Shown here: positions 1 to 64,000 of the stretch, one piece after another
How the letters are laid out: the number at the start of each line of letters is the position of its first letter
Numbering within the stretch: the first letter of the stretch is position 1
From: an alpha proteobacterium U9-1i
Lineage (GTDB): Bacteria; Pseudomonadota; Alphaproteobacteria; Caulobacterales; Aquidulcibacteraceae
Direction of reading: 5' to 3'
Assembly: GCA_000974665.1 (NCBI GenBank)
Contig: BBSY01000002.1
Coordinates: 1-64,000, forward strand
Length of the DNA stretch: 64,000 nucleotides
Position numbers and translations under genes: made by a program
Notes under the pieces: generated by a model
What the model saw: only the letters and a program-made list of their open reading frames with translations
Databases searched by the model: none
What the model was told of the DNA's origin: nothing

Positions 1-80
1 GGGGGGGGGGAAGGCCAGCATCGGCGCGCCCCCTCCGGCTCGCTTCGCTCGCCACCTCCCCCGCAAGCGGGGGAGGAAAA
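1..80. repeat. GC-rich intergenic palindrome with leading G run
   Basis: The first ten bases are all G. At 55-76 there is a perfect 10-bp inverted repeat (CCTCCCCCGC / GCGGGGGAGG, two-base loop) followed on the plus strand by AAAATTA. For the minus-strand gene ending at 81, the T tract would lie on the wrong side of the stem, so this is not a standard intrinsic terminator for that gene. It looks like one of the short palindromic intergenic repeats common in GC-rich alphaproteobacteria. The G run may be real or may come from the assembly. Confidence 0.5.
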
Positions 81-836
81 TTACGGCGTCGCTTCCCCAT
101 AGATCGCGAATTCCGCGCCTGTCATCTTCGCCCAGAGCTGGTCGCCATAGGAAAAGTGCCACCATTCGTTCGGCAAACTCGCGAAGCCCTGCTCGGCCAT
201 CGCCCAATAAAGCAATCGGCGATTGTTGCGCGCCTCTTCGTCCGAGAACGAGCGTTCGGTCGTCTCGGCTTCAAACCGATCCGTGTGCGCGAGCGAGGTC
301 GCGTCATCGAACAATGACCCCATCCAGAGCGGCCGGCCATCGTCCCACACCAAGGTGATATCCACAGCCCCGCCGGTTGCGTGGGGCGCTGGTCGCTCGG
401 CGCTCTGCGACGGCGCCGCCCAGTAGCGCTCCACCTCAGTCATGACGCTTGCGTCGTCCCAATCGGGATGGCGCCGGCGCACCTCGGCGGGCATCCACAC
501 GTCATGGAAGTAGGCCTGCACCACACGCGGACGCCACGCATCGTGCAGGAACAGCCGCACGCCGGCCTCAGCAAGACGCGCGTTAACTTTTGATAGCCGC
601 TCACCTACGCCTTCGCGCACGAGCAATGCGTCGATCGCGCCTTCAACGCGGCGCCAATACGGCGGATTGCGTGTCTGCGCGTAATAGTTCTCCCCGGCTA
701 TTCCGTATGTCGAGGCCGGCGTTAACCTTTCTCCGCATGGACGGAGCGGCCAATCACGATACCCTTTGATCGCCGCACGCGCTGATTCGCGCGGCGGTAT
801 GGGCGTCGAACGCAGCGTCTGCAGGGAACCAAACAT
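81..836 (-). CDS. VanX-like D-alanyl-D-alanine dipeptidase (peptidase M15D)
   Basis: Zinc peptidase of the VanX/DdpX family, which cleaves D-Ala-D-Ala and serves in peptidoglycan precursor turnover. The metal-binding signature is visible as HATGGAVD in the middle of the protein, and the catalytic/zinc motif is EWWHF near the C-terminus. At about 250 residues it has the family's usual length or slightly more. An ATG at 836 gives MFGSLQ; a TTG at 851 would add five residues. No Van resistance genes are nearby, so a housekeeping or scavenging role is more likely than glycopeptide resistance. The gene is divergent from the next one, with about 119 bases between them. Confidence 0.85.
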   Translation of the reverse strand: MFGSLQTLRSTPIPPRESARAAIKGYRDWPLRPCGERLTPASTYGIAGENYYAQTRNPPYWRRVEGAIDALLVREGVGERLSKVNARLAEAGVRLFLHDAWRPRVVQAYFHDVWMPAEVRRRHPDWDDASVMTEVERYWAAPSQSAERPAPHATGGAVDITLVWDDGRPLWMGSLFDDATSLAHTDRFEAETTERSFSDEEARNNRRLLYWAMAEQGFASLPNEWWHFSYGDQLWAKMTGAEFAIYGEATP

Positions 837-955
837 ACCTGTGGAAACCAATTGTTAGGCTTATTTGCCAGACTGTGCAGTTGGGATAGTCACGCTGGGT
901 TAGGGGCAAGATCAACGCGCATCAACGCAATGCGCAATCTGTTGCGGGGTCGAAC

Positions 956-1921
956 ATGAACGCGATCGGAAAATCCTCAGTCGTCTTCGTGACGCTGTCA
1001 GGGCTGTTCTGGGGCGGCTGGGTGCTGGGCTCGCAAACGCCCGAAGGTCAGGAAGCGCTCGCGCGCGCCTACGAGGCGTACGCCGAAAGCCAAGCGACGG
1101 TAAATCAAGATCTGTGGGACTCGACCGCTCTGCGCGCCATCGTGTGCGGCGCAGGCGCCGTGTCCGACAGTGAAGCCAAGCCTTGCCTCGCCATCGTCGC
1201 CGGCGGACGCCTGTTCGTGGTCGATGCCGGTTCTGGCGCTGCGAACGCGCTCTCGCGCCGCAACATTCCAATGAGCCGCCTCGAAGCTGTGCTGCTGACA
1301 AGCGCGAGCTTGCCGCAAGTCGCCGATCTCGGCGCGATGTACGGCGAAGCCCGCCGCAGCGGCGAAGCCGACGTGCTGCCCGTCTACGGCCCCGCCAACA
1401 CGCAACGCATGGTCTCCGGCTTGAACCAAGCTGGCGGCTTTGATGGCGCATCAAGCGGCCTGCAAGCCTGGGGCCCCGCCCCCGAGCCGGGCCGCTCGGT
1501 GATCGTGTTTGAGGGCGACGGCCTCGTGGTTTCCGCATTCACGACGCGCGACGAGGCCTTTGAAGGCCGCGTCGGCTATCGCTTCGATTATCGCGGCCGC
1601 TCGATCGTGGTCGGCGGCGACGGGCGTGTGGCCAGTTCTTCGGCCGCCGCCAACGCCGACATCGTGCTGCAAGGCGCCCAAACCCAAGCGCTTGCGCACA
1701 TGGGCAACGCCTCGTCGCCAACGGTGACGGAAGTGGCCGCGCAAGCCAAGCAATCGGGCGCCGGTCTCGTGGTGCTGACAGGCGCGGAAGATCCGATGGC
1801 CGCCAGCATGCAAGTCGCCGAAGCGCGCGCGGCCGGTTATGACGACGTCATCGCCGGCCGCGTCGGCATGCTGCTCGAACTGCCGCTCGACAACACCGAC
1901 ATCAACGTCCGCCCGCTCTAA
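956..1921 (+). CDS. Metallo-beta-lactamase-fold protein with lost metal ligands (pseudoenzyme)
   Basis: 321 residues. A hydrophobic N-terminus (about residues 8-25) suggests a signal anchor. The body reads like the ribonuclease Z/arylsulfatase branch of the metallo-beta-lactamase fold: a CGAGAV strand near 64-69, FVVDAGSG (87-94), VYGPANTQ (143-150) and GYRFDYRGRS (207-216). Where active members have LTHxHxDH, this protein has LTSASLPQ (114-121), so the three His and the Asp are replaced by Ser, Ser, Gln and Pro. The later His positions also look lost (LTG at 275-277). D222 of the GDT-like motif is kept as GGDG. It probably binds no metal and may act as a binding or structural protein. A clear terminator follows. 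Confidence 0.75.
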   Translation: MNAIGKSSVVFVTLSGLFWGGWVLGSQTPEGQEALARAYEAYAESQATVNQDLWDSTALRAIVCGAGAVSDSEAKPCLAIVAGGRLFVVDAGSGAANALSRRNIPMSRLEAVLLTSASLPQVADLGAMYGEARRSGEADVLPVYGPANTQRMVSGLNQAGGFDGASSGLQAWGPAPEPGRSVIVFEGDGLVVSAFTTRDEAFEGRVGYRFDYRGRSIVVGGDGRVASSSAAANADIVLQGAQTQALAHMGNASSPTVTEVAAQAKQSGAGLVVLTGAEDPMAASMQVAEARAAGYDDVIAGRVGMLLELPLDNTDINVRPL

Positions 1922-1942
1922 GGCGCGCAAACGTCTGAAATC

Positions 1943-1973
1943 AAAGGGCGCGGCCTGCCGGTCGCGCCCTTTT
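1943..1973 (+). terminator. Intrinsic terminator after the pseudo-MBL gene
   Basis: AAAGGGCGCG (1943-1952) pairs with CGCGCCCTTT (1963-1972). Three inner pairs (one G-U) extend the stem to 13 bp around a TGCC loop, and the run TTTT at 1970-1973 ends it. It lies 22 bases past the stop at 1921. Confidence 0.8.
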
Positions 1974-2024
1974 CTCGTGCAGCGCCGCCTTGTTCACAAC
2001 TTAAGTTTGCGCGAAAAGGCGGCC

Positions 2025-2813
2025 ATGCGCGCGGCCCTTCTCGCCCTGGCCCTTTGCGCCGTCGCCACACCGGCGGCGGCGGACCGCTTCTCGTTGAGCT
2101 ACGACGCGTCCGGCGTCGGCGTGCTTCCACTCGGCGAAATGACGATCGACGCGTTCGTCAGCGAGGAGGACTACCACGTCAGCGCCTCGCTCGAATCCGG
2201 CGGGTTGCTGAACTTGTTTGAGCGCACGAATATCCGTGTCTCGGCGTCGGGTTTGATCCAGAGTGGCGACGTTCTGTGGGAGCGTTACGAGCTAGACCAT
2301 CACTACAGCCGCAAGCATCGCGTCATCGCGATGACCCGCGCGGCGGGTATCGTGGCGGCGGAAATCACACCAAACTATCGCATCTGGGGCGATCCGGCCG
2401 CCACTGACGATCAACGCAATCGCTCGCGCGACCCTCTTTCCACCATGGTGGCGATGGCGATCGATGTGGGTCAGACGCGCCGCTGCTCCGGCAGCTACCC
2501 CACCTTCGACGGCCGCTTTCACTACGTGATGGAATTGAGCGGCGGCGAGATCGACGATTTCGACGGCGGCGGCTACGAGGGCGACGTGCTCAAGTGCCGT
2601 CTCGCCTATATCGCCGTCGCCGGTTTCGAGCGCCGCGACGCCGGACGCCGGCGCATCCCGCAGGGCTCAGTCTGGTTCGCGCTTGCGCCCAATACATTGT
2701 TTGCGCCGCCCGTGCGCATTTCCACGCCGATGTCGGCCGGCGGCGCGGTGATCCGGCTTTCGTCATGGCGACGCGCCTCCATCGATGTTGACACCACAGC
2801 AGCGTCGCCTTGA
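2025..2813 (+). CDS. DUF3108-type exported protein
   Basis: About 262 residues. It begins with a classic signal peptide (MRAALLALALCAVATPAAA, cleavage near residue 19-20). The mature part is rich in beta strands (RFSLSYDASGVGVLPLGEM...), as in DUF3108 proteins, which are predicted periplasmic or envelope proteins of unknown function. The ATG at 2025 is chosen because it gives the signal peptide; the open frame reaches back to 1839 but that part overlaps the preceding gene. The stop overlaps the TTG start of rsmB (TTGA), so the two are probably translationally coupled. Confidence 0.7.
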   Translation: MRAALLALALCAVATPAAADRFSLSYDASGVGVLPLGEMTIDAFVSEEDYHVSASLESGGLLNLFERTNIRVSASGLIQSGDVLWERYELDHHYSRKHRVIAMTRAAGIVAAEITPNYRIWGDPAATDDQRNRSRDPLSTMVAMAIDVGQTRRCSGSYPTFDGRFHYVMELSGGEIDDFDGGGYEGDVLKCRLAYIAVAGFERRDAGRRRIPQGSVWFALAPNTLFAPPVRISTPMSAGGAVIRLSSWRRASIDVDTTAASP

Positions 2814-4078
2814 GCGCACGCATCGCCGCCGCGCACCTGCTGGCTGAGATCGAACGCGGGCACGCGCTCGATGAGGCGCTGCAATCCACAGCGAGCTTCG
2901 AAGCGCTTGAAGGCCGCGAGCGCGGTTTCGCACGCGCCATCGTCATGGCCACGCTTCGCCGGCTTGGCGGCATCGACGCCGTGTTGGCTCACTTTATGGA
3001 TCGAGCGCTGCCGGATACGGCGTATGTAGCGCGCAACCTTCTACGCAGCGGCGCGGCGCAGATCCTTGTTCTGGAAACCCCACCGCACGCCGCCGTCGGC
3101 GAAACCGTGACGGCCGCCAACGCCCTGCGCGAGGCGCGCGGCTTTGCCAAGTTGATGAACGCGGTGCTGCGCAAGGTCGCCGCCGAGGGGCCCGCGCTTT
3201 TCGCGGCGCAGGCGCCCGGCGCGGACTTGCCAGCCTGGCTCTACACGCGCTGGCGCACTGTTTATGGCGCGGATACCGCCGCGGCGATCGCCAACGCGCT
3301 GCACGCCGAGCCGCCGCTCGACCTGAGCGTGAAGCACGACGCCGCCGACTGGGCCGCGCGCATCGGCGCCGAACTTCTGCCGACGGGCAGCCTGCGCCTC
3401 AGCGGCGGTGCGGTGGAAAGCCTCCCCGGCTTCCGCGAGGGCGAATGGTGGGTGCAGGACGCCGCGGCCGCGCTGCCGATAAAATTGCTGGGCGATGTGC
3501 GCGGAAAATCCGTCGCTGACCTCTGCGCCGCGCCTGGCGGCAAGACGCTGCAACTCGCCGCCGCCGGCGCGCGGGTAACGGCTGTCGATCGCTCCAAGCA
3601 ACGCGTCGAAATCCTTCGCGAGAATCTCGGGCGAACAAAACTTGAGGCCAACGTTGTCGCCGCCGACGTGTTGAAGCTGAAAGCGCGCGAGGCGTTTGAC
3701 GCCGTACTGCTCGACGCCCCCTGCTCGGCCACCGGCACCTTACGCCGCCATCCCGATGTCGCCTGGCTCCGCAAGCCCGACGACATCCGCAAACTCTCCG
3801 CGTTACAACGCGAGCTGATCGCCGCCGCCAGCGCGTTCGTGAAACCAGGTGGCACGCTCGTCTACGCCGTCTGCTCGCTTGAACCCGAAGAAGGCGAAGG
3901 CGCCATCGAAGCCGCGCTCGAAACCGGCGCCTGGAGCCGTGCACCGCTAAAGCCGGGAGAAATCCCCGGCGCGGACGACTTCATCACCCCCGAAGGCGCG
4001 CTCCGCACGCTGCCGAGCCATTGGCCCGAGACGGGCGGGCTGGACGGCTTTTACGCAGCCCGGCTTGTGCGCCATTGA
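2810..4078 (+). CDS. rsmB: 16S rRNA m5C967 methyltransferase RsmB
   Basis: 422 residues. The N-terminal ~140 residues form the NusB-like RNA-binding domain (ARIAAAHLLAEIERG..., TAYVARNLLRSGAAQIL). The C-terminal Rossmann-fold methyltransferase has the SAM loop CAAPGGKT (about 238) and both cysteine motifs of m5C methyltransferases: DAPCSATG (about 303) and YAVCSLEPEE (about 354). It transfers a methyl group from SAM to cytosine 967 of 16S rRNA during 30S maturation. The start is TTG, overlapping the previous stop. Its stop is immediately followed by the promoter dyad of the next gene. Confidence 0.92.
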   Translation: MSARIAAAHLLAEIERGHALDEALQSTASFEALEGRERGFARAIVMATLRRLGGIDAVLAHFMDRALPDTAYVARNLLRSGAAQILVLETPPHAAVGETVTAANALREARGFAKLMNAVLRKVAAEGPALFAAQAPGADLPAWLYTRWRTVYGADTAAAIANALHAEPPLDLSVKHDAADWAARIGAELLPTGSLRLSGGAVESLPGFREGEWWVQDAAAALPIKLLGDVRGKSVADLCAAPGGKTLQLAAAGARVTAVDRSKQRVEILRENLGRTKLEANVVAADVLKLKAREAFDAVLLDAPCSATGTLRRHPDVAWLRKPDDIRKLSALQRELIAAASAFVKPGGTLVYAVCSLEPEEGEGAIEAALETGAWSRAPLKPGEIPGADDFITPEGALRTLPSHWPETGGLDGFYAARLVRH

Positions 4079-4101
4079 CGTACTACGTCATTGGCGTAGT
4101 A
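4077..4101. promoter_or_regulatory. Nested dyads, likely autoregulatory operator of the HTH gene
   Basis: Two overlapping perfect inverted repeats sit in the 30 bases before the HTH start: GACGTA-C-TACGTC (4077-4089), and TACTACG-N7-CGTAGTA (4081-4101). Overlap with the start region of a small XRE protein is the usual arrangement for an autorepressing antitoxin. The first two bases overlap the rsmB stop codon. Confidence 0.6.
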
Positions 4102-4108
4102 TCCGCGC

Positions 4109-4396
4109 ATGGACCTGTTGGACATCCCGCAGGACGGCGCGCCAAATGTCCGCGCAATCCGCCAAAAGCTTGAGCTCTCCCAGGAGGAGTTCGCGCGCCG
4201 GTTTGGCGTCAGCGTCGGCACGTTGCGCAACTGGGAACAGGGCGTGCGGCTGCCGGACGGGCCCGCGCGCGTGCTGCTGAAGGTGATTGAGCGTGAGCCT
4301 GAGGCGGTGAAGCGCGCGCTGGCCTACAAGCCCTCGCCGCGGCGCCCAAAATCGCTCAACACCAGCGCCGCAAAACGCAGCAAATCCAAGCGCTAG
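4109..4396 (+). CDS. XRE-type helix-turn-helix protein, orphan antitoxin-like
   Basis: 95 residues. The HTH lies at about residues 15-65 (RQKLELSQEEFARRFGVSVG, then TLRNWEQGVRLPDGPARVLL), which closely resembles HigA/NadS-type antitoxins that sit beside RelE/HigB toxins. The basic C-terminal tail (KRSKSKR) may bind nucleic acid. No toxin gene is present on either side: rsmB is upstream and rpe downstream. It may be a solitary regulator that has lost its toxin, or a regulator of a distant gene. The dyads at 4077-4101 are its likely operator. Confidence 0.75.
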   Translation: MDLLDIPQDGAPNVRAIRQKLELSQEEFARRFGVSVGTLRNWEQGVRLPDGPARVLLKVIEREPEAVKRALAYKPSPRRPKSLNTSAAKRSKSKR

Positions 4397-4452
4397 GCCC
4401 GATAGCGGCGCGCCCCATTGCGCGCCTCCGCCCCGCCCGCTAACCACAAGCC

Positions 4453-5115
4453 ATGGTGCGGACGCTCATTTCGCCGTCGATCCTGGCGGCAGACTTCGCG
4501 AAGCTTGGCGAAGAGGTGCGCGCGGCCGAGGCCGCTGGCGCCGACATGATCCACGTCGATGTGATGGACGGGCATTTCGTGCCCAACATTTCCATCGGCC
4601 CGGCGGTCGTGAAGGCGATCCGCCCGCACGCCGCGACCGCGCTTGACGTGCATCTGATGATCGCCCCGGTCGATCCCTACATCGAAGCGTTCCGCCATGC
4701 CGGCGCCGACATCATCACCGTGCATCCCGAAGCCGGGCCGCACATCCACCGCACTCTGCAAGCGATCAAGGCCAGCGGCGCACGCGCCGGCATATCGCTC
4801 AATCCCGGCACGCCCGTCGAAGTCATCGACCCGGTGATTGATCTCATCGACCTGGTGCTGATCATGAGCGTCAACCCAGGCTTTGGCGGTCAGAGTTTCA
4901 TCGAAACCGCGCTGCCGAAGATCGAAGCGGCGCGGAAGAAGATCGACGCCAGCGGGCGCGACATCATCCTTGAAGTCGATGGCGGCGTGAACGCCAAGAC
5001 GGCGCCGCGCGTGATCGCCGCCGGCGCCACCGCCCTTGTGGCGGGTACGGCGGTGTTCGGCGGCGATCCGTCGAAATACGCCGCCAACATCGCTGCCCTG
5101 AGGCAGCCGGGATAG
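4453..5115 (+). CDS. rpe: Ribulose-phosphate 3-epimerase
   Basis: 220 residues, the usual length. It interconverts ribulose 5-phosphate and xylulose 5-phosphate in the pentose phosphate pathway. Family motifs along the TIM barrel are clear: ISPSILAADF at the N-terminus, HVDVMDGHFVPN (metal and catalytic Asp, about residues 34-45), HLMI, SVNPGFGGQ (about 138-146) and EVDGGVN (about 176-182). It is followed after three bases by the heparinase-like gene, probably in one transcript. Confidence 0.96.
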   Translation: MVRTLISPSILAADFAKLGEEVRAAEAAGADMIHVDVMDGHFVPNISIGPAVVKAIRPHAATALDVHLMIAPVDPYIEAFRHAGADIITVHPEAGPHIHRTLQAIKASGARAGISLNPGTPVEVIDPVIDLIDLVLIMSVNPGFGGQSFIETALPKIEAARKKIDASGRDIILEVDGGVNAKTAPRVIAAGATALVAGTAVFGGDPSKYAANIAALRQPG

Positions 5116-5118
5116 CGA

Positions 5119-6807
5119 TTGGCGTCGCCCGGCGCCCCCACCCGTCGGCCCACGCGGCCGAGCGCCGTCGGTGAAACCTGGCGGGCCAATCCATTTCATC
5201 GCATGCGCTTGGGCGACGGCGCGCCCGAACGCATCGCCCGCTGGGGATCGGACGCGCGCGTCGGCGACGCCGCGCGCGGGCGCGAACTGGGCATGGGCGT
5301 CTGGCGCATCGGCGCAGAACGTATCGACGCCGCAAGCCCTTGGCGGGCCGAGCACCCCTCGCGCCACTTCACGGCCCGTCTGCATGCGTTCGGCTGGCTT
5401 TGCGATCTCGCCGCGGTCGGCGCTTCGGCGGAACGGCGCATCGCTGAATTGATCGACGATTGGGTCAGCCATTTCGGCGAGTGGGACGAACTGGCGTGGG
5501 ACGCCGAACTCACCGCCGAGCGTCTGTTCGCGTGGCTCTGCTGGGGCCGACCGGCATTCGAGCACGGCGCGGCGGAATTGCGCGACGATTTGATGCGCTC
5601 GGTCGCGCGGCAAGCGCGCTTGCTGCTCGTCTCGCAAAGCGATCTGGAAGATCGCCATGTCGGCGCGATCAAAGCCGGCGCGGCGCTGGTGCTCGCGGGC
5701 GCGGCGGGCTTGCCCGATTCACGCCGCCTTGCCGAGCAAGGCGAGGAAATGCTGATCGAGGCGTGCGCCAAGCAATTCCACGCTGATGGCGGCCATCAAT
5801 CGCGGTCGCCTGAAACCTTGCTCGAAGCGCTGTGCGATCTCGTCACCGCCAACGATGCGCTGGACGCCATGGGCGAACCCTCCCCGGTCATCCGCGACAC
5901 GCTGCCGAAGCTTGCGAACATGCTGCGCATGTTGCGCATGGGCGATGGCGGGCTTGCTTGCTTCAACGGCGGCTCGGAAGCCTCAAGCGCCACCATCGAT
6001 GTTGCGCTCGGCCGCGCTGGTGGCGACGTGCGCGCCATCCAATTCGCGACGCAATCGGGCTTCCAGCGTCTGGAAGCCGGGGCGATGCGGGCTTTGTTCG
6101 ATGTTGGCGGCGCCCCGCCCGCGAGCTTTTCCGAACGCGCGCACGCCGGCGCCTTGGCGTTTGAGCTTTCCAGCGAACGCGAGCGGCTGATCGTCAATGT
6201 CGGCGCGGCGCGCGATCTTGAGCCGGCCGCGCGTTTCGCCGCGCGCGCCACCAACGGCCATTCCACGCTCGTCATCGATGATGCGCTCTCGGCGATGTTC
6301 GAGGACAATCGCCGCGGCAAGAGCCCGCCGCGTCTGTTCGGCCCGATCCTGGACGACGTGCGCCGCTCCGCCGATGACAGCGGCACAACCGTGCAAGGGC
6401 GCCACGACGGCTACAAAGTGGAGTTCGGCCTGCTGCACCGGCGCTATCTGTTCATCGACACCGAAGGCAAGAACCTGCGCGGCATTGATGAATTGATGCG
6501 GCCGACCAAACTCAAATCACCCAACCCGAAAGCGCCGATCCCATTCGTCGCGCGCTTCCACCTGCATCCCGACGTGCGCGCGCGTTTGGTGGAACACCAG
6601 ATGGCGCAACTCGAAACGCCTGGCGGCCAACGCTGGCGCCTCCGCACCGACGCCCCCAACGTCGCCATCGAGCCCTCAATCTATTGGGGCGGCAAACAAG
6701 TGCCGCGCGAAAGCCTGCAGATCGTGCTGAGCGGCGAAGCTGATCCGATGGGTCATGGCCTCGCGCCGCCGAACCGGATCAGATGGGCGTTGGCGCGGTT
6801 GGCTTGA
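5119..6807 (+). CDS. Heparinase II/III family protein
   Basis: About 562 residues from a TTG start three bases after rpe. The N-terminal part is alpha-helical (ADELTAERLFAWLCW-like repeats, HADGGHQSRSPETLLE), and the C-terminal part is a beta-rich heparinase II/III-like sheet domain (GRHDGYKVEFGLLHRRYLFI). Family members are polysaccharide lyases. Alphaproteobacterial copies between rsmB/rpe and purH are very common; I cannot name the substrate. No signal peptide is visible, so it may act on internal material. Confidence 0.8.
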   Translation: MASPGAPTRRPTRPSAVGETWRANPFHRMRLGDGAPERIARWGSDARVGDAARGRELGMGVWRIGAERIDAASPWRAEHPSRHFTARLHAFGWLCDLAAVGASAERRIAELIDDWVSHFGEWDELAWDAELTAERLFAWLCWGRPAFEHGAAELRDDLMRSVARQARLLLVSQSDLEDRHVGAIKAGAALVLAGAAGLPDSRRLAEQGEEMLIEACAKQFHADGGHQSRSPETLLEALCDLVTANDALDAMGEPSPVIRDTLPKLANMLRMLRMGDGGLACFNGGSEASSATIDVALGRAGGDVRAIQFATQSGFQRLEAGAMRALFDVGGAPPASFSERAHAGALAFELSSERERLIVNVGAARDLEPAARFAARATNGHSTLVIDDALSAMFEDNRRGKSPPRLFGPILDDVRRSADDSGTTVQGRHDGYKVEFGLLHRRYLFIDTEGKNLRGIDELMRPTKLKSPNPKAPIPFVARFHLHPDVRARLVEHQMAQLETPGGQRWRLRTDAPNVAIEPSIYWGGKQVPRESLQIVLSGEADPMGHGLAPPNRIRWALARLA

Positions 6808-6821
6808 GTCGCACTTCTCCG

Positions 6822-6925
6822 CCGTCATCCCGGAGCCGCGAAGCGGCATCCGGGACCCAGGGGCAAACGATGGACCCTACGACGCCCTGGGTCCCGGCTC
6901 TCGCTCCGCTCGGCCGGGATGACGG
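6822..6925. repeat. Dispersed palindromic element, copy A
   Basis: A 104-bp imperfect palindrome with outer arms CCGTCATCCCGG and CCGGGATGACGG, and inner arms CCGGGACCCAG and CTGGGTCCCGG. The same element recurs at 7685-7787 and 21883-21985. It fills most of the gap after the heparinase-like gene. Confidence 0.85.
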
Positions 6926-7015
6926 AGGGTCTGCCATCCCGGCGAGAGCGCACATTCGGGAGATGCGGGCGTGGTGATATCTTGACGGCAACCTTGAGCT
7001 CACCGTGGAGCCACC

Positions 7016-7252
7016 ATGTTCACTATTGAGGACGAGGCTCACGCCGAACTCCAAGATGGAGAATTCGGAACCGAACAGGACGCGATGACCGAACTGCGTC
7101 GACGCGCGGCGATCCCCTGGAACGAAGAGCCAAATCTTGCGCCTTGCACGAACGTGTTAGTGGAGTACGACAAAACGGCCACGCCTCGGCGTGAGAGGTC
7201 CAGGCGAGCGATCCTCGACATCAGCGCGGAAGGCGTGTTTTGGCATACGTGA
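7016..7252 (+). CDS. Conserved small hypothetical protein
   Basis: 78 residues, acidic N-terminus (MFTIEDEAHAELQDGEFGTE) and the stretch RRRAAIPWNEEPNLAPCTN, which I recognise as typical of a short alphaproteobacterial protein of unknown function (usually an arginine-rich block, a PW motif and a central Cys). No membrane segment or signal peptide. It stands alone between the palindromic element and the microprotein pair. Confidence 0.6.
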   Translation: MFTIEDEAHAELQDGEFGTEQDAMTELRRRAAIPWNEEPNLAPCTNVLVEYDKTATPRRERSRRAILDISAEGVFWHT

Positions 7253-7367
7253 GTGACAAAGGTTTGGGCCAAGTGCGGACACCCCTGTGCCCCCGGTCAC
7301 ATCGCCCCAGCCTAGGCCGACATAGGTTCTCTTCATCGAAGCGCTGATGCTTCTGGGGAGCACCGAG

Positions 7368-7460
7368 ATGACCAAGTTCTACAGCCTGATCGCCGCCGCC
7401 GCAGTCTTCGCCCCGATGGCCTGGACCGTGATGAACCAAGCCGCGCAGATCGTCGCCTGA
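7368..7460 (+). CDS. 30-residue hydrophobic microprotein, first copy
   Basis: 30 codons plus TGA: begins MTKFYSLIAAAAVFAPMAW and ends AAQIVA. A GGGGAG ribosome-binding site stands 7 bases before the ATG. The sequence has a basic N-terminus, then one hydrophobic stretch (about residues 4-22), so it could sit in the inner membrane or be exported. It is 22/30 identical to the second copy, 32 bases downstream. I do not recognise a function. Confidence 0.65.
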   Translation: MTKFYSLIAAAAVFAPMAWTVMNQAAQIVA

Positions 7461-7492
7461 TCGTCTCCAGCACAGTTTCCGAGAGCACTCCC

Positions 7493-7585
7493 ATGACCAA
7501 GTTTTACACCCTGCTCGCCGCTTGCGCCGTGTTCGCACCAATGGCGATGGCCACCCTCTCCCAGGCCGCTCAAATCGTCGCGTAA
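7493..7585 (+). CDS. 30-residue hydrophobic microprotein, second copy
   Basis: 30 codons plus TAA: begins MTKFYTLLAACAVFAPMA and ends AAQIVA, with the same start, hydrophobic run and end as the first copy. Changes cluster in residues 19-23. Conservation of the start (MTKFY), of VFAPMA and of QAAQIVA across both copies while the middle varies is what one expects of real coding sequence. The pair ends at a strong terminator. Confidence 0.65.
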   Translation: MTKFYTLLAACAVFAPMAMATLSQAAQIVA

Positions 7586-7618
7586 TCTCCCGCCTCAACG
7601 CCGATTTCAGCAGCCAAA

Positions 7619-7653
7619 GAAGGCCGCGGAGGATCTCCCCCTCCGCGGCCTTC
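7619..7653 (+). terminator. Strong hairpin terminator after the microprotein pair
   Basis: GAAGGCCGCGGAGG (7619-7632) pairs perfectly with CCTCCGCGGCCTTC (7640-7653) around a 7-base loop (ATCTCCC). The following bases (GTCTGTTCTG) are moderately T-rich. It closes the microprotein unit before palindromic element B and purH. Confidence 0.75.
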
Positions 7654-7684
7654 GTCTGTTCTGGGGCATGAAGCTACTAGCTCT

Positions 7685-7787
7685 CGTCATCCCGGACACG
7701 CGAAGCGTGATCCGGGACCCAGGGGCCAACGACGTGCCCTACGATCCCCTGGGTTCCGGGTTTCGCTTCGCGAGCCCCGGAATGACG
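7685..7787. repeat. Dispersed palindromic element, copy B
   Basis: 103 bp, same family as 6822-6925. It starts CGTCATCCCGGACACGCGAA, has inner arms GATCCGGGACCCAGG and CCTGGG, and ends CCCCGGAATGACG. It lies 60 bases before the purH start. Confidence 0.8.
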
Positions 7788-7846
7788 AAGAAGCAGCGAC
7801 ACCCCGTTCCCTCCCCCCGCCGGCTCGAATCCCCTAGAACCCGGCC

Positions 7847-9433
7847 ATGCCTGACATTCTCCCCCTCTGCCGCGCGCTCATTTCGGTTTCCGACAAAACG
7901 GGGCTGATCGACCACGCCCGCGCCCTGGCGGAAGCCGGCGCAAAGCTCGTCTCTACCGGCGGCACCAAGGCGGCGATCGCCGATGCAGGGCTGGCGGTCG
8001 AAGACGTCTCCGCCGTCACCGGCTTTCCGGAGATGATGGATGGCCGCGTGAAGACGCTGCACCCGAAGGTGCATGGCGGCCTGCTGGCGCTGCGGGACGA
8101 GCCAGAGCACGCGAAGGCGATGGCCGAACACGGCATCGAGGGCTTCGATCTTCTGTACGTGAACCTCTATCCGTTCGAAGCCACCGTCGCGCGCGGCGCG
8201 GCGTTCGATGATTGCATCGAGAACATCGACATTGGCGGCCCGGCGATGATCCGCGCCGCGTCGAAGAATTTCGGCTACGTCGCCGTCGCCACCGACGCCG
8301 ACGACATGGCGGCGGTGCTGGCCGAACTCAAAGCGAACGGCGGCACCACCTTGGCGCTGCGAAAGCGCCTTGCCGCCAAAGCCTACGCACGCACCGGCGC
8401 CTATGATGCGGCGATCTCGAACTGGTTCGCGGCGCAGCTCGGCGACGAGGCGCCGGCGTGGCGGGCGATTGGCGGCAAGCTGCAGCAAAGCCTGCGCTAC
8501 GGCGAAAACCCGCACCAGAACGCGGCCTTCTATGTGAACGGCGAAAAGCGCTTCGGCGTCGCCACGGCGAAGCAGCTCCAGGGCAAGGAGCTAAGCTACA
8601 ACAATCTGAACGACACCGACGCCGCGTTTGAACTGGTGGCGGAGTTCGATCCAGCCGAAAGCGCGGCCGTGGCGATCATCAAGCACGCCAATCCCTGCGG
8701 CGTCGCGTTGGGCGCCAATCTGCTCGAGGCCTATCAGCGCGCGCTCGAGTGCGATTCCACATCCGCCTTCGGCGGCATCGTCGCCGTCAATCGCCGGCTC
8801 GACAAAGCCGCCGCCGAAGCCATCGCCGAGATTTTCACCGAGGTCGTCATTGCGCCGGAAGCGGATGAGGACGCGATCGCGGTGTTCGCAAAGAAAAAGA
8901 ATCTCCGCCTGCTCGTCACCGGCGGCTTGCCCGATCCCGCCGCCCCCGGCCTTACCGCAAAAACCGTCGCCGGCGGCCTGCTGGTGCAATCGCGCGACAA
9001 TGGCCGCATCAGCGCTGCCGACTTGAAGATCGTCACCAAGATCAAGCCAACGGACGCGCAAATCCGCGACATGATCTTCGCCTTCCGCGTCGCCAAGCAC
9101 GTGAAGTCCAACGCCATCATTTACGCCAAGGACGGCGCGACGGCCGGCGTCGGCGCGGGGCAAATGAGCCGCATCGATTCCGCGCGCGTCGCCCGCCGCA
9201 AGGCCGAGGACGCCGCCCACGCCGCCGGCTGGCGCGATCCGAAAACGGTTGGCTCGGTCTGCGCCTCGGACGCCTTCTTCCCGTTCCCGGACGGGCTAAT
9301 GCAAGCTGTGCAAGCCGGCTCGATCGCCGTCATCCAACCCGGCGGCTCAATCCGCGACGAGGACGTGATCAAGGCCGCAGACGATGCCGAGATCGCCATG
9401 GTGTTCACCGGCATGCGTCACTTCCGGCACTGA
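7847..9433 (+). CDS. purH: Bifunctional AICAR transformylase/IMP cyclohydrolase
   Basis: 528 residues, standard length. The N-terminal MGS-like IMP cyclohydrolase domain ([32 protein letters not shown]) is followed by the AICAR formyltransferase domain ([12 protein letters not shown] about 209-222, KHANPCG about 281-287, [10 protein letters not shown] about 471). It makes the last two steps of de novo IMP synthesis. No other purine gene is adjacent. Confidence 0.97.
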
Positions 9434-9441
9434 GCCGACGC

Positions 9442-10077
9442 TTACATCCGGATTGCGGAAATCTCGCAGCGCGAGAGATAGATTCCGGCGACGGGCGCGC
9501 TGCCGGCGCTTGGAATAAAGAACGTCAGCGACACGCTCCCGGCTCTTGCTTGCGGCGGGATCAGCAGCGCCGCGCGCATATCCGTTTCCCACGTGATCGG
9601 CGCCTCGGTGTCCCGGCCAAGCACGGCGCGCGCCCCACGCCCGTTGCGCTCGATATCGCACAAAACGAGATATCGCGTATCCGCTTGGGCCGCGTAGACC
9701 AACGAAATGCGCGCGCCATCCGCAGACGTAGCGTCACCCGCGTAGACGCGAATGGAAGGTGGATTGCTGCGTGAACCCACGGTGTTCCAATTGGCGCGGT
9801 TCGCCGAGAGCGTGAGAATCGGCGCCGAATCCGGCCCGAACACCGGCGCGCGCGGTGTCACGACCGCTGGCTCCGACATCGACGTTATCGCCACCGTATG
9901 CCCAACCAAACGCGACGCAATTGCGGCGCGGGCGTTCGGCGTGATCTGGGCGAGCAGCGGCGCATTGACGACGCGCCGCGCCTCCTCCGGCAATTGCACC
10001 GGCGCGCGCGTCTGGGCCGCTGAGCTTGCGGCAAGCGCAAGAGCGCACGCCCCGGCAATCGCGATCGATCGGATCAT
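9442..10077 (-). CDS. Hypothetical exported protein
   Basis: 211 residues with a signal peptide (MIRSIAIAGACALALAASSA, cleavage near residue 20). The mature part is predicted beta-rich (ITPNARAAIASRLVGHTVAI, TRYLVLCDIERNG), with two Cys in the C-terminal half (LCDIE and SRCEIS). I do not recognise a family. It is convergent with purH, with 8 bases between the stops, and divergent from the YciI gene. Confidence 0.65.
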   Translation of the reverse strand: MIRSIAIAGACALALAASSAAQTRAPVQLPEEARRVVNAPLLAQITPNARAAIASRLVGHTVAITSMSEPAVVTPRAPVFGPDSAPILTLSANRANWNTVGSRSNPPSIRVYAGDATSADGARISLVYAAQADTRYLVLCDIERNGRGARAVLGRDTEAPITWETDMRAALLIPPQARAGSVSLTFFIPSAGSAPVAGIYLSRCEISAIRM

Positions 10078-10201
10078 GCTGAAATACTCCGCCTACGGCC
10101 CTCGCCGGTGGTTTTAGCCCGACCTCGCCCGGCTCGCCAGTTCCGGGCGCCTACGTCCTGGATAAGCGCCTGCATTCCCTCGCAGAAAATCGCGTGACCT
10201 G

Positions 10202-10228
10202 TGTCTGCCCAGGCGGCATTCGTTCGTC
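10202..10228 (+). promoter_or_regulatory. Candidate ECF42-type promoter before the YciI gene
   Basis: TGTCTG (10202-10207), a 17-base spacer, then CGTC (10225-10228) within TTCGTCCTCAG, 27 bases before the ATG at 10256. The same layout occurs at 11897-11923. I recall ECF42 -35/-10 motifs of roughly TGTCGA and CGTC. Confidence 0.6.
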
Positions 10229-10255
10229 CTCAGCTTAAGCCCAAGGATCGTTCGG

Positions 10256-10633
10256 ATGCTCTACGCCTTCCTCTGCTACAACAACGAAGCCGCCGTCATG
10301 TCCTGGACCCCCGAAGAGGACAGCGCGGTCATGGCCAAGCTTGATGTGGTGCACCAGCGCCTGCTGAACGAAGGTCGGCTCGGCCCGTCGATGCGGCTCA
10401 TGCCCACGTCAGCCGCAACAACGCTCATCAAGGAAAAGGACGTCATCCTTGACGGCCCGTACGCCGAGACCAAGGAAGCCCTGCTCGGCCTCTACATCCT
10501 CGATTGCGACAGCCTCGATCAGGCGCACTCGATAGCGCGCGAGTTGGGCGTGGCCAATCCCGGCGGCGCGTACGAAGTTCGCCCGCTGCGGCTATATCTG
10601 CAAGGCGCAGACGTGAGCAAAGCCGCGCCGTGA
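10256..10633 (+). CDS. YciI/DGPF-domain protein
   Basis: 125 residues. It begins MLYAFLCYNNEAAV and carries DGPYAETKEALLGLYI (about residues 62-77), the DGPF signature of YCII-related proteins. These are the regular partners of ECF42 sigma factors; their biochemical role is not settled. Its stop overlaps the GTG start of the sigma gene. Confidence 0.9.
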   Translation: MLYAFLCYNNEAAVMSWTPEEDSAVMAKLDVVHQRLLNEGRLGPSMRLMPTSAATTLIKEKDVILDGPYAETKEALLGLYILDCDSLDQAHSIARELGVANPGGAYEVRPLRLYLQGADVSKAAP

Positions 10634-11889
10634 CCGACATCGCCTGGATCGACGCCGCGTTGAGCTCCGCCCGCCCACAAGCGGTTGGCGCGCTGCTGCG
10701 TTACTTCCGCGATCTCGATCTGGCGGAAGAGGCGTTCCAGGAAGCTTGCCTGCGGGCGTTGAAGAACTGGCCGAAGAACGGCCCGCCGCGCGATCCGGCG
10801 GCGTGGCTCATTTTCGTTGGCCGCAACGCAGCGCTTGATCAAGTGCGCCGCCGCGCCAAACAGACGGCGCTTCCGGATGAAGATCAGATTTCCGATCTCG
10901 ACGACGCCGAAGGCGCCGTCGTCGAAGCGCTCGACCATTCGGATTATCGCGACGACGTTTTGCGGCTGCTGTTCACGTGCTGCCACCCGGACTTGCCGGC
11001 GACGCAACAGATCGCCTTGGCGCTCCGCATCGTTTCAGGCCTCAGCGTGAAGCAAATCGCCAAAGCGTTCCTGGTGAGCGAGGCGGCAATGGAGCAGCGC
11101 ATCACCCGCGCCAAACGCAAGATCGGCGAAGGCAGCGTGCCGTTCGAAGCGCCCGGCCCGATCGAACGCGCAGAGCGGCTCGCGGCGGTGATGGCGATGG
11201 TTTATCTCGTCTTCAACGAAGGCTATTCCGCCGCGGCCGGCGAAAGCGAAGCGCGTGCGCCCCTGTGCGACGAAGCGATCCGGTTGGTGCGCCTGTTGTT
11301 GCGGCTTTACCCCGCCGAGCCGGAATTGATGGGTTTGCTCGCTTTGATGCTGTTGCAGCATGCGCGCGCCGCGGCGCGCTTTGATGGCGAAGGCGCCATC
11401 ATTTTGCTGGACGATCAAGACCGTACGCTCTGGACACGCGACAAGATCAACGAAGGCCTAGCTTTGATCGATAAGGCCATTCGCCACCAACAACGCGGCG
11501 CCTATCAAATTCAAGCGGCCATTGCCGCCCTCCATGCGCGCGCCGCAAAAGCGGCGGACACCGATTGGGTGCAGATCGAGCTGCTCTACCGCGCGCTGGA
11601 GCAAATGCAGCCTTCGCCGGTGGTGACGCTCAATCGCGCAGTCGCGGTGTCGAAGGCGCAGGGCGCCGAAGCCGCGCTGGCGCTGATCGCGCCACTGGCG
11701 GATCGTCTCGACGGCTATTTCTACTTTCACGGTGTCCGCGGCGCTTTCCTCTCACAGCTCAATCGCAACGCCGAAGCACGCGACGCGTACGGCCGCGCTA
11801 TCGCGCTCGCGCAAACGCCGGCCGAAGCCGCGCACATTCGCCAACACCTCGACAAATTGCAGGCCGATAGCGCGGCGGCGAAAAAATAG
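10630..11889 (+). CDS. ECF sigma factor, ECF42 group, with long C-terminal extension
   Basis: 419 residues from a GTG start overlapping the YciI stop (GTGA). Region 2 lies at about residues 20-90 (FRDLDLAEEAFQEACLRALK). Region 4 lies at about 140-170 (GLSVKQIAKAFLVSEAAMEQ). The ~230-residue C-terminal helical, TPR-like extension (VMAMVYLVFNEGYSA) is the hallmark of ECF42, which has no classical anti-sigma factor. The neighbouring YciI gene and the two matching promoter-like sites fit self-activation. Confidence 0.92.
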   Translation: MTDIAWIDAALSSARPQAVGALLRYFRDLDLAEEAFQEACLRALKNWPKNGPPRDPAAWLIFVGRNAALDQVRRRAKQTALPDEDQISDLDDAEGAVVEALDHSDYRDDVLRLLFTCCHPDLPATQQIALALRIVSGLSVKQIAKAFLVSEAAMEQRITRAKRKIGEGSVPFEAPGPIERAERLAAVMAMVYLVFNEGYSAAAGESEARAPLCDEAIRLVRLLLRLYPAEPELMGLLALMLLQHARAAARFDGEGAIILLDDQDRTLWTRDKINEGLALIDKAIRHQQRGAYQIQAAIAALHARAAKAADTDWVQIELLYRALEQMQPSPVVTLNRAVAVSKAQGAEAALALIAPLADRLDGYFYFHGVRGAFLSQLNRNAEARDAYGRAIALAQTPAEAAHIRQHLDKLQADSAAAKK

Positions 11890-11896
11890 CGTCGCC

Positions 11897-11923
11897 TGTC
11901 GGAAACGGACTCGCGCGTTCGTC
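11897..11923 (+). promoter_or_regulatory. Candidate ECF42-type promoter before the SRPBCC gene
   Basis: TGTCGG (11897-11902), 17 bases, then CGTC (11920-11923) within TTCGTCCTTAG. Spacing is identical to the site before the YciI gene, and the -10 region differs from it by one base in eleven. The ATG at 11956 follows with an AGAAGGA ribosome-binding site. Confidence 0.65.
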
Positions 11924-11955
11924 CTTAGGGCACGAACAAGAGAAGGAAATATCAG

Positions 11956-12420
11956 ATGTCGGAAGCTCAATACGAACTCAAGATCGACCTCATCCTCGAC
12001 GCCCCGCGCGACAAGCTGTTCCGCTGCTGGACCGAACCGCAGCTCATCAAGCAATGGTTCGCGCCGAAACCGTGGACGATCGCCTCTGCTGAAATGGACG
12101 TGCGTCCCGGCGGCGCCAGCCTCGTCGTCATGCGCAGCCCCGAAGGCCAAGAGTTTCCGAATCCGGGCCTCTTCCTCGACGTCGTGAAGAACGAGAAAAT
12201 CGTGATGACGGACGGCCTCACCAAGGATTATCGCCCGGCCGGCGCGCCGTTCATGGTGGCCGAAGTGTTGTTCGAAGACGCCGGCGGCGGCAAAACCCGC
12301 TACATCGCACGCGCCATGCACTGGACGGCGGAAGCGCTCGAACAACACAAGCAAATGGGCTTCCACGAAGGCTGGACAGCCACCGCGCGGCAGCTCGAAG
12401 CGCTGGCGAAGACGCTTTAA
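11956..12420 (+). CDS. SRPBCC/AHSA1-domain protein
   Basis: 154 residues with the Aha1/START-like layout: DLILDAPRDKLFRCWTEPQ at the N-terminus, WFAPKPWTIASAEMDVRPGG, and a C-terminal helix (HEGWTATARQLEALAKTL). Such small SRPBCC proteins are common members of ECF42 target operons. Its ligand is unknown. Confidence 0.88.
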   Translation: MSEAQYELKIDLILDAPRDKLFRCWTEPQLIKQWFAPKPWTIASAEMDVRPGGASLVVMRSPEGQEFPNPGLFLDVVKNEKIVMTDGLTKDYRPAGAPFMVAEVLFEDAGGGKTRYIARAMHWTAEALEQHKQMGFHEGWTATARQLEALAKTL

Positions 12421-12434
12421 CGGAGGATACGATC

Positions 12435-12842
12435 ATGGCGAACGAAATGGGCGAAGTGCTCGGCGGCGTGGTGGCGTATCTGTGCGTCGACGGCGCGTTG
12501 AAGGCGTCACAATTTTATCAGCAGGCGTTCGGCGCCACCGAAGCGTTCGCGCATCCGCCGGACGAAACCGGCCGCACGATGCACGTTCATCTGCACGTCA
12601 ATGGCAGCTCACTCATGCTGTCGGACGGCTACCCCGAACACGGTCACCCATTTGAGAAGCCGCAAGGCTTCACCTTGCACCTCAAGATCGAGAGCGGCAT
12701 CGATGCTGTGTGGAAGCGTGCTGTGGATGCTGGCTGCGAGATCGTGCTGCCGCTGCAGATGATGTTCTGGGGCGATAATTACGGCCAAGTGCGTGATCCG
12801 TTCGGCGTGCTGTGGTCCATGGGCGAAACGCCGAAAACCTGA
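12435..12842 (+). CDS. VOC-family (glyoxalase/PhnB-like) protein
   Basis: 135 residues. It reads as the PhnB-like VOC branch: VVAYLCVDGALKASQFYQQA, MHVHLHVNGSSLMLSDGYPE, QVRDPFGVLWSMGETP. Members bind a metal or small molecule. It is 14 bases after the SRPBCC gene in the same unit and shares its ECF42-like promoter. Confidence 0.88.
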   Translation: MANEMGEVLGGVVAYLCVDGALKASQFYQQAFGATEAFAHPPDETGRTMHVHLHVNGSSLMLSDGYPEHGHPFEKPQGFTLHLKIESGIDAVWKRAVDAGCEIVLPLQMMFWGDNYGQVRDPFGVLWSMGETPKT

Positions 12843-12851
12843 GCCACCCAT

Positions 12852-12943
12852 CCCCGGATGCCGGCGACGCCGGCAGTCCGGGGCCAATCACCCAAGCACC
12901 TGCGCTAATGGACCCCGGACTTGCGCACGCGCGCAATCCGGGG
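12852..12943. repeat. Second palindromic element family: two CCCCGGA...TCCGGGG hairpins
   Basis: Two hairpins with identical outer arms: CCCCGGA at 12852-12858 with TCCGGGG at 12877-12883, and CCCCGGA at 12913-12919 with TCCGGGG at 12937-12943. Inner arms differ (GCCGG/CCGGC in the first, TTGCGC/GCGCAA in the second). The element differs in sequence from the 104-bp family. It fills the gap before the dienelactone hydrolase gene. Confidence 0.65.
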
Positions 12944-12957
12944 ATTGGTGCCAGCGC

Positions 12958-13782
12958 ATGTGGCAAACCTTCAAACCGCTCACGCTCGCGCTTATGTTGC
13001 TCGCGTTGGGCAACATGAACGCCTTCGCAGATACCGTCGCACAGCGCGCTGCCGCGCTGGCGCCGCACATGCGCGTGTCGCTCCCCGCGGGGGACGGCCC
13101 GTTCCCGGTGGTGATGATGTTTCACGGCTGCGGCGGGCCACGCCCGATGTTCAACGAATGGGCGCGCGCACTGAACGAAGCGGGCATCGCCGCGATCAAT
13201 GTGGATTCCTACGCGCCTCGCGGCATCAGCCGCGTCGGCGCCCTCACCACCGTGTGCACCGGCGCGCGCCTGCGCGGCCGCGAACGCGCCGGCGATGTCT
13301 ACGCAACATACGCTTGGGCGCGCGCGCAGACCTGGGCCAATCCGCAGCGCATCACCGCCGCCGGCTGGAGCCATGGCGGCTGGACGATCCTCGACGCGCT
13401 CGCCCTGCGTTCCGGCGCGGAAATGCAACGCGCAACGGGTTTGAGCGATCTGCCGGAGGAACCGCTGGCCGACCTCGCGGGCGCGTTCTTCGTTTATCCG
13501 TACGCGGGCCCGCCTAGCCTCGCGGGCCGGCGCGAATGGCGTATCTCGCCGCGCGGCGCGGCGATCATCGGCGGACGCGATCTCATCGCCGGCAGCGATT
13601 GGCCGACGCGCGCGCTTGAGCGCCAAATCGCCCGCGGCGCAATCATCGACATTACCCGCTTCGACAACGCCACCCACGCCTTCGACGATTACGGCGCATG
13701 GCATCCCGTCGTGCGCTACGACGCCGACGACACCGCGCGCGCTCACGCTTTGCTGACCGGCTTTGTCGCAGGCTTGCCTTAG
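12958..13782 (+). CDS. Dienelactone hydrolase-like exported protein
   Basis: About 274 residues; an open frame extends upstream but the ATG at 12958 gives a signal peptide (LTLALMLLALGNMNAFA). The alpha/beta-hydrolase fold shows MMFHGCGGP (oxyanion region), GWSHGGW (nucleophile Ser) and FDNATHAFDDYG (catalytic His), with an Asp in the region GGRDLIAGSDW. Substrate unknown. It is convergent with the glutamate dehydrogenase; stop codons overlap by four bases (TTAG). Confidence 0.85.
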   Translation: MWQTFKPLTLALMLLALGNMNAFADTVAQRAAALAPHMRVSLPAGDGPFPVVMMFHGCGGPRPMFNEWARALNEAGIAAINVDSYAPRGISRVGALTTVCTGARLRGRERAGDVYATYAWARAQTWANPQRITAAGWSHGGWTILDALALRSGAEMQRATGLSDLPEEPLADLAGAFFVYPYAGPPSLAGRREWRISPRGAAIIGGRDLIAGSDWPTRALERQIARGAIIDITRFDNATHAFDDYGAWHPVVRYDADDTARAHALLTGFVAGLP

Positions 13783-16700
13783 CGCACCGCCGCTGCGAGC
13801 GCACTCATCTCGGCCGCCGCGATCATGAGCTTGGCGAACGACCACGAGCCCTGCGCATCAAGCTCATCGAATGCTCCACGCGCACGCTGCGCCGGGGCGC
13901 CGAGAGCGATGAACCATTCGCGCACCGCCGTATCCGCCCATTGTGCGGTTGCGTCCTTCGGCGGCGCGCCGATGGCGCGTGCGGCCGCGCCGGCGAGCGC
14001 GAGTTGGTTGGCGTAGAAATCTTCCACCGCACGGCGCACGACGAGGCGATCCCAATGCTCGGTCAGCGTCAGGCCGCCCGCCGCCGCGCGCAGCGCATCG
14101 AGCCCAAACTGGGCGCCGATTTCCCCGTAGAGATACGCCGACGGCTGCACCGGCCAGCCGCTGCCGCGCGCAAGGTCGGCGATGTCGAGCGCCGTTGTCA
14201 GCGGCAACAGCAACGCCGCGTCACGCGCCACATCTTCCGGCGCGCCGGCCTTCACCAACGCCGCGCGGCGCTTCTCAACCCGCGCACGTTCGGCTTCGTC
14301 GAGCTGCTCCCACAATTGCGTGCGATGCACCTTCGCCGCTTCGCCATAGGATGCGACCACCTCCTCGATCGAAGGCGGAGCGTCGCCGTCAAACGCGTGC
14401 CGTGCGAGATAGGAACACAAGCGCTTCAACGCGCCGGCGATTTCACGATGCAAGGCGATCTGAACCGCGGCAGGCGCCTTATTGTCGAGCGCATTGATAC
14501 GATCGACCAAATCCTCAAGGCTGAAGATGCGCCGTGCAGCCTCAAACGCGCGCGCCACCGCCACCGGCTCCACCCGCGCCACTTCACGCACGCGGTCAAC
14601 AAAGCTTGGCCCGCAGCGATTGACCATATCGTCCGCCAATTGCGTGGCGATGATCTCGCGGCGGAGGCGATGTCGGGCCATGTCAGCGTCGAACTTCCAA
14701 AGCTCCTTCGGGAAGTAACGCTTCAGCGGCTCGTTGAACGCCGGATCGTCCGGCGCCGACGACGCAACGATCGCGTCGAACAAATTGATCTTGGCGTAAG
14801 CGATGAGCTTTGACAGCTCCGGCCGCGTCAGGCCCTGCCCGGCTGCCCGCAGCGCCGCGATCTCCGCCGTGTTCGGCAGGCCTTCAACCTTGCGTGACAG
14901 TTTGCCGGCCGATTCCAAGCGTTGAATAAAGCGCTCGTGGCTATCGAGATCGGCCGCCGCGCTCGATTGAATGACGCTGAGCGCGCCGGTCTGGTCGTAA
15001 TTGTCCTCCAGGACCAATGCGCCGACTTCGTCGGTCATCGATTCCAGCAGCTTGTCGCGCTTGTCCGCCTTGAGCGCCCCTGAGCGGATCGCGCCCGTGA
15101 GCAGAATCTTGATATTGACCTCGTGGTCGGAGGTATCGACGCCGGCGGAATTATCGACTGCATCCGTGTTGATGCGCCCGCCATTGCGCGCAAAGGCGAT
15201 GCGGCCCTTCTGCGTGACGCCCAGGTTCGCGCCCTCGCCGACGACCTGCGCTTTCAAATCTTCCGCATCGACGCGGATAGAATCGTTGGCCTTGTCGCCC
15301 GCATCCGCGTTGGTCTCGCCGCGCGCCTTGATGTAAGTGCCGATGCCGCCAAACCACATCAATTCGCACTGCGCCCGCAACAGCGCCGACATCAGCTCCT
15401 GCGGTGTAGCGCTCTGCTTGTCCAAACCGGTAAGCGCGGCGATTTCCTTGCTGATCGCGATCGATTTCGACGAACGCGGGAACACGCCGCCGCCGTGGGA
15501 GATCAGCTTCTTGTCGTAATCTTGCCAGCTCGTGCGCGGCGTATCGAACAAGCGCTTGCGCTCGATCCATGCTTTCTCGCAATCGGCGGGATTTGGATCG
15601 ATGAAGATATCGCGGTGATCGAACGCGGCGAGCAATTTGATCTTGCGCGACAGCAGCATACCGTTGCCGAACACGTCGCCAGACATATCGCCGACGCCGA
15701 TGACGGTGAATTCCTGCTCTTGGATGTTCTTGCCGATTTCTCGGAAATGCCGCTTCACCGCTTCCCACGCGCCCTTGGCGGTGATGCCCATGGCCTTGTG
15801 GTCGTAGCCAACCGAACCGCCAGACGCGAACGCATCGCCCAGCCAATGGCCGTATTCGGCGCTGATGCCGTTGGCGATGTCGGAGAACGTCGCGGTGCCT
15901 TTGTCGGCGGCGACGACGAGATACGGATCGTCGCCATCCCAGCGCACCACATCGCGCGGCGCCTTGATCGAGCCGTCCTCGACAATGTTGTCGGTGATAT
16001 CGAGCAAGCCGCGCAGGAATGTCTTGTACGCTTCGATGCCGGCTTCCTGAAAATTTGGCGCGCCGCGCGCCGGCAAGCGCTTGGGATAGAAGCCGCCCTT
16101 CGCGCCCACCGGCACGATGATGGCGTTCTTCACCTGCTGCGCTTTAACGAGATCGAGCACTTCCGTGCGGAAATCGTCGCGCCGATCGCTCCAGCGCAAG
16201 CCACCGCGCGCGACAGGGCCGAACCGCAGATGCACGCCTTCGACTTGCGGGCTCGCCACCCAAATTTCGCGATACGGCGTGGGCTGCGGTAGGTCCGCGA
16301 CCGCGCCGGATTCGATCTTGAACGACATATAAGGCTTCGGCTGCCCATCGGCGCCGGCTTGGAAATAGTTCGTTCGCCGGATCGCCTGCACCAACGCCGC
16401 AATGCGGCGCAAGGCGCGATCGTGATCGAGGCTCTCCACCTCGGTGAGCGCCGCTTCCAGTAAGAATTCGAGCTTCGCCGAGCGCGCGCGGCGCGTCTCC
16501 GCCGATTCCGGCAGCTTCGCATCGAAGCGCACGCGGAAGATCATCAGGATCAGTTCCGCGATCTTCGGGTACGCCGCCAGCGCCTGTTCCTGCACAGCCT
16601 GTGACGGGTCGAGGCCGGTCTGCTGGCGGAAACGCGCCAGCGCGCGCAGCAACGCCGCTTCGCGCCACGACACGCCACACGCCAAGATCAAACGGTTGAA

Positions 16701-18653
16701 ACCGTCATTCTCTGCGGCGTCCGTCCACACAGCCGCGAACGCGGCTTCAAACTTCGCCCCGGTTTTAGCGATGTTGATCGGCTTGCCATCCGCGGAACGC
16801 GTTTCAACGTCGTGAACGAAAATCTTTGCCGCAGGCGCGGTTTTTCCTGGCGCCATTGCAAGCTCGAAGTTCTGCTCGCTATCGACGAACAGCCCCATAT
16901 TCTCAAGGATCGGCACCGTCGCCGAAAGCGCCAGCACGTCGCCGCGCGCGAAAAACTTGAGTCGAACAATGTTTTCGGCGTCGTCTGCCTTGCGATACGC
17001 GCGCACGCGGATCACCTCGTCATCCCGCGCCGTCATAATCTCGGCGGCGTCCCGCAGCGCTTCGGCAACCGAATAACGCTCGCGATAAGCCGCAGTGAAC
17101 GCGTTGTCGAAGCGCGCGGCGGCTTCCTCGCGGGCGGCCGTTGTGAACAACTCCGAACCCATCAGTGAATCCGAGAAATCGTCTTCCCAGGTGCGCGTGA
17201 GAGCGGCGATCTCAGTATCCAATTGCGCCGCACTCGGCCCGGCACGGCCCCGGTCGATCTCACCAATCACCAAGAGCACGCGCGCCAGCTGGCCTTCGCC
17301 AAGCTGCGGCTGGAAGCTTTCCACCTGCCCGCCATAAGCGCGGGCGATTGTATCGCCGATGCGCTCGCGCAGGTCGGAATTGTAGCGATCCTTCGGCACA
17401 TATACGAGCGCGGTGACAAAGCGATTGAAACGATCGCGCCGCACGAACACGCGGGCGCGCGGGCGATCCAGCAAGTGCAGAATGCCGCGCGCGATCGCGT
17501 GCAGCTCCTCGCGCTCGATCTGCCAGAGTTCTTCGCGCGGATAATATTCGATGATCTTGCGCAGCGTCTTGGCGTTATGCCCGCCCGCGGGAAAGCCCGC
17601 CTTTTGCATCACCCAATCGGCCTTGCGGCGCAGCATCGGGATGTTGCGCGTGGCTTCCGTGAACGCTTCGCTGGTGAACAGGCCAACGAAACGCACTTCG
17701 CCGATGATCTCGCCTTTGTCGCTGTAGCGGCGCACAGCAACGTAATCCGACATCGCCCGGCGGTGAACCCGCGCGCGCAACGTGGACTTAGACACCACAA
17801 GCGGCGTCGGCTCGGCGACCAGCCGCTTCAATTCCGGCGTCAGCACCATCGGCTCGGCTGAGGTGCGCAGCACGTAGCGATCGACGTCGCGCAGCACCCC
17901 CAAGCAGGTCGCGGCGAGGATGACAGGCTCGTCGGCCTGATAGCTGCCATCAGCGTTGCGCGCATATTTGTAATCGCGCGCGCCGAGGAACGTGAATTTG
18001 TTGTCCGCGAGCCAGCGCAACAGCGCCACCGATTCCGCCACTTCTTCAGCTGGCGCATTCGTCACCGCTGTCTCAAGCTCGTCGGCGCACGCCAACATGC
18101 GCTGACGCATACGCTGATAATCACCCACCGCGTCGCGCACGTCTGCCAAGCTCGCGCGCACGCCGTCCACAAGCGCCTTCGCCCGCGCCGCCGAGAGGCG
18201 CGGCAGATGGATTTGAATGAGCGAGTCCCGTCCCGCATCACCAATCGCCGGTGCGATTGGGTGGAACATCGCCAGCGCGCCAATGCGCTGGTCCGACAAC
18301 TCGCCCATCGCCGAGTCGACGAGGAACGGCATGTCCGGTCCGGCGATCTCAAGAATATCGCGCTCAAGCGCGCGCCCGCCGGCGCCGACGCCACGGCGAA
18401 TGCGCACGGTTCGTTCATCCGGCCGGCGCTCAGCGCGCCAGATCCAGAAATCGTGCGCGAGCTGCGCCAAATCCTCAACCGAGAGATCGCCCAATTCGTC
18501 CACGGAGGCGTCGTCATAGAGTCCGCGCAGGAACGCTTCGGCGGCCGGGTCCATCGCCCCGTTTGCCTTGAAGCCCGGCCACGGGCCCTTGGCGACGCTT
18601 GAAATGAACTGGTCGGCGGAGATTTGGAGCTCTCCGCGCACAGCACTGTCCAT
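13779..18653 (-). CDS. gdhZ: NAD-dependent glutamate dehydrogenase, large ~180-kDa type
   Basis: About 1,624 residues, oxidatively deaminating glutamate to 2-oxoglutarate with NAD+. The ATG at 18653 (MDSAVRGELQ) is preceded by AAGGAA about 8 bases upstream; an open frame reaches 18737. A long N-terminal regulatory part (with ACT-like segments) is followed by the catalytic Glu/Leu/Phe/Val dehydrogenase domain: GPVARGGLRWSDRRDDFRTE near residue 810, PVGAKGGFYPK and VGDMSGDVFGNGMLLS near 980-1000. The symbol follows the Caulobacter ortholog, which also affects FtsZ; that extra role is inference here. Confidence 0.93.
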   Translation of the reverse strand: MDSAVRGELQISADQFISSVAKGPWPGFKANGAMDPAAEAFLRGLYDDASVDELGDLSVEDLAQLAHDFWIWRAERRPDERTVRIRRGVGAGGRALERDILEIAGPDMPFLVDSAMGELSDQRIGALAMFHPIAPAIGDAGRDSLIQIHLPRLSAARAKALVDGVRASLADVRDAVGDYQRMRQRMLACADELETAVTNAPAEEVAESVALLRWLADNKFTFLGARDYKYARNADGSYQADEPVILAATCLGVLRDVDRYVLRTSAEPMVLTPELKRLVAEPTPLVVSKSTLRARVHRRAMSDYVAVRRYSDKGEIIGEVRFVGLFTSEAFTEATRNIPMLRRKADWVMQKAGFPAGGHNAKTLRKIIEYYPREELWQIEREELHAIARGILHLLDRPRARVFVRRDRFNRFVTALVYVPKDRYNSDLRERIGDTIARAYGGQVESFQPQLGEGQLARVLLVIGEIDRGRAGPSAAQLDTEIAALTRTWEDDFSDSLMGSELFTTAAREEAAARFDNAFTAAYRERYSVAEALRDAAEIMTARDDEVIRVRAYRKADDAENIVRLKFFARGDVLALSATVPILENMGLFVDSEQNFELAMAPGKTAPAAKIFVHDVETRSADGKPINIAKTGAKFEAAFAAVWTDAAENDGFNRLILACGVSWREAALLRALARFRQQTGLDPSQAVQEQALAAYPKIAELILMIFRVRFDAKLPESAETRRARSAKLEFLLEAALTEVESLDHDRALRRIAALVQAIRRTNYFQAGADGQPKPYMSFKIESGAVADLPQPTPYREIWVASPQVEGVHLRFGPVARGGLRWSDRRDDFRTEVLDLVKAQQVKNAIIVPVGAKGGFYPKRLPARGAPNFQEAGIEAYKTFLRGLLDITDNIVEDGSIKAPRDVVRWDGDDPYLVVAADKGTATFSDIANGISAEYGHWLGDAFASGGSVGYDHKAMGITAKGAWEAVKRHFREIGKNIQEQEFTVIGVGDMSGDVFGNGMLLSRKIKLLAAFDHRDIFIDPNPADCEKAWIERKRLFDTPRTSWQDYDKKLISHGGGVFPRSSKSIAISKEIAALTGLDKQSATPQELMSALLRAQCELMWFGGIGTYIKARGETNADAGDKANDSIRVDAEDLKAQVVGEGANLGVTQKGRIAFARNGGRINTDAVDNSAGVDTSDHEVNIKILLTGAIRSGALKADKRDKLLESMTDEVGALVLEDNYDQTGALSVIQSSAAADLDSHERFIQRLESAGKLSRKVEGLPNTAEIAALRAAGQGLTRPELSKLIAYAKINLFDAIVASSAPDDPAFNEPLKRYFPKELWKFDADMARHRLRREIIATQLADDMVNRCGPSFVDRVREVARVEPVAVARAFEAARRIFSLEDLVDRINALDNKAPAAVQIALHREIAGALKRLCSYLARHAFDGDAPPSIEEVVASYGEAAKVHRTQLWEQLDEAERARVEKRRAALVKAGAPEDVARDAALLLPLTTALDIADLARGSGWPVQPSAYLYGEIGAQFGLDALRAAAGGLTLTEHWDRLVVRRAVEDFYANQLALAGAAARAIGAPPKDATAQWADTAVREWFIALGAPAQRARGAFDELDAQGSWSFAKLMIAAAEMSALAAAVR

Positions 18654-19144
18654 GGGGGATTTCCTTCTTGGGACGGGCTCGATCATGCGACGCGCTCCGA
18701 TTTGCGCGGAACCTAGCCCCGTCGGCGGCAATCGCAACCGTCAGACGACCAGTTTTGCTCACGCAAACGGCGCCCCAGGACTGCGCCTGCGGAAATGTCA
18801 GACGCCCCAGAGCGAGGAGCGCACGCCAGTCGCACTTTCAGCTGAGCACCGGCGCGGAATCCGGACAAAGCGGCGCCGCCGGGCGGGGACAAGCTGCCCG
18901 GCGGCGCCTGCAGGCCTCGCAGCAGGCTGGGTGGGGGACGCACGCGGAGGCCTGTTCCGAACTGAATTCAGGCAGCCGGACCGCCGCGCGATGAAGCCCC
19001 CCTATGAGCCCACGTGATGCGGTACGACGCGTTAGTCTGTAACGCGCGTCGAAGCTTGTTCGATTGCAGTCGTAAGCAACGCCCCAAGCCCCGGCGACGT
19101 TGAACAAATCGATACATTTTCGGTTCCGATTCGCAAGCGCGAAC
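18654..19144. other. Long intergenic region with a GC hairpin and a dyad
   Basis: 491 bases with no supported gene. It holds a perfect 13-bp hairpin (GGCGCCGCCGGGC at 18872-18884 with GCCCGGCGGCGCC at 18896-18908, loop 11) and a 7-bp dyad CGCGTTA-N5-TAACGCG (19028-19046). The hairpin lies beyond the end of the minus-strand permease gene and could end its transcription, although only a weak T run (GCTTTG) follows on that strand. The segment next to 18653 should carry the glutamate dehydrogenase promoter. Confidence 0.45.
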
Positions 19145-20209
19145 TCATCCGGATTCGGACTCTTTTTTCACGCGCGACACACGCGCCGGCTTGCCATCAT
19201 TCGAGAGCAAAATCGCAATCCATCGCGTCGATGGAAATTGCGCCAACACAATCATCAACATGACCGTTAGAGGCGCCGCTAAGAACGCGCCGGCGATGCC
19301 CCAAATCGTGCTCCAAATCGCCAAAGCTAGAAGCACCACTACAGCAGATAGATTCAGTGAATCTCCTGTCATGCGCGGCGCGAGGAAGTTGCCGATCACG
19401 AATTGCCAAACCCCAACGCTCGCAGCGACGCCGATCACCGGCCCAATGGTCGGGAATTGCACGAGCGCAAACAACGTCGGCAGCACAACCGCGATGATCG
19501 AGCCAATGGTAGGGATGTAGTTGAGAAAGAAGATCAAGAACGACCAGAACAGTGCGTTGTCCAACCCCACCAATTCCAGACACACGTAAGTCAAAGCGGT
19601 CGTGATGATCGAAAGCACGGTCTGCACCAGCAGGTAGCTCTCCATCGATGTGCGGATCGAGGCGAATACCTTCCGCGCGCCCTCCCGCGCCTCAGCGCCG
19701 ATGAAAATCCGGTCGAGCTTGCGCGGCATCAGCGCCGCACCGGAGAAGATGAAACCCAAGAAGATCAGTATGAACACCACGTTGGACGCAAAGCCCTGCA
19801 GGCCCTGCGCCAATTCCGCGCCCAGGGTCGAGGGGTCGGCGCGCGCCAGCAATTCGCCGACCGTCGGCGCGGGTCCCGCGCCCCCGACCGCGGCATGGAT
19901 TTGCGCCGCCACCTGGTTCAGCCGGATCTGATAGCCCTGCGCGTGCGCCAGCATCGACCCGATGTTCGTCGCCAGCACATAGACGACGACCGCGCCCACG
20001 CCGAGGATCAGCACGAAGGCGATCGGCAGCGATAGGAAGCGCGGCACGCCCTTCAAACGCGCATCGATCGCCTCAGCGAAGCCGTCAATGGCGAGCCACA
20101 AGATCAGGGCCAGCGCGAACTGCGTCAGCGGTTCGCGCAGGAAAAACAGCACGGCGCCCAGCACGCCTACGGCGATAATCCACAGGGCGGCGGTTTGAGA
20201 TGCGGTCAT
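19145..20209 (-). CDS. AI-2E/PerM family transporter
   Basis: 354 residues with about eight membrane segments, e.g. ALWIIAVGVLGAVLFFL, FLSLPIAFVLILGVGAVVV and NVVFILIFLGFIFSG. The family signature LIFFLNYIPTIGSIIAVVLP is clear (about residues 225-244). Members export small molecules, but PerM-type substrates are often undefined. The ATG at 20209 is picked from the family start (MTASQTAALW). It is divergent from the HerA-like gene, about 100 bases away. Confidence 0.9.
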   Translation of the reverse strand: MTASQTAALWIIAVGVLGAVLFFLREPLTQFALALILWLAIDGFAEAIDARLKGVPRFLSLPIAFVLILGVGAVVVYVLATNIGSMLAHAQGYQIRLNQVAAQIHAAVGGAGPAPTVGELLARADPSTLGAELAQGLQGFASNVVFILIFLGFIFSGAALMPRKLDRIFIGAEAREGARKVFASIRTSMESYLLVQTVLSIITTALTYVCLELVGLDNALFWSFLIFFLNYIPTIGSIIAVVLPTLFALVQFPTIGPVIGVAASVGVWQFVIGNFLAPRMTGDSLNLSAVVVLLALAIWSTIWGIAGAFLAAPLTVMLMIVLAQFPSTRWIAILLSNDGKPARVSRVKKESESG

Positions 20210-20309
20210 GCGCCAGCCTTGGCGGTGCGTGGCCGCGAAAGCAAGGCTTGGCCCGCGCGCGGCGCAAGCTATTGTCCAGCCGACGAATCTTGCCCGGAGA
20301 GAATCCCCG

Positions 20310-21836
20310 ATGGCCGAAAACATCCTGATCGGCGCGAGCCCCGAGGGGCCGCAGGAGATGGCGCTGAAGCGCGCCAACCGCCACGGCCTGATCGCCGGCG
20401 CCACCGGCACCGGCAAAACCGTGACGCTGCAGGTGCTGGCTGAGGCCTTCGCGCGCGAAGGGGTCAACGTCTTCGCCGCCGACATCAAGGGCGACCTCTC
20501 GGGCGTCGCCGTTCCCGGCGATCCCCCGCCCGGCTGGGCTGTCGCGCGCGCGGCGGAGGTGGGCGTCACGCTGACGCCCGAAGCCCAACCCGTCGTGTTC
20601 TGGGACGTGTACGGCGAACTCGGCCATCCGGTGCGCACCACCGTCACCGAAATGGGCCCGGTGCTCATGTCGCGCGTGCTGGAAGCCACCGAAGCGCAGG
20701 AAGGCGCGATCACCATCGCCTTCAAGCTCGCCGACGATTGGCTGACAGCCGGCAAAAACGAAGGCCTGCTGCTGAACCTCGCCGATTTGCGCGCGCTGCT
20801 GACGCACATCTCCGAGAACAGCGATGAGATCGGCAAGAAATACGGCCTCGTCACGCCGCAAACGATCGCGGCGCTCCAGCGCCGCATTCTCCAACTCGAA
20901 ATGGACGGCGCCGAGCGCTTCTTTGGCGAAACCGCGCTCGAGCTTGACGATCTCTTGGCCATGCGCCCGGACGGCAAAGGCACGATCCATCTGCTCGCGT
21001 CCGAGCGGCTGGTGCAAAGCCCGCGTCTCTACTCCGCCTTCCTGCTCTGGCTGCTGAGCGAGCTTTGGGAAGAGCTGCCGGAAGTCGGCGACGCCGATAA
21101 GCCGAAGCTCGTCTTCTTCTTCGACGAAGCCCACCTCCTCTTCCGCGACGCGCCGAAGGAATTGCTCACGCGCGTCGAGCAAGTGGTGCGCTTGATCCGC
21201 TCCAAGGGCGTCGGCATTTATTTCGTGACGCAATCGCCCACCGACGTGCCGGACTTGGTGCTGAGCCAACTCGGCAACCGCTTCCAGCATGCTTTGCGCG
21301 CCTACACGCCGAGCGACCAGAAAGCCGTGCGTGCGGCGGCGCAATCGTTCCGCACCAATGCGAACGTCGATGTCGCGAAAGAGATTCAGGAAATGGGCGT
21401 TGGCGAAGCGCTCGTCTCGACGCTCGACGCCAAAGGCGCGCCCACCGTCGTCGCCCGCACGAAAGTGCGCCCGCCCAATGGCCAAGTGGGCCCGGTGCTG
21501 CCGGCTGTGCGCACGCAGATGATGCAGGCGTCGGCGTTGCGCAAGAAGTACGAGAAAGCCATCGACCGCGAGAGCGCGGCCGAAATCCTCAATGCCCGCA
21601 TGGCCCGCGCGGCGGCGGAAGAAGAACGCGAGGCCGAGCGCGCCGCCCGCGAAAAAGCGCAACGGCCAACGACGCGCAGCAGCGGCACTGGAACGACGCG
21701 ACGCAGCAGCGGCGGTTCCCGCACAACGGCTGTCGAACGCCAAACCGGCCGCGTCGCCAGCGGCGTGTTCAACACCATCGTCCGCGAAATCATGCGCGGG
21801 ATTTTGGGCACGCCCGCGCGACGGCGGCGGCGTTAA
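20310..21836 (+). CDS. HerA-like ATPase (DUF853/YjgR family)
   Basis: About 508 residues. The Walker A motif GATGTGKT sits at residues 29-36. Walker B is LVFFFDEAHLLF near residue 267. The arginine/sensor region is FVTQSPTDVPDLVLSQLGNR. This matches DUF853/YjgR proteins related to the HerA/FtsK group of hexameric ATPases. The C-terminus is basic and low in complexity (AAEEEREAERAAREKAQ, then Arg/Ser-rich). The ATG at 20310 has GGAGA upstream. Function in the cell is unclear. Confidence 0.9.
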   Translation: MAENILIGASPEGPQEMALKRANRHGLIAGATGTGKTVTLQVLAEAFAREGVNVFAADIKGDLSGVAVPGDPPPGWAVARAAEVGVTLTPEAQPVVFWDVYGELGHPVRTTVTEMGPVLMSRVLEATEAQEGAITIAFKLADDWLTAGKNEGLLLNLADLRALLTHISENSDEIGKKYGLVTPQTIAALQRRILQLEMDGAERFFGETALELDDLLAMRPDGKGTIHLLASERLVQSPRLYSAFLLWLLSELWEELPEVGDADKPKLVFFFDEAHLLFRDAPKELLTRVEQVVRLIRSKGVGIYFVTQSPTDVPDLVLSQLGNRFQHALRAYTPSDQKAVRAAAQSFRTNANVDVAKEIQEMGVGEALVSTLDAKGAPTVVARTKVRPPNGQVGPVLPAVRTQMMQASALRKKYEKAIDRESAAEILNARMARAAAEEEREAERAAREKAQRPTTRSSGTGTTRRSSGGSRTTAVERQTGRVASGVFNTIVREIMRGILGTPARRRRR

Positions 21837-22188
21837 CTCCGCATCTGGCCCGTTGCGGACATGCGCTTTCCAACAACTAAGCCCGTCATCCCGGACACGC
21901 GGAGCGTGATCCGGGACCCAGTGGCGAACGACGAACCCTTCGATCCCTGGGTCCCGGCTCTCCCTTCGGTCGGCCGGGATGACGGTGGTTCCTCGATGAC
22001 GTCCGCTCCCGGCGAAAATCTGACCTGAAACCCGCCCTCTCACCCGGTCGCGGCCCGCGACCGACCTCGCCCCCTCGCGGGAGCGAAGCCGCGCACTATC
22101 CCCGCACAAATCCTGCTCCAGCCCTTGCCGCACAAGCACCCGCACAAAATCTATCCGACACCCCTCGGCGCGGGCGCATACTCCACCG
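21837..22188. other. Intergenic gap, mostly palindromes
   Basis: 352 bases. It holds dispersed element C (21883-21985), then a GC-rich stretch with a second hairpin (CGGTCGCGG with CGCGACCG near 22041-22060). No supported gene. Confidence 0.55.
21883..21985. repeat. Dispersed palindromic element, copy C
   Basis: 103 bp of the same family as 6822-6925 and 7685-7787. It begins CCGTCATCCCGGACACGCGG, continues with GATCCGGGACCCAG, has the inner arm CTGGGTCCCGG, and ends CGGCCGGGATGACGG. It stands 47 bases after the HerA-like gene. Confidence 0.85.
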
Positions 22189-22662
22189 ATGCAGTCCGCC
22201 CCTTCCATCAACACCAATGCGATACGCACCTTCGCCGCTCTTATACGGCGGTGGTGCGCGTTTGTGTTGTTGTGGTTGGCGCGGCTGCCGATCGCGCGGT
22301 CGCGCGTTGACACGCTGCGGATGGAGCGGCGGCTCAAACTGCTAATGTTCGCCAGCGTCGTCGCCGCCGGATTTGCGCCGGGCAAACGCCGCATGGGCGC
22401 GCACCTGGTGGGCCGTTCCTATCGCGGTTCCTGGCGCAGCTTCGTCACCCGCGCCGCGCTGCCTCCGCTCAGCGCATTCAATCACGACCGCCTCGCGCGC
22501 ATCAGGCACATCGCCGCGAACATCGATCTCTACGTGACGCGTTTCATGAAGCGCCTGGCGCGCGGTTTTCTCATGCGCCGCTGCGCCGCGCGCGGGATAG
22601 CGCCCGCCGTGCTGATGTCGCGCGCGCCGGCACGCGTCCTCGCGTTCGCCGATACGTCTTGA
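22189..22662 (+). CDS. Hypothetical small membrane-associated protein
   Basis: 157 residues with strong third-position GC, which favours this strand over the overlapping minus frame. Two hydrophobic segments (FVLLWLARLPIA and LLMFASVVAAGFA) are followed by an Arg-rich C-terminal half (MKRLARGFLMRRCAARG). No family recognised. It is convergent with zapE, with an 85-base gap. Confidence 0.55.
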   Translation: MQSAPSINTNAIRTFAALIRRWCAFVLLWLARLPIARSRVDTLRMERRLKLLMFASVVAAGFAPGKRRMGAHLVGRSYRGSWRSFVTRAALPPLSAFNHDRLARIRHIAANIDLYVTRFMKRLARGFLMRRCAARGIAPAVLMSRAPARVLAFADTS

Positions 22663-22747
22663 ATTTTCCAGTTTCCTGCGCACACCCAACGCGGAGTCGA
22701 GCCCGACTCTCGCGGCGCCGGCGCGCGCCCACAACGCAGCGGAAGCG

Positions 22748-23854
22748 CTAGTCCACGATCCCGCGCTTCCATTCCGCATCGCGGCGCGGCAGCGCGAGGT
22801 ACGCCTCGCTCCGCATCTCCATCAGCCGCGAGGCGGTGCGTTCAAACTCGAAGCTCTGATCCCCCGCAGGGTAGAGCGTCTCCGGCGGCGCCTCGGCTGA
22901 AGCGACAAGCTTCACTTTCGCTTCGTAAAGCGCATCGATCAAGGTGCGGAAGCGCGCCGCTTCTTCGCGATTGGCCGGCGAAAGCTTCGGAATGTTCTCC
23001 AGCAGAACCGTGTCGAAGCGCTCAGCGATCTCGAGATAATCCGCCGGCCCCAACGGCCGCGCGCAAAGCTCCTCGAAGGTCAGCCGCGCCACGCCCGCGG
23101 CCTGCCGCGCCACGTGCAGCGCCCGGCCGCCAACATCAAGCGTCACGTCATGCGGCTGCGCCCCTTGCGTTAGCCGCGCCCAGGCGCGGTCCATCGCTTC
23201 GTCCGCCGCAGGCCCAAGCGGCGCGTAATAGACCGGCGCCGCCATCAAACGCTCCAGCCGATAGTCGCGCGGTCCAGCCAGATGCACCACGTCGACACGT
23301 TGCCTGAGCATGTCGATGAACGGCGTGAAGAGCTGACGGTTGAGACCATTCTTGTAGAGATCGTCCGGCGGACGATTTGACGTCGCGACGATGACAACGT
23401 CGAGCGTCCACAAGCGCTCGAACAGACGCCCCAGGATCATCGCGTCAGCGATGTCGGTCACTTGCACTTCATCGAAGCACAAGAGCCGCGCGTCCTCGGC
23501 CACCTGTCGCGCCGCCAGCGCGATCAATTGATCCTGCGCACCGGCCCGGCCTTCTCGCGCTTCGCGCAAGAAGGCGTGCCGTGCCTGCATGAATTCATGG
23601 AAGTGGACGCGCCGCTTTTTCTTCACCAGCGCGGTTTCGAAAAACAGATCGAGCAGCATCGACTTGCCGCGCCCCACGGGGCCCCAGACGTAAAGCCCCC
23701 GAGGCGCCGCGCGTTTGCCGAGCCAGCCCTCAGGGTTCCAGCGTTTCAATTCCGCGGCGAGCGCCTCGAACTTTTCGGCGGCGGCCGCCTGGTTCGGATC
23801 GGCCGTCAGGTCTCCAGCGGCGACCCGCGCCCGATACGCCGCCAGAACCGACAT
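22748..23854 (-). CDS. zapE: ZapE/AFG1-family cell division ATPase
   Basis: About 368 residues. The ATG at 23854 (MSVLAAYRARVAAG) is chosen; an open frame extends to 23959. Walker A is GPVGRGKS at residues 58-65, and Walker B is LLCFDEVQVTDIADAMIL further on. AFG1-type tail motifs are LTFEELCARPLG and LLENIPKLSPANREEAARF. In proteobacteria ZapE acts on FtsZ ring dynamics and is commonly found in a neighbourhood with sdh genes, which fits its place here about 3 kb from sdhB. The start overlaps the stop of the small membrane gene by one base. Confidence 0.92.
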   Translation of the reverse strand: MSVLAAYRARVAAGDLTADPNQAAAAEKFEALAAELKRWNPEGWLGKRAAPRGLYVWGPVGRGKSMLLDLFFETALVKKKRRVHFHEFMQARHAFLREAREGRAGAQDQLIALAARQVAEDARLLCFDEVQVTDIADAMILGRLFERLWTLDVVIVATSNRPPDDLYKNGLNRQLFTPFIDMLRQRVDVVHLAGPRDYRLERLMAAPVYYAPLGPAADEAMDRAWARLTQGAQPHDVTLDVGGRALHVARQAAGVARLTFEELCARPLGPADYLEIAERFDTVLLENIPKLSPANREEAARFRTLIDALYEAKVKLVASAEAPPETLYPAGDQSFEFERTASRLMEMRSEAYLALPRRDAEWKRGIVD

Positions 23855-24039
23855 CAACGGATGGAGGTAGCCAGCTTGGGCGCCTTCCCGCCGCCGGCGC
23901 CCTCCGCCGCCGCCATTTGCGGCTGCGGCGCGACCGCGAGGCCCGCCAGGCAAAAGCACGCCCCGATCGCGGCTATGGCCGAGGCCAAGGTCACGAATGT
24001 GAACAAGGCGGGCTTACGGATTTCGGGATGTGCGGCCAT
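23854..24039 (-). CDS. Small single-membrane-segment protein coupled to zapE
   Basis: 61 residues from the ATG at 24039 (MAAHPEIRKPALFTFVTLAS). One hydrophobic helix (about residues 11-37: FTFVTLASAIAAIGACFCLA) precedes a Gly/Ala-rich tail. The TGA overlaps the zapE ATG by one base (TGATG), which predicts translational coupling. No family recognised. A short N-terminally anchored partner or regulator of ZapE is one guess from position only. Confidence 0.6.
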   Translation of the reverse strand: MAAHPEIRKPALFTFVTLASAIAAIGACFCLAGLAVAPQPQMAAAEGAGGGKAPKLATSIR

Positions 24040-24169
24040 TGGGGCCTTTTGACCCCGCTTCCGGACTGCTGGCAAGCCGCCGGCGCCCCTTCCCCACGGG
24101 TCGCTCCCATGCTTTTTCAGAAATCGGGGCAGCCGTTGAGTCGCCCGCGAAGGCTTGAGACGCGTCGTC

Positions 24170-25093
24170 ATGGACATTGCTGCGTCCCCATCGGCCCAAG
24201 CCGGCCCGCGAACCTCGCCGCGGTCGCATATTGTCGATGTGCTGATTGAAGAACGTGCGCCCCGCCTCTCGCGGAGCGCTGCCTGGCCGGCGCTGCGGCC
24301 GCTGCTCTACTCAATCCTGAACTACGACAAGGCCCGCTACATGGCCGACACCATTGCCCCAATGGGCGGGCGCGATGCGTTGGAGTTCATCTCACATCTG
24401 CTCTCGATAAAACTGGAGCTGCGCGGCGCGGAGCGCATCCCGAGTTCAGGCCCGTTCCTACTGGTCGCGAACCACCCGACCGGCATCACCGATGGGCTCG
24501 CGGTTTACGACGCCGTGAAAGCGCCGCGACCGGACGTGCTGTTCTACGCCAATTCCGACGCGCACCGGGTCAGCCCCGGCTTCGCTGAAACGTTGATCCC
24601 GGTTGAATGGGTTCACGCCAAACGGACGCGCGAACGGACGCGCCTCACTTTGAAGATGACGGAAGAAGCCATCGATGCAGGCCGGCCGATCGCGATCTTC
24701 CCGGCTGGGCGTCTGGCGCGTATGCGCGATGGCGTACTGACCGATCCCGAATGGATGGCAAGTGCAGCGAGCCTGGCGCGAAAGTATAAGCTGCCGATCG
24801 TGCCGTGCCACGTTTCCGGACCGTACGCGTTTTGGTTTCACACCTTCTCGAAATTCTCCGCCGAGCTGCGTGACATCACGTTGTTTCACGAACTGTTGAA
24901 TAAGGCCGGCAAGACCTACCAGCTCACGTTCGGTCCGCTGATCCCGCCCGAACATTCGGTCGGCGACGCCACAGGCGTGACGCGAAAAATCAAACGCTAC
25001 ATAGAGCGTGTGCTGGGCGACCACCCGAACGCGGCGTTCGATCCCGATGGCCCCGAATGCGAATGGCGCGATCCGCCACCGAAACTCGGCTAG
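24170..25093 (+). CDS. PlsC-type lysophospholipid acyltransferase
   Basis: 307 residues from the ATG at 24170 (an ATG at 24155 adds five). The acyltransferase block I is NHPTGITDG (about residues 105), the glycerol-phosphate binding block is EAIDAGRPIAIFPAGRLARM, and block IV shows PIVPCHVSGPY. It transfers acyl groups to a lysophospholipid or related acceptor at the inner membrane. It resembles the NHPxGxxDG subgroup of hemolysin-like acyltransferases more than canonical PlsC with HxxxxD. Exact acceptor unknown. Confidence 0.85.
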   Translation: MDIAASPSAQAGPRTSPRSHIVDVLIEERAPRLSRSAAWPALRPLLYSILNYDKARYMADTIAPMGGRDALEFISHLLSIKLELRGAERIPSSGPFLLVANHPTGITDGLAVYDAVKAPRPDVLFYANSDAHRVSPGFAETLIPVEWVHAKRTRERTRLTLKMTEEAIDAGRPIAIFPAGRLARMRDGVLTDPEWMASAASLARKYKLPIVPCHVSGPYAFWFHTFSKFSAELRDITLFHELLNKAGKTYQLTFGPLIPPEHSVGDATGVTRKIKRYIERVLGDHPNAAFDPDGPECEWRDPPPKLG

Positions 25094-25188
25094 TCGATTT
25101 CTGAGTGCAGTCTAAATTTTAGGATAGACGAACATCACGGCGCAGCGCAGATTGGCGTTCGCGTGGGGCGGGTTTGCGAAGGTGTTAA

Positions 25189-26421
25189 ATGCGCGCCCGC
25201 ATTCTCATTGCAGCACTGGTGAGCTTCGCTGGCCTAGCCACAAGCGCCGCCGCCATTCCATACATTCCGCCTCCGCAACCGGTTTATGACGCGCCGATTG
25301 ATCGGGCGCTGCAGAACGTCGTCGCCATGGACGGCGTGGATGAAGCGCAGCGCGAGCGCGTGCTAGGGCGGCTCAATCTGCTGGCCTACGCGCGTAACGA
25401 CGGCACATTCACCTACATTCGCGAAGGCGATCAGTTCAATGAAGCGGGCAGCATTGCCTGCACAGAGGTTGTCCAGGGGCGCGGCGCACCGCCGCCGAAT
25501 GGAAAACCGCAAACCTTCAGCCCCGGCGCGCGCTGCGCGCAATGGAGCTTCGCGCTCGGCCCGCAAGACGAGCTGCCGGCGAACCCGTCGGCGACGAATG
25601 AAGCGGCGCGGGAACGGCTTGTTGCGGCGGAAGCGCACTACGCGCGCGCGATCACGCTGGAGGGCGCCAACCTCCGCGCGCGGCTCGGCCACGCATACAC
25701 TTTGGATCGCCTCGGCCGCATCAGCGCGGCGCGCAACGAGTTGCGCACCATCATTCGACTCGGCCTGCCGCAACTCGCCGCACCGCAATCGGATTGGGAA
25801 ACCCACGCCGTACTCACCGAAACGGCAGAGCATATGGCGCATCTCGCGCGCAGCGGCATCGATCGCCGCAAGCTCGCGCAATTGCGAGCGCGTCTGCAAG
25901 CAAGCAGGCCGATCGTCTATGTGACGCCTATTGTGGTGCCGTTGAACGACGCGCCGTTCGCGCAAATCGTTGACGACAATTCCAACGTCGCCTTCGACCT
26001 CGCCGGCACCGGCGACACGCGCGCGCAAGGCTGGATCACGCCAAACGCTGCGTGGCTGGTATGGGACCCGCAATGGCGCGGCGACATCCGCTCCGGCTTC
26101 GACCTGATCGGGCAACGTACGTGGGCCGTGTTCTGGAGCGATGGCTTCGAAGCACTCCGCGCGTTGGATGACAATCGCGACGGCGAACTGACCGGCGGCG
26201 AACTTGGTGGCCTGGCGCTATGGCGCGACGAAAACATGAACGGCGTCAGCGATCCTGGCGAAGTGCTGCCGGCGAACGTGCATGGCATAGCGGCGCTCGC
26301 AACACGCGGCGCGCCGGCGCGGCCAGGCCTTATCACTGCGCCGGCTGGGGTACGCTTCGAGGACGGCCGCACTCGGCCCCTTTACGACTGGACGCCGGGG
26401 CGTCTCGCACCGTCGAGCTAG
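25189..26421 (+). CDS. Exported protein with EF-hand-like calcium loops
   Basis: 410 residues. A signal peptide (MRARILIAALVSFAGLATSA) precedes a helical, TPR-like middle (AEAHYARAITLEGANLRARL). Residues about 326-350 carry two loops resembling EF-hands: DDNRDGELTGGEL and DENMNGVSDPGE, in the D-x-N/D-x-D-G pattern. No catalytic motif seen. Probably periplasmic; calcium binding is inference from the loops. An 11-bp palindrome CTAAATTTTAG is upstream at 25112-25122. Confidence 0.65.
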   Translation: MRARILIAALVSFAGLATSAAAIPYIPPPQPVYDAPIDRALQNVVAMDGVDEAQRERVLGRLNLLAYARNDGTFTYIREGDQFNEAGSIACTEVVQGRGAPPPNGKPQTFSPGARCAQWSFALGPQDELPANPSATNEAARERLVAAEAHYARAITLEGANLRARLGHAYTLDRLGRISAARNELRTIIRLGLPQLAAPQSDWETHAVLTETAEHMAHLARSGIDRRKLAQLRARLQASRPIVYVTPIVVPLNDAPFAQIVDDNSNVAFDLAGTGDTRAQGWITPNAAWLVWDPQWRGDIRSGFDLIGQRTWAVFWSDGFEALRALDDNRDGELTGGELGGLALWRDENMNGVSDPGEVLPANVHGIAALATRGAPARPGLITAPAGVRFEDGRTRPLYDWTPGRLAPSS

Positions 26422-26439
26422 GCGCCCTACAGTGCCGGC

Positions 26440-27006
26440 ATGATTTCATTTGTACTGAACCGCGTGCGCGGGCTTACCGGGTTTTTGGTGGTCGCGGCAT
26501 CGATCGCCTATGGCTGGTATGCGATCGCGTATCTGCCCTATTGGCAACGGCTCGTTGACGCTCAGGGCGGAATGGAAATTCAGACGCGCATTTTCTACGG
26601 TGCGCCTGAAGTGGCCGAGGCGTTCGCGCTGATTAATCCAAGCGACGCGTTCACATTCTACGCGCTCGATGTGCCCAACGCGATCTTGGTCGGCCTTGGC
26701 ATCGCGGCGATGATCGCGTTCGGCATTCGACAATTGAAGCTGGAGCGCTCGATCGCGCGCGGGCTGATCGCATTGCCCCTGGTGGCGAGTGTTTCCGATT
26801 TGGTCGAGACCGCCTGCCTGGCGCTTGCGCTCGCCACGAATCCGGGGAACCCCGGCTTTCTCGGCGATGCAGCGGGCGCCTTCACCACGGCAAAGTTCGC
26901 GGCAGGCATTCCAGCGCAGATTGCCGCTGTGATCGGCGTCGTCGTTGGGTTCAGCGCACTGGCTTGGCGGACGCTTAGGCCTTCCGCTCCACCATCGCCT
27001 TCTTGA
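26440..27006 (+). CDS. Hypothetical four-helix membrane protein
   Basis: 188 residues with four hydrophobic segments ([77 protein letters not shown]). The order of segments is typical of small integral membrane proteins of unknown function. Starts 18 bases after the previous gene; its last 32 bases overlap the end of sdhB on the other strand. Confidence 0.7.
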
Positions 27007-27757
27007 TCTCGGCGATCGCCTTGGCTGGGTTCAGCCCCTTCGGGCAGACCTGCGCGCAATTCATGATCGTGTGGCAGCGATAAAGTTTGAACGGATCTTC
27101 CAGCGCATCAAGACGCGCGCCGGTGTTTTCATCGCGGCTATCGGAAATCCAGCGATAGGCTTGCAACAACGCCGCGGGGCCCATGAATCGATCCGCGTTC
27201 CACCAATAGGACGGACACGCGGTCGAGCAGCAGGCGCAGAGGATGCATTCGTACAATCCATCGAGCTTCGAGCGCTCTTCGGGGCTCTGTTTCCATTCCG
27301 CGCTAGGCTCTGCGGTTTGAGTCTGGAGCCACGGCTCGATCGCGGCGTACTGCGCAGTGAAATTGGTGAGGTCCGGCACCAAATCCTTCAACACGGGCTG
27401 GTGCGGCAGCGGCGAGATAGTGATCGGGCCCGCAGGCAGTTCGTCCATGCCCTTGGTGCAGGCGAGCGTGTTGCGACCGGCGATGTTCATCGCGCACGAA
27501 CCACACACGCCCTCGCGGCATGATCGACGGAACGCCAGCGTCGAGTCCATGTCGTTCTTGATCGCGATCAGGGCGTCGAGCACCATCGGCCCGCAACTGT
27601 CGAGATCGAGTTCGTACGTATCCCACCGGGGGTTCTCGCCGGTCTCAGGATCGTAGCGATAGACCTTGAACTGGCGCACGCGCTTGGCGCCCTTCGGCGC
27701 GGCGTGGCGTTTGCCCTGCTTGACCTCGGAATTCTTCGGCAGCGTCAGCTGGACCAT
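26975..27757 (-). CDS. sdhB: Succinate dehydrogenase iron-sulfur subunit
   Basis: 260 residues. Ligands of the [2Fe-2S] cluster: C80, C85, C88, C100. The second cysteine block is C171-ILC-C176/C177-C181 and the third is [14 protein letters not shown]. It carries electrons from SdhA to ubiquinone in complex II. It lies far from sdhCDA (about 5.7 kb) but on the same strand. GGAGAG precedes the ATG. Its end overlaps the convergent membrane gene. Confidence 0.97.
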
Positions 27758-27850
27758 GTCGCACGGCTCTCCGGTTCGCCCCTCCGTACGTGACGAGGCG
27801 GGCGGCGCTCGTCAAGCACCGCCCGCCCCAGTTGCTCGTTAGAGGCCGCG

Positions 27851-29305
27851 TCAAGCCGGCGCAGGCGCCTCCGTGGCGGTTTCGCGCCCGTACCAGTTGA
27901 TTCGGCGGGTGGCGATCATCGCCGCCGCGATCACCAGGAAGGCCACCACAGAGCCCGCGAAGAAGGCGAAGTCCTCGATCGTCATCAACACGTACATCAC
28001 CCCGTATAGCACGGAGAGGCCGGCCAGCGCACTGGCACCCACGCGTACCGAACCAGACGAGGCGCCGGCATAGTAGGCAAGCAACGCGACCGTCGCTGCA
28101 GCAGCGATCACAAACGCGCCGGTGAAGCCGATGATCTCGGTGATGGCGAGCAGCAGCAGATAGAATACGCTCTGCGCGAGGCCGACCAGTATGTATTGCG
28201 CCGGGTGCGCTTTCTTGCCGGACAGCGCCTCGAAGATCAGCGTCGCCAGGAAAACGATGCCGATGAACATGATGCCATAGCGCACCGCGCGTTGGACGCC
28301 ATTGTAAACATCGTCGGCGCTGACGAAGCTGACAGCCATGTCGCGCCCAGCGCCATCGCCCAGGTTGAAGACGTTAAGGTCAGCTGCTTTTTCAACCGAA
28401 CCAGCCGCGAAAGGCACACGCCACGTCGCGGCGAAGCCGTTTGGCGGGGGCTGCAGCGCGCCATTCTCGCGCGGTTGGCCGGCGACGGCAGCGTCGGTGC
28501 GCTGGAAATAGCCCTGTATGTTGACGTCGGTGCGGTTGCCACGGATCGCGCCGGTAGTGTCTTGTGCGAACGCGGCAATGGCGAAGCGTTGCGCGCCGCC
28601 GAGCGTGAGCCGCGTGCGCACCTCGAATTCTTCGGGCGCATCGGTGAACGCCGTGCGCGCCGCGAAGGTTTGCAGATTGGACGGCTCAACGTAGGCGCGC
28701 GGCTCGGTGCTCATCGTCGCTGTCGTGCCCGGCGAATAGACGCTGAGACCGCGGAACGGCTCCAACGTCGCCGTGGAACCGTCCGAAAATGCGATCTCGG
28801 CGGTGTCGCGAATGGCGCGGCTGTCGCGCACGTACATCAGGATTTGCGCGCCGGACCAATCGAGAATGTAGGATGGATCAAGATCCGCCAACGCGTCACG
28901 GGGGCGGAACCGCGCCGTGAAAGCCGTGACGGCTTGATAGGTCGCGGCGCGGTAGATGCCGCGCGGCAGATCCTGAACCGTGAGCGCCGAATCCGCGGAG
29001 CCCTCTTCCGCGAACACCGCGTAATAGGAGCGGACGATGCTTGGACGGGTGACGCCTTGTGCGTCGGTGACTTGCACCGAACGCGTGTAGGGGATGATCA
29101 GCATCGGCCCGCCAACGGTCTGCTGACCCCCGGCGCGCTCGCCGATTTCCGCCGTCACCTGTTGGGCAAGACGCTGCCTGTCCGCGACGATGGCGCCGAC
29201 GGTAATCAGCGGGATGCCCATCAGCAGCACAAGAAAGCAAACAAGCAACATTTTAAGGCCGAGCGATCCGCGTGGGATCAGCTTCGACGTTAGGGGTTCA
29301 GTCAC
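27851..29305 (-). CDS. creD: CreD inner-membrane protein
   Basis: About 484 residues. The GTG at 29305 is preferred because GGAGAGG lies about 8 bases upstream; an ATG at 29326 (MSWRGVP) lacks such a site. One N-terminal membrane segment (LKMLLVCFLVLLMGIPLITV), a large periplasmic domain (GGPMLIIPYTRSV), then about five C-terminal membrane segments (YILVGLAQSVFYLLLLAITE). CreD is known from the CreBC regulon in enterobacteria; no creABC is present here. Confidence 0.85.
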   Translation of the reverse strand: MTEPLTSKLIPRGSLGLKMLLVCFLVLLMGIPLITVGAIVADRQRLAQQVTAEIGERAGGQQTVGGPMLIIPYTRSVQVTDAQGVTRPSIVRSYYAVFAEEGSADSALTVQDLPRGIYRAATYQAVTAFTARFRPRDALADLDPSYILDWSGAQILMYVRDSRAIRDTAEIAFSDGSTATLEPFRGLSVYSPGTTATMSTEPRAYVEPSNLQTFAARTAFTDAPEEFEVRTRLTLGGAQRFAIAAFAQDTTGAIRGNRTDVNIQGYFQRTDAAVAGQPRENGALQPPPNGFAATWRVPFAAGSVEKAADLNVFNLGDGAGRDMAVSFVSADDVYNGVQRAVRYGIMFIGIVFLATLIFEALSGKKAHPAQYILVGLAQSVFYLLLLAITEIIGFTGAFVIAAAATVALLAYYAGASSGSVRVGASALAGLSVLYGVMYVLMTIEDFAFFAGSVVAFLVIAAAMIATRRINWYGRETATEAPAPA

Positions 29306-29408
29306 GGGGACACCTCTCCAGCTCATGGAGATTGCAGGGTGTCGTGGCGCCCGCGTGGGCTCTAGGCGCGCGCGCGGGAGCTTTTCTGCATTTCTTGTGC
29401 AGCCGCGC

Positions 29409-29852
29409 CTAGTTTTCCGGAACGATGGTCGAGGTCACGGCCTCCTCGGGCGGGGCCCAGCCCTCATCCGCAGACGGCGAAACGGGCTCCGCGCCCCAGG
29501 CGATCACGAAGGCCGCGACGCCCGCCGCAGCGCACGCCATGCGCCACAGGAATGACGACCAATCATATCGTGTGGTGAGGCTTTCAGCCGCCTCCGCACC
29601 TTCCGGCGCAGGCGTCGCCTGACGGCGCCATTCGATGAGCACATGCCCGATCACGAACACAAACGGGATCGCGAAACCCCACGGCGCCGCGTCCGGCATC
29701 CACGGCCGCAAGAATAGGCCGAGCGAGCCAAGAATGATGCCCGCAAAGGTCAGGAATTCCGTCAGAGCCTGGCCGCGATCGCCGAAGGCGGCGCGGAAGC
29801 GGCGACGCCGCGCCCCCATCTCTTCCAGCATGACAGAGAAAAAATCGCCCAT
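29409..29852 (-). CDS. Hypothetical membrane protein
   Basis: 147 residues, with three membrane helices (LTFAGIILGSLGLFL, FAIPFVFVIGHVLIEW, CAAAGVAAFVIAW) and a cytoplasmic, basic N-terminus (GARRRRFRAAFGDRG). No family recognised. It sits between creD and the divergent asmA-like gene. Confidence 0.65.
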   Translation of the reverse strand: MGDFFSVMLEEMGARRRRFRAAFGDRGQALTEFLTFAGIILGSLGLFLRPWMPDAAPWGFAIPFVFVIGHVLIEWRRQATPAPEGAEAAESLTTRYDWSSFLWRMACAAAGVAAFVIAWGAEPVSPSADEGWAPPEEAVTSTIVPEN

Positions 29853-29953
29853 GCTCCGGGAGATAGCCTAGCGACTGGGTGCAGGCCAGCCCTGCGCGGC
29901 GCCTAGGCCGTCAAGGCTCGATTTCGCCTCAGCGCGCGCCTAGATTCGCGTTC

Positions 29954-32086
29954 ATGACCCTGACCCTCCCCCCGCTCGCCAAACGCGTCCTGATCGGCTT
30001 CGGCATTTTGATCGGCGTGTTGGTGCTCGCGATCATTCTGTTTTTCGTGTTCTTCCCGAAGGATTTGGCTATCGCCGAAGCCGAGCGGCGGATCGAGGAA
30101 GCAACCGATCGCGAGCTGACCATCAGCGGCCCGGTGGAACTCACGTTCTGGCCGGTCTTGGGTTTTTCGGCGGAGCAAGCGAGCCTCTCCAACCCCGAGG
30201 GGTTTGACGCTTCGCAACCATTCCTCGCCGCCAACCGCATCGTGTTCGCGGTAAAGGTGATGCCGCTTCTGCGTGGCGCGATCGAGGTGAAGCAACTCAT
30301 CCTCGACGGCGCGGCGTTCAATCTCGTCGCCAACGAAGACGGCGCGGCGAATTGGACGTTTCCGACCGAGGAGACAGCCGAAGACCAAACCACGCTCGAC
30401 GATTTGCGGCTGGACGAAATGCGGCTGACAGATGGAACGATTTCCTTCCAAGGCGCGCAGGGCGAGCCGATGCTGCTCTCCGACGTCGATGCCGACCTGG
30501 CGTTGGAATCCTTGGACCAGCCCGCACACCTGAATGCGGCGTTCGACTATCGCGACCAGCGCGTCGATGTGCAGTCTGACATCGGCTTGCCCCGCGCTGT
30601 GGTGGAGCAAGGCGAGACGCCGATTTCCGCGACGGTGCGCGCCGATCCTTTGAGCGCCGAATTTGGCGGCGCGTTCAACGCGGCGACCGGCGCGCTCACG
30701 GGTGCGCTCGAAGCAAATGGCGCCAGTGCGCGGCGCTTGGCGGCTTGGATGGGCTCGCCGATGGGCGAAGGCGGCGGCTTCGGCGCGTTCCGCGTCGCCG
30801 CGCAGGTGGTGCAGCAGGGCCAAACGACGGACCTGACCGAGGCTTCGATCAGCTTGGACGACATTCAAGCGCAAGGGCGGCTTACACTCGTGACGCTCGA
30901 CAGCGGGCGCTTACGCATCACCGGCGCACTGACCACGCCGAACGTTGACGTCAACACATACATCCCGGCGCCGGCGCAAGGCGCGCAAGCGGGCGGCGTG
31001 GAGGTGAACACAGCTTGGAGCAGCGAGCCGCTTGACCTCACCGGCCTGCGCGCCATCGACGCCGACATCGCTTTGACGATCGCAGCGTTGAAATTCCAGC
31101 AGATGAGTTTCTCTGACGTGGCGATGGGCCTGCGCATCGCCAATGGCGCGCTTGATGCCCGGCTAACGCGCATTGGCCTCTATGGCGGCGGCGGCACGGC
31201 GCGGCTGATTGCTGATGGGTCCGGCGCGACGCCGCGTGTGGCGGTGGAGCTGAACGCGGAGAACGTGCAAGCAGAGGGCCTGCTGACGGATGCAATTGGC
31301 TTTGACCGCATCTCCGGGCGCGGACGCTTGAGCGCGTCACTGGTGGGCGCGGGCGCCTCGCAGGCGGCGATCATGCGCAGCCTCGACGGCCGCGCGGCGT
31401 TCAATTTCAACGACGGCGCGTTTAAGGGAATCAACCTCGCGCAAGTCGCGCGCTCCATTCAGGCCGCGCTCGCCGGAACAGCAGTGGGGCCGAATGCGGA
31501 AACCGACTTTGCCGAACTGGCGATGACGATGACGCTCTCGAACGGCGTCGCCGCCACACAAGATTTGCGCCTGCTCAATCCGTTCGTGCGCCTCGACGGC
31601 CAAGGCCTGATCGACATTGGAGGCCAATCGATCGACATGCGCATCGCCCCGCGTGCGGTGAACAACGCAGCCGGCCAAGGCGGCGACGCTGGATTGCAGG
31701 GCCTTGGCATCCCGTTCCGCGTATCCGGCAGCTGGAGCCGCGTGAGCTTTGCGCCAGCTTTGGGCGATGTAGTGCAGAATGAATTGCGTTCACGGGCGCA
31801 GAGCATTTTGCGCGATCAACCCGCCGGCAGCCCGCTGGCGGCGTTGGGCGAAGCGCTGTTCGGCCGCCAGCCGGCGGCGACGGAAACGCCGCCGGACGGC
31901 GCGACAACGCCAGCCACTGAACCAGCGGCGCCGCCAAGCGAAACAGCGCAGCCAGCGCAGCAGCAGCCTGCGTCTCCGCGCGATATTTTCGAAGGGTTGC
32001 TGCGACGCTCGCAAAAGCAGCGCACGGAGACGCCGGCTGAGCCGCCGGCGGAAGCGCCAACTGAGCCGGCGCCCGCCACGCCGTAG
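29954..32086 (+). CDS. AsmA-family protein
   Basis: About 710 residues. The N-terminal membrane helix (LIGFGILIGVLVLAIILFFV) and ERRIEEATDRELTISGPVEL are AsmA signatures. The C-terminal AsmA_2-like region shows NDGAFKGINLAQVARSIQAA and LPLNPFVRLDGQGLIDIGG-type repeats, then a Pro/Ala/Gln/Glu low-complexity tail. AsmA proteins are linked to outer-membrane assembly and lipid transport. ATG at 29954. Its stop is one base from that of the convergent VOC gene. Confidence 0.9.
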   Translation: MTLTLPPLAKRVLIGFGILIGVLVLAIILFFVFFPKDLAIAEAERRIEEATDRELTISGPVELTFWPVLGFSAEQASLSNPEGFDASQPFLAANRIVFAVKVMPLLRGAIEVKQLILDGAAFNLVANEDGAANWTFPTEETAEDQTTLDDLRLDEMRLTDGTISFQGAQGEPMLLSDVDADLALESLDQPAHLNAAFDYRDQRVDVQSDIGLPRAVVEQGETPISATVRADPLSAEFGGAFNAATGALTGALEANGASARRLAAWMGSPMGEGGGFGAFRVAAQVVQQGQTTDLTEASISLDDIQAQGRLTLVTLDSGRLRITGALTTPNVDVNTYIPAPAQGAQAGGVEVNTAWSSEPLDLTGLRAIDADIALTIAALKFQQMSFSDVAMGLRIANGALDARLTRIGLYGGGGTARLIADGSGATPRVAVELNAENVQAEGLLTDAIGFDRISGRGRLSASLVGAGASQAAIMRSLDGRAAFNFNDGAFKGINLAQVARSIQAALAGTAVGPNAETDFAELAMTMTLSNGVAATQDLRLLNPFVRLDGQGLIDIGGQSIDMRIAPRAVNNAAGQGGDAGLQGLGIPFRVSGSWSRVSFAPALGDVVQNELRSRAQSILRDQPAGSPLAALGEALFGRQPAATETPPDGATTPATEPAAPPSETAQPAQQQPASPRDIFEGLLRRSQKQRTETPAEPPAEAPTEPAPATP

Positions 32087-32473
32087 CTATTGCTTCTTCT
32101 GGCGCGCGCTGAAGAACACCGCGAGCTTGTTGCCGTCGAGATCGCGGAAATACGCGAACTCACCGAACGGCCCACGCGGGCCTGGCTTGCCTTCGCAGGT
32201 CGCGCCAAGCGACAGCGCCTTTTCATAGACGCGCGTCACGTCCGCTTCGGTGTCAACATTGATAGCCAGCATGCCGCCGTTGGAGCGCGTGGCTGGCGCC
32301 CCATCATGCGTGCGGTTGACCATGATCATCGCGCCGCTTTCGAGCCGATAGAGCACACCCACCGGCGTCGGCATGAGCCGCTTGCCGCCCATCTCACCCA
32401 GCAGCGCGTCATAGAACGCGGTAGCGCGATCAAAATCATTGGTGCCGAGACAGACGTAGCCGATCGTGGCCAT
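32087..32473 (-). CDS. VOC-family (glyoxalase-like) protein
   Basis: 128 residues: TIGYVCLGTNDFDRATAFYD at the N-terminus, MIMVNRTHDGAPATRSNGG, and the metal-side C-terminal strand FAYFRDLDGNKLAVFFSARQ. A GGGGAGA ribosome-binding site precedes the ATG. It is probably a metal-dependent small-molecule enzyme or binding protein; no substrate can be named. Confidence 0.88.
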   Translation of the reverse strand: MATIGYVCLGTNDFDRATAFYDALLGEMGGKRLMPTPVGVLYRLESGAMIMVNRTHDGAPATRSNGGMLAINVDTEADVTRVYEKALSLGATCEGKPGPRGPFGEFAYFRDLDGNKLAVFFSARQKKQ

Positions 32474-32605
32474 GGTGGTTTCTCCCCTAAGTTTGGCGGA
32501 GTGTTCGGCGCGGCGGCAGCCAGCGTCAAGCCTGACGCTACGTCGCCGCTTCGGTGCTGGCCCAACTCAAGGTGGCCACAATGGCTCTCCTTCATTTGGC
32601 GTAGT

Positions 32606-33406
32606 TCAGCGTGCGCGCTCCACGGTGACAATCTCGAACTCTGCGGAATTATCGAAACGTCCGGTGAGCACCACAGAACGCAACCCAGAACCGGTGATCC
32701 GGAAACGATTCTGCACATTCCCTACGCTTCGGCACTCTGTCGTCAGGACAAGAGAAATCATGCCATCAGACACCGACAACCTCCCCAGCGCCGCGCCCCC
32801 CTCAGTCTCCCAGTGCGGACATTCACTGATTATGAATTGATCGTGCGCCCAGGAGAACCTCTGCAGGTCAAACTTGCCGATAGAAATGAAGTAGCAGTCC
32901 TCACGTCCATCCTCATCCACGTCGCACTTCATCGGAATCGGTACCGTCCTGGTTCCCGCACCCGCCAGAAACACAGCACCCTCGGCCTCGGTCACGCGTG
33001 AGAAATCGTGGAGTAGCGCCTGCGCCGACGAACGATACTTATTGCCGTTGTCTGCCTCGTAGTAGAGATAGATTCCGCGCTCTGATCCTCGCCGAACAAT
33101 TCGTATCCTGTTGGTCTCGACGTCAGCGCTTTGCGACAACACGCGAAACGCGGGCAAGATGTGCTCGCTTTCGGAGTCCTCATACATGGTGTCTGTGTAA
33201 ATTCGATCGAGGCCAACGTCGCTCTCCGGTTCGGGCCGCGGCCGGAGTCGCTGTGATTGGCTTTCGTCCGAGTCCGACACGCGTCCTGACTCAACAAACG
33301 GGCTTTGATTGCCCGTGATGAACGCGTAAAATGCCGGCACCGCAGCCAAAATCGCCACGGCAACGCCAATCACAGCCCATTGATTCGCGGACAATCGCAC
33401 CGACAA
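32606..33406 (-). CDS. Hypothetical protein with N-terminal membrane anchor
   Basis: About 266 residues from a TTG start (weak evidence for this start). A helix near residues 10-30 (WAVIGVAVAILAAVPAFYAF) is followed by a charged segment (SDSDESQSQRLRPRP) and a beta-rich domain containing CDVDEDGREDCYF, an acidic loop that might bind calcium. It starts 25 bases after the sdhA stop, so it may be co-transcribed with sdhCDA. No family recognised. Confidence 0.6.
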   Translation of the reverse strand: MSVRLSANQWAVIGVAVAILAAVPAFYAFITGNQSPFVESGRVSDSDESQSQRLRPRPEPESDVGLDRIYTDTMYEDSESEHILPAFRVLSQSADVETNRIRIVRRGSERGIYLYYEADNGNKYRSSAQALLHDFSRVTEAEGAVFLAGAGTRTVPIPMKCDVDEDGREDCYFISIGKFDLQRFSWAHDQFIISECPHWETEGGAALGRLSVSDGMISLVLTTECRSVGNVQNRFRITGSGLRSVVLTGRFDNSAEFEIVTVERAR

Positions 33407-33431
33407 GTTGTCGCATGCGAATAGGCCCTCT

Positions 33432-35222
33432 TCAATACACCCGCTTCTTCGGCGGGATAGATTCGATATCGTTGGTCATCGTGTTGGAGTGCACGGGGCG
33501 GAAGTCGATCTTTGTTTCGCCGGTCTTGAGATCGAGCCAAGCGAGCGTGTGTTTCATCCAATGATCATCGTCGCGATCAGGGAAATCTTCGCGGGCGTGC
33601 GCGCCGCGTGACTCGGTGCGATTGGCGGCGCCGTTCACGGTAACGATGGCCTGCCCAAGCAAATTGTCGAACTCCAACGTCTCAACCAAATCCGTGTTCC
33701 AGATCATGGAACGATCGGTGACGCCGATATCTGGCGCCTGCTTCCAAACCTCGGCCATGCGCTGCACGCCTTCTTGGAGCACCGGGCCAGTGCGGTAGAC
33801 GGCGCAAGTGTCCTGCATCGTGCGCTGCATGCGGTCGCGCAGCTTTGCCGTCGGTGTCCCGCCCTTAGCGTTGCGGAATTTATCCAACCGCGCCAGATGG
33901 GCGTCCGACGCAACTTTCGAAAATTCAGGCTGCGCCCCTCCGGCCTTCAATTTCTCACCGCACCGCAGGCCGACAGCGCGGCCGAACACCACGAGATCGA
34001 TCAGCGAGTTTGAGCCCAGGCGGTTGGCGCCGTGCACACTCACGCACGCCGCTTCGCCAACAGCCATCAAACCCGGCACGACAGCATCGGGATCGCCGCC
34101 GACTTTGGTGAGAACTTCGCCGTGATAGTTCGTAGGAATGCCGCCCATATTGTAGTGCACGGTCGGCAGCACCGGGATCGGCTGACGCGTGACATCGACG
34201 CCCGCGAAAATCTTGGCGCTTTCGGAAATGCCCGGCAGACGCTGGTGCAGGATTTTCGGATCGAGGTGATCCAGGTGCAGGTTGATGTAATCCTTGTTCG
34301 GGCCGACGCCGCGGCCTTCGCGGATTTCCAGCGTCATGGCGCGGCTCACCATGTCGCGCGGGGCGAGATCCTTCACGGTCGGCGCGTAGCGCTCCATGAA
34401 GCGCTCGCCGTTTGAGTTGGTGAGATAGCCGCCCTCGCCGCGCGCGCCTTCGGTGATCAGGCAGCCGGCCGGGAAAATGCCCGTCGGGTGGAATTGCACA
34501 AATTCCATGTCCTGCAGCGGCAGGCCGGCGCGCAGCACCATGGCGTTGCCGTCGCCGGTGCAGGTGTGTGCGGAGGTGCAGGAGAGATACGCGCGGCCAT
34601 AACCGCCGGTGGCGAGCACGACGGTTTGCGCGCGAAAGCGATGCAAGGAGCCGTCGTCGAGCTTCCACGCCGTGACGCCGCGGCAAACGCCACCCTCGTC
34701 CATCAGCAGATCGAGCGCGAAGAACTCGATGAAGAAATCGACGTCGTGCCGGAGCGACTGGCCGTACATCGTGTGCAGCATGGCATGACCGGTGCGATCC
34801 GCCGCCGCGCAGGTGCGCTGCACCGGCGCTTCGCCGAAATTGCGTGTCATGCCGCCGAAGGCGCGCTGATAGATTTTGCCTTCTTCGGTACGCGAGAACG
34901 GCACGCCCCAGTGCTCAAGCTCGTAAACGGCGGCCGGCGCGTTGCGCGTGAGATATTCAATCGCGTCTTGATCGCCCAACCAGTCCGACCCCTTCACGGT
35001 GTCGAACATGTGCCATTGCCATTTGTCCTCGCCCATATTCCCGAGCGAGGCGGAGATGCCGCCTTGCGCCGCGACCGTGTGCGAGCGCGTCGGAAACACT
35101 TTGGAAATGCAAGCCGTCTTCAGCCCGGCTTGCGCGCAGCCAAGCGCCGAGCGAAGTCCCGAGCCGCCGGCGCCAACGACGACGACATCATAGGTGTGAT
35201 CGTTCCAAGAATAGGCGGTCAA
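33432..35222 (-). CDS. sdhA: Succinate dehydrogenase flavoprotein subunit
   Basis: 596 residues from a TTG start 8 bases after a GGAG site. The FAD-binding loop [14 protein letters not shown], the covalent-FAD site region [20 protein letters not shown], and the active-site segment [20 protein letters not shown] are all visible. It oxidises succinate to fumarate and feeds electrons to SdhB. It is three bases from sdhD. Confidence 0.97.
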
Positions 35223-35225
35223 ACG

Positions 35226-35624
35226 TTAGACTCCGAAATTGACCTGCATCACGGCGTAAACAGCGCCCGCGCCAAGCGCCAGAAGCGCCAGCGTGTTGAG
35301 AATGAGCAGCAGCGTTTTCGTAAAAGGCTTGGCGATGTAATCGACGATCACTTCCTGCATGCCGATACGCATGTGGTAGAGCGCGATGACAATCAAAAGG
35401 GTCACGCCCACCGCATTCAGCGGTTCGGACAGAAAATCGATGGCGCCAAGATAGCTTGGGCCCGGCATGGTGAGCGCCGCGCTGATCACGAACCAAGGGC
35501 CCAGCACCATAAGCGCAATGGCGGATACGCGTTGCGCGATGAAATGGCCCGTGCCTTCGTGGCCGGCGCCGTGACCGCGAACCTTGCCCAGAGGCGTGCG
35601 CATACTGTTGTCGGAGGTGTTCAT
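35226..35624 (-). CDS. sdhD: Succinate dehydrogenase membrane anchor subunit
   Basis: 132 residues with three membrane helices. GTGHFIAQRVSAIALMVLGP includes the R near the quinone site, and HMRIGMQEVIVDYI supplies the likely heme His (about residue 88). With SdhC it anchors complex II and contributes to the ubiquinone and heme b sites. Confidence 0.92.
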   Translation of the reverse strand: MNTSDNSMRTPLGKVRGHGAGHEGTGHFIAQRVSAIALMVLGPWFVISAALTMPGPSYLGAIDFLSEPLNAVGVTLLIVIALYHMRIGMQEVIVDYIAKPFTKTLLLILNTLALLALGAGAVYAVMQVNFGV

Positions 35625-35625
35625 T

Positions 35626-36024
35626 TCAGCCTCCCGCGCTGATGAGCGCCCACAGCGCGAACGGCGCCGCGACGGCGAAGAGGATCGCGGCCCAGGCGGT
35701 GGTCTCGGCGTCGGACGGCTTCAAGCCAGCGCCAGTGTCGAACACCAAATGGCGGATGCCGTTGGCGAAATGAAAAGCGAAGGCCGCCACGAGCAGATAG
35801 AGCGCCGCTTGCCCAATGGGCGATGACAAGAAGTCCGCCACCGGCGCGTAGGTTTCGGGGCCTGCCGCCACTGCGATCAACCACAACGAGAAGCCGATCG
35901 CACCCGCGTAGAGGCCGATGCCGGTCAGGCGATGCAGAATTGAGGTGAGCATGGTCACATGCCAACGCCACACCTGCAGGTGTGGTGAGACGGGTCTTTC
36001 TCCCGGACGGCTTGCCCCGGCCAT
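35626..36024 (-). CDS. sdhC: Succinate dehydrogenase cytochrome b556 subunit
   Basis: 132 residues. The signature RPVSPHLQVWRWHVTMLTSI is followed by LHRLTG, and HFANGIRHLVFDTG carries the heme ligand His. Three transmembrane segments. One base separates its stop from the sdhD start. The upstream gap to the divergent DUF885 gene holds a promoter candidate. Confidence 0.94.
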   Translation of the reverse strand: MAGASRPGERPVSPHLQVWRWHVTMLTSILHRLTGIGLYAGAIGFSLWLIAVAAGPETYAPVADFLSSPIGQAALYLLVAAFAFHFANGIRHLVFDTGAGLKPSDAETTAWAAILFAVAAPFALWALISAGG

Positions 36025-36066
36025 CTGCGCCCCTGAGTTCGTGAATCTACGTGGAATTGCGCCGCG

Positions 36067-36095
36067 GAGATTAGAAGTTCACCCCCTCAAGTCAA
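36067..36095 (-). promoter_or_regulatory. Candidate sdhC promoter
   Basis: On the minus strand, TTGACT (36095-36090) is followed by a 17-base spacer and AATCTC (36072-36067); TCTAAT is nearby at 36075-36070 but with a short 14-base spacing. The -10 match is weak. It lies about 43 bases before the sdhC start at 36024. Confidence 0.35.
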
Positions 36096-36187
36096 TCTAA
36101 CGCAGAGCGTCGATGGGGGCTTGCGAAGGCGCGGTTGAGCCGTTCTAGCTTTGGTCCGACTGCTTGGTTTTCGTGAGGGATAAGCCA

Positions 36188-37942
36188 ATGATCCGTTCTG
36201 CTGCGCTGGCGCTTTTTTCGCTTGCGCTTTTCGTCGCACCCGCTTCGGCGCAACCGCGCGGCGATGCACGCCTCAACACATTGCTGGCCGAACACGAGCG
36301 CATCGAGCGCCGCTTCGACCCGGTGACCTCAGGCCAGAACGGCGACCAGGCAGCGCTCTCGCTGCTGCCCGACGCGTCGCCGGCAGCCGTGGAAGCGCGG
36401 CGCGCGGCCTTGGCCGACCTGCGCACACGCCTCGCGGCCGTCAATGAGCGACAGCTTTCGGTCGGGGCGCAGCTGAACCGCACGCTCCTCCTACGCAACA
36501 TCGACGACGAACTAGAGAGCATCTCATTCGACCGGTCGCGCCTCGGCGGCTTTGGCGGCGGCGGGTACGATAGTCTTGGCCGCGAAACGCCGCTGCGTTC
36601 GCGTGAGGACGCGGAAGCCTGGATCACGCGCTTGGGCGCGATGGCCGGCTCCATCAATCAAGGCATTGAAAACCAGCGTCGCGGCATCGCGACCGGCTGG
36701 ACACAGCCGCGCCAGATCATTGAACGTTCGATCGGCGTGTCGCGCCGCACATTCGAGACTTCGGCCGAAGAGAGCCCGCTCTTGCTGCCGTTTGCGACGC
36801 TGCCGGCCACCGTGCCCGAGGCGGAACGCAACGCGTTTCGCGCGCGCGGCTTGGCCATCGTCCGCGATCAGATCAAGCCAGCACAGCAAGCGCAATTACG
36901 CTTTCTTGAAACCGAATTGCTGCCAGCGGCGCGAGCGGGCCTCGGCGTGCGAACGCTGCCGAATGGCGAAGCCTATTACAGCTATTTGGTGCGCTCCTTC
37001 ACGACGACCAACATGACGCCGGACGACGTGCACGCGCTCGGCCAATCGGAAGTGCGCCGCATCCGCGCTGAGATGGACGTTGTGATCGCCGAAGCAGGCT
37101 ATGCCGGACGTTTCCGGGATTTCACAACGTTTCTCCGCACCGATCCGCAATTCTACGCAACCAGCGCCGAAGACTTGATGGAGAAAACCGCGCGTCTGAC
37201 CCGTCGCGCCGATGCGGCCTTGCCGCAATTGTTCGGCACGTTGCCGCGGATGACCTACGGCATCGAGCCAACCCCGCCTGAAACGGCGCCGACATCGGCG
37301 ACCGCGAGCTATAGCCCCGGCAGTGCGTTGCTTGGCCAACCGGGCATCTATTACGTCAACACGTATCAGCTCAATCAGCGCCCGCTCTACGAATTGCCGG
37401 CGCTGACCCTGCACGAAGCGACACCGGGCCACCACTTGCAGGTGGCGCTGATGCAAGAACAACCCGAGGCGCCCTACTTCCGCCGGACCTCGTGGTTCAC
37501 GTCCTATGTTGAAGGATGGGGCCTCTATGCGGAAACGCTGGGCTACGACATCAACTTCTACACCACGCCTTACGAACGCTTTGGCCGCCTCTCCTACGAG
37601 ATGTGGCGTGCCTGCCGGCTGGTGGTGGACACAGGCATCCATTGGCTGGGCTGGACGTACGAACAGGGTCGCCAGTGCTTCGAGGAGAACACCGCCTTGA
37701 GCGCGCAAAACATCACTGCTGAAGTGAACCGCTACATCGGCGGGCCGGGGCAAGCTCTCGCGTACAAAATTGGCGAACTCACCTTCCGTCGCATGCGCGC
37801 GGAAGCCGAAGCCGCACTCGGCGATCGCTTCGACCTGCGCGCGTTTCACGATCATTTGCTGAGCGCGGGCGCGCTGCCGATGGATATCGTGGAAGTGCGT
37901 ATGCGCGCCTGGATCGCCGACCAACAGCGCGCGACCCGCTAG
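36188..37942 (+). CDS. DUF885 family protein, first copy
   Basis: 584 residues from ATG 36188 (GAGGGA site upstream). Signal peptide (MIRSAALALFSLALFVAPAS). The family's HExxPGHH motif is visible as HEATPGHH (about residue 413) and the distal acid in SYVEGWGLYAE (about 440); these residues resemble a zinc peptidase site. Its sequence is close to the next gene throughout. Substrate not known. Confidence 0.85.
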   Translation: MIRSAALALFSLALFVAPASAQPRGDARLNTLLAEHERIERRFDPVTSGQNGDQAALSLLPDASPAAVEARRAALADLRTRLAAVNERQLSVGAQLNRTLLLRNIDDELESISFDRSRLGGFGGGGYDSLGRETPLRSREDAEAWITRLGAMAGSINQGIENQRRGIATGWTQPRQIIERSIGVSRRTFETSAEESPLLLPFATLPATVPEAERNAFRARGLAIVRDQIKPAQQAQLRFLETELLPAARAGLGVRTLPNGEAYYSYLVRSFTTTNMTPDDVHALGQSEVRRIRAEMDVVIAEAGYAGRFRDFTTFLRTDPQFYATSAEDLMEKTARLTRRADAALPQLFGTLPRMTYGIEPTPPETAPTSATASYSPGSALLGQPGIYYVNTYQLNQRPLYELPALTLHEATPGHHLQVALMQEQPEAPYFRRTSWFTSYVEGWGLYAETLGYDINFYTTPYERFGRLSYEMWRACRLVVDTGIHWLGWTYEQGRQCFEENTALSAQNITAEVNRYIGGPGQALAYKIGELTFRRMRAEAEAALGDRFDLRAFHDHLLSAGALPMDIVEVRMRAWIADQQRATR

Positions 37943-37952
37943 GAGGTAGCGC

Positions 37953-39713
37953 ATGTTCCGTTCCGGTCTGCTCGCGGCATTCGTGTTTTTCACCGCCGCG
38001 GGCGCGGCCGGGGCGCAACCGCGTGGCGACACGCGGCTGAACGCGCTGCTGGCGGAATACGAGCGGATCGACCGGCGCAGCGATCCCATCACCTCCGGCC
38101 AGGAGGGCGATCGCGCGGCGCTTTCGCGCTTGCCAGACGTGACGCCGGAATTCGCCGCGGCGCGGCGCGCGGCGTTGGCCGATGTGCGCATGCGGCTGGA
38201 GCGGCTCAACCCGCGCCAGCTCTCCCCCGATGCCGCGACCAACCGCGCGTTTTTGATACGCGTCATCGACGATCAAATTCAGACGATCACCTTCGACGAC
38301 GCACGCATCGTATTCACCAACGATTCCGGCTTCTTCACCGAGGGCGACTTCATCGCCCGCACGACCCCGATTCAATCACGCGAGGACGCAGACGCGTGGC
38401 TGGCGCGCATGGAAGCGCTGCCGCGCTATTACGCCGACAACATCGCCAACGGCCGGCGCGGCATCGCGACGGGATTGACCCAACCGCGCGTCGTCGTGGA
38501 CCGCGCCATCGCCATAGCGCGTGCGCAAGCTGCTGTAGCGCCGGCGGAAAACTCGCTGCTGCTGCCGTTCGCGACCATGCCGACATCCATCCCGCTCGAC
38601 GCGCAAGCCTATTACCGCGCCCGCGCGCTTGAGATTGTCCGCGACCAAATCGCGCCGGCGCAGAACGAGGTCGTGGCATTTCTGGAGCGCGAGTATTTGC
38701 CGGCGGCGCGACCTGCGCTCGGCATTCGCAGCGTGCCCAATGGCGAGGATTATTACCGCTTTCTGGTGCGCTTCCATACCACCACCAACATGACGCCAGA
38801 AGAGATTCACGCGCTTGGCCAAAGCGAGGTGGCGCGCATTCGCACGGCAATGGAAGGCGTGATGCGCGAAGTGGGCTTCGGCGGAACCTTCGCCCAATTC
38901 CAAAACTTCCTCCGCACCGACCCTCAATTCTACGCGCGTAGGCCCGAGGAATTGTTGGAGAAGGCGTCCGAGATCGCCAAGCGCGCTGACGACCAATTGC
39001 CGCGCCTCTTCGGCACGTTGCCGCGACTGCCTTACGGCGTGCGACCAGTGCCAGCCGATATCGCCGAAGGTTACACAACCGGACGCTATTGGCCAGGAAG
39101 CCCGACGCTTGGAGTAGCTGGCGGCTACATGGTCAACACGGCGCGGCTCGATCAGCGGCCCTTGTATGAATTGCCGGCGCTGACGGTGCATGAGGCGGCG
39201 CCGGGGCATCATTTGCAGATCGCGCTCGCGCAAGAATTGGATGAGCTTCCGTATTTCCGCCGCACCACATTCGTGACCGCCTTCGTTGAAGGTTGGGGCC
39301 TCTATTCTGAGACTCTCGGCGAGGAAATGGGCATCTATCGGACGCCGTATGAACGCTTCGGCCGCCTCTCCTACGAGATGTGGCGCGCGTGCCGGCTTGT
39401 GGCGGACACTGGCCTACACTGGATGGGATGGTCGCTCGCCGAAGCGCGGCGCTGCTTCGATGAGAACAGTGCGCTCGCGCCGCACAACATCACGACGGAG
39501 CTTGAACGCTACGTCGCCGACCCGGGCCAAGCTTTGGCGTACAAAATTGGTGAGCTAGCGCTGCTACGTATGCGCCGCGAGGCCGAGGCGGCCCTCGGGG
39601 AGCGCTTTGACGTGCGCGCCTTCCATGATGTGGTGCTTGGCGGGGGATCGCTGCCGCTCGATGTTCTGCAACAACGGGTAAGCGCCTGGGCTCAGGCGCG
39701 CGACGGTGACTAG
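37953..39713 (+). CDS. DUF885 family protein, second copy
   Basis: 586 residues. AGGAGGT stands before the ATG, 10 bases after the previous stop. Signal peptide (FRSGLLAAFVFFTAAGAAGA). HEAAPGHH (about residue 413) and FVEGWGLYSE (about 448) repeat the first copy's motifs. Tandem duplication is likely. Its stop overlaps the convergent MaoC-like gene by four bases. Confidence 0.85.
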   Translation: MFRSGLLAAFVFFTAAGAAGAQPRGDTRLNALLAEYERIDRRSDPITSGQEGDRAALSRLPDVTPEFAAARRAALADVRMRLERLNPRQLSPDAATNRAFLIRVIDDQIQTITFDDARIVFTNDSGFFTEGDFIARTTPIQSREDADAWLARMEALPRYYADNIANGRRGIATGLTQPRVVVDRAIAIARAQAAVAPAENSLLLPFATMPTSIPLDAQAYYRARALEIVRDQIAPAQNEVVAFLEREYLPAARPALGIRSVPNGEDYYRFLVRFHTTTNMTPEEIHALGQSEVARIRTAMEGVMREVGFGGTFAQFQNFLRTDPQFYARRPEELLEKASEIAKRADDQLPRLFGTLPRLPYGVRPVPADIAEGYTTGRYWPGSPTLGVAGGYMVNTARLDQRPLYELPALTVHEAAPGHHLQIALAQELDELPYFRRTTFVTAFVEGWGLYSETLGEEMGIYRTPYERFGRLSYEMWRACRLVADTGLHWMGWSLAEARRCFDENSALAPHNITTELERYVADPGQALAYKIGELALLRMRREAEAALGERFDVRAFHDVVLGGGSLPLDVLQQRVSAWAQARDGD

Positions 39714-40750
39714 CGTTTCGGGATAGCCGCCCAATAATCAAAATCGAGCACGACGTTTGGATCGTCCTCGCCGGCGACGCCCTTCAACGGAAAACCTGCC
39801 GCGGGCTTGTTCTTCACGCCGACCAAGCGCAAGCGCAACGCGCCACATGCGCCGAGGTCGGCCTTGTCCAGAACTTCTGACCACGCATAGAGCGTGTCAC
39901 CAGCAAACAACGGGCCGACGTGTCGACCGGAATTGATCGCCAGCATCAATTGTGCGTTGGCAAGCCCGTTGAAGGCGATCGCGCGGGCGAGCGAAATGGC
40001 CACGCCGCCATAGATCAATCGCTTACCGAAGCGCGAGCCTTGCTGGGCCAGCGCATCGAAATGGACCTTGGCGGTGTTCTGGTAGAGGCGCGTGGCGATC
40101 TGGTGTTCGGCCTCCTCCACGGTCACGCCGTCAACGTGATCGATCGTCTCGCCGATCGCGTAATCCTCGTATGAATGCGGTGAGCCTGCGAGCGTGTAAT
40201 TGTAGCTCGAAAAATCCAGCGCCGGGGGCAGGACGAGATCGCGCGGCACGACGGCGGCGGCGAGATCCGGCGCCTTTGCGTCGGGCGTTGGCGCGTCCAC
40301 ATCGCGCTTGTTCACCATCACCCAACGCACATAGCTCAACACCGGCTCGCCGCGTTGGTTCATGCCGACGGTACGCACATAGACAACGCCGGTCTTGCCG
40401 TTCGAGTTTGGCTTCAGGCCGATCACCTCGGAGAACGCACTCAACGTATCGCCCGGATACACCGGCGCGAGAAACACGCCCTCGGCATAGCCCAGATTGG
40501 CGACGGCATTGAGCGAGATATCTGGAACGGTTTTGCCGAAGACGATGTGGAACACGAGCAGCGGATCAAAAGGCGCGCGCGCGAGGCCGCAATTGTCAGC
40601 GAAGGTATCAGCGCAAAACAGCGCATAGCGTGAACCGGTCAGCGCGATGTTCAGGGCGCGGTCCGCCGGCGTCAAAGTGCGCGGCGTAGCGTGCGTCAAT
40701 CTTTGGCCGACGCGGAAATCCTCGAAGAAATTGCCTGGATTCGACTTCAT
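39710..40750 (-). CDS. mch: MaoC-like hydratase, probable mesaconyl-CoA hydratase
   Basis: About 346 residues from ATG 40750 (MKSNPGNFFEDFRVGQRLTH). Two hot-dog halves: FEDFRVGQRLTHATPRTLTP and HSYEDYAIGETIDHVDGVTV. It resembles the mesaconyl-CoA (beta-methylmalyl-CoA) hydratase of the ethylmalonyl-CoA pathway. A CoA-ester lyase is two genes away (42140-43015), which supports that role. Assignment beyond the MaoC fold is inference. Confidence 0.75.
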   Translation of the reverse strand: MKSNPGNFFEDFRVGQRLTHATPRTLTPADRALNIALTGSRYALFCADTFADNCGLARAPFDPLLVFHIVFGKTVPDISLNAVANLGYAEGVFLAPVYPGDTLSAFSEVIGLKPNSNGKTGVVYVRTVGMNQRGEPVLSYVRWVMVNKRDVDAPTPDAKAPDLAAAVVPRDLVLPPALDFSSYNYTLAGSPHSYEDYAIGETIDHVDGVTVEEAEHQIATRLYQNTAKVHFDALAQQGSRFGKRLIYGGVAISLARAIAFNGLANAQLMLAINSGRHVGPLFAGDTLYAWSEVLDKADLGACGALRLRLVGVKNKPAAGFPLKGVAGEDDPNVVLDFDYWAAIPKR

Positions 40751-40826
40751 GCCCTGCCCTTGCGCGCATTGTTCGCCAAGCGCTGCGCCGCTACACCTAA
40801 CCCAGTTCGGCGGAGCGGGGGAAGGC

Positions 40827-42143
40827 GTGGCATTGCGACCGATTGATCTGGTGGTTGTCGCGGCATTGGCGGTCGCCACCGGCGCTTACGTCGTCATGTT
40901 CCATTTCCCAGCGCCCTATTTCGATCATTGGGACCTCGTTCCGATGATGCGCGCGGCCGATGCCGGAGCGCTTTCAGCCGCGGATTTGTTCGTGATCCAT
41001 GGCGGCCACTGGCACGCGAGCGCCTACGCGTTGCTGTTGCCGCTGGCGCAACTGACCGATTGGTCGCATTTGGCCGAGGCGCTGCTGACACTGACGTTTT
41101 TGTTCGCGGCATGCGCGCTGTTGGCCTTGATGGCGCGTGACTTCGCGGCGGAGGCGGCGCCTGAAGGCGCCCTTGGTCCGTTCGTGATCGCTGCGGTGTT
41201 CCTCTGCCTCTCGCTCGACCAGTCGAGCAACCTGCTCTGGGGCTTTCAGCTCTGCGTTTATTTGAACCTGTTTGGCGTGGCGCTGTGCCTTTGGGCGCTG
41301 ACACGCCGAAGCTTGGGGTGGCGCGAGGCGGCGCTCGCCCAGCTTGCACTCGCGATCGCCGTCACCAGCTACGCGACGGGATTTGCCCTGATCCCAACCG
41401 GGCTTGCGCTCATTGTTATGCGCGGCGACACGCCATGGGGGCGGCGTGCGTTGCAGGCTATCGTGTGGCTCGCCGCCAGCGCTGCGTGGTGCATCGCGTT
41501 TGTGCTCGCGCAGCGGACATCGCTCGGCGGTGGTGGGTTCGATGTGGCGTTGCTGAAACGACCCGAATTCTGGGCGTATCTGCCGGTGTTCGAGATCAAT
41601 TATGTGGGTGCGAGCATAGCGCGCACGGCCACCGCCTTGATCTGGCCATTGGCGTTGCTTTCGCCGATCGCAATTGCGCTTGGGTGCTGGGCGTTGGCGC
41701 GGCGCGGCGTGTCCTGGCGCGCTTTGTCGATCCCCTTGGCGTCGTGCATCTTCAGCATCGGCGCCGGACTGTTGTGCGCGTTGGGACGCTTCGAATTTGG
41801 CGCCGGTCAAGGCGGCAATGGGCGCTACTTCACCTTCTCGCACCTGTTCTGGATTGGCGCGGCTTTGGTGGCGCTAGCTTGGATTGGGAGGGTGGAGAGC
41901 AAGGCGTGGCGACGCGGTGCGATTGGTTTGGTTGCGATCCTGGCGCTCCTGAAGCTCGCGAGCGGGGTGCAGGCGGCGCAAAAGAACACGCGCGTTACCG
42001 CCGAAATCGCGGCCGCCGCAGCGGAGATGCGCGCCGCGCCAGAGCAGGCCGGCGAGATCGCACAAGCAATGTCGTTCGAGCGCCAAGATGGCGCGGCAAA
42101 CGCGGCGTACCTTCGCGACAAGGGTTGGAGCGTGTTCCGTTAG
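40827..42143 (+). CDS. Polytopic membrane protein, GT-C-like
   Basis: About 438 residues from the GTG at 40827. Around ten membrane segments (VVVAALAVATGAYVVMF, LTLTFLFAACALLALM, LAIAVTSYATGFALI). The first loop carries PAPYFDHWDLVP; an acidic residue in this place recalls GT-C glycosyltransferases, but no clear family motif follows. It lies between the MaoC-like hydratase and the CoA-ester lyase, yet has no obvious part in that pathway. Stop codons overlap the lyase by four bases. Confidence 0.6.
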   Translation: MALRPIDLVVVAALAVATGAYVVMFHFPAPYFDHWDLVPMMRAADAGALSAADLFVIHGGHWHASAYALLLPLAQLTDWSHLAEALLTLTFLFAACALLALMARDFAAEAAPEGALGPFVIAAVFLCLSLDQSSNLLWGFQLCVYLNLFGVALCLWALTRRSLGWREAALAQLALAIAVTSYATGFALIPTGLALIVMRGDTPWGRRALQAIVWLAASAAWCIAFVLAQRTSLGGGGFDVALLKRPEFWAYLPVFEINYVGASIARTATALIWPLALLSPIAIALGCWALARRGVSWRALSIPLASCIFSIGAGLLCALGRFEFGAGQGGNGRYFTFSHLFWIGAALVALAWIGRVESKAWRRGAIGLVAILALLKLASGVQAAQKNTRVTAEIAAAAAEMRAAPEQAGEIAQAMSFERQDGAANAAYLRDKGWSVFR

Positions 42144-43015
42144 TCGGCGTTGGCGGCGATGGCCTCGGCCACGGCCACAACACGCGTCGCCTCTTCCAGG
42201 TGCAAGAGCTCCGTCATCTTGCCGTCCACCTTGATGACGCCCTTGCCGGCGTTCTCCGGCAACGCGAAGGCGTCGATCACGGCGCGCGCGCGGGCGATTT
42301 CATCTGTCGTCGGCGCGAAAACCGCGTTGCAAAGGTCGATCTGCGTTGGATGGATGAGTGTCTTGCCGTCGAAGCCAAATTCCAGACCTTGCCGGCACTC
42401 GGCCTCGAAGCCCTCCATGTTCGGGATGTCATTGAACACGCCATCAATGGCGACGATGCCTTCGGCGCGTGCGGCGGTAAGCGTCAAGCCCAGCGCGGCA
42501 TGAAAGGCGGCGCGGCCGGGCGCGATGCGCGCGCGGGTCTCCTTCGCCAGATCGTTCGTGCCCATGACGAAGCAGCTAAGCCGCGTCGCCCGCGCGGCAG
42601 CGGCGATTTCAGCGATATTCAAGATGGCGCGCGGCGTTTCGATCATCACCCAGAGCGCGGCGGCAGCCGGATAACCCGCCTGCGTCATGGCATCGTCAAT
42701 CTCGATGATCTCGTCGCCGCTCGACACTTTTGGAACGAGCACGCCATCCGGGTTGGACGGCGCAATCGCGGCCAGATCGTCCCTGCCCCATGGCGTCGTC
42801 AAGCCGTTCACCCGAACAATGATTTCGCGCCGTCCGTAGCCTCCCGCCAGCACGGCGCTGGCCACCTGGGCGCGGGCGCTCTGCTTGGCTTCCGGCGCCA
42901 CGGAATCCTCAAGGTCCAACAACAGCACGTCAGCGGGCAGCGTTTTGGCTTTTTCGAGCGCTTTGGGATTGGCGCCGGGCATGTAGAGGCAGGAGCGACG
43001 CGGGCGGATTGACAT
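42140..43015 (-). CDS. CoA-ester lyase of the HpcH/HpaI/CitE family
   Basis: 291 residues. ATG at 43015 (MSIRPRRSCLYMPGANPKAL). Motifs: LLLDLEDSVAPEAK (metal side), ALWVMIETPRAILNI and DGVFNDIPNMEGFEAE, which fit L-malyl-CoA/beta-methylmalyl-CoA lyase or the CitE relatives. With the nearby hydratase it could complete the ethylmalonyl-CoA pathway (glyoxylate plus propionyl-CoA output). A malyl-CoA thioesterase or CitE-like activity cannot be excluded. Confidence 0.8.
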   Translation of the reverse strand: MSIRPRRSCLYMPGANPKALEKAKTLPADVLLLDLEDSVAPEAKQSARAQVASAVLAGGYGRREIIVRVNGLTTPWGRDDLAAIAPSNPDGVLVPKVSSGDEIIEIDDAMTQAGYPAAAALWVMIETPRAILNIAEIAAAARATRLSCFVMGTNDLAKETRARIAPGRAAFHAALGLTLTAARAEGIVAIDGVFNDIPNMEGFEAECRQGLEFGFDGKTLIHPTQIDLCNAVFAPTTDEIARARAVIDAFALPENAGKGVIKVDGKMTELLHLEEATRVVAVAEAIAANAD

Positions 43016-43069
43016 GAAGCGGCCTTGCGGGCGTAAGCGACGCGGGCGACCATCGCCAACGCGGTACCG

Positions 43070-43909
43070 ATGCAGCATACGAAAACAATTCTCTCGATCC
43101 AAAGCCAAGTCGTGGGCGCGCGCGTGGGTAATTCCGTCGCGGCCTTCGCGATGGAGCGCTTAGGCGTGCGCGTGCTGCAAATTCCGACAACCCTGCTGGG
43201 TCGGCGCCCTGATCGTGGCGTACCGGGCGGCGGCCCGCTGCCGGCGGAAACCTTGGCGGACCTGTTCGCCGGCCTGGCCGCCGACGGCTTGCTGCATGAA
43301 ATCGACGCAGTGCTGACCGGGTATGTCGGAGACAGCGAGCAAGCGGCGCCGATCCTCGACGCGGTGGAGCGCGTGAAAGCCGCAAATCCGAGTGCGGTTT
43401 TTGTCTGCGACCCGGTGCTGGGCGACGATGGCAAATTGTTCGTGAGTGACGCCGTCGCAGACGCCGTGATCAACGGCCTCGCCCCGCGCGCCGATTGGCT
43501 GGCGCCTAATGTGTTCGAACTCGGCGTAATGACGGGGCGAACTGTGGATGACTTGCAGAGCGCCCGCGACGCCGCGCGTCGCTTTGGTAGGCCGCTGCTC
43601 GTGTCTTCCATCCGCACCGCGACAGGCATGGGCGTGCTGCACGCAGCGCCGGGCGGAGACTGGTTTAGCGAAACGCCGCGCCTCCCCAGGGCGCCAAAAG
43701 GCACGGGCGATCTGCTGAGCGCGCTGTTCGTCGCGCGGCGCGTGCTCGGGCAAGCGCCGGCGGTCGCGCTCGAAGCCGCCACCGGCGGGGTGTTTGACGT
43801 GATCGTCCGGTCACTCGCCGCGGAGAGCGAGGATTTGCTGCTTCCGGGTGCGCAGGATCTGCTCGCCGAGCCAGTGACGTGGCCAACCGCCAAGCGGCTG
43901 GAGATGTGA
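43070..43909 (+). CDS. pdxY: Pyridoxal kinase
   Basis: 279 residues. Ribokinase-like fold: ILSIQSQVVGARVGNSVAAF at the N-terminus, DPVLGDDGKLFVS, WLAPNVFELGVMTG, and the anion-hole/catalytic GTGDLLSALF (about residue 218). It phosphorylates pyridoxal to PLP in the salvage route. TGA overlaps the next ATG by one base. Confidence 0.92.
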   Translation: MQHTKTILSIQSQVVGARVGNSVAAFAMERLGVRVLQIPTTLLGRRPDRGVPGGGPLPAETLADLFAGLAADGLLHEIDAVLTGYVGDSEQAAPILDAVERVKAANPSAVFVCDPVLGDDGKLFVSDAVADAVINGLAPRADWLAPNVFELGVMTGRTVDDLQSARDAARRFGRPLLVSSIRTATGMGVLHAAPGGDWFSETPRLPRAPKGTGDLLSALFVARRVLGQAPAVALEAATGGVFDVIVRSLAAESEDLLLPGAQDLLAEPVTWPTAKRLEM

Positions 43910-45027
43910 TGGTCGACATCCAAGGTTATATCGCGCCAGGCTTTGAACCGGTGGCCGACGCGTTTCGCTCCAATTTCGACGCGAATGAAGAAATGGGAGC
44001 CGGGTTCGCGGCGCTGCGCGACGGCGAGACCCTCGTCAACATTTGGGGCGGCTGGGCTGATCGCGCCGAGACAACGCCCTGGTCGCGCGACACGCTGACG
44101 CCAGTTTACTCCACCACAAAAGGCATCTCGTCGATCGTCGTCGCATGGTGCGTGGAGCACGGTCTGCTCGGCTACGAGGATCGCGTCGCCGATCTGTGGC
44201 CGGCCTTCGGCGCGAACGGCAAGGACAGGCTCACCATCGCGCAAGCGTTGTCGCATCAGGCGGGCGTGCCGGGATTTCCGGCGCCGATCGATCCCGACCT
44301 GTGGTTGCGGCCAAGCGAATGCGCCGCGGCGATCGCGCAACTTGAACCGATGTGGCCGCCAGGCACGCAGAGCGGCTACCACCCACTGACCTGGGGCTAT
44401 ATCGCAGGTGAGATTGTGCGGCGCGCGACAGAGCGCACACTCGGAGAAATCTTGCGAACAGAGATTTGCGCGCCGAATGGCGTGGATTTTTGGATCGGCA
44501 CGCCCGACAGCGAGCACCATCGCTGCCCCGAAATGCGCAAGCCGACAAAGGCCGGTTCGTTTGGCGAGATTACGCCGCCGCGCAAGGTGGCGTTCTTTAC
44601 GCCGTGGGCTGGCGCCGCCAAGAGCGCGGCGGAATGGCGTCGCGTGGAGATCCCATCCGCGAACGGCCATGGAACGGCCCTCTCGGTCGCGCAACTCTAC
44701 GGACTGTTCGCGACTGGTGGGGAAATCGAGGGGGTACGCGTGCTCTCGACAGAAACGCACGCGCAATTGGTGCGGCGACGCATCCTCGGCGAGGACCTCG
44801 TTTTGCCCTTCACGATGGATTGGCGCTCTGGACCGATGGCGAACCTGCATAAATTCTACGGGCCCAATCAGGATGCGATTGGCCATTCCGGCAGCGGCGG
44901 CTCTTGCGGGTTCGGCGACCCAGCGACACGCGTTTCGGCGGGCTACGTAATGAACAAACAATCGTCGAACTTGATGGGCGACGCGCGCGCGCGACGCCTG
45001 TTCGACGCGCTGCATTCATGCGTGTGA
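43909..45027 (+). CDS. Serine hydrolase of the beta-lactamase/EstB family
   Basis: 372 residues from the ATG at 43909 that overlaps the pdxY stop. The nucleophile motif STTKG (SxxK) is at about residues 68-72; a Tyr in SGYHPLTWGY lies where the second catalytic group is expected; GHSGSGG replaces the KTG-type triad. Members are esterases, transpeptidase-like enzymes or lactamases; no signal peptide is seen, so a cytoplasmic esterase is more likely. Confidence 0.85.
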   Translation: MVDIQGYIAPGFEPVADAFRSNFDANEEMGAGFAALRDGETLVNIWGGWADRAETTPWSRDTLTPVYSTTKGISSIVVAWCVEHGLLGYEDRVADLWPAFGANGKDRLTIAQALSHQAGVPGFPAPIDPDLWLRPSECAAAIAQLEPMWPPGTQSGYHPLTWGYIAGEIVRRATERTLGEILRTEICAPNGVDFWIGTPDSEHHRCPEMRKPTKAGSFGEITPPRKVAFFTPWAGAAKSAAEWRRVEIPSANGHGTALSVAQLYGLFATGGEIEGVRVLSTETHAQLVRRRILGEDLVLPFTMDWRSGPMANLHKFYGPNQDAIGHSGSGGSCGFGDPATRVSAGYVMNKQSSNLMGDARARRLFDALHSCV

Positions 45028-46175
45028 ACCGGCGCGCGTTCGAGATCGGCGCGATCGTCATCGCGCTCGCGCTGCTTGGCGTGATGGCTTGGCTTGGGTT
45101 GCAGGCGCGCGACTGGCTGCTGCCGAATGGACAGCCGGTGTTCGGTGATTTCATAGCGTTCTGGGGCGCGGGGCGCGCCGCCCTCAATGGCGCCGTAGCG
45201 CAGGTGCATGACCCTTATCTGCTGCAAACTTTTCAGCGCGAAACCGTGCCCGGATTGCCGGTGTTGGCGGGCTGGAACTCGCCGCCGCCTTTTTTGCTGA
45301 TTGCGACCGGGCTGGGCGCGCTGCCCTATCCGGTGGCGGCATTGCTGTGGCTCGTTCTGGGCGCCGCGGTTTATCTTTTCGCCGCGCGAAAATTGCTCCC
45401 GGACAAACGCGCGCTGTTGTTCGCAATAACCTTGCCCGCAGCGGTCTATCATTTGGGATCGGTGCAGACCGGTTTGATTATCGCGGGCGCGTCGGGGCTT
45501 GCCTTGTATTGGCTCGACCGGCGCCCGCTCGCGGCGGGCGCCATTGTCGCGGTGTTGGCGATCAAACCGCACATGGCGGTGTTGTGGCCGATCTATCTCG
45601 CGTTCACCGGACGCTGGCGGGCGTTCGGGGCGGCGGCGTTGAGCACGGGTGCGTTCATCGCGCTGGCAAGCATCGCATTCGGTTTCGATTCGTATACGCG
45701 GTTCCTCGAGAACTTGCCGGCCACGCAAAATCTGATCAGCGGCCAACGTGTTGCGACACCCGCTTATGCGAGCCTTTACGGCAATTTAGTCGGGCTTGGG
45801 CTGACGCAACCCATCGCGTTGGCGTTGCATGCGTTCAGCGCGCTGGGCGCCCTGCTCGCCGCGTTGCTCGTGTTTCGGCGCGGTGACGCATCTGCACAGG
45901 GCGCAGCGTTGTGCGGGGCGACGTTGCTCGTCCTGCCCTATGCGTTCTTTTACGATTTCACCTTGCTTGCCGTGGGCGCAGCAATGCTAGGCGCACCGCG
46001 CAACAAATTTGAGACACTGGCGCTTGTGCTCGCATGGGGCGCCGGCTTGTCTCTGGTGTTGGGCTACGCACTGCAATTGCCGTTGGGCGCAACCGCGGCT
46101 TGGCTTGTGCTGCTCAGCGCCGTCGGGCGTGCAAGAAGCGCGGACGCGCATCCGGCGCCAAAACCGCGCACGTAA
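45018..46175 (+). CDS. GT87-like (DUF2029) membrane protein
   Basis: 385 residues from ATG 45018, overlapping the previous gene by ten bases. About ten membrane segments (IGAIVIALALLGVMAWLGL, LLWLVLGAAVYLFAA). The FGDFIAFWGAGRAAL region near residue 40 and AIKPHMAVLWPIYLA fit GT87 mannosyltransferase-like proteins that use a polyprenyl-phosphate sugar donor. The substrate is not known. The end overlaps the convergent phosphatase by 62 bases. Confidence 0.8.
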   Translation: MRVNRRAFEIGAIVIALALLGVMAWLGLQARDWLLPNGQPVFGDFIAFWGAGRAALNGAVAQVHDPYLLQTFQRETVPGLPVLAGWNSPPPFLLIATGLGALPYPVAALLWLVLGAAVYLFAARKLLPDKRALLFAITLPAAVYHLGSVQTGLIIAGASGLALYWLDRRPLAAGAIVAVLAIKPHMAVLWPIYLAFTGRWRAFGAAALSTGAFIALASIAFGFDSYTRFLENLPATQNLISGQRVATPAYASLYGNLVGLGLTQPIALALHAFSALGALLAALLVFRRGDASAQGAALCGATLLVLPYAFFYDFTLLAVGAAMLGAPRNKFETLALVLAWGAGLSLVLGYALQLPLGATAAWLVLLSAVGRARSADAHPAPKPRT

Positions 46176-46824
46176 GCGGGCCACCATAACAGACCCCCGT
46201 ATCCACGTTGATCCGTCGCGGATGAAGGTGCGGCTCGAAATCCTTGGTCGGCGTGTGGCCGTGAACGACGAGCAAATCCTCGAGCTCGGGCCGGTCTGGC
46301 CAACGGCTCGGATTGAAGAATTTGTCCGAACGCGTCCACAGGCGAATTTCATCGCCGCATTCAGGAAAGGTCTTCGGATCAATGCCGCCATGAACGAATG
46401 CGATCCTGCGCGCTTCATCGCGCCAGATCGTCGGTAATGTGCGCAACCACGCGATGTGATCGCGATCCACCGCCTCCTTCCAACTATCGCGCTTGCCATT
46501 TGCCTCTTCGTATGAGGCGATCGTCTCGTCGCCGCCATTGGTAGCCCAATGATAGAGGCCGATGGTTTCGTCGCGATCGTAAGCGTGCAGCATCAGTTCT
46601 TCATGGTTGCCGCGGATCACGATGGCGCCAGCGGCTTGCAGCATCATTGCGTAGGCCACGACAGCGCGGCTCTGCGGGCCGCGATCGATCAGATCACCGA
46701 GCAAAACGATCTGCGGGTTGACGCCGAGGCGCGCCGCGTCCTCCTCAACGTAACCGAGGAGTTCATGCAGAAGCTCCGCCTCGCCGTGAATATCGCCGAT
46801 CGCATAGTAGACGCGAGGGTTCAT
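46114..46824 (-). CDS. Serine/threonine-type metallophosphatase
   Basis: 236 residues. Calcineurin-like motifs: AIGDIHGE (8-15), LLGDLIDRGPQS (about 41-52), IRGNHEELML (about 70-79), VHGGID and VVHGHTPTKDFEP. Resembles ApaH/PrpE-like phosphatases of bacteria. It is the last of three minus-strand genes joined by ATGA overlaps with rarD and a GNAT gene. Confidence 0.92.
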   Translation of the reverse strand: MNPRVYYAIGDIHGEAELLHELLGYVEEDAARLGVNPQIVLLGDLIDRGPQSRAVVAYAMMLQAAGAIVIRGNHEELMLHAYDRDETIGLYHWATNGGDETIASYEEANGKRDSWKEAVDRDHIAWLRTLPTIWRDEARRIAFVHGGIDPKTFPECGDEIRLWTRSDKFFNPSRWPDRPELEDLLVVHGHTPTKDFEPHLHPRRINVDTGVCYGGPLTCAVLAPDARPRFLHARRR

Positions 46825-47753
46825 GCGCTCACTTTAGCGGGGTCCCGCGCGCGGCGCAGCACATCCCATGCAAAGAAGCCAAGGCCGGCCCAGATGAGCG
46901 CGAAGCTCACGCCGCGAAGGAAAGTGAATTCCTCACCGAACGCGATGCCCGTCGCGAATTGCAGCGACGGCGCTAGGAATTGCAGCAGACCAAGCGTGGT
47001 AAAGCTCACGCGGCGCGCGCCAAACGTGAACATCACGAGAGGAATCGCGGTGATCGGGCCTGCTACAGCCAGCAGGATCGCGTGCGTCCAGCTGGTGTTG
47101 AATTGCAAGCCGACGTCCTGCGCGGCCCAATAGATCAAACCCAGCGCGATCGGCGCCATCGTGATGGTTTCGATCAGCAATCCGACCGCCGCCGGAACGT
47201 TGGCGCGCTTACGGATCACAGCATAGGTTGACCACGTGGCGCAGAGCGCCAGCGCCATCCACGGTGGCGCGCCCAGCGCTAATCCCTGAACCACGACGCC
47301 GACAAATGCGAGAACCAGCGCGATGGTTTGCGCCGGCGTGATCTTCTCGCCGAAGAATGCGACGCCAACGCCAACAGCGACCAACGGCGCCAAGAAATAC
47401 GCCAGGCTCGACTCGATCACCCGCTCCTGCAGGACCAACCAGACGTACAAACCCCAATTGATGAAAATGAAGCACGACGAGGCGAACAGAATGGCGAGCA
47501 TTCGGGGCGTGAGCGCCTGGCCGATTTCACGCAGCGCGACACGCCAGCTTCCGCTCATTAGCAGGACCGCCAGCAGCGCGGCGGGAACGCACCAAACGAT
47601 GCGTTGGCCCAACACTTCGCGCGCGTCCGCGAAGCCCAAGAGCTTCAAATAGAGCGGTAAAAAGCCCCAGATGAGATACGCGCCGGCGGCCGCGATGAAG
47701 CCGTTGCGCCGATCCGCTTCGGCGGGGGTAAGCGGTAACGCGGTGTCGGTCAT
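46821..47753 (-). CDS. rarD: EamA-family transporter RarD
   Basis: 310 residues with ten membrane segments: FIAAAGAYLIWGFLPLYLKL, VWCVPAALLAVLLMSGS, YFLAPLVAVGVGVAFFGE, ITAIPLVMFTFGARR. RarD belongs to the drug/metabolite transporter superfamily; its substrate is not certain. Its start overlaps the GNAT stop and its stop overlaps the phosphatase start (ATGA). Confidence 0.9.
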   Translation of the reverse strand: MTDTALPLTPAEADRRNGFIAAAGAYLIWGFLPLYLKLLGFADAREVLGQRIVWCVPAALLAVLLMSGSWRVALREIGQALTPRMLAILFASSCFIFINWGLYVWLVLQERVIESSLAYFLAPLVAVGVGVAFFGEKITPAQTIALVLAFVGVVVQGLALGAPPWMALALCATWSTYAVIRKRANVPAAVGLLIETITMAPIALGLIYWAAQDVGLQFNTSWTHAILLAVAGPITAIPLVMFTFGARRVSFTTLGLLQFLAPSLQFATGIAFGEEFTFLRGVSFALIWAGLGFFAWDVLRRARDPAKVSA

Positions 47754-48196
47754 AGCGAAACGGGTGTCCCATACGGGTTGGTGTTCATGATGTGCATCAA
47801 ACGTTGTGGCGCATCGAGCGGCTGGAAGCCGAGCGCCGCGTAAACGCCATGCGCGTCCTTGGTGCCGAGCAACCAGCGGCGGAGGCCCTGCAGGTCAGGT
47901 TGCGCTTGAAACGCCTGGACGAGACTGCGGGCGATGCCTTGGCCTTGGTATCCCGGCAACACGACCACGTCGCACAACCACGCGAACGTCGCTTTGTCGG
48001 TAACGAGGCGTGCAAAGCCGACCAAGTCGCCGCGTTCATTTCGCGCTAGCGCGGCGAGAGAATTGCGAAATGCACGCGCCACCGTTTCGCGCGGTATGCC
48101 GGGCGACCAATAAGTTTCGCTCAATGCCGCATGGATGACATCGAGGTCCGATTCCGACGGTTGTTCGATTGTAATGCTCGCGCTCATGCCGCGCAC
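47750..48196 (-). CDS. GNAT-family N-acetyltransferase
   Basis: 148 residues. The acetyl-CoA binding motif is in DVVVLPGYQGQGIARSLVQA (V-x-P-x-Y-Q/R-x-x-G-x-G), and the C-terminal YAALGFQPLD is typical. An ATG at 48196 or the Met four residues in are both possible. First gene of the GNAT-rarD-phosphatase unit; substrate unknown. Confidence 0.85.
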   Translation of the reverse strand: MRGMSASITIEQPSESDLDVIHAALSETYWSPGIPRETVARAFRNSLAALARNERGDLVGFARLVTDKATFAWLCDVVVLPGYQGQGIARSLVQAFQAQPDLQGLRRWLLGTKDAHGVYAALGFQPLDAPQRLMHIMNTNPYGTPVSL

Positions 48197-48312
48197 TCCC
48201 CGCTCGCTCTAGATAGGATGAGCGCGCGCTTTCTCCAGCCGCTCAGCGACGAGCGGCGAACACTTTTTGTAACAACGGATGTCAATGCGGCTCACATCCA
48301 AGCCGCATGCCC

Positions 48313-49344
48313 TCACGCCGCCGCGAGGCGCTTGAACAAGCCTCGGTTCAGCATCAGTTCCGCGATCTGCACAGCGTTGAGCGCTGCGCCCTTGCGGAGA
48401 TTGTCACTGACGCACCAGAGCGAAAGGCCGTTCTCGACCGTTGTGTCTTCGCGCACGCGCGACACATAGGTCGCGAACTCGCCGGCGGCTTCGACCGGGG
48501 TGATGTAGCCTTCGTCCTCGCGGCGATCGATCAGCACCACGCCCGGCGCTTCACGCAGGATTTCTTGCGCTTCCTCGGCCGAGATCGGGTTTTCGAACTC
48601 GACATTGATGGCTTCAGAATGGCCGACGAACACGGGCACACGCACGCAGGTGGCGGTGAGTTTGATGGCGGGGTCGAGAATCTTCTTCGTCTCGACCATC
48701 ATCTTCCACTCTTCCTTCGTGTAGCCGTCCTCCATGAACACATCGATGTGCGGGATGACGTTGAAGGCGATCTGCTTGGTAAAGTGCTCCTTCTTGAGCT
48801 CGTCATTGACGAACAGGCCGCGCGTTTGCGTCCAGAGTTCGTCCATCGCGTCCTTGCCGGCGCCGGACACGGATTGATAGGTGGCGACGACAACGCGCTT
48901 GATCTTGGCGCGATCATGCAGCGGCTTCAAAGCGACGACGAGTTGCGCGGTGCTACAATTCGGGTTGGCGATGATGTTGAGTTTGCCGTAATCGGCGACG
49001 GCGTCCGGATTCACTTCCGGCACGACCAGCGGCACGCGCGGGTCCATGCGCCAAGCACTCGAATTGTCGATCACGACAGCGCCCTGCGCGCCAATTTTGG
49101 GACCCCATTCCTTGGCGACCGTGCTCCCGGCGCTCATCAGAACGAGGTCGATCTTGGTGAAATCGACTTGTTCGATGTCCTTCACCTTAAGCGTCTTTTC
49201 GCCGTAGCTGACCTCAACGCCCAGCGAACGACGCGAGGCGACCGCAATCACTTCGTCGGCCGGAAACAGCCGCTCTTGCAGGATCTCCAGCATTTCGCGG
49301 CCTACATTTCCCGTGGCGCCGACCACCGCTACGCGCAAACCCAT
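48313..49344 (-). CDS. asd: Aspartate-semialdehyde dehydrogenase
   Basis: 343 residues. NADPH loop VAVVGATGNVGREML (4-18), catalytic Cys in NIIANPNCSTAQLV (C about 131), active His near the expected place in HxxxxS-type AFVGHSEAIN. It makes aspartate semialdehyde, shared by lysine/diaminopimelate, methionine, threonine and isoleucine synthesis. No aspartate-family operon partner is adjacent. Confidence 0.95.
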   Translation of the reverse strand: MGLRVAVVGATGNVGREMLEILQERLFPADEVIAVASRRSLGVEVSYGEKTLKVKDIEQVDFTKIDLVLMSAGSTVAKEWGPKIGAQGAVVIDNSSAWRMDPRVPLVVPEVNPDAVADYGKLNIIANPNCSTAQLVVALKPLHDRAKIKRVVVATYQSVSGAGKDAMDELWTQTRGLFVNDELKKEHFTKQIAFNVIPHIDVFMEDGYTKEEWKMMVETKKILDPAIKLTATCVRVPVFVGHSEAINVEFENPISAEEAQEILREAPGVVLIDRREDEGYITPVEAAGEFATYVSRVREDTTVENGLSLWCVSDNLRKGAALNAVQIAELMLNRGLFKRLAAA

Positions 49345-49434
49345 GTTCTTCGCTCCGGACGCGGGCGGCGTCGCCCGGCGTCAAATCGTTCAAATGCTTA
49401 GCGCGATCGTCGCGCTCAATCCATTCAGCTTCGC

Positions 49435-50004
49435 TTACGCGAAAACCAGCGCCGCTTCGGGCGATTTGAGCGCCCAAAGCGTGGCGTCAAAGCGCATCCG
49501 GCGGCACGGAACCTGTTCTCCGCGCGCCAGCGAGAAGATCGGGCTGGTTTCGCCGGTATAGCTGAAGCCCGCTTTCTCCAGGACGCGCCCCGAAGCGGGA
49601 TTGTCGGCGAAGTGGCCCGCTTCGATTGCGCCGAGCTCGGTCGCCTCAAAAACGAACGCGCGCAGCGCTTCAGTTGCGTAGCCGCGCCCCCAATAAGGCT
49701 TGCCGATCCAGTAGCCGATCTCGATGGCCTGTGCGCTGCCCCAACCAAGTTCGCCGTGGGCCCCGATCAGGCCGACCAAGCCCTCGCCTTCGGCGTCGAT
49801 GCCGCGGACGTGGTCGAGCCCGAGGGGCTGGCGTGCAAACATCGTCATCATCCAGCCTTCCACCGCGACGGGCGGGTTGGGCAAAGGGATGCGCGAGGTG
49901 TTGCGCGCCACATCCGGCTCGGACGTGAGTTCGGAAATGCGTTGCGCGTCAGCCAAAGTCAGCTGCCGCAATCTCAAACGTTCGGTTCTTAGTTCGGCAC
50001 GCAT
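49435..50004 (-). CDS. RimJ/RimL-type GNAT N-acetyltransferase
   Basis: About 189 residues. ATG at 50004 (MRAELRTERLRLRQLTLADA) fits the usual RimJ start better than an ATG eleven residues upstream at 50037. Acetyl-CoA motif GYWIGKPYWGRGYATEAL, and helix NPASGRVLEKAGFSYTGE. It acetylates an N-terminal amine or small molecule; the target is not known. Confidence 0.88.
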   Translation of the reverse strand: MRAELRTERLRLRQLTLADAQRISELTSEPDVARNTSRIPLPNPPVAVEGWMMTMFARQPLGLDHVRGIDAEGEGLVGLIGAHGELGWGSAQAIEIGYWIGKPYWGRGYATEALRAFVFEATELGAIEAGHFADNPASGRVLEKAGFSYTGETSPIFSLARGEQVPCRRMRFDATLWALKSPEAALVFA

Positions 50005-50035
50005 GGGGAAGCCCCGAGGGTCGTGCGCGGAATGC

Positions 50036-50063
50036 AAAACGGGGCGCCTTGATCCGGCGCCCC
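50036..50063 (-). terminator. Intrinsic terminator after rpmA
   Basis: GGGGCGCC (50041-50048) pairs with GGCGCCCC (50056-50063) around a 7-base loop; on the minus strand it is followed by GTTTTGC (50040-50034). It lies about 60 bases past the rpmA stop and ends the rplU-rpmA unit. A second dyad (CCGGATCGC / GCGATCCGG, 50077-50108) lies between it and rpmA. Confidence 0.8.
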
Positions 50064-50124
50064 GCGCAATTCTGGTCCGGATCGCCCCTTCTCGGGAGAG
50101 CGATCCGGTCGTTTTCCGGATCGC

Positions 50125-50391
50125 CTATTCGGCTGCTACGAGCTGTTGAATAGACACGTAGGTTCGGCCGTCGCGTTTGGTCGCGAATTTCACTTCGCCG
50201 GCCACAGTCGCGAAGAGCGTGTGGTCGCGACCACAGCCTACGTTCTGGCCGGGGTGGAATTTAGTGCCGCGTTGACGAACGAGAATCTCGCCGCCGGAGA
50301 CCTTTTGGCCGCCGAAGCGCTTCACGCCCAATCGCTGACCCGGCGAGTCGCGCCCGTTGCGGGAGCTGCCGCCTGCTTTCTTGTGAGCCAT
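50125..50391 (-). CDS. rpmA: 50S ribosomal protein L27
   Basis: 88 residues, standard: [20 protein letters not shown], then GVKRFGGQ..., [23 protein letters not shown]. The N-terminus reaches the peptidyl-transferase centre. Nine bases after rplU. Confidence 0.98.
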
Positions 50392-50400
50392 GACGCCCTC

Positions 50401-50715
50401 TTATTCCTTGCCGCCGATGGCGGTAATCTTGATGTGGCTTTCGGTTTGGCGGTGGCCGCGGCGGCGGCGATAGGTGTTGCGACGGCGCTTCTTAAACACC
50501 GTAACCTTGTCGCCCTTCTTGGTTTCCACCAGGGTCCCGACCACCGTGATGCCCGACAAGTCCTTGCCCAGCTTCACATTTTTTCCGTCGCCGGTCATCA
50601 GGACGTCCTCGAACGTCACCTTGCCGTTGGCGCCAGCCTCGAGCTTTTCCACGACGATCACGTCATCCTTGGCGACGCGGTATTGCTTACCGCCTGTTTT
50701 GATCACCGCGAACAT
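50401..50715 (-). CDS. rplU: 50S ribosomal protein L21
   Basis: 104 residues: MFAVIKTGGKQYRVAKDDVI, KVTVFKKRRRNTYRRRRGHR (rRNA-binding basic loop), then HIKITAIGG. First gene of the rplU-rpmA pair, with a strong promoter and leader hairpin upstream. Confidence 0.98.
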   Translation of the reverse strand: MFAVIKTGGKQYRVAKDDVIVVEKLEAGANGKVTFEDVLMTGDGKNVKLGKDLSGITVVGTLVETKKGDKVTVFKKRRRNTYRRRRGHRQTESHIKITAIGGKE

Positions 50716-50730
50716 GGGTCTGCCCGTCCG

Positions 50731-50770
50731 AAAAATAACAAAATGCGCCCGCGCGGAGCTCGCGCGGGCG
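50731..50770 (-). promoter_or_regulatory. rplU leader hairpin with T tract (candidate attenuator)
   Basis: CGCCCGCGCG (50746-50755) pairs perfectly with CGCGCGGGCG (50761-50770) around a GAGCT loop. On the minus strand the run CATTTTGTTATTTTTC follows directly (50745-50730). The structure sits in the rplU leader, between its predicted start of transcription (about 50773) and the ATG at 50715. Confidence 0.65.
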
Positions 50771-50779
50771 GGGAGCGGG

Positions 50780-50809
50780 GATATAGAGCCAAGCGCGCCG
50801 GGTCGTCAA
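50780..50809 (-). promoter_or_regulatory. rplU promoter
   Basis: On the minus strand TTGACG (50809-50804), an 18-base spacer and TATATC (50785-50780) give a good sigma-70-like match. Predicted start of transcription is near 50773, three bases before the leader hairpin. Confidence 0.65.
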
Positions 50810-50927
50810 CGGGCCGTTTTGGGTCCGGACCGGGCATTTTCCAGCTCCGGCGCACGCCGTCTTGCGGAGGGTGGCGCGCCCCCGGCGGACACCACCCATG
50901 CCCTTTAAAGCGGCCCGTCGAGCGCAC

Positions 50928-53279
50928 TCAGAACTCTGTTCGCAAGGTTACGCCGTAGGTACGTGGGTCGCCGGGGAGACCAGCGTAGTAGCCTGAGCTT
51001 GAGCCCCCGGCCGAGAGGATCTCGAAATAGTCCTCGTCGAGGATATTCCGTCCCCACACGAACACATCCCAACCGTTCTCACCGCGAAAGCCCACGCGTG
51101 CATTCAGCAGCGAATAGCTGTCAATGTTAAGGTAGTCAGATTCCGTCGCGCTGGACGAAAAGTCGGAACGGTAGCTCGCGTCGGCAGCCAGAAAATATTC
51201 CCCCTGTCTGCCGAGCAACGCGCCAGGCTGGCTGAACTCCCCGCCGACCGAAGCCGCCCATTCTGAAAGGCCGGGCAACCGGGTGCCAGACGCGTCGACG
51301 ACTTGAATGGCGCCGCCAGATAATTCGAGCGGCGGTGGAGCGTCGGTGAAGGAAACGAACTCGCCATCGGTCCACGCCAAATTGGTGTAGAACGAGAAAT
51401 CGTCGGACACGCGCACCGCGCTGTCGATTTCGACGCCACGCACCTGCACTTCGTCGGCATTGGCCAGGTAACCGCGAATGACGCCGACTTGACCGTTGAC
51501 GACATTGACTTGGAAATCGTTGATGGTCGTTTCAAACGCCGTTGCGTTTAGCGTCCAGCCGCGCAACGGTCGTGTTTTTATCCCAAACTCTATGTGGCCC
51601 GTGTCTTCTGGCAGCACGGTGGCGAGCTGCACGGCGACATTGCCGCCCGAGTCGAGCGGCACGCCGTTATTGTTGAGGCCAAAGGTTTTGAACGATGTGG
51701 AGTACGTCGCGTAAAGATTTGCGGTGTCCGCAAGCTCGTAGGCGATTGTGAGCTGGCCCGACACGTTCTCGTCGTCGCCAGTGGACTGATACGATTGGGG
51801 CGATAGCACGCTGCGTTGGAGCGCGATCAGAGCAGGATCGCTGGTTTGCAAGCCGCCATAGATGTTGGCGCGGTAGTAGCCGGACTTCTCATCGTGATTG
51901 AACCGAACGCCCGGTATGATGCGCAGATTGTCGGTGACGCTCCATTCGACTTGGCCGAACAGCGCCGCACTGGTGTGATCGGATCGGATTTCGGTGCGCT
52001 GACCGTAGCCATCAAGCAGACCGGGGGTGGCCGCCGCCGCGTTCGGGTTCAGCAGGAAGCGCCACGCCGCAGGCCCCTGCTCTTGGCTCCCTAGCGTCTT
52101 GGTCACTTGGTTGAACCAGAAGGCGCCGGCCACGAAGCTTAGCGAGTCCGAGATATCGCCGGCGTAGCGAATTTCTTGCGACCATTGATATTGCTTCGAC
52201 GGATTGGCGGACACCGTGGTGATCGGCAGCCCGAGGAAGTCGCGATCGTTCGAAGGATCCCAGAGCCATTGTCGCCAAGCCGAAATCGCCGTCAACGTGC
52301 CGGACCCGACATCCCAGTTGAACGTCAGCGATGCACCGCCGAGATCGGAATAGGAACGGTGGGGCGAGTCGAGATCGGTGACGCGATCGAACTCATTCGT
52401 GCTTGGCGGCGCGTAGCTAAAGAAGGCAGCTTGTGCGGCGTACTGTCGATTGGCGGGGCGCTGCGTCGGCGCGACGCCGGCAAACACCGAAGCATAGCCT
52501 TCGGGCCGCGCGACAGTGTTGTCGGCCGACAATGTGACATCAACATCTTCGGACACATTCCAAAGCACCGACGCCCGCCAGCCGATATTGCTGATGTCGT
52601 TGAGATCATCTTCGGTGGCGACATTGTATAGAACGCCATCGCGCTGCGTGCCCGAGAACGTGAAGCGCGCGGCAATATCTTCGCTCAACGGGCCGGAGAC
52701 AGTGCCTCGCGCCTGCAAGAACCCATAATTGCCATAAGTGAGCTCAAGCTCGGCTTCCGGTGTAAAAGCCGGAGCGCGCGTGGTGACATTGATCGCGCCA
52801 GCTGTGGTGTTCTTGCCGTACAACGTTCCTTGCGGCCCGCGCAGCACTTCTATTTGCGAGACGTCGAGGAAGTCGAGTGTCGCCGCGGCCGGTCGAGCGT
52901 AATAGACGCCATCGACATAAAGCCCGACGCCCTGCTCAATCCCATCATTGGTGAGGCCAAGCGGTGCGCCGAGACCGCGAATGTTGATCGCCGAATTGCG
53001 TGGGTTGGTGGAATAGAACTGAACGGAAGGCACCACTTCACGAAGGCGCCCCGCATTGTAGAGGCCGGACTCGATCAGGAAATCTTCACGCAGCGCCGTG
53101 ACGGGAATGGGCACATCCTGCAGATCCTCCTGCACGCGTCGCGCGGTCACGATGATCGCGTCGCCGCCTGCTCCTTCTGCAGCGTCTGTCGCGATGCGTG
53201 GTTCGTGTGGCTGCGCCGCCGCGGCGCCACATAAAGCGAGCCAACTCGCGCCTGCCGTCCACCAGACCTTCAAATTCAT
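50928..53279 (-). CDS. TonB-dependent outer-membrane receptor
   Basis: About 783 residues from ATG 53279 with a signal peptide (MNLKVWWTAGASWLALCGAA). The plug domain shows IIVTARRVQEDLQDVPIPVT, NIRGLGAPLG, VGLYVDGVYYARP and QIEVLRGPQGTLYGKNTTAG. The 22-strand barrel ends with a C-terminal aromatic/Phe (LRTEF). Substrate unknown; the Rrf2 regulator upstream hints at iron-sulfur or redox-linked control. A GC hairpin lies in its 5' region. Confidence 0.92.
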   Translation of the reverse strand: MNLKVWWTAGASWLALCGAAAAQPHEPRIATDAAEGAGGDAIIVTARRVQEDLQDVPIPVTALREDFLIESGLYNAGRLREVVPSVQFYSTNPRNSAINIRGLGAPLGLTNDGIEQGVGLYVDGVYYARPAAATLDFLDVSQIEVLRGPQGTLYGKNTTAGAINVTTRAPAFTPEAELELTYGNYGFLQARGTVSGPLSEDIAARFTFSGTQRDGVLYNVATEDDLNDISNIGWRASVLWNVSEDVDVTLSADNTVARPEGYASVFAGVAPTQRPANRQYAAQAAFFSYAPPSTNEFDRVTDLDSPHRSYSDLGGASLTFNWDVGSGTLTAISAWRQWLWDPSNDRDFLGLPITTVSANPSKQYQWSQEIRYAGDISDSLSFVAGAFWFNQVTKTLGSQEQGPAAWRFLLNPNAAAATPGLLDGYGQRTEIRSDHTSAALFGQVEWSVTDNLRIIPGVRFNHDEKSGYYRANIYGGLQTSDPALIALQRSVLSPQSYQSTGDDENVSGQLTIAYELADTANLYATYSTSFKTFGLNNNGVPLDSGGNVAVQLATVLPEDTGHIEFGIKTRPLRGWTLNATAFETTINDFQVNVVNGQVGVIRGYLANADEVQVRGVEIDSAVRVSDDFSFYTNLAWTDGEFVSFTDAPPPLELSGGAIQVVDASGTRLPGLSEWAASVGGEFSQPGALLGRQGEYFLAADASYRSDFSSSATESDYLNIDSYSLLNARVGFRGENGWDVFVWGRNILDEDYFEILSAGGSSSGYYAGLPGDPRTYGVTLRTEF

Positions 53280-53299
53280 GATGCTTTCCCGTCCCCGTT

Positions 53300-53325
53300 C
53301 GGCCGCCCCGAACGCGGGGCGGCCG
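53300..53325 (-). promoter_or_regulatory. 5' UTR hairpin of the TonB receptor gene
   Basis: CGGCCGCCCC (53300-53309) pairs perfectly with GGGGCGGCCG (53316-53325) around GAACGC. It lies about 20 bases before the ATG at 53279, next to the Shine-Dalgarno (GGGGACGGGAAAG). There is no T tract, so it is not a terminator; it may affect translation or mRNA stability. Confidence 0.45.
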
Positions 53326-53408
53326 TGTGACCGAACGAGACGAGGGGTGGCCGCGCCCGGCATCCACGCCAGACAAATCCATTAACCCCACCGGATCAAT
53401 CGAGATTG

Positions 53409-53427
53409 GCTAAACTGATTGTTTAGC
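53409..53427. promoter_or_regulatory. Perfect dyad between the Rrf2 gene and the TonB receptor gene
   Basis: GCTAAAC-TGATT-GTTTAGC, 7-bp arms with a 5-base centre, is unlike the GC-rich surroundings. Placed 130-150 bases before the receptor start and just past the Rrf2 stop, it is a candidate regulator-binding site for the receptor promoter. Confidence 0.5.
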
Positions 53428-53441
53428 TCATGGCGCGTCGC

Positions 53442-53918
53442 CTACGGGGCGGAACTAGAGCTACGCTTGCGAGCGCCGGCACGGACCGTCGTCGGGGGCG
53501 CTTTGGCCGCTTCGGCGAGGGTCGTACCTTCAAGGATGGCCGCGCTCGCATCGCGGACCTTGATCAGAGTTCGACGCACTGCGCAGGTCGGTTCATCTTT
53601 ACAGTCTTCGCAGCGTTGATAAGCGGTTCGGCTGGTGCACGGAGTGAGCGCGACGGGGCCGTCAATTGCGCGCATTACGTCGGCAAACGTGATCAAATCG
53701 GCTGCGCGCGCCAAGGCGTAGCCGCCAGCCTTGCCGCGGTGGCTGACGACAAGCCCGTGCTTGCGCAATTCTAGCAGGATGTTCTCCAAGAACCTGCGCG
53801 GAATGTCCTGACGCTGGGCGATATCGCCAATGAAGCATGGACGTCTTGGCCCCGCCTCGCTCTGCGCGGCCAGATCGATCATCGCCCTCAACGCGTATTT
53901 CGCCTTGCTCGTCAGCAT
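53442..53918 (-). CDS. Rrf2-family regulator with conserved cysteines
   Basis: 158 residues. Winged HTH in residues about 1-80 (MLTSKAKYALRAMIDLAAQS, HRGKAGGYALARAADLITFA). Cysteines at 94, 103, 106 and 112 (PCTSRTAYQRC-EDC-KDEPTC) fit an Fe-S ligand region, as in IscR-type sensors, with spacing of its own. The basic C-terminus is extended. A dyad GCTGG-N6-CCAGC lies just upstream (53934-53949) and could be its operator. Confidence 0.88.
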   Translation of the reverse strand: MLTSKAKYALRAMIDLAAQSEAGPRRPCFIGDIAQRQDIPRRFLENILLELRKHGLVVSHRGKAGGYALARAADLITFADVMRAIDGPVALTPCTSRTAYQRCEDCKDEPTCAVRRTLIKVRDASAAILEGTTLAEAAKAPPTTVRAGARKRSSSSAP

Positions 53919-53933
53919 CTGCGGGGCCCGTAC

Positions 53934-53949
53934 GCTGGACTTGACCAGC
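53934..53949. promoter_or_regulatory. Short dyad upstream of the Rrf2 gene
   Basis: GCTGG-ACTTGA-CCAGC, 5-bp arms, 16 bases before the Rrf2 ATG. A possible autoregulatory site; the evidence is thin. Confidence 0.3.
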
Positions 53950-54042
53950 CAAGCTGCCGTAACCCGACCGCGCCTGTCGACTCAAGCGTCTTCGCGCTCG
54001 AAGACTGAAACTGGTGTAGCGGGGACAGGCAGACCGAATGGC

Positions 54043-54132
<90 letters not shown>

Positions 54133-54161
54133 GGAGCGCCTCCCCTTTTGGGGAGAGCGGG

Positions 54162-54190
54162 GAATTAGTGCAAGTAGCCGGCCCAGGCAA
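54162..54190 (-). promoter_or_regulatory. Candidate tRNA-Ser promoter
   Basis: Minus strand: TTGCCT (54190-54185), 17-base spacer, TAATTC (54167-54162). The predicted start is near 54155, about 23 bases before the tRNA 5' end at 54132. Confidence 0.4.
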
Positions 54191-54309
54191 GCGGACTGGC
54201 CGGCGAAGCGCTGAAATCAGGCGCAGGACACTGGCTGAACCGTGCGCCGAGGGGCCCGTCTTCCCGCGTCGCGCTTGACGCAGCCGCCCGGCGACTAGGA
54301 GATCGATGC

Positions 54310-54963
54310 ATGACCCTGTCGTTTGACTTCTACTTCTCCTTCCGCAGCCCCTATTCGTACCTGGCCGCGCCAATGGTGGAGCGGTTGATAGCGCGTTACG
54401 ACATCGCGCCGTGTATGCGCATCGTGCTGCCGATCGCAATCCGCATTCCGGGCTTCTTCAGCCGCGTCAATCCGCTCTGGCCGCCCTATTTGCTGCGCGA
54501 CACGTTCCGCATATCGCAGATGCACGCCATTCCATATCGCTGGCCGCGGCCCGATCCGATCATCATGGACATTGGCAAAGGCGAAGTGGCCGCCGAACAA
54601 CCCTACATTCATCGCGTGAGCCGGCTTGGTGTCGCAGCAGAGCGCCAAGGACGAGGTTTTGCGTTCGCGCGCGCCGCGTCGCATGCGATCTGGTCGGGTG
54701 AGATCGACAATTGGCACGAAGGCGATCACCTCGCCAACGCGATCACAACCGCTGGGCTCGATGCAAAGGCGCTGGAGCGCGAGATGCGTGACAGTGAAAG
54801 CGAGCTCGACGCGGAGATCACGCGCAACGAGGCGGCGCAGAAATCGGCTGGGCACTGGGGCGTACCGCTGTTCGTGTTCAACGATGAGCCGTTCTTCGGC
54901 CAAGACCGGCTCGATCATCTGATCTGGCGCATGCGCCAGAATGGTCTGACCGAGCGCAGCTAG
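54310..54963 (+). CDS. HCCA isomerase/DsbA-like thioredoxin-fold protein
   Basis: 217 residues. SFDFYFSFRSPYSYLAAP at the N-terminus has the Ser-containing start loop of 2-hydroxychromene-2-carboxylate isomerases (kappa-class GST-like). The all-helical insert is present, and GVPLFVFNDEPFFGQDRLDH closes the fold. It probably uses glutathione in an isomerase role; the substrate is not certain. Convergent with leuB. Confidence 0.85.
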   Translation: MTLSFDFYFSFRSPYSYLAAPMVERLIARYDIAPCMRIVLPIAIRIPGFFSRVNPLWPPYLLRDTFRISQMHAIPYRWPRPDPIIMDIGKGEVAAEQPYIHRVSRLGVAAERQGRGFAFARAASHAIWSGEIDNWHEGDHLANAITTAGLDAKALEREMRDSESELDAEITRNEAAQKSAGHWGVPLFVFNDEPFFGQDRLDHLIWRMRQNGLTERS

Positions 54964-54971
54964 GCGGGGGC

Positions 54972-56063
54972 TTACCCCCAATGCATCGCGAGCTTGTGGT
55001 GGCCGTGTGCGCGGGGCGATTCCAATTCGTCGATCACGCGTTCGCCCATCGCCATTGAGCCAAGCGTTCCGCCTAAATCGCGCGTGCGGGCGCCACGCGT
55101 GAGCGCTTCGGCCACCGCGATCTCCACGGCGTCCGCTTCACGTTGCAGATGAAGGCCGTAGCGGAGCAGCATCGCCGCCGACAGCACTGCGCCAATCGGA
55201 TTGGCGATGTCGCGCCCCGCGATATCCGGTGCGGATCCGTGAACGGGCTCGAACAAGCCGGGGCCGCCCGCGCCAACCGATGCGGACGGCGCCAGACCCA
55301 GCGAACCGCCGAGCACCGAAAGCTCATCCGACAGGATGTCACCGAACATGTTCTCGGTGAGGATCACATCATAGGAGCGCGGTTGTCGCAACACGTGCAT
55401 CGCCATCGAATCCACGAGCGCGTGCTCGAGCGTAACATCCGAAAATTCGTTCTTGTGAAGACGTGTCACGACCTGGCGCCACAGCCGGCCCGTCGCCATC
55501 ACGTTGGCTTTGTCAACCGACGTCACCTTGTTGTGGCGCACGCGCGCCGCTTGAAACGCAGCGCGAGCGATGCGTTCGATCTCCGGCGCGGTGTAGAGGC
55601 AAAGGTCGCTCGCCTCGGTTTCGGTTTGCTTCTTTTCGCCGAAATATGATCCGCCCGTCAGTTCGCGAAAGACGACAAGATCGACGCCTTCGACGATCTC
55701 GCGCTTCAACGGCGAGTGGTCGGCGAGCACGTCGTGCACCAGAAGCGGACGTAAATTCGCGAACAGGCCAAGCTCCTTGCGCAAACCGAGAAGGCCCTCT
55801 TCCGGCCGGCGCGGGCCGCCCTCCCATTTCGGCCCGCCAACGGCGCCGAGCAGCACAGCATCTGATGCGCGGCACGCGTCCAGCGCTTCCGGTGGCAAGG
55901 GGTTGCCCGTCGCATCAATCGCCGCGCCGCCGATCAGATGCGATTGGAACGTGAATTCGTGATGAAATTTCTCCCCGACACTTTGAAGCACACGACGCGC
56001 CACAGCGGTGACCTCCGGCCCGACACCGTCGCCGGGCAGAAGGACAATATTGAACCGTTTCAT
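54972..56063 (-). CDS. leuB: 3-isopropylmalate dehydrogenase
   Basis: 363 residues. NAD-binding motif LLPGDGVGPEV at the start; GAVGGPKW, LRPLLVHDVL, FRELTGGSYFGE and EPVHGSAPDIAGR fit LeuB. It oxidises and decarboxylates 3-isopropylmalate to 2-oxoisocaproate. The leuD stop and the leuB start overlap by four bases (ATGA). Confidence 0.97.
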   Translation of the reverse strand: MKRFNIVLLPGDGVGPEVTAVARRVLQSVGEKFHHEFTFQSHLIGGAAIDATGNPLPPEALDACRASDAVLLGAVGGPKWEGGPRRPEEGLLGLRKELGLFANLRPLLVHDVLADHSPLKREIVEGVDLVVFRELTGGSYFGEKKQTETEASDLCLYTAPEIERIARAAFQAARVRHNKVTSVDKANVMATGRLWRQVVTRLHKNEFSDVTLEHALVDSMAMHVLRQPRSYDVILTENMFGDILSDELSVLGGSLGLAPSASVGAGGPGLFEPVHGSAPDIAGRDIANPIGAVLSAAMLLRYGLHLQREADAVEIAVAEALTRGARTRDLGGTLGSMAMGERVIDELESPRAHGHHKLAMHWG

Positions 56064-56647
56064 ACCGCGTGCTCCTGACGCTTTTCGTAGTCTTCAATGC
56101 TGGGAACGCGATCGACCAGCCAACCGAGCGGATCGACGCCCTCGATCAGACAGCGCCGCGCGAATGCCTCAACTTTGAACGCAGTCGGCGGATTGTTGCC
56201 AATGGTGAGTTCGTTTCTTTCAAGGTCGATCGATACACGTCCGCCAGGATCGGCCAGCAGACGTGCGTGGGTTTCGGCATCGACCGTGATTGGCAGCAGC
56301 CCATTCTTCAGTGCATTCGAGGTAAAGATGTCGGCGATCGTGGTTGAGATCACGGCACGGAAGCCGTAGTCAGCGAGCGCCCACGGCGCGTGTTCACGCG
56401 AGGAGCCGCAGCCGAAATTGTCGCCGGCGACCAGGATGCGATGCTCGCCCGTGTCGAGCGTATTTAGCGGCTCATCGGCACGAGGTTCGCCATTCGCGTC
56501 GAAACGCCAGTCGTAGAATGCTTTTGCGCCCAGTCCTTCTCGCGACGTCGTTGTCAGAAAGCGCGCTGGAATGATCTGATCGGTATCGATCGCTTCTTGC
56601 GCGAGCACGAACGTGCGCGAGGTGAGTTGCTTGAACGGCTCACGCAT
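56060..56647 (-). CDS. leuD: 3-isopropylmalate dehydratase small subunit
   Basis: 195 residues. [20 protein letters not shown] at the N-terminus and [17 protein letters not shown] (the swivel domain signature) are clear. With LeuC it isomerises 2- to 3-isopropylmalate. Its start overlaps the leuC stop by eight bases. Confidence 0.97.
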
Positions 56648-58064
56648 ATTCCGCCTCCGTCATGTACGCGCGCGGATCGGTCAGCACGCCCGCGATTGCG
56701 CTCGCGGCGGCTGTGGCGGGACTGGCGAGGATCGTGCGCGCGCCCTTGCCTTGGCGGCCTTCAAAATTGCGGTTCGACGTGGAGACTGCCAATTTGCCCG
56801 GCGCGACGACATCGCCGTTCATGGCGATGCACATCGAACAACCAGGCAAGCGCCATTCTGCGCCGGCGTCGATGAACACGCGGTCGAGTCCTTCGGCTTC
56901 GGCTTGGGCCTTCACAGCTTCCGAGCCCGGCACGACCAGCATGCGCACGCTGGCTTTTACCTTACGCCCGCGCAGAACCTCCGCGGCGGCACGCAAATCG
57001 GAAATACGGCCATTGGTGCAGCTGCCGACAAACACGACGTCAACGGGATGGTTGGTCGTCGCTTCGCCGGCGTTGAAGCCCATATAAGCAAGCGCCTTGC
57101 GGTCGCTATCGTTGCGAGGGTGTGGTGCAGGCGCGCCAATCTGGATTGCAGCGTCTGGTGTCGTGCCAAACGTGGCCATCGGCTGGACCTCGGCGCCGTC
57201 GATAAGGATTTCCATATCGAAGGTCGCGTCGGGATCGGTTTGCAGCGCCAACCATTTCGCTGCGGCGCGATCGAAGGCCTCGCCTTGCGGGGCGTGTCGG
57301 CGGCCCCTTAGAAACTCGATCGTCTTTTGATCTGGCGCGATCATGCCGGCGCGCGCGCCCGCCTCGATCGACATATTGCAGAGCGTCATTCGCCCTTCCA
57401 TGTCGAGCGCGCGGACTGCGCTGCCGGCATACTCAATCACAGAGCCGGAGCCGCCGCCGAAACCGATCCGCGCGATCACCGCAAGCGTGAGGTCCTTCGC
57501 GGACACGCCCGCACGAAGCGCACCATTGACCGTGACGCGCATTGTTCGCGGTTTGCGTTGGAGGAGGCACTGAGTGGCCAATACGTGGCCAACCTCTGAA
57601 GTGCCGATGCCAAACGCCAACGCGCCGAACGCTCCGTGCGTCGCCGTGTGGCTATCGCCGCAGACCACTACCATGCCGGGTTGGGTAAGACCCAACTCCG
57701 GCGCCATCACGTGAACGACGCCGCGATCGGGGCTATCCCAGCCCGCGAGCGGAACCCCGTGATTGGCGCAATTGCGTTCAAGCGCCGTCACCTGTGCGGC
57801 TGCCTCGGCTGTCACGTACGGCCGCCTGCCATCCAGGCCCGCCAGCGCGGTTGGCGTGGAATGATCCAGCGTCGCATACGTGCGGTCCGGGCGTCGCACC
57901 TTCAGCCCGCGCGCATCCAGCTCGCTGAACGCCTGCGGGCTGGTGACCTCGTGAACCAAGTGCAGATCGACATACAAAATCGCCGGCGTGTCCGACGTCT
58001 CCGGTGCAACGACGTGAGCGTCCCACACTTTGTCGAACAACGTCCTTGGTTGCTCAGGCGGCAT
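56640..58064 (-). CDS. leuC: 3-isopropylmalate dehydratase large subunit
   Basis: 474 residues. Aconitase-fold [4Fe-4S] enzyme: [40 protein letters not shown] (first Cys) and [12 protein letters not shown] (other two Cys). Starts inside the end of leuA (11-base overlap). Confidence 0.97.
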
Positions 58065-59601
58065 CAGCGTTACCCGCTTGCGTACGCGCCATCAGCCGAT
58101 TCAACGCCGCGACGTAGGCACGCGCACTGGCGACAAGGGTATCAGCATCCGCCGAGCGACCGGACACCGAACGGCCGTTTGCGGAGAGTCGCACACTTAC
58201 CGTCGCTTGTGCATCAGTTCCTTCGGTGACAGCCTGCACCTGGTAAAGCTCAAGCGTTGCCTCATGTGGCGCGGCTTGCTTGATGGCGTTGAAGATCGCG
58301 TCGACCGGGCCGGAGCCGCGCGCGGTCTGCCACACCGACACACCGTTGATCGACAGATCAATCTCGGCAGTCTGGGGCCCCTCAGTACCGGCGATAACGC
58401 GCAAGCGCGTCACTTGGATAGCATCGTTAGCATGTGCGATCTGGTCGTCGACCAAAGCGACGATGTCCTCGTCGAACACGTGGCGCTTGCGGTCGCATAG
58501 ATCCTTGAAGCGATGGAACGCGTCGCCCATGGCATTGTCGCTCAGCGTGTAACCCAATTCTTCAAGCTTGTTCTTGAACGCGTGGCGGCCCGACAGCTTG
58601 CCCATCACCAAGCTCGTCGTGCCTTGGCCGACATCCTCCGGGAGCATAATCTCGTAGGTCTGCGCATGCTTCAGCATGCCATCCTGGTGAATGCCGCTTT
58701 CGTGGCTGAACGCGTTCTTGCCGACGATCGCCTTATTGTATTGAACCGGGAAGCCGGTGATGCGCGACACCGCCTGGCTCGCGCGCATCAAATTAGGCGT
58801 TTCGATGCCGGTTTCGTAGGGCAAATCCTCACCACGAACGCGCAGCGCCATCACGATTTCCTCAAGCGCAGCGTTCCCTGCCCGCTCGCCGAGGCCATTG
58901 ACCGCGCACTCCACTTGCCGCGCGCCCGCCTGAATGGCCGCGAGTGAATTCGCGACCGCCAACCCCAAATCGTTGTGGCAATGCGCGGAGAAGATCACCG
59001 CATCGGCGCCTGGCACGTTGGCGATAAGATCGGCGAAGATCGCGCCGTATTCCTGCGGAAACGAATACCCTACCGTATCGGGAATGTTGATCGTCTTCGC
59101 GCCAGCTCGAATGGCTGCTTCGACACTGCGGCGCAGAAAATCACGTTCGGTACGCGTCGCGTCCTCGGCGGACCACTCGACATCATCGGTGAACTTGCGC
59201 GCCAACGTCACGCTTGCGGTGATCGCGTCAAGCACTTGGTCTTGGCTCATGTTGAGCTTGTGCTTGCGATGTATGGGTGACGTAGAAATAAAGGTGTGAA
59301 TGCGCCCACGCGGCGCCGATTTTAACGCTTCCGCGCAGCGTTCGATGTCCTTAGGCGACGACCGCGCCAGGCCGCAGAGCACCGCGTTGCGAAGCACGCT
59401 GCCGACAGCACGGACCGCTTCGAAATCACCATTGGAGGCGGCCGGAAAGCCGGCTTCGATAATATCCACGCCCATCTGATCGAGAATGGCGCCCAGCTCT
59501 ACCTTGTTTTCTTGCGTCATCGCAGCGCCTGGCGATTGCTCGCCGTCGCGCATTGTAGTGTCGAAGATGTGAACGCGCGCGCGATTGCTTACATCCGGCA
59601 T
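58054..59601 (-). CDS. leuA: 2-isopropylmalate synthase
   Basis: 515 residues from ATG 59601 with GGGAGA 7 bases before it; a TTG at 59658 would add 19 residues. [20 protein letters not shown] and the metal-binding segment [20 protein letters not shown] match the HMGL-like domain; the C-terminal ~130 residues form the leucine-binding allosteric domain. It condenses 2-oxoisovalerate with acetyl-CoA. A small upstream frame overlaps its start. Confidence 0.95.
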
Positions 59602-59666
59602 GTCGCAATCTCCCGCTGACCTTCTTTGAAAACGGTGGCGGTGCGGTTGAGAAGGCAAAGCGTCAT
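59589..59666 (-). CDS. Short ORF overlapping the leuA start (possible leader peptide)
   Basis: 25 codons plus TAA. It begins MTLCLLNRTA, with AGGAGA 7 bases before its ATG (59666), 13 bases after the ilvH stop. Its stop lies 13 bases inside leuA in another frame. Residues 3-6 contain Leu, Cys, Leu, Leu. It may couple ilvH and leuA translation or sense leucine supply. No homologue is known to me. Confidence 0.4.
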   Translation of the reverse strand: MTLCLLNRTATVFKEGQREIATCRM

Positions 59667-59679
59667 GGAGAGTCTCCTG

Positions 59680-60234
59680 TCAGCGTGTTGAGGTGGCCGT
59701 CACGGCCTCCGAGGTGAGAATCTGATCGGTTTCGGCGCCGCGATGGATCGACAGCACGCCGGTGCGCGAGACTTCGACGAGGCCGAGCGGTCGCATCAGA
59801 TCGATTATCGCGTCGATCTTATCGCTGGAGCCGGTCACTTCGAAGATGAAGCTTTCAAGCGTCGTATCGATCACTTTGGCGCGGAAGATTTCCGAAACGC
59901 GCAACGCCTCGATGCGTTCCTGGCCGCTCGCGCGCACCTTGAGAAGCGCGAGTTCACGCACCACGCCGGCCGGATCGAGCGTAACGTCAATGACCTGCCG
60001 CACCGAAACGATGCGTTCGAGTTGGGTCTTGATCTGCTCAATGATGCTGGGTTCGCCATTGGTGACGACCGTGATGCGCGACGTGTGCGAAGCGCGGTCG
60101 GTTTCCGCGACCGTCAAGCTCTCGATATTGTAGCCGCGCGCGGAGAACATGCCGACAACGCGCGCCAGGACGCCCGGCTCGTTATCGACGACAATCGCCA
60201 GTGTACGAGAGTCAGGGACGGAGCGCGCAACCAT
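59680..60234 (-). CDS. ilvH: Acetolactate synthase small (regulatory) subunit
   Basis: 184 residues from the ATG at 60234, which shares one base with the ilvB stop (TGATG). The ACT domain VDNEPGVLARVVGMFSARGY and FEVTGSSDKIDAIIDLMRPL are clear. It confers valine feedback inhibition on IlvB. Confidence 0.95.
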   Translation of the reverse strand: MVARSVPDSRTLAIVVDNEPGVLARVVGMFSARGYNIESLTVAETDRASHTSRITVVTNGEPSIIEQIKTQLERIVSVRQVIDVTLDPAGVVRELALLKVRASGQERIEALRVSEIFRAKVIDTTLESFIFEVTGSSDKIDAIIDLMRPLGLVEVSRTGVLSIHRGAETDQILTSEAVTATSTR

Positions 60235-62036
60235 CAGACCAATCTCTTTCCGGCGTCGTCGACGGCGCCTACTGTGACGTCGCCCGCCAAGATCATTTCG
60301 TTGTGCGCCTTGCCAGACGGGATCATCGGAAAACAATTTTCCTCGCGCGCCACACGGCAATCGAAGAGCACGGGGCCGGGCGTTTCAACCATCTGCTTGA
60401 TCTTGGCGTCGAGCTCCTCCGGGCGCTCGGCGCGGATGCCCGTACAGCCAAAGGCTTCCGCCATTTTCACGAAGTCCGGCAGCGCGTGCGAATAGGAGTG
60501 CGAATAGCGTTCGCCGTGCAGCAATTGCTGCCACTGACGCACCATCCCCATCCACTCATTGTTCAAAATGAAAATCTTGATCGGCAGATTGTGCTGCACC
60601 GCCGTGGACATTTCTTGCATCGTCATCTGCACGCTGGCTTCGCCGGCAATGTCGATCACGAGTGCGTTCGGGTGCGCCACCTGCACGCCGAGCGCCGCCG
60701 GTAGGCCGTAGCCCATGGTGCCGAGCCCCCCGGACGTCATCCAGCGATTGGGTTCTTCAAAACGAAAATATTGTGCCGCCCACATCTGATGCTGGCCGAC
60801 TTCGGTAGTGATGTAGACGTCGTGACCGCGCGTCGCTTCATAGAGCCGCTCGATCGCATATTGCGGCTTGATCACGTCACCGGTCTGCTCATAGGCAAAG
60901 CACTTCCGCGCGCGCCAGCCGTCTATGCGCTTCCACCATTCCTTCAGATCGCCGCCGCGTTTGCCGCGCGCCCGCCAAGCCGCGACCAACGCCTGTAGCG
61001 CCTCGCCCGCATCGGCGATCACGGGAACGTCAACGCGCACGTTTTTGTTGATCGAGGAAGGATCGATATCGATGTGAATCTTCTTCGAATGCGGACTAAA
61101 GGCGTTTAGCCGGCCGGTGACGCGATCATCGAACCGCGCGCCAACGCAGATCATCACGTCGCAATCGTGCATCGCGTGGTTGGCTTCCCACGACCCGTGC
61201 ATGCCGAGCATGCCGAGCCATTGCGGATCGGCCGCCGGAAAGGCGCCAAGGCCCATCAGAGTCGAAGTGACGGGAAAGCCGGTTTCGCGCGCCAGGTCGC
61301 GCAGAGCGGCGCTGGCGCGCGGGCCGGCATTGATCACGCCGCCCCCGGTGTAGAAGATTGGCCGACGTGCAAAAGCCATCAACTCAACGGCGCGCTCGAT
61401 GGCGCTTGGATCCAAAGCGCGCACGGTGCGCTTCGCACGCTTGGGCGCATGCGACGGCGGGCAGTACATCCCGCGCGCAAACTGGATGTCCTTTGGAATG
61501 TCGACGACCACCGGGCCAGGGCGTCCGCTCTTTGCGACGTAGAACGCCTCATGGAGAATCGCCGCGAGCTCGTTCACATCGCTCACCAGCCAATTGTGCT
61601 TGGTGCACGAACGCGTGATCCCGACTGTGTCGCACTCCTGGAACGCGTCGGTGCCGATCAGATGCGTGGGCACCTGACCGCTGATTACGACCATTGGAAT
61701 TGAATCGAGCAGTGCATCGGCGAGCGGCGTGACTATGTTCGTCGCGCCCGGCCCCGACGTAACGAGCGCGACGCCGACCTTGCCGGTGGAACGCGCATAG
61801 CCCTCCGCAGCGTGGCCGGCGCCCTGCTCATGCCGCACCAGGATGTGGCGCAGATCGTCATGTGAGAACAGTGCGTCATAGATGGGCAACACCGCGCCGC
61901 CCGGATAGCCGAACAACGTGTCCACGCCCTGATCCTTGAGCGCGCGAATGACCATCTCGGCGCCAGTCATCTCGACAGCCACGTGGGCCGCCGCCTCTGG
62001 CGGGTGGATATTGGTGATGGTGGCCGTGATGGTCAT
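60234..62036 (-). CDS. ilvB: Acetolactate synthase large subunit
   Basis: 600 residues. ThDP enzyme: FGYPGGAVLPIYDAL (catalytic Glu follows in RHEQGAGHAAEGYA), ALVTSGPGATNIVTPLADAL, and the ThDP motif GDVNA-region replaced by VIDIAGEASVQMTMQEMSTA (GEASVQ) with NNEWMGMVRQWQ. It forms acetolactate or acetohydroxybutyrate. Confidence 0.95.
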   Translation of the reverse strand: MTITATITNIHPPEAAAHVAVEMTGAEMVIRALKDQGVDTLFGYPGGAVLPIYDALFSHDDLRHILVRHEQGAGHAAEGYARSTGKVGVALVTSGPGATNIVTPLADALLDSIPMVVISGQVPTHLIGTDAFQECDTVGITRSCTKHNWLVSDVNELAAILHEAFYVAKSGRPGPVVVDIPKDIQFARGMYCPPSHAPKRAKRTVRALDPSAIERAVELMAFARRPIFYTGGGVINAGPRASAALRDLARETGFPVTSTLMGLGAFPAADPQWLGMLGMHGSWEANHAMHDCDVMICVGARFDDRVTGRLNAFSPHSKKIHIDIDPSSINKNVRVDVPVIADAGEALQALVAAWRARGKRGGDLKEWWKRIDGWRARKCFAYEQTGDVIKPQYAIERLYEATRGHDVYITTEVGQHQMWAAQYFRFEEPNRWMTSGGLGTMGYGLPAALGVQVAHPNALVIDIAGEASVQMTMQEMSTAVQHNLPIKIFILNNEWMGMVRQWQQLLHGERYSHSYSHALPDFVKMAEAFGCTGIRAERPEELDAKIKQMVETPGPVLFDCRVAREENCFPMIPSGKAHNEMILAGDVTVGAVDDAGKRLV

Positions 62037-62047
62037 CTGCGGTGCGC

Positions 62048-63055
62048 TCAGGAATTGGTTGGAGTTTTCAGCCAGGCCATACGCGAGCGGAGCTCGGCGC
62101 CTGTCTTTTCGATCGGCGCTGCACGGTCAGCGTTGAGCAAAGCGTTGTAGCGCGGCTTGCCGGCCTGGTTTTCCAGGATCCATTCGCGCGCGAAGGCGCC
62201 GGATTGAATATCGCCCAGCACGTCCTTCATCCGCGCTTTGGTTTCATCAGTGATGATGCGCGGGCCAGAAACGACAGCGCCATACTTGGCGGTTTCGGAG
62301 ATGAAGTCGTGCATCTTTCCGATGCCACCCTCGTAGAACAGGTCTACGATCAGCTTCAGTTCGTGCATGCATTCGAAGTACGCCACTTCCGGCTGGTAGC
62401 CGGCGTCAGTCAGCGTCTTGAAGCCGGCCATCACCAGTTCCTTGGCGCCCCCGCACAACACGGCCTGCTCGCCGAACAGGTCGGTTTCGGTTTCCTCTCG
62501 GAAAGTGGTTTCGATCAAACCGCCCGAAGCGCCGCCAATGCCTTTGGCGTAAGCCATCGCGCGCTCACGCGCTTTGCCGGTAGCGTTTTGGTGCACCGCG
62601 AACAGCGCCGGCACGCCGCGGCCGCGCGCATATTCGCGTCGGACGAGATCGCCGGGCCCTTTCGGCGCAACGAGGACGACGTCCATGTCCGCCCGCGGCG
62701 TCACGCGGCCGTAAAGCACTGAGAAGCCGTGCGCGAACAGCAATGTCGCGCCTTGGGCCGCGCGCGACTCGATCGTTTCCTTGTAAACATCGGCCTGCGC
62801 CATGTCCGGCGTGAGAAAGGAGATGAGATCAGCGCCCTCCACGGCCTCGGCCGGCTCCGCTGTTTTGATCTTGTCTTCGGTGGCGTGCTGCCAACCGCGC
62901 CCCCCTTTTCGGACACCCGCGACGACATCGAAGCCGCTGTCGCGCAAGTTCTGCGCATGCGCGCGCCCTTGGCTGCCATAGCCGATGACGGCAATGCGCC
63001 GGCCCTTCAAAGTGTCGGAGTTGACATCGTCATTGGTGTAAACTTGCGCTGGCAT
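62048..63055 (-). CDS. ilvC: Ketol-acid reductoisomerase
   Basis: 335 residues, class I. ATG at 63055. [20 protein letters not shown] (NADPH loop), [31 protein letters not shown] and [18 protein letters not shown] (metal ligands). 11 bases before ilvB and 4 bases after ilvD. Confidence 0.96.
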
Positions 63056-63059
63056 TTTC

Positions 63060-64000
63060 TTACTCTGCCTTCTGGGTTGGAATGGTGACCGCGCCTCGCG
63101 ACGCGGAAGAAACAAGGGCGGCATATTTCGCGAACGCGCCGACGGGCGCAGGTCGTTTCGGCGGATCGAATTTGCGGGAGGCAAAGTCGGCGTTGGCGTC
63201 GATGCTGCGCGCCTTCACGTCGATGCGGATCACGTCGCCCTCGCGCAGCAGAGCGATTGGCCCGCCCACGGCGGCTTCCGGCGAGACGTGCCCGGCGACG
63301 AAGCCGTAGGACGCGCCAGAGAAACGCCCGTCTGTGATCAGAGCGATGTTCTTGAAACCGCGCCCCTTTAACGCCGCCGTGACCTGCAGCATCTCGCGCA
63401 TGCCGGGGCCGCCTTTTGGGCCCTCGTAGCGGATGACGATCACGTCGCCTTCCTTGATCTTGCCGTCTTGCACGGCGTCGAACGCCGCCTCCTCCGCGTC
63501 GAACACTCGTGCGGGCCCTTCGAAGCTCTCGATTTCGTGGCCGGCCAATTTCAGCACCGCGCCGTCGGGCGCGACGTTGCCGTAGAGAAGCGCGTAAGAG
63601 CCGCGCGCCATCACCGGTCTTGCGAAATCGGTGATGACGTTCTGGCCTTTGGTTTCGACGGCCTCCGCAGCTTCTTCGAACAGGGCGCGGCCAGAGACCG
63701 TCGGCGTATCCTTGATCTTGCCGGCATCGGCCATGCGCTTTGCCACCAAGCGCGTGCCGCCGGCGAAGAACAGGTCTGACGCGAGAAAGCGCCCGCCCGG
63801 TTTCAGGTCGCAGATAACCGGCGCCGCCTCGCACGCGGCGTGGCAATCCTCGACAGTGAAATCCACGCCGGCTTCAGCAGCGATCGCGACCAGATGCAGC
63901 ACCGCGTTGGTTGAACCGCCGCTCGCCGAAGTCGCGATCGCAGCGTTCATGAGCGATTCACGGGTGATGAAGCGCCGCGCATTGTGACCCTTGCGCGTCA
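63060..64000 (-). CDS. ilvD: Dihydroxyacid dehydratase, C-terminal part (cut by window edge)
   Basis: The open frame runs to base 64000; the visible part is about 312 residues. [60 protein letters not shown] and [11 protein letters not shown] are the family's C-terminal signatures. The N-terminus with the [Fe-S] Cys lies outside the window. First gene of the ilv/leu cluster here; the promoter is not in view. Confidence 0.95.

Follow-up and report, generated by a model that had tools for sequence, protein, structure and literature searches.

The window, a 64,000-nucleotide stretch of contig BBSY01000002.1 from the alphaproteobacterium U9-1i, contains two adjacent 93-base frames at 7368 to 7460 and 7493 to 7585, with the products MTKFYSLIAAAAVFAPMAWTVMNQAAQIVA and MTKFYTLLAACAVFAPMAMATLSQAAQIVA, respectively. 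The two peptides are identical at 22 of 30 residues (73%) and differ at residues 6, 8, 11, and 19 to 23, with five of the eight differences falling within the block from 19 to 23. The first frame is preceded by a GGGGAG ribosome-binding site at 7355 to 7360, and the second by a weak GAGAG alone. A hairpin with arms at 7619 to 7632 and 7640 to 7653 forms a perfect 14-bp stem and is classed as terminator-like, though the T-run on its 3′ side, GTCTGTTCTG, is poor. The initial annotation had reported the adjacent frames, the clustering of changes in residues 19 to 23, the good ribosome-binding site of the first frame, and the perfect hairpin closing the unit, and all of these were recovered; its picture of tandem microproteins with their own terminator fits all of the computed results, as does its suggestion that the hydrophobic run may serve membrane insertion or export. 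The unit lies between genes that we take to be a heparinase-like gene on one side and purH on the other, has a predicted transcript of about 330 nt, and comprises the following features.

7287..7300, + strand: CRP-like palindrome GTGCCCCCGGTCAC, one mismatch to GTGAC-N4-GTCAC, centered at predicted position −41.5
7323..7328, + strand: −10-like element TAGGTT, matching the family promoter pattern
7335..7367, + strand: predicted leader, its start (A7335) placed by the usual −10 distance
7338..7353, + strand: 5′ stem-loop GAAGC-loop-GCTTC, from folding; stems are common in family leaders
7355..7360, + strand: ribosome-binding site GGGGAG, from the sequence
7368..7460, + strand: microprotein 1, MTKFYSLIAAAAVFAPMAWTVMNQAAQIVA, from frame, similarity, profile match, and codon selection
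7493..7585, + strand: microprotein 2, MTKFYTLLAACAVFAPMAMATLSQAAQIVA, from frame, similarity, profile match, and codon selection
7619..7653, + strand: intrinsic-terminator-like hairpin with a 14-bp perfect stem and a 7-nt loop

Searching the U9-1i genome (4.05 Mb in five contigs) with the second peptide gave 13 places, with E values from 1.1e-13 to 0.146. A family profile (A1), whose 34 rows include some of these 13 copies, recovered the same 13 with E values from 1.8e-16 to 1.9e-7, the next match being at 0.32. The pair in the window forms a single unit of a multicopy family scattered through the genome. Profile matches at an E value of 0.01 were found in 38 of 299 genomes sampled from the order, comprising 29 of the 30 genomes of the same genus, 7 other genomes of the same family, and 2 marginal cases (E values of 0.002 to 0.007) elsewhere in the order. 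The same-genus genomes carry 0 to 25 copies, with at least 10 in 22 of the 30, and the genome with zero is 57% complete. Across the class, 385 sampled genomes gave a single match at an E value of 0.001, in the window's own genome, and none in the 384 others. The named genome collection yielded 52 loci, which lie in MAGs called Hyphomonadaceae, Caulobacterales, and Alphaproteobacteria and also in one uncultured Caulobacteraceae and one Terricaulis sp.; in PMC12700997, Terricaulis and Vitreimonas form a clade sister to Hyphomonadaceae. Weak matches in G034, G044, G045, and G057 (E values of 0.2 to 0.4) were left uncounted.

In total, 302 domain matches were reduced to 244 distinct copies by requiring an E value of ≤0.05 and a C terminus at most 3 residues from the stop and by removing duplicates. 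Among them, one broken copy (L117) is counted as two pieces, and seven copies lack an assigned ATG; an ATG was assigned in 237 of the 244, and 182 have exactly 30 residues. Scanning of 34 members against Pfam, NCBIfam, PHROGs, and PADLOC gave no profile match over the cut-off; the best matches below it were PsbX in Pfam (E value of 0.0072; 2 of 34), FliQ in NCBIfam (0.0069; 1 of 34), and one in PHROGs (0.074; 1 of 34), with none in PADLOC. No PDB sequence matched the family at E values up to 1, a literature search showed no report of the family, and the motif QAAQIVA occurs in no paper of the library searched. Phage or plasmid cargo was considered and rejected, as one peptide was unmatched among 50,697 phage records and 72,556 plasmid records. 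The genus-level microprotein family is real and apparently undescribed, and genes of 30 codons probably fall under the usual annotation limits.

Codon usage was analyzed in the 216 of 244 copies that have the anchor QAA, which inflates conservation at residues 24 to 26. The 216 distinct 28-codon cores have entropies of 0.93, 0.62, and 1.24 at the three codon positions. Read in frame, they give a pS of 0.530 and a pN of 0.285, compared with pS/pN values of 0.330/0.344 and 0.261/0.378 in the shifted frames. This codon pattern reflects purifying selection on the family peptides, and both frames of the window look like genuine genes. The initial annotation had tied its reading to homologous frames in relatives and to synonymous sites varying more than nonsynonymous ones; the former are present in nearly all same-genus genomes, as described above, and the latter holds for the window pair itself, with a pS of 0.578 versus a pN of 0.184 (dS of 1.10 and dN of 0.21).

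In a typical unit, the palindrome GTGAC-N4-GTCAC and a −10 element TAnnTT precede a 5′ stem-loop, followed by a single ORF or a pair of ORFs and then a terminator. A palindromic box matching 7 or all 8 of the arm bases was found in 138 of the 244 upstream regions, compared with 6 in the reversed and 9 in the shuffled controls; the other 106 regions are boxless. Among 129 units that passed a first filter, TAnnTT lay 22 nt after the palindrome in 125, with a tie-break that favored 22; when the tie-break was removed, TANNNT was exactly 22 nt past the box in 126 of 137 cases (controls, 0 of 4 and 0 of 4). Because the −10 element is placed at its usual distance from the predicted start, the center of the GTGA-N6-TCAC site falls near −41.5, the class II position. 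Most of the tested family units have a common promoter layout. An SD-like motif precedes 166 of the 244 copies.

In the U9-1i genome, all five exact matches to the full promoter pattern precede family copies, as do three of the five with one mismatch, including that of the window. Allowing up to three mismatches gave 24 matches versus 8 in the reversed control, and the bare palindrome gave 11 distinct sites, 6 of them before copies, versus 3 in the control; of the five sites elsewhere, L178 was read. In eight relatives, the full pattern with at most one mismatch occurs 69 times and never in the reversed form; 56 of these 69 best CRP-type sites directly precede one of these 30-codon genes, and 56 of the 125 copies in these eight genomes lie directly behind such a box. 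The family makes up most of a small predicted regulon. Among the remaining 13 sites, ten lie before genes for proteins that, by eye, are short or look exported, and another stands before a short frame resembling a tail-less relative. At L195, the box and hairpin remain and the peptide frame is absent. Other genes also follow the box: at L194 (G010:C25:3641), one of these 13 sites, an ECF sigma factor gene (PF07638) lies behind a family box and a similar leader stem-loop, and at L178 (G000:C2:1856168), L186, and L190, the box is followed by an exported-looking protein of about 153 to 162 residues with repeats of a CRxxYDxLPA...WGGRV-type motif, the U9-1i member having no Pfam match over the cut-off.

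Of the 118 distinct leaders, 115 were folded, and 81 of these form a stem of 5 or more pairs close to the predicted 5′ end (mean z of −1.32). Perfect stems of 6 bp or longer, in several sequence versions, occur in 51 of the 115, compared with 2 of 115 shuffled leaders. The RNA structure of the whole unit in the window did not stand out (z of −1.15, with 10 of 100 shuffles equally good). A terminator-like hairpin follows 152 of 194 last copies, versus 5 of 194 mononucleotide shuffles; this count leaves out 48 copies with another copy after them and 2 with short flanks. A leader-peptide or attenuator role was rejected because those 152 copies have terminator-like hairpins of their own and the neighbors of the U9-1i units look unrelated by eye. 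The 71 distinct adjacent pairs in the family have a median gap of 33 nt. They were also considered as fixed two-peptide systems, which was rejected since the identities of first with first (0.62), second with second (0.70), first with second (0.61), and partners (0.66) are not cleanly separated.

The gap between the heparinase-like gene and purH was within the fetched locus in 13 relatives and contains no copy in any of them; it lay outside the fetched locus in 16 other relatives, and scanning all 29 loci with the profile gave no copy. Six of eight other U9-1i loci (L038, L039, L040, L041, L042, and L045) match relatives over at least 100 residues outside the peptide, L044 matches in short stretches only, and L043 in the peptide region only. 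The lack of copies from this gap in relatives, and the presence there of most of the other loci, suggest that the window pair arrived specifically in this lineage. The unit closest to the window in leader and second peptide, as judged by eye, is at C2:528593, with a peptide 97% identical. The region of the pair is flanked on each side by a 97-nt palindromic repeat (6823 to 6919 and 7685 to 7781; the copies 81% identical), which is perhaps REP-like and perhaps related to the arrival of the unit here. Elsewhere in the genome, L044 1-5001 (G000:C2:1300500-1305500) holds a cluster of several divergent copies, comparable with L106, L113, L121, L131, and L143, with an EF-hand-like gene upstream; by eye, GCATCC motifs accompany two or three boxless copies there, and the copies are followed by hairpins lacking a clear frame.

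The U9-1i genome gave 13 HTH_Crp_2 matches, with six proteins over the cut-off, one of them Lrp/AsnC-like by eye and only one of them carrying RExxxR. The candidate regulator combines a cNMP-binding domain and a Crp-like HTH domain with the helix SREKVNR, and the closest proteins of solved structure belong to the Crp/Fnr family and have the helix GASRETVNK. Its gene lies about 2.4 kb before a family copy. Seven of nine further regions from relatives hold the candidate regulator, six of them together with a family copy, and the helix GASREKVNR is present in all seven loci where it was read, each of which has a family copy. At L246 (G014), the candidate regulator and a box are present and the peptide frame is absent; the remaining two regions (G018 and G023) are other loci, with a family copy and without the candidate regulator. 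The tie between this putative regulator and the family is thus one of gene-order linkage, not proof. Autoregulation was considered and rejected: GTGACGTCAGGCAC lies 139 nt before the regulator start and, by eye, lacks the 22-nt spacing to TAnnTT. A predicted exported M1 aminopeptidase is encoded between the regulator and the peptide gene in U9-1i and in two of the six relatives. Beside the copy at G000:C3:607594, L041 1302-2162 encodes a class III nucleotide cyclase domain (PF00211), which is possibly a source of the CRP ligand and possibly a coincidence.

The peptides have the layout of a signal peptide, with a positive n-region, a hydrophobic core, a helix breaker, and small residues at −3 and −1. 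In the 216 cores, K/R3 is present in 211, A10 in 207, P16 in 202, A18 in 210, A/S20 in 196, Q24 in 213, I/M28 in 212, and V29 in 194, with the columns of P16, A18, and Q24 to A26 inflated because the profile used to pick the copies already has these residues. Signal peptidase sites follow the −3/−1 rule. Scored for small residues, and at −3 also V, I, or L, residues 18 and 20 obey this rule in 215 of the 233 copies used (of 244), compared with a mean of 69.2 and a maximum of 87 in shuffled peptides; P16 is present in 222 of the 233. The variable block from 19 to 23 straddles the putative cleavage site, and the first window peptide, with T at position 20, would have a weaker one. The commonest tails among the 244 copies are TLNQAAQIVA (45), TLNQAALIVA (22), and TLSQAAQIVA (15), and 129 are distinct. 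With a mean entropy of 1.31 in the seven nonanchor tail columns versus 1.45 in columns 2 to 20, the tail is modestly better conserved than the remainder of the peptide. The best 19-residue Kyte-Doolittle window is at least 1.6 in every measured peptide (mean of 2.09), and the peptides are probably membrane targeted. An AlphaFold model consists of one helix at 2 to 29 (pLDDT of 84; pTM of 0.34), which would fit an uncleaved span equally well and does not separate a signal peptide from a membrane span.

These features lead us to favor, with roughly even confidence, a reading in which CRP-type activation would switch on genes for peptides that are targeted to Sec and whose conserved tail would reach the periplasm. 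A cyclic-nucleotide-binding CRP-type activator, for which the SREKVNR protein is the candidate, would bind at −41.5 and activate as class II, and the 5′ stem-loop may stabilize the short mRNA. Sec would then take the peptide to the inner membrane, with K3 as the n-region and residues 4 to 15 as the core, and signal peptidase I could cut after residue 20. The C-terminal decapeptide, most commonly TLNQAAQIVA, would act in the periplasm, either after release or while displayed there, and the many copies, arising by duplication and loss, would raise dosage. The hydrophobicity throughout the family and the single modeled helix are also what would be expected of uncleaved single-span inner-membrane microproteins (N-in, C-out) that bind and tune a membrane complex and are multicopy for dosage, with the conserved QAAxIVA end as a possible packing face; however, the combination of P16 with small residues at 18 and 20 matches the signal-peptidase pattern, and we regard this reading as a real possibility, though less likely than not.

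Two further explanations are improbable. Small size, hydrophobicity, tandem and dispersed paralogues, and a structured leader would suit multicopy type I toxin genes repressed by antisense RNA, as in Ldr, Ibs, and TisB. However, the activator-type promoter and the frequent SD-like motif suggest expression that is switched on, and none of the 34 members matched PADLOC. A scan of both strands from 6800 to 7900 gave no sigma-70-like site, a weak negative for an antisense promoter because the scan also misses the family promoter. A toxin role is very unlikely on this evidence. We give equally little credence to dual-function or mainly regulatory small RNAs in which the ORF is secondary: the predicted transcripts are short and have a conserved 5′ hairpin and a terminator, but selection acts on the amino acids, and the Rfam matches consist of one tRNA only. 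Extending the favored reading of exported tails, Gram-negative linear-peptide signaling, in which a CRP-like regulator and a cyclic nucleotide would drive up to 25 genes for near-identical exported decapeptides with copy number setting the dose, is a speculative and rather unlikely scenario; the M1 aminopeptidase might trim the released peptide.

Its many copies, conserved tail, single promoter type, and single candidate regulator make the family a clean model in which to test microproteins that are exported or reside in the membrane. Ldr, Ibs, and TisB are enterobacterial small membrane proteins or type I toxins of about 20 to 35 residues with one hydrophobic segment. By this description, the family resembles them in size, in the single hydrophobic segment, and in tandem and dispersed paralogues, and differs in its activator-type promoter and A-x-A motif; an antisense promoter was not seen in the window with the weak scan described above. 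The candidate regulator aligns over both domains with the Crp/Fnr structures 3i54, 3d0s, and 3r6s, which we take to be MtCRP and GlxR, and shares the helix GASRExVN. Pheromones of the short hydrophobic peptide (SHP) type have an active C-terminal tail. The family resembles them in its short hydrophobic peptides, tiny genes, and several copies in some genomes, and differs in its Gram-negative host, signal-peptide-like layout, free-standing units, and CRP-type promoter; if the tail is released, this would be an unusual linear peptide system for a Gram-negative bacterium. The streptococcal SHPs act with Rgg (PMC3679016). CgrA of Rhodospirillum centenum, an alphaproteobacterial CRP homologue, recognizes TGTGA-N6-TCACA (PMC4681086), and the GTGA-N6-TCAC operator of the family is alike, whereas across the nine genomes scanned here a single microprotein family lies behind most of the best sites.
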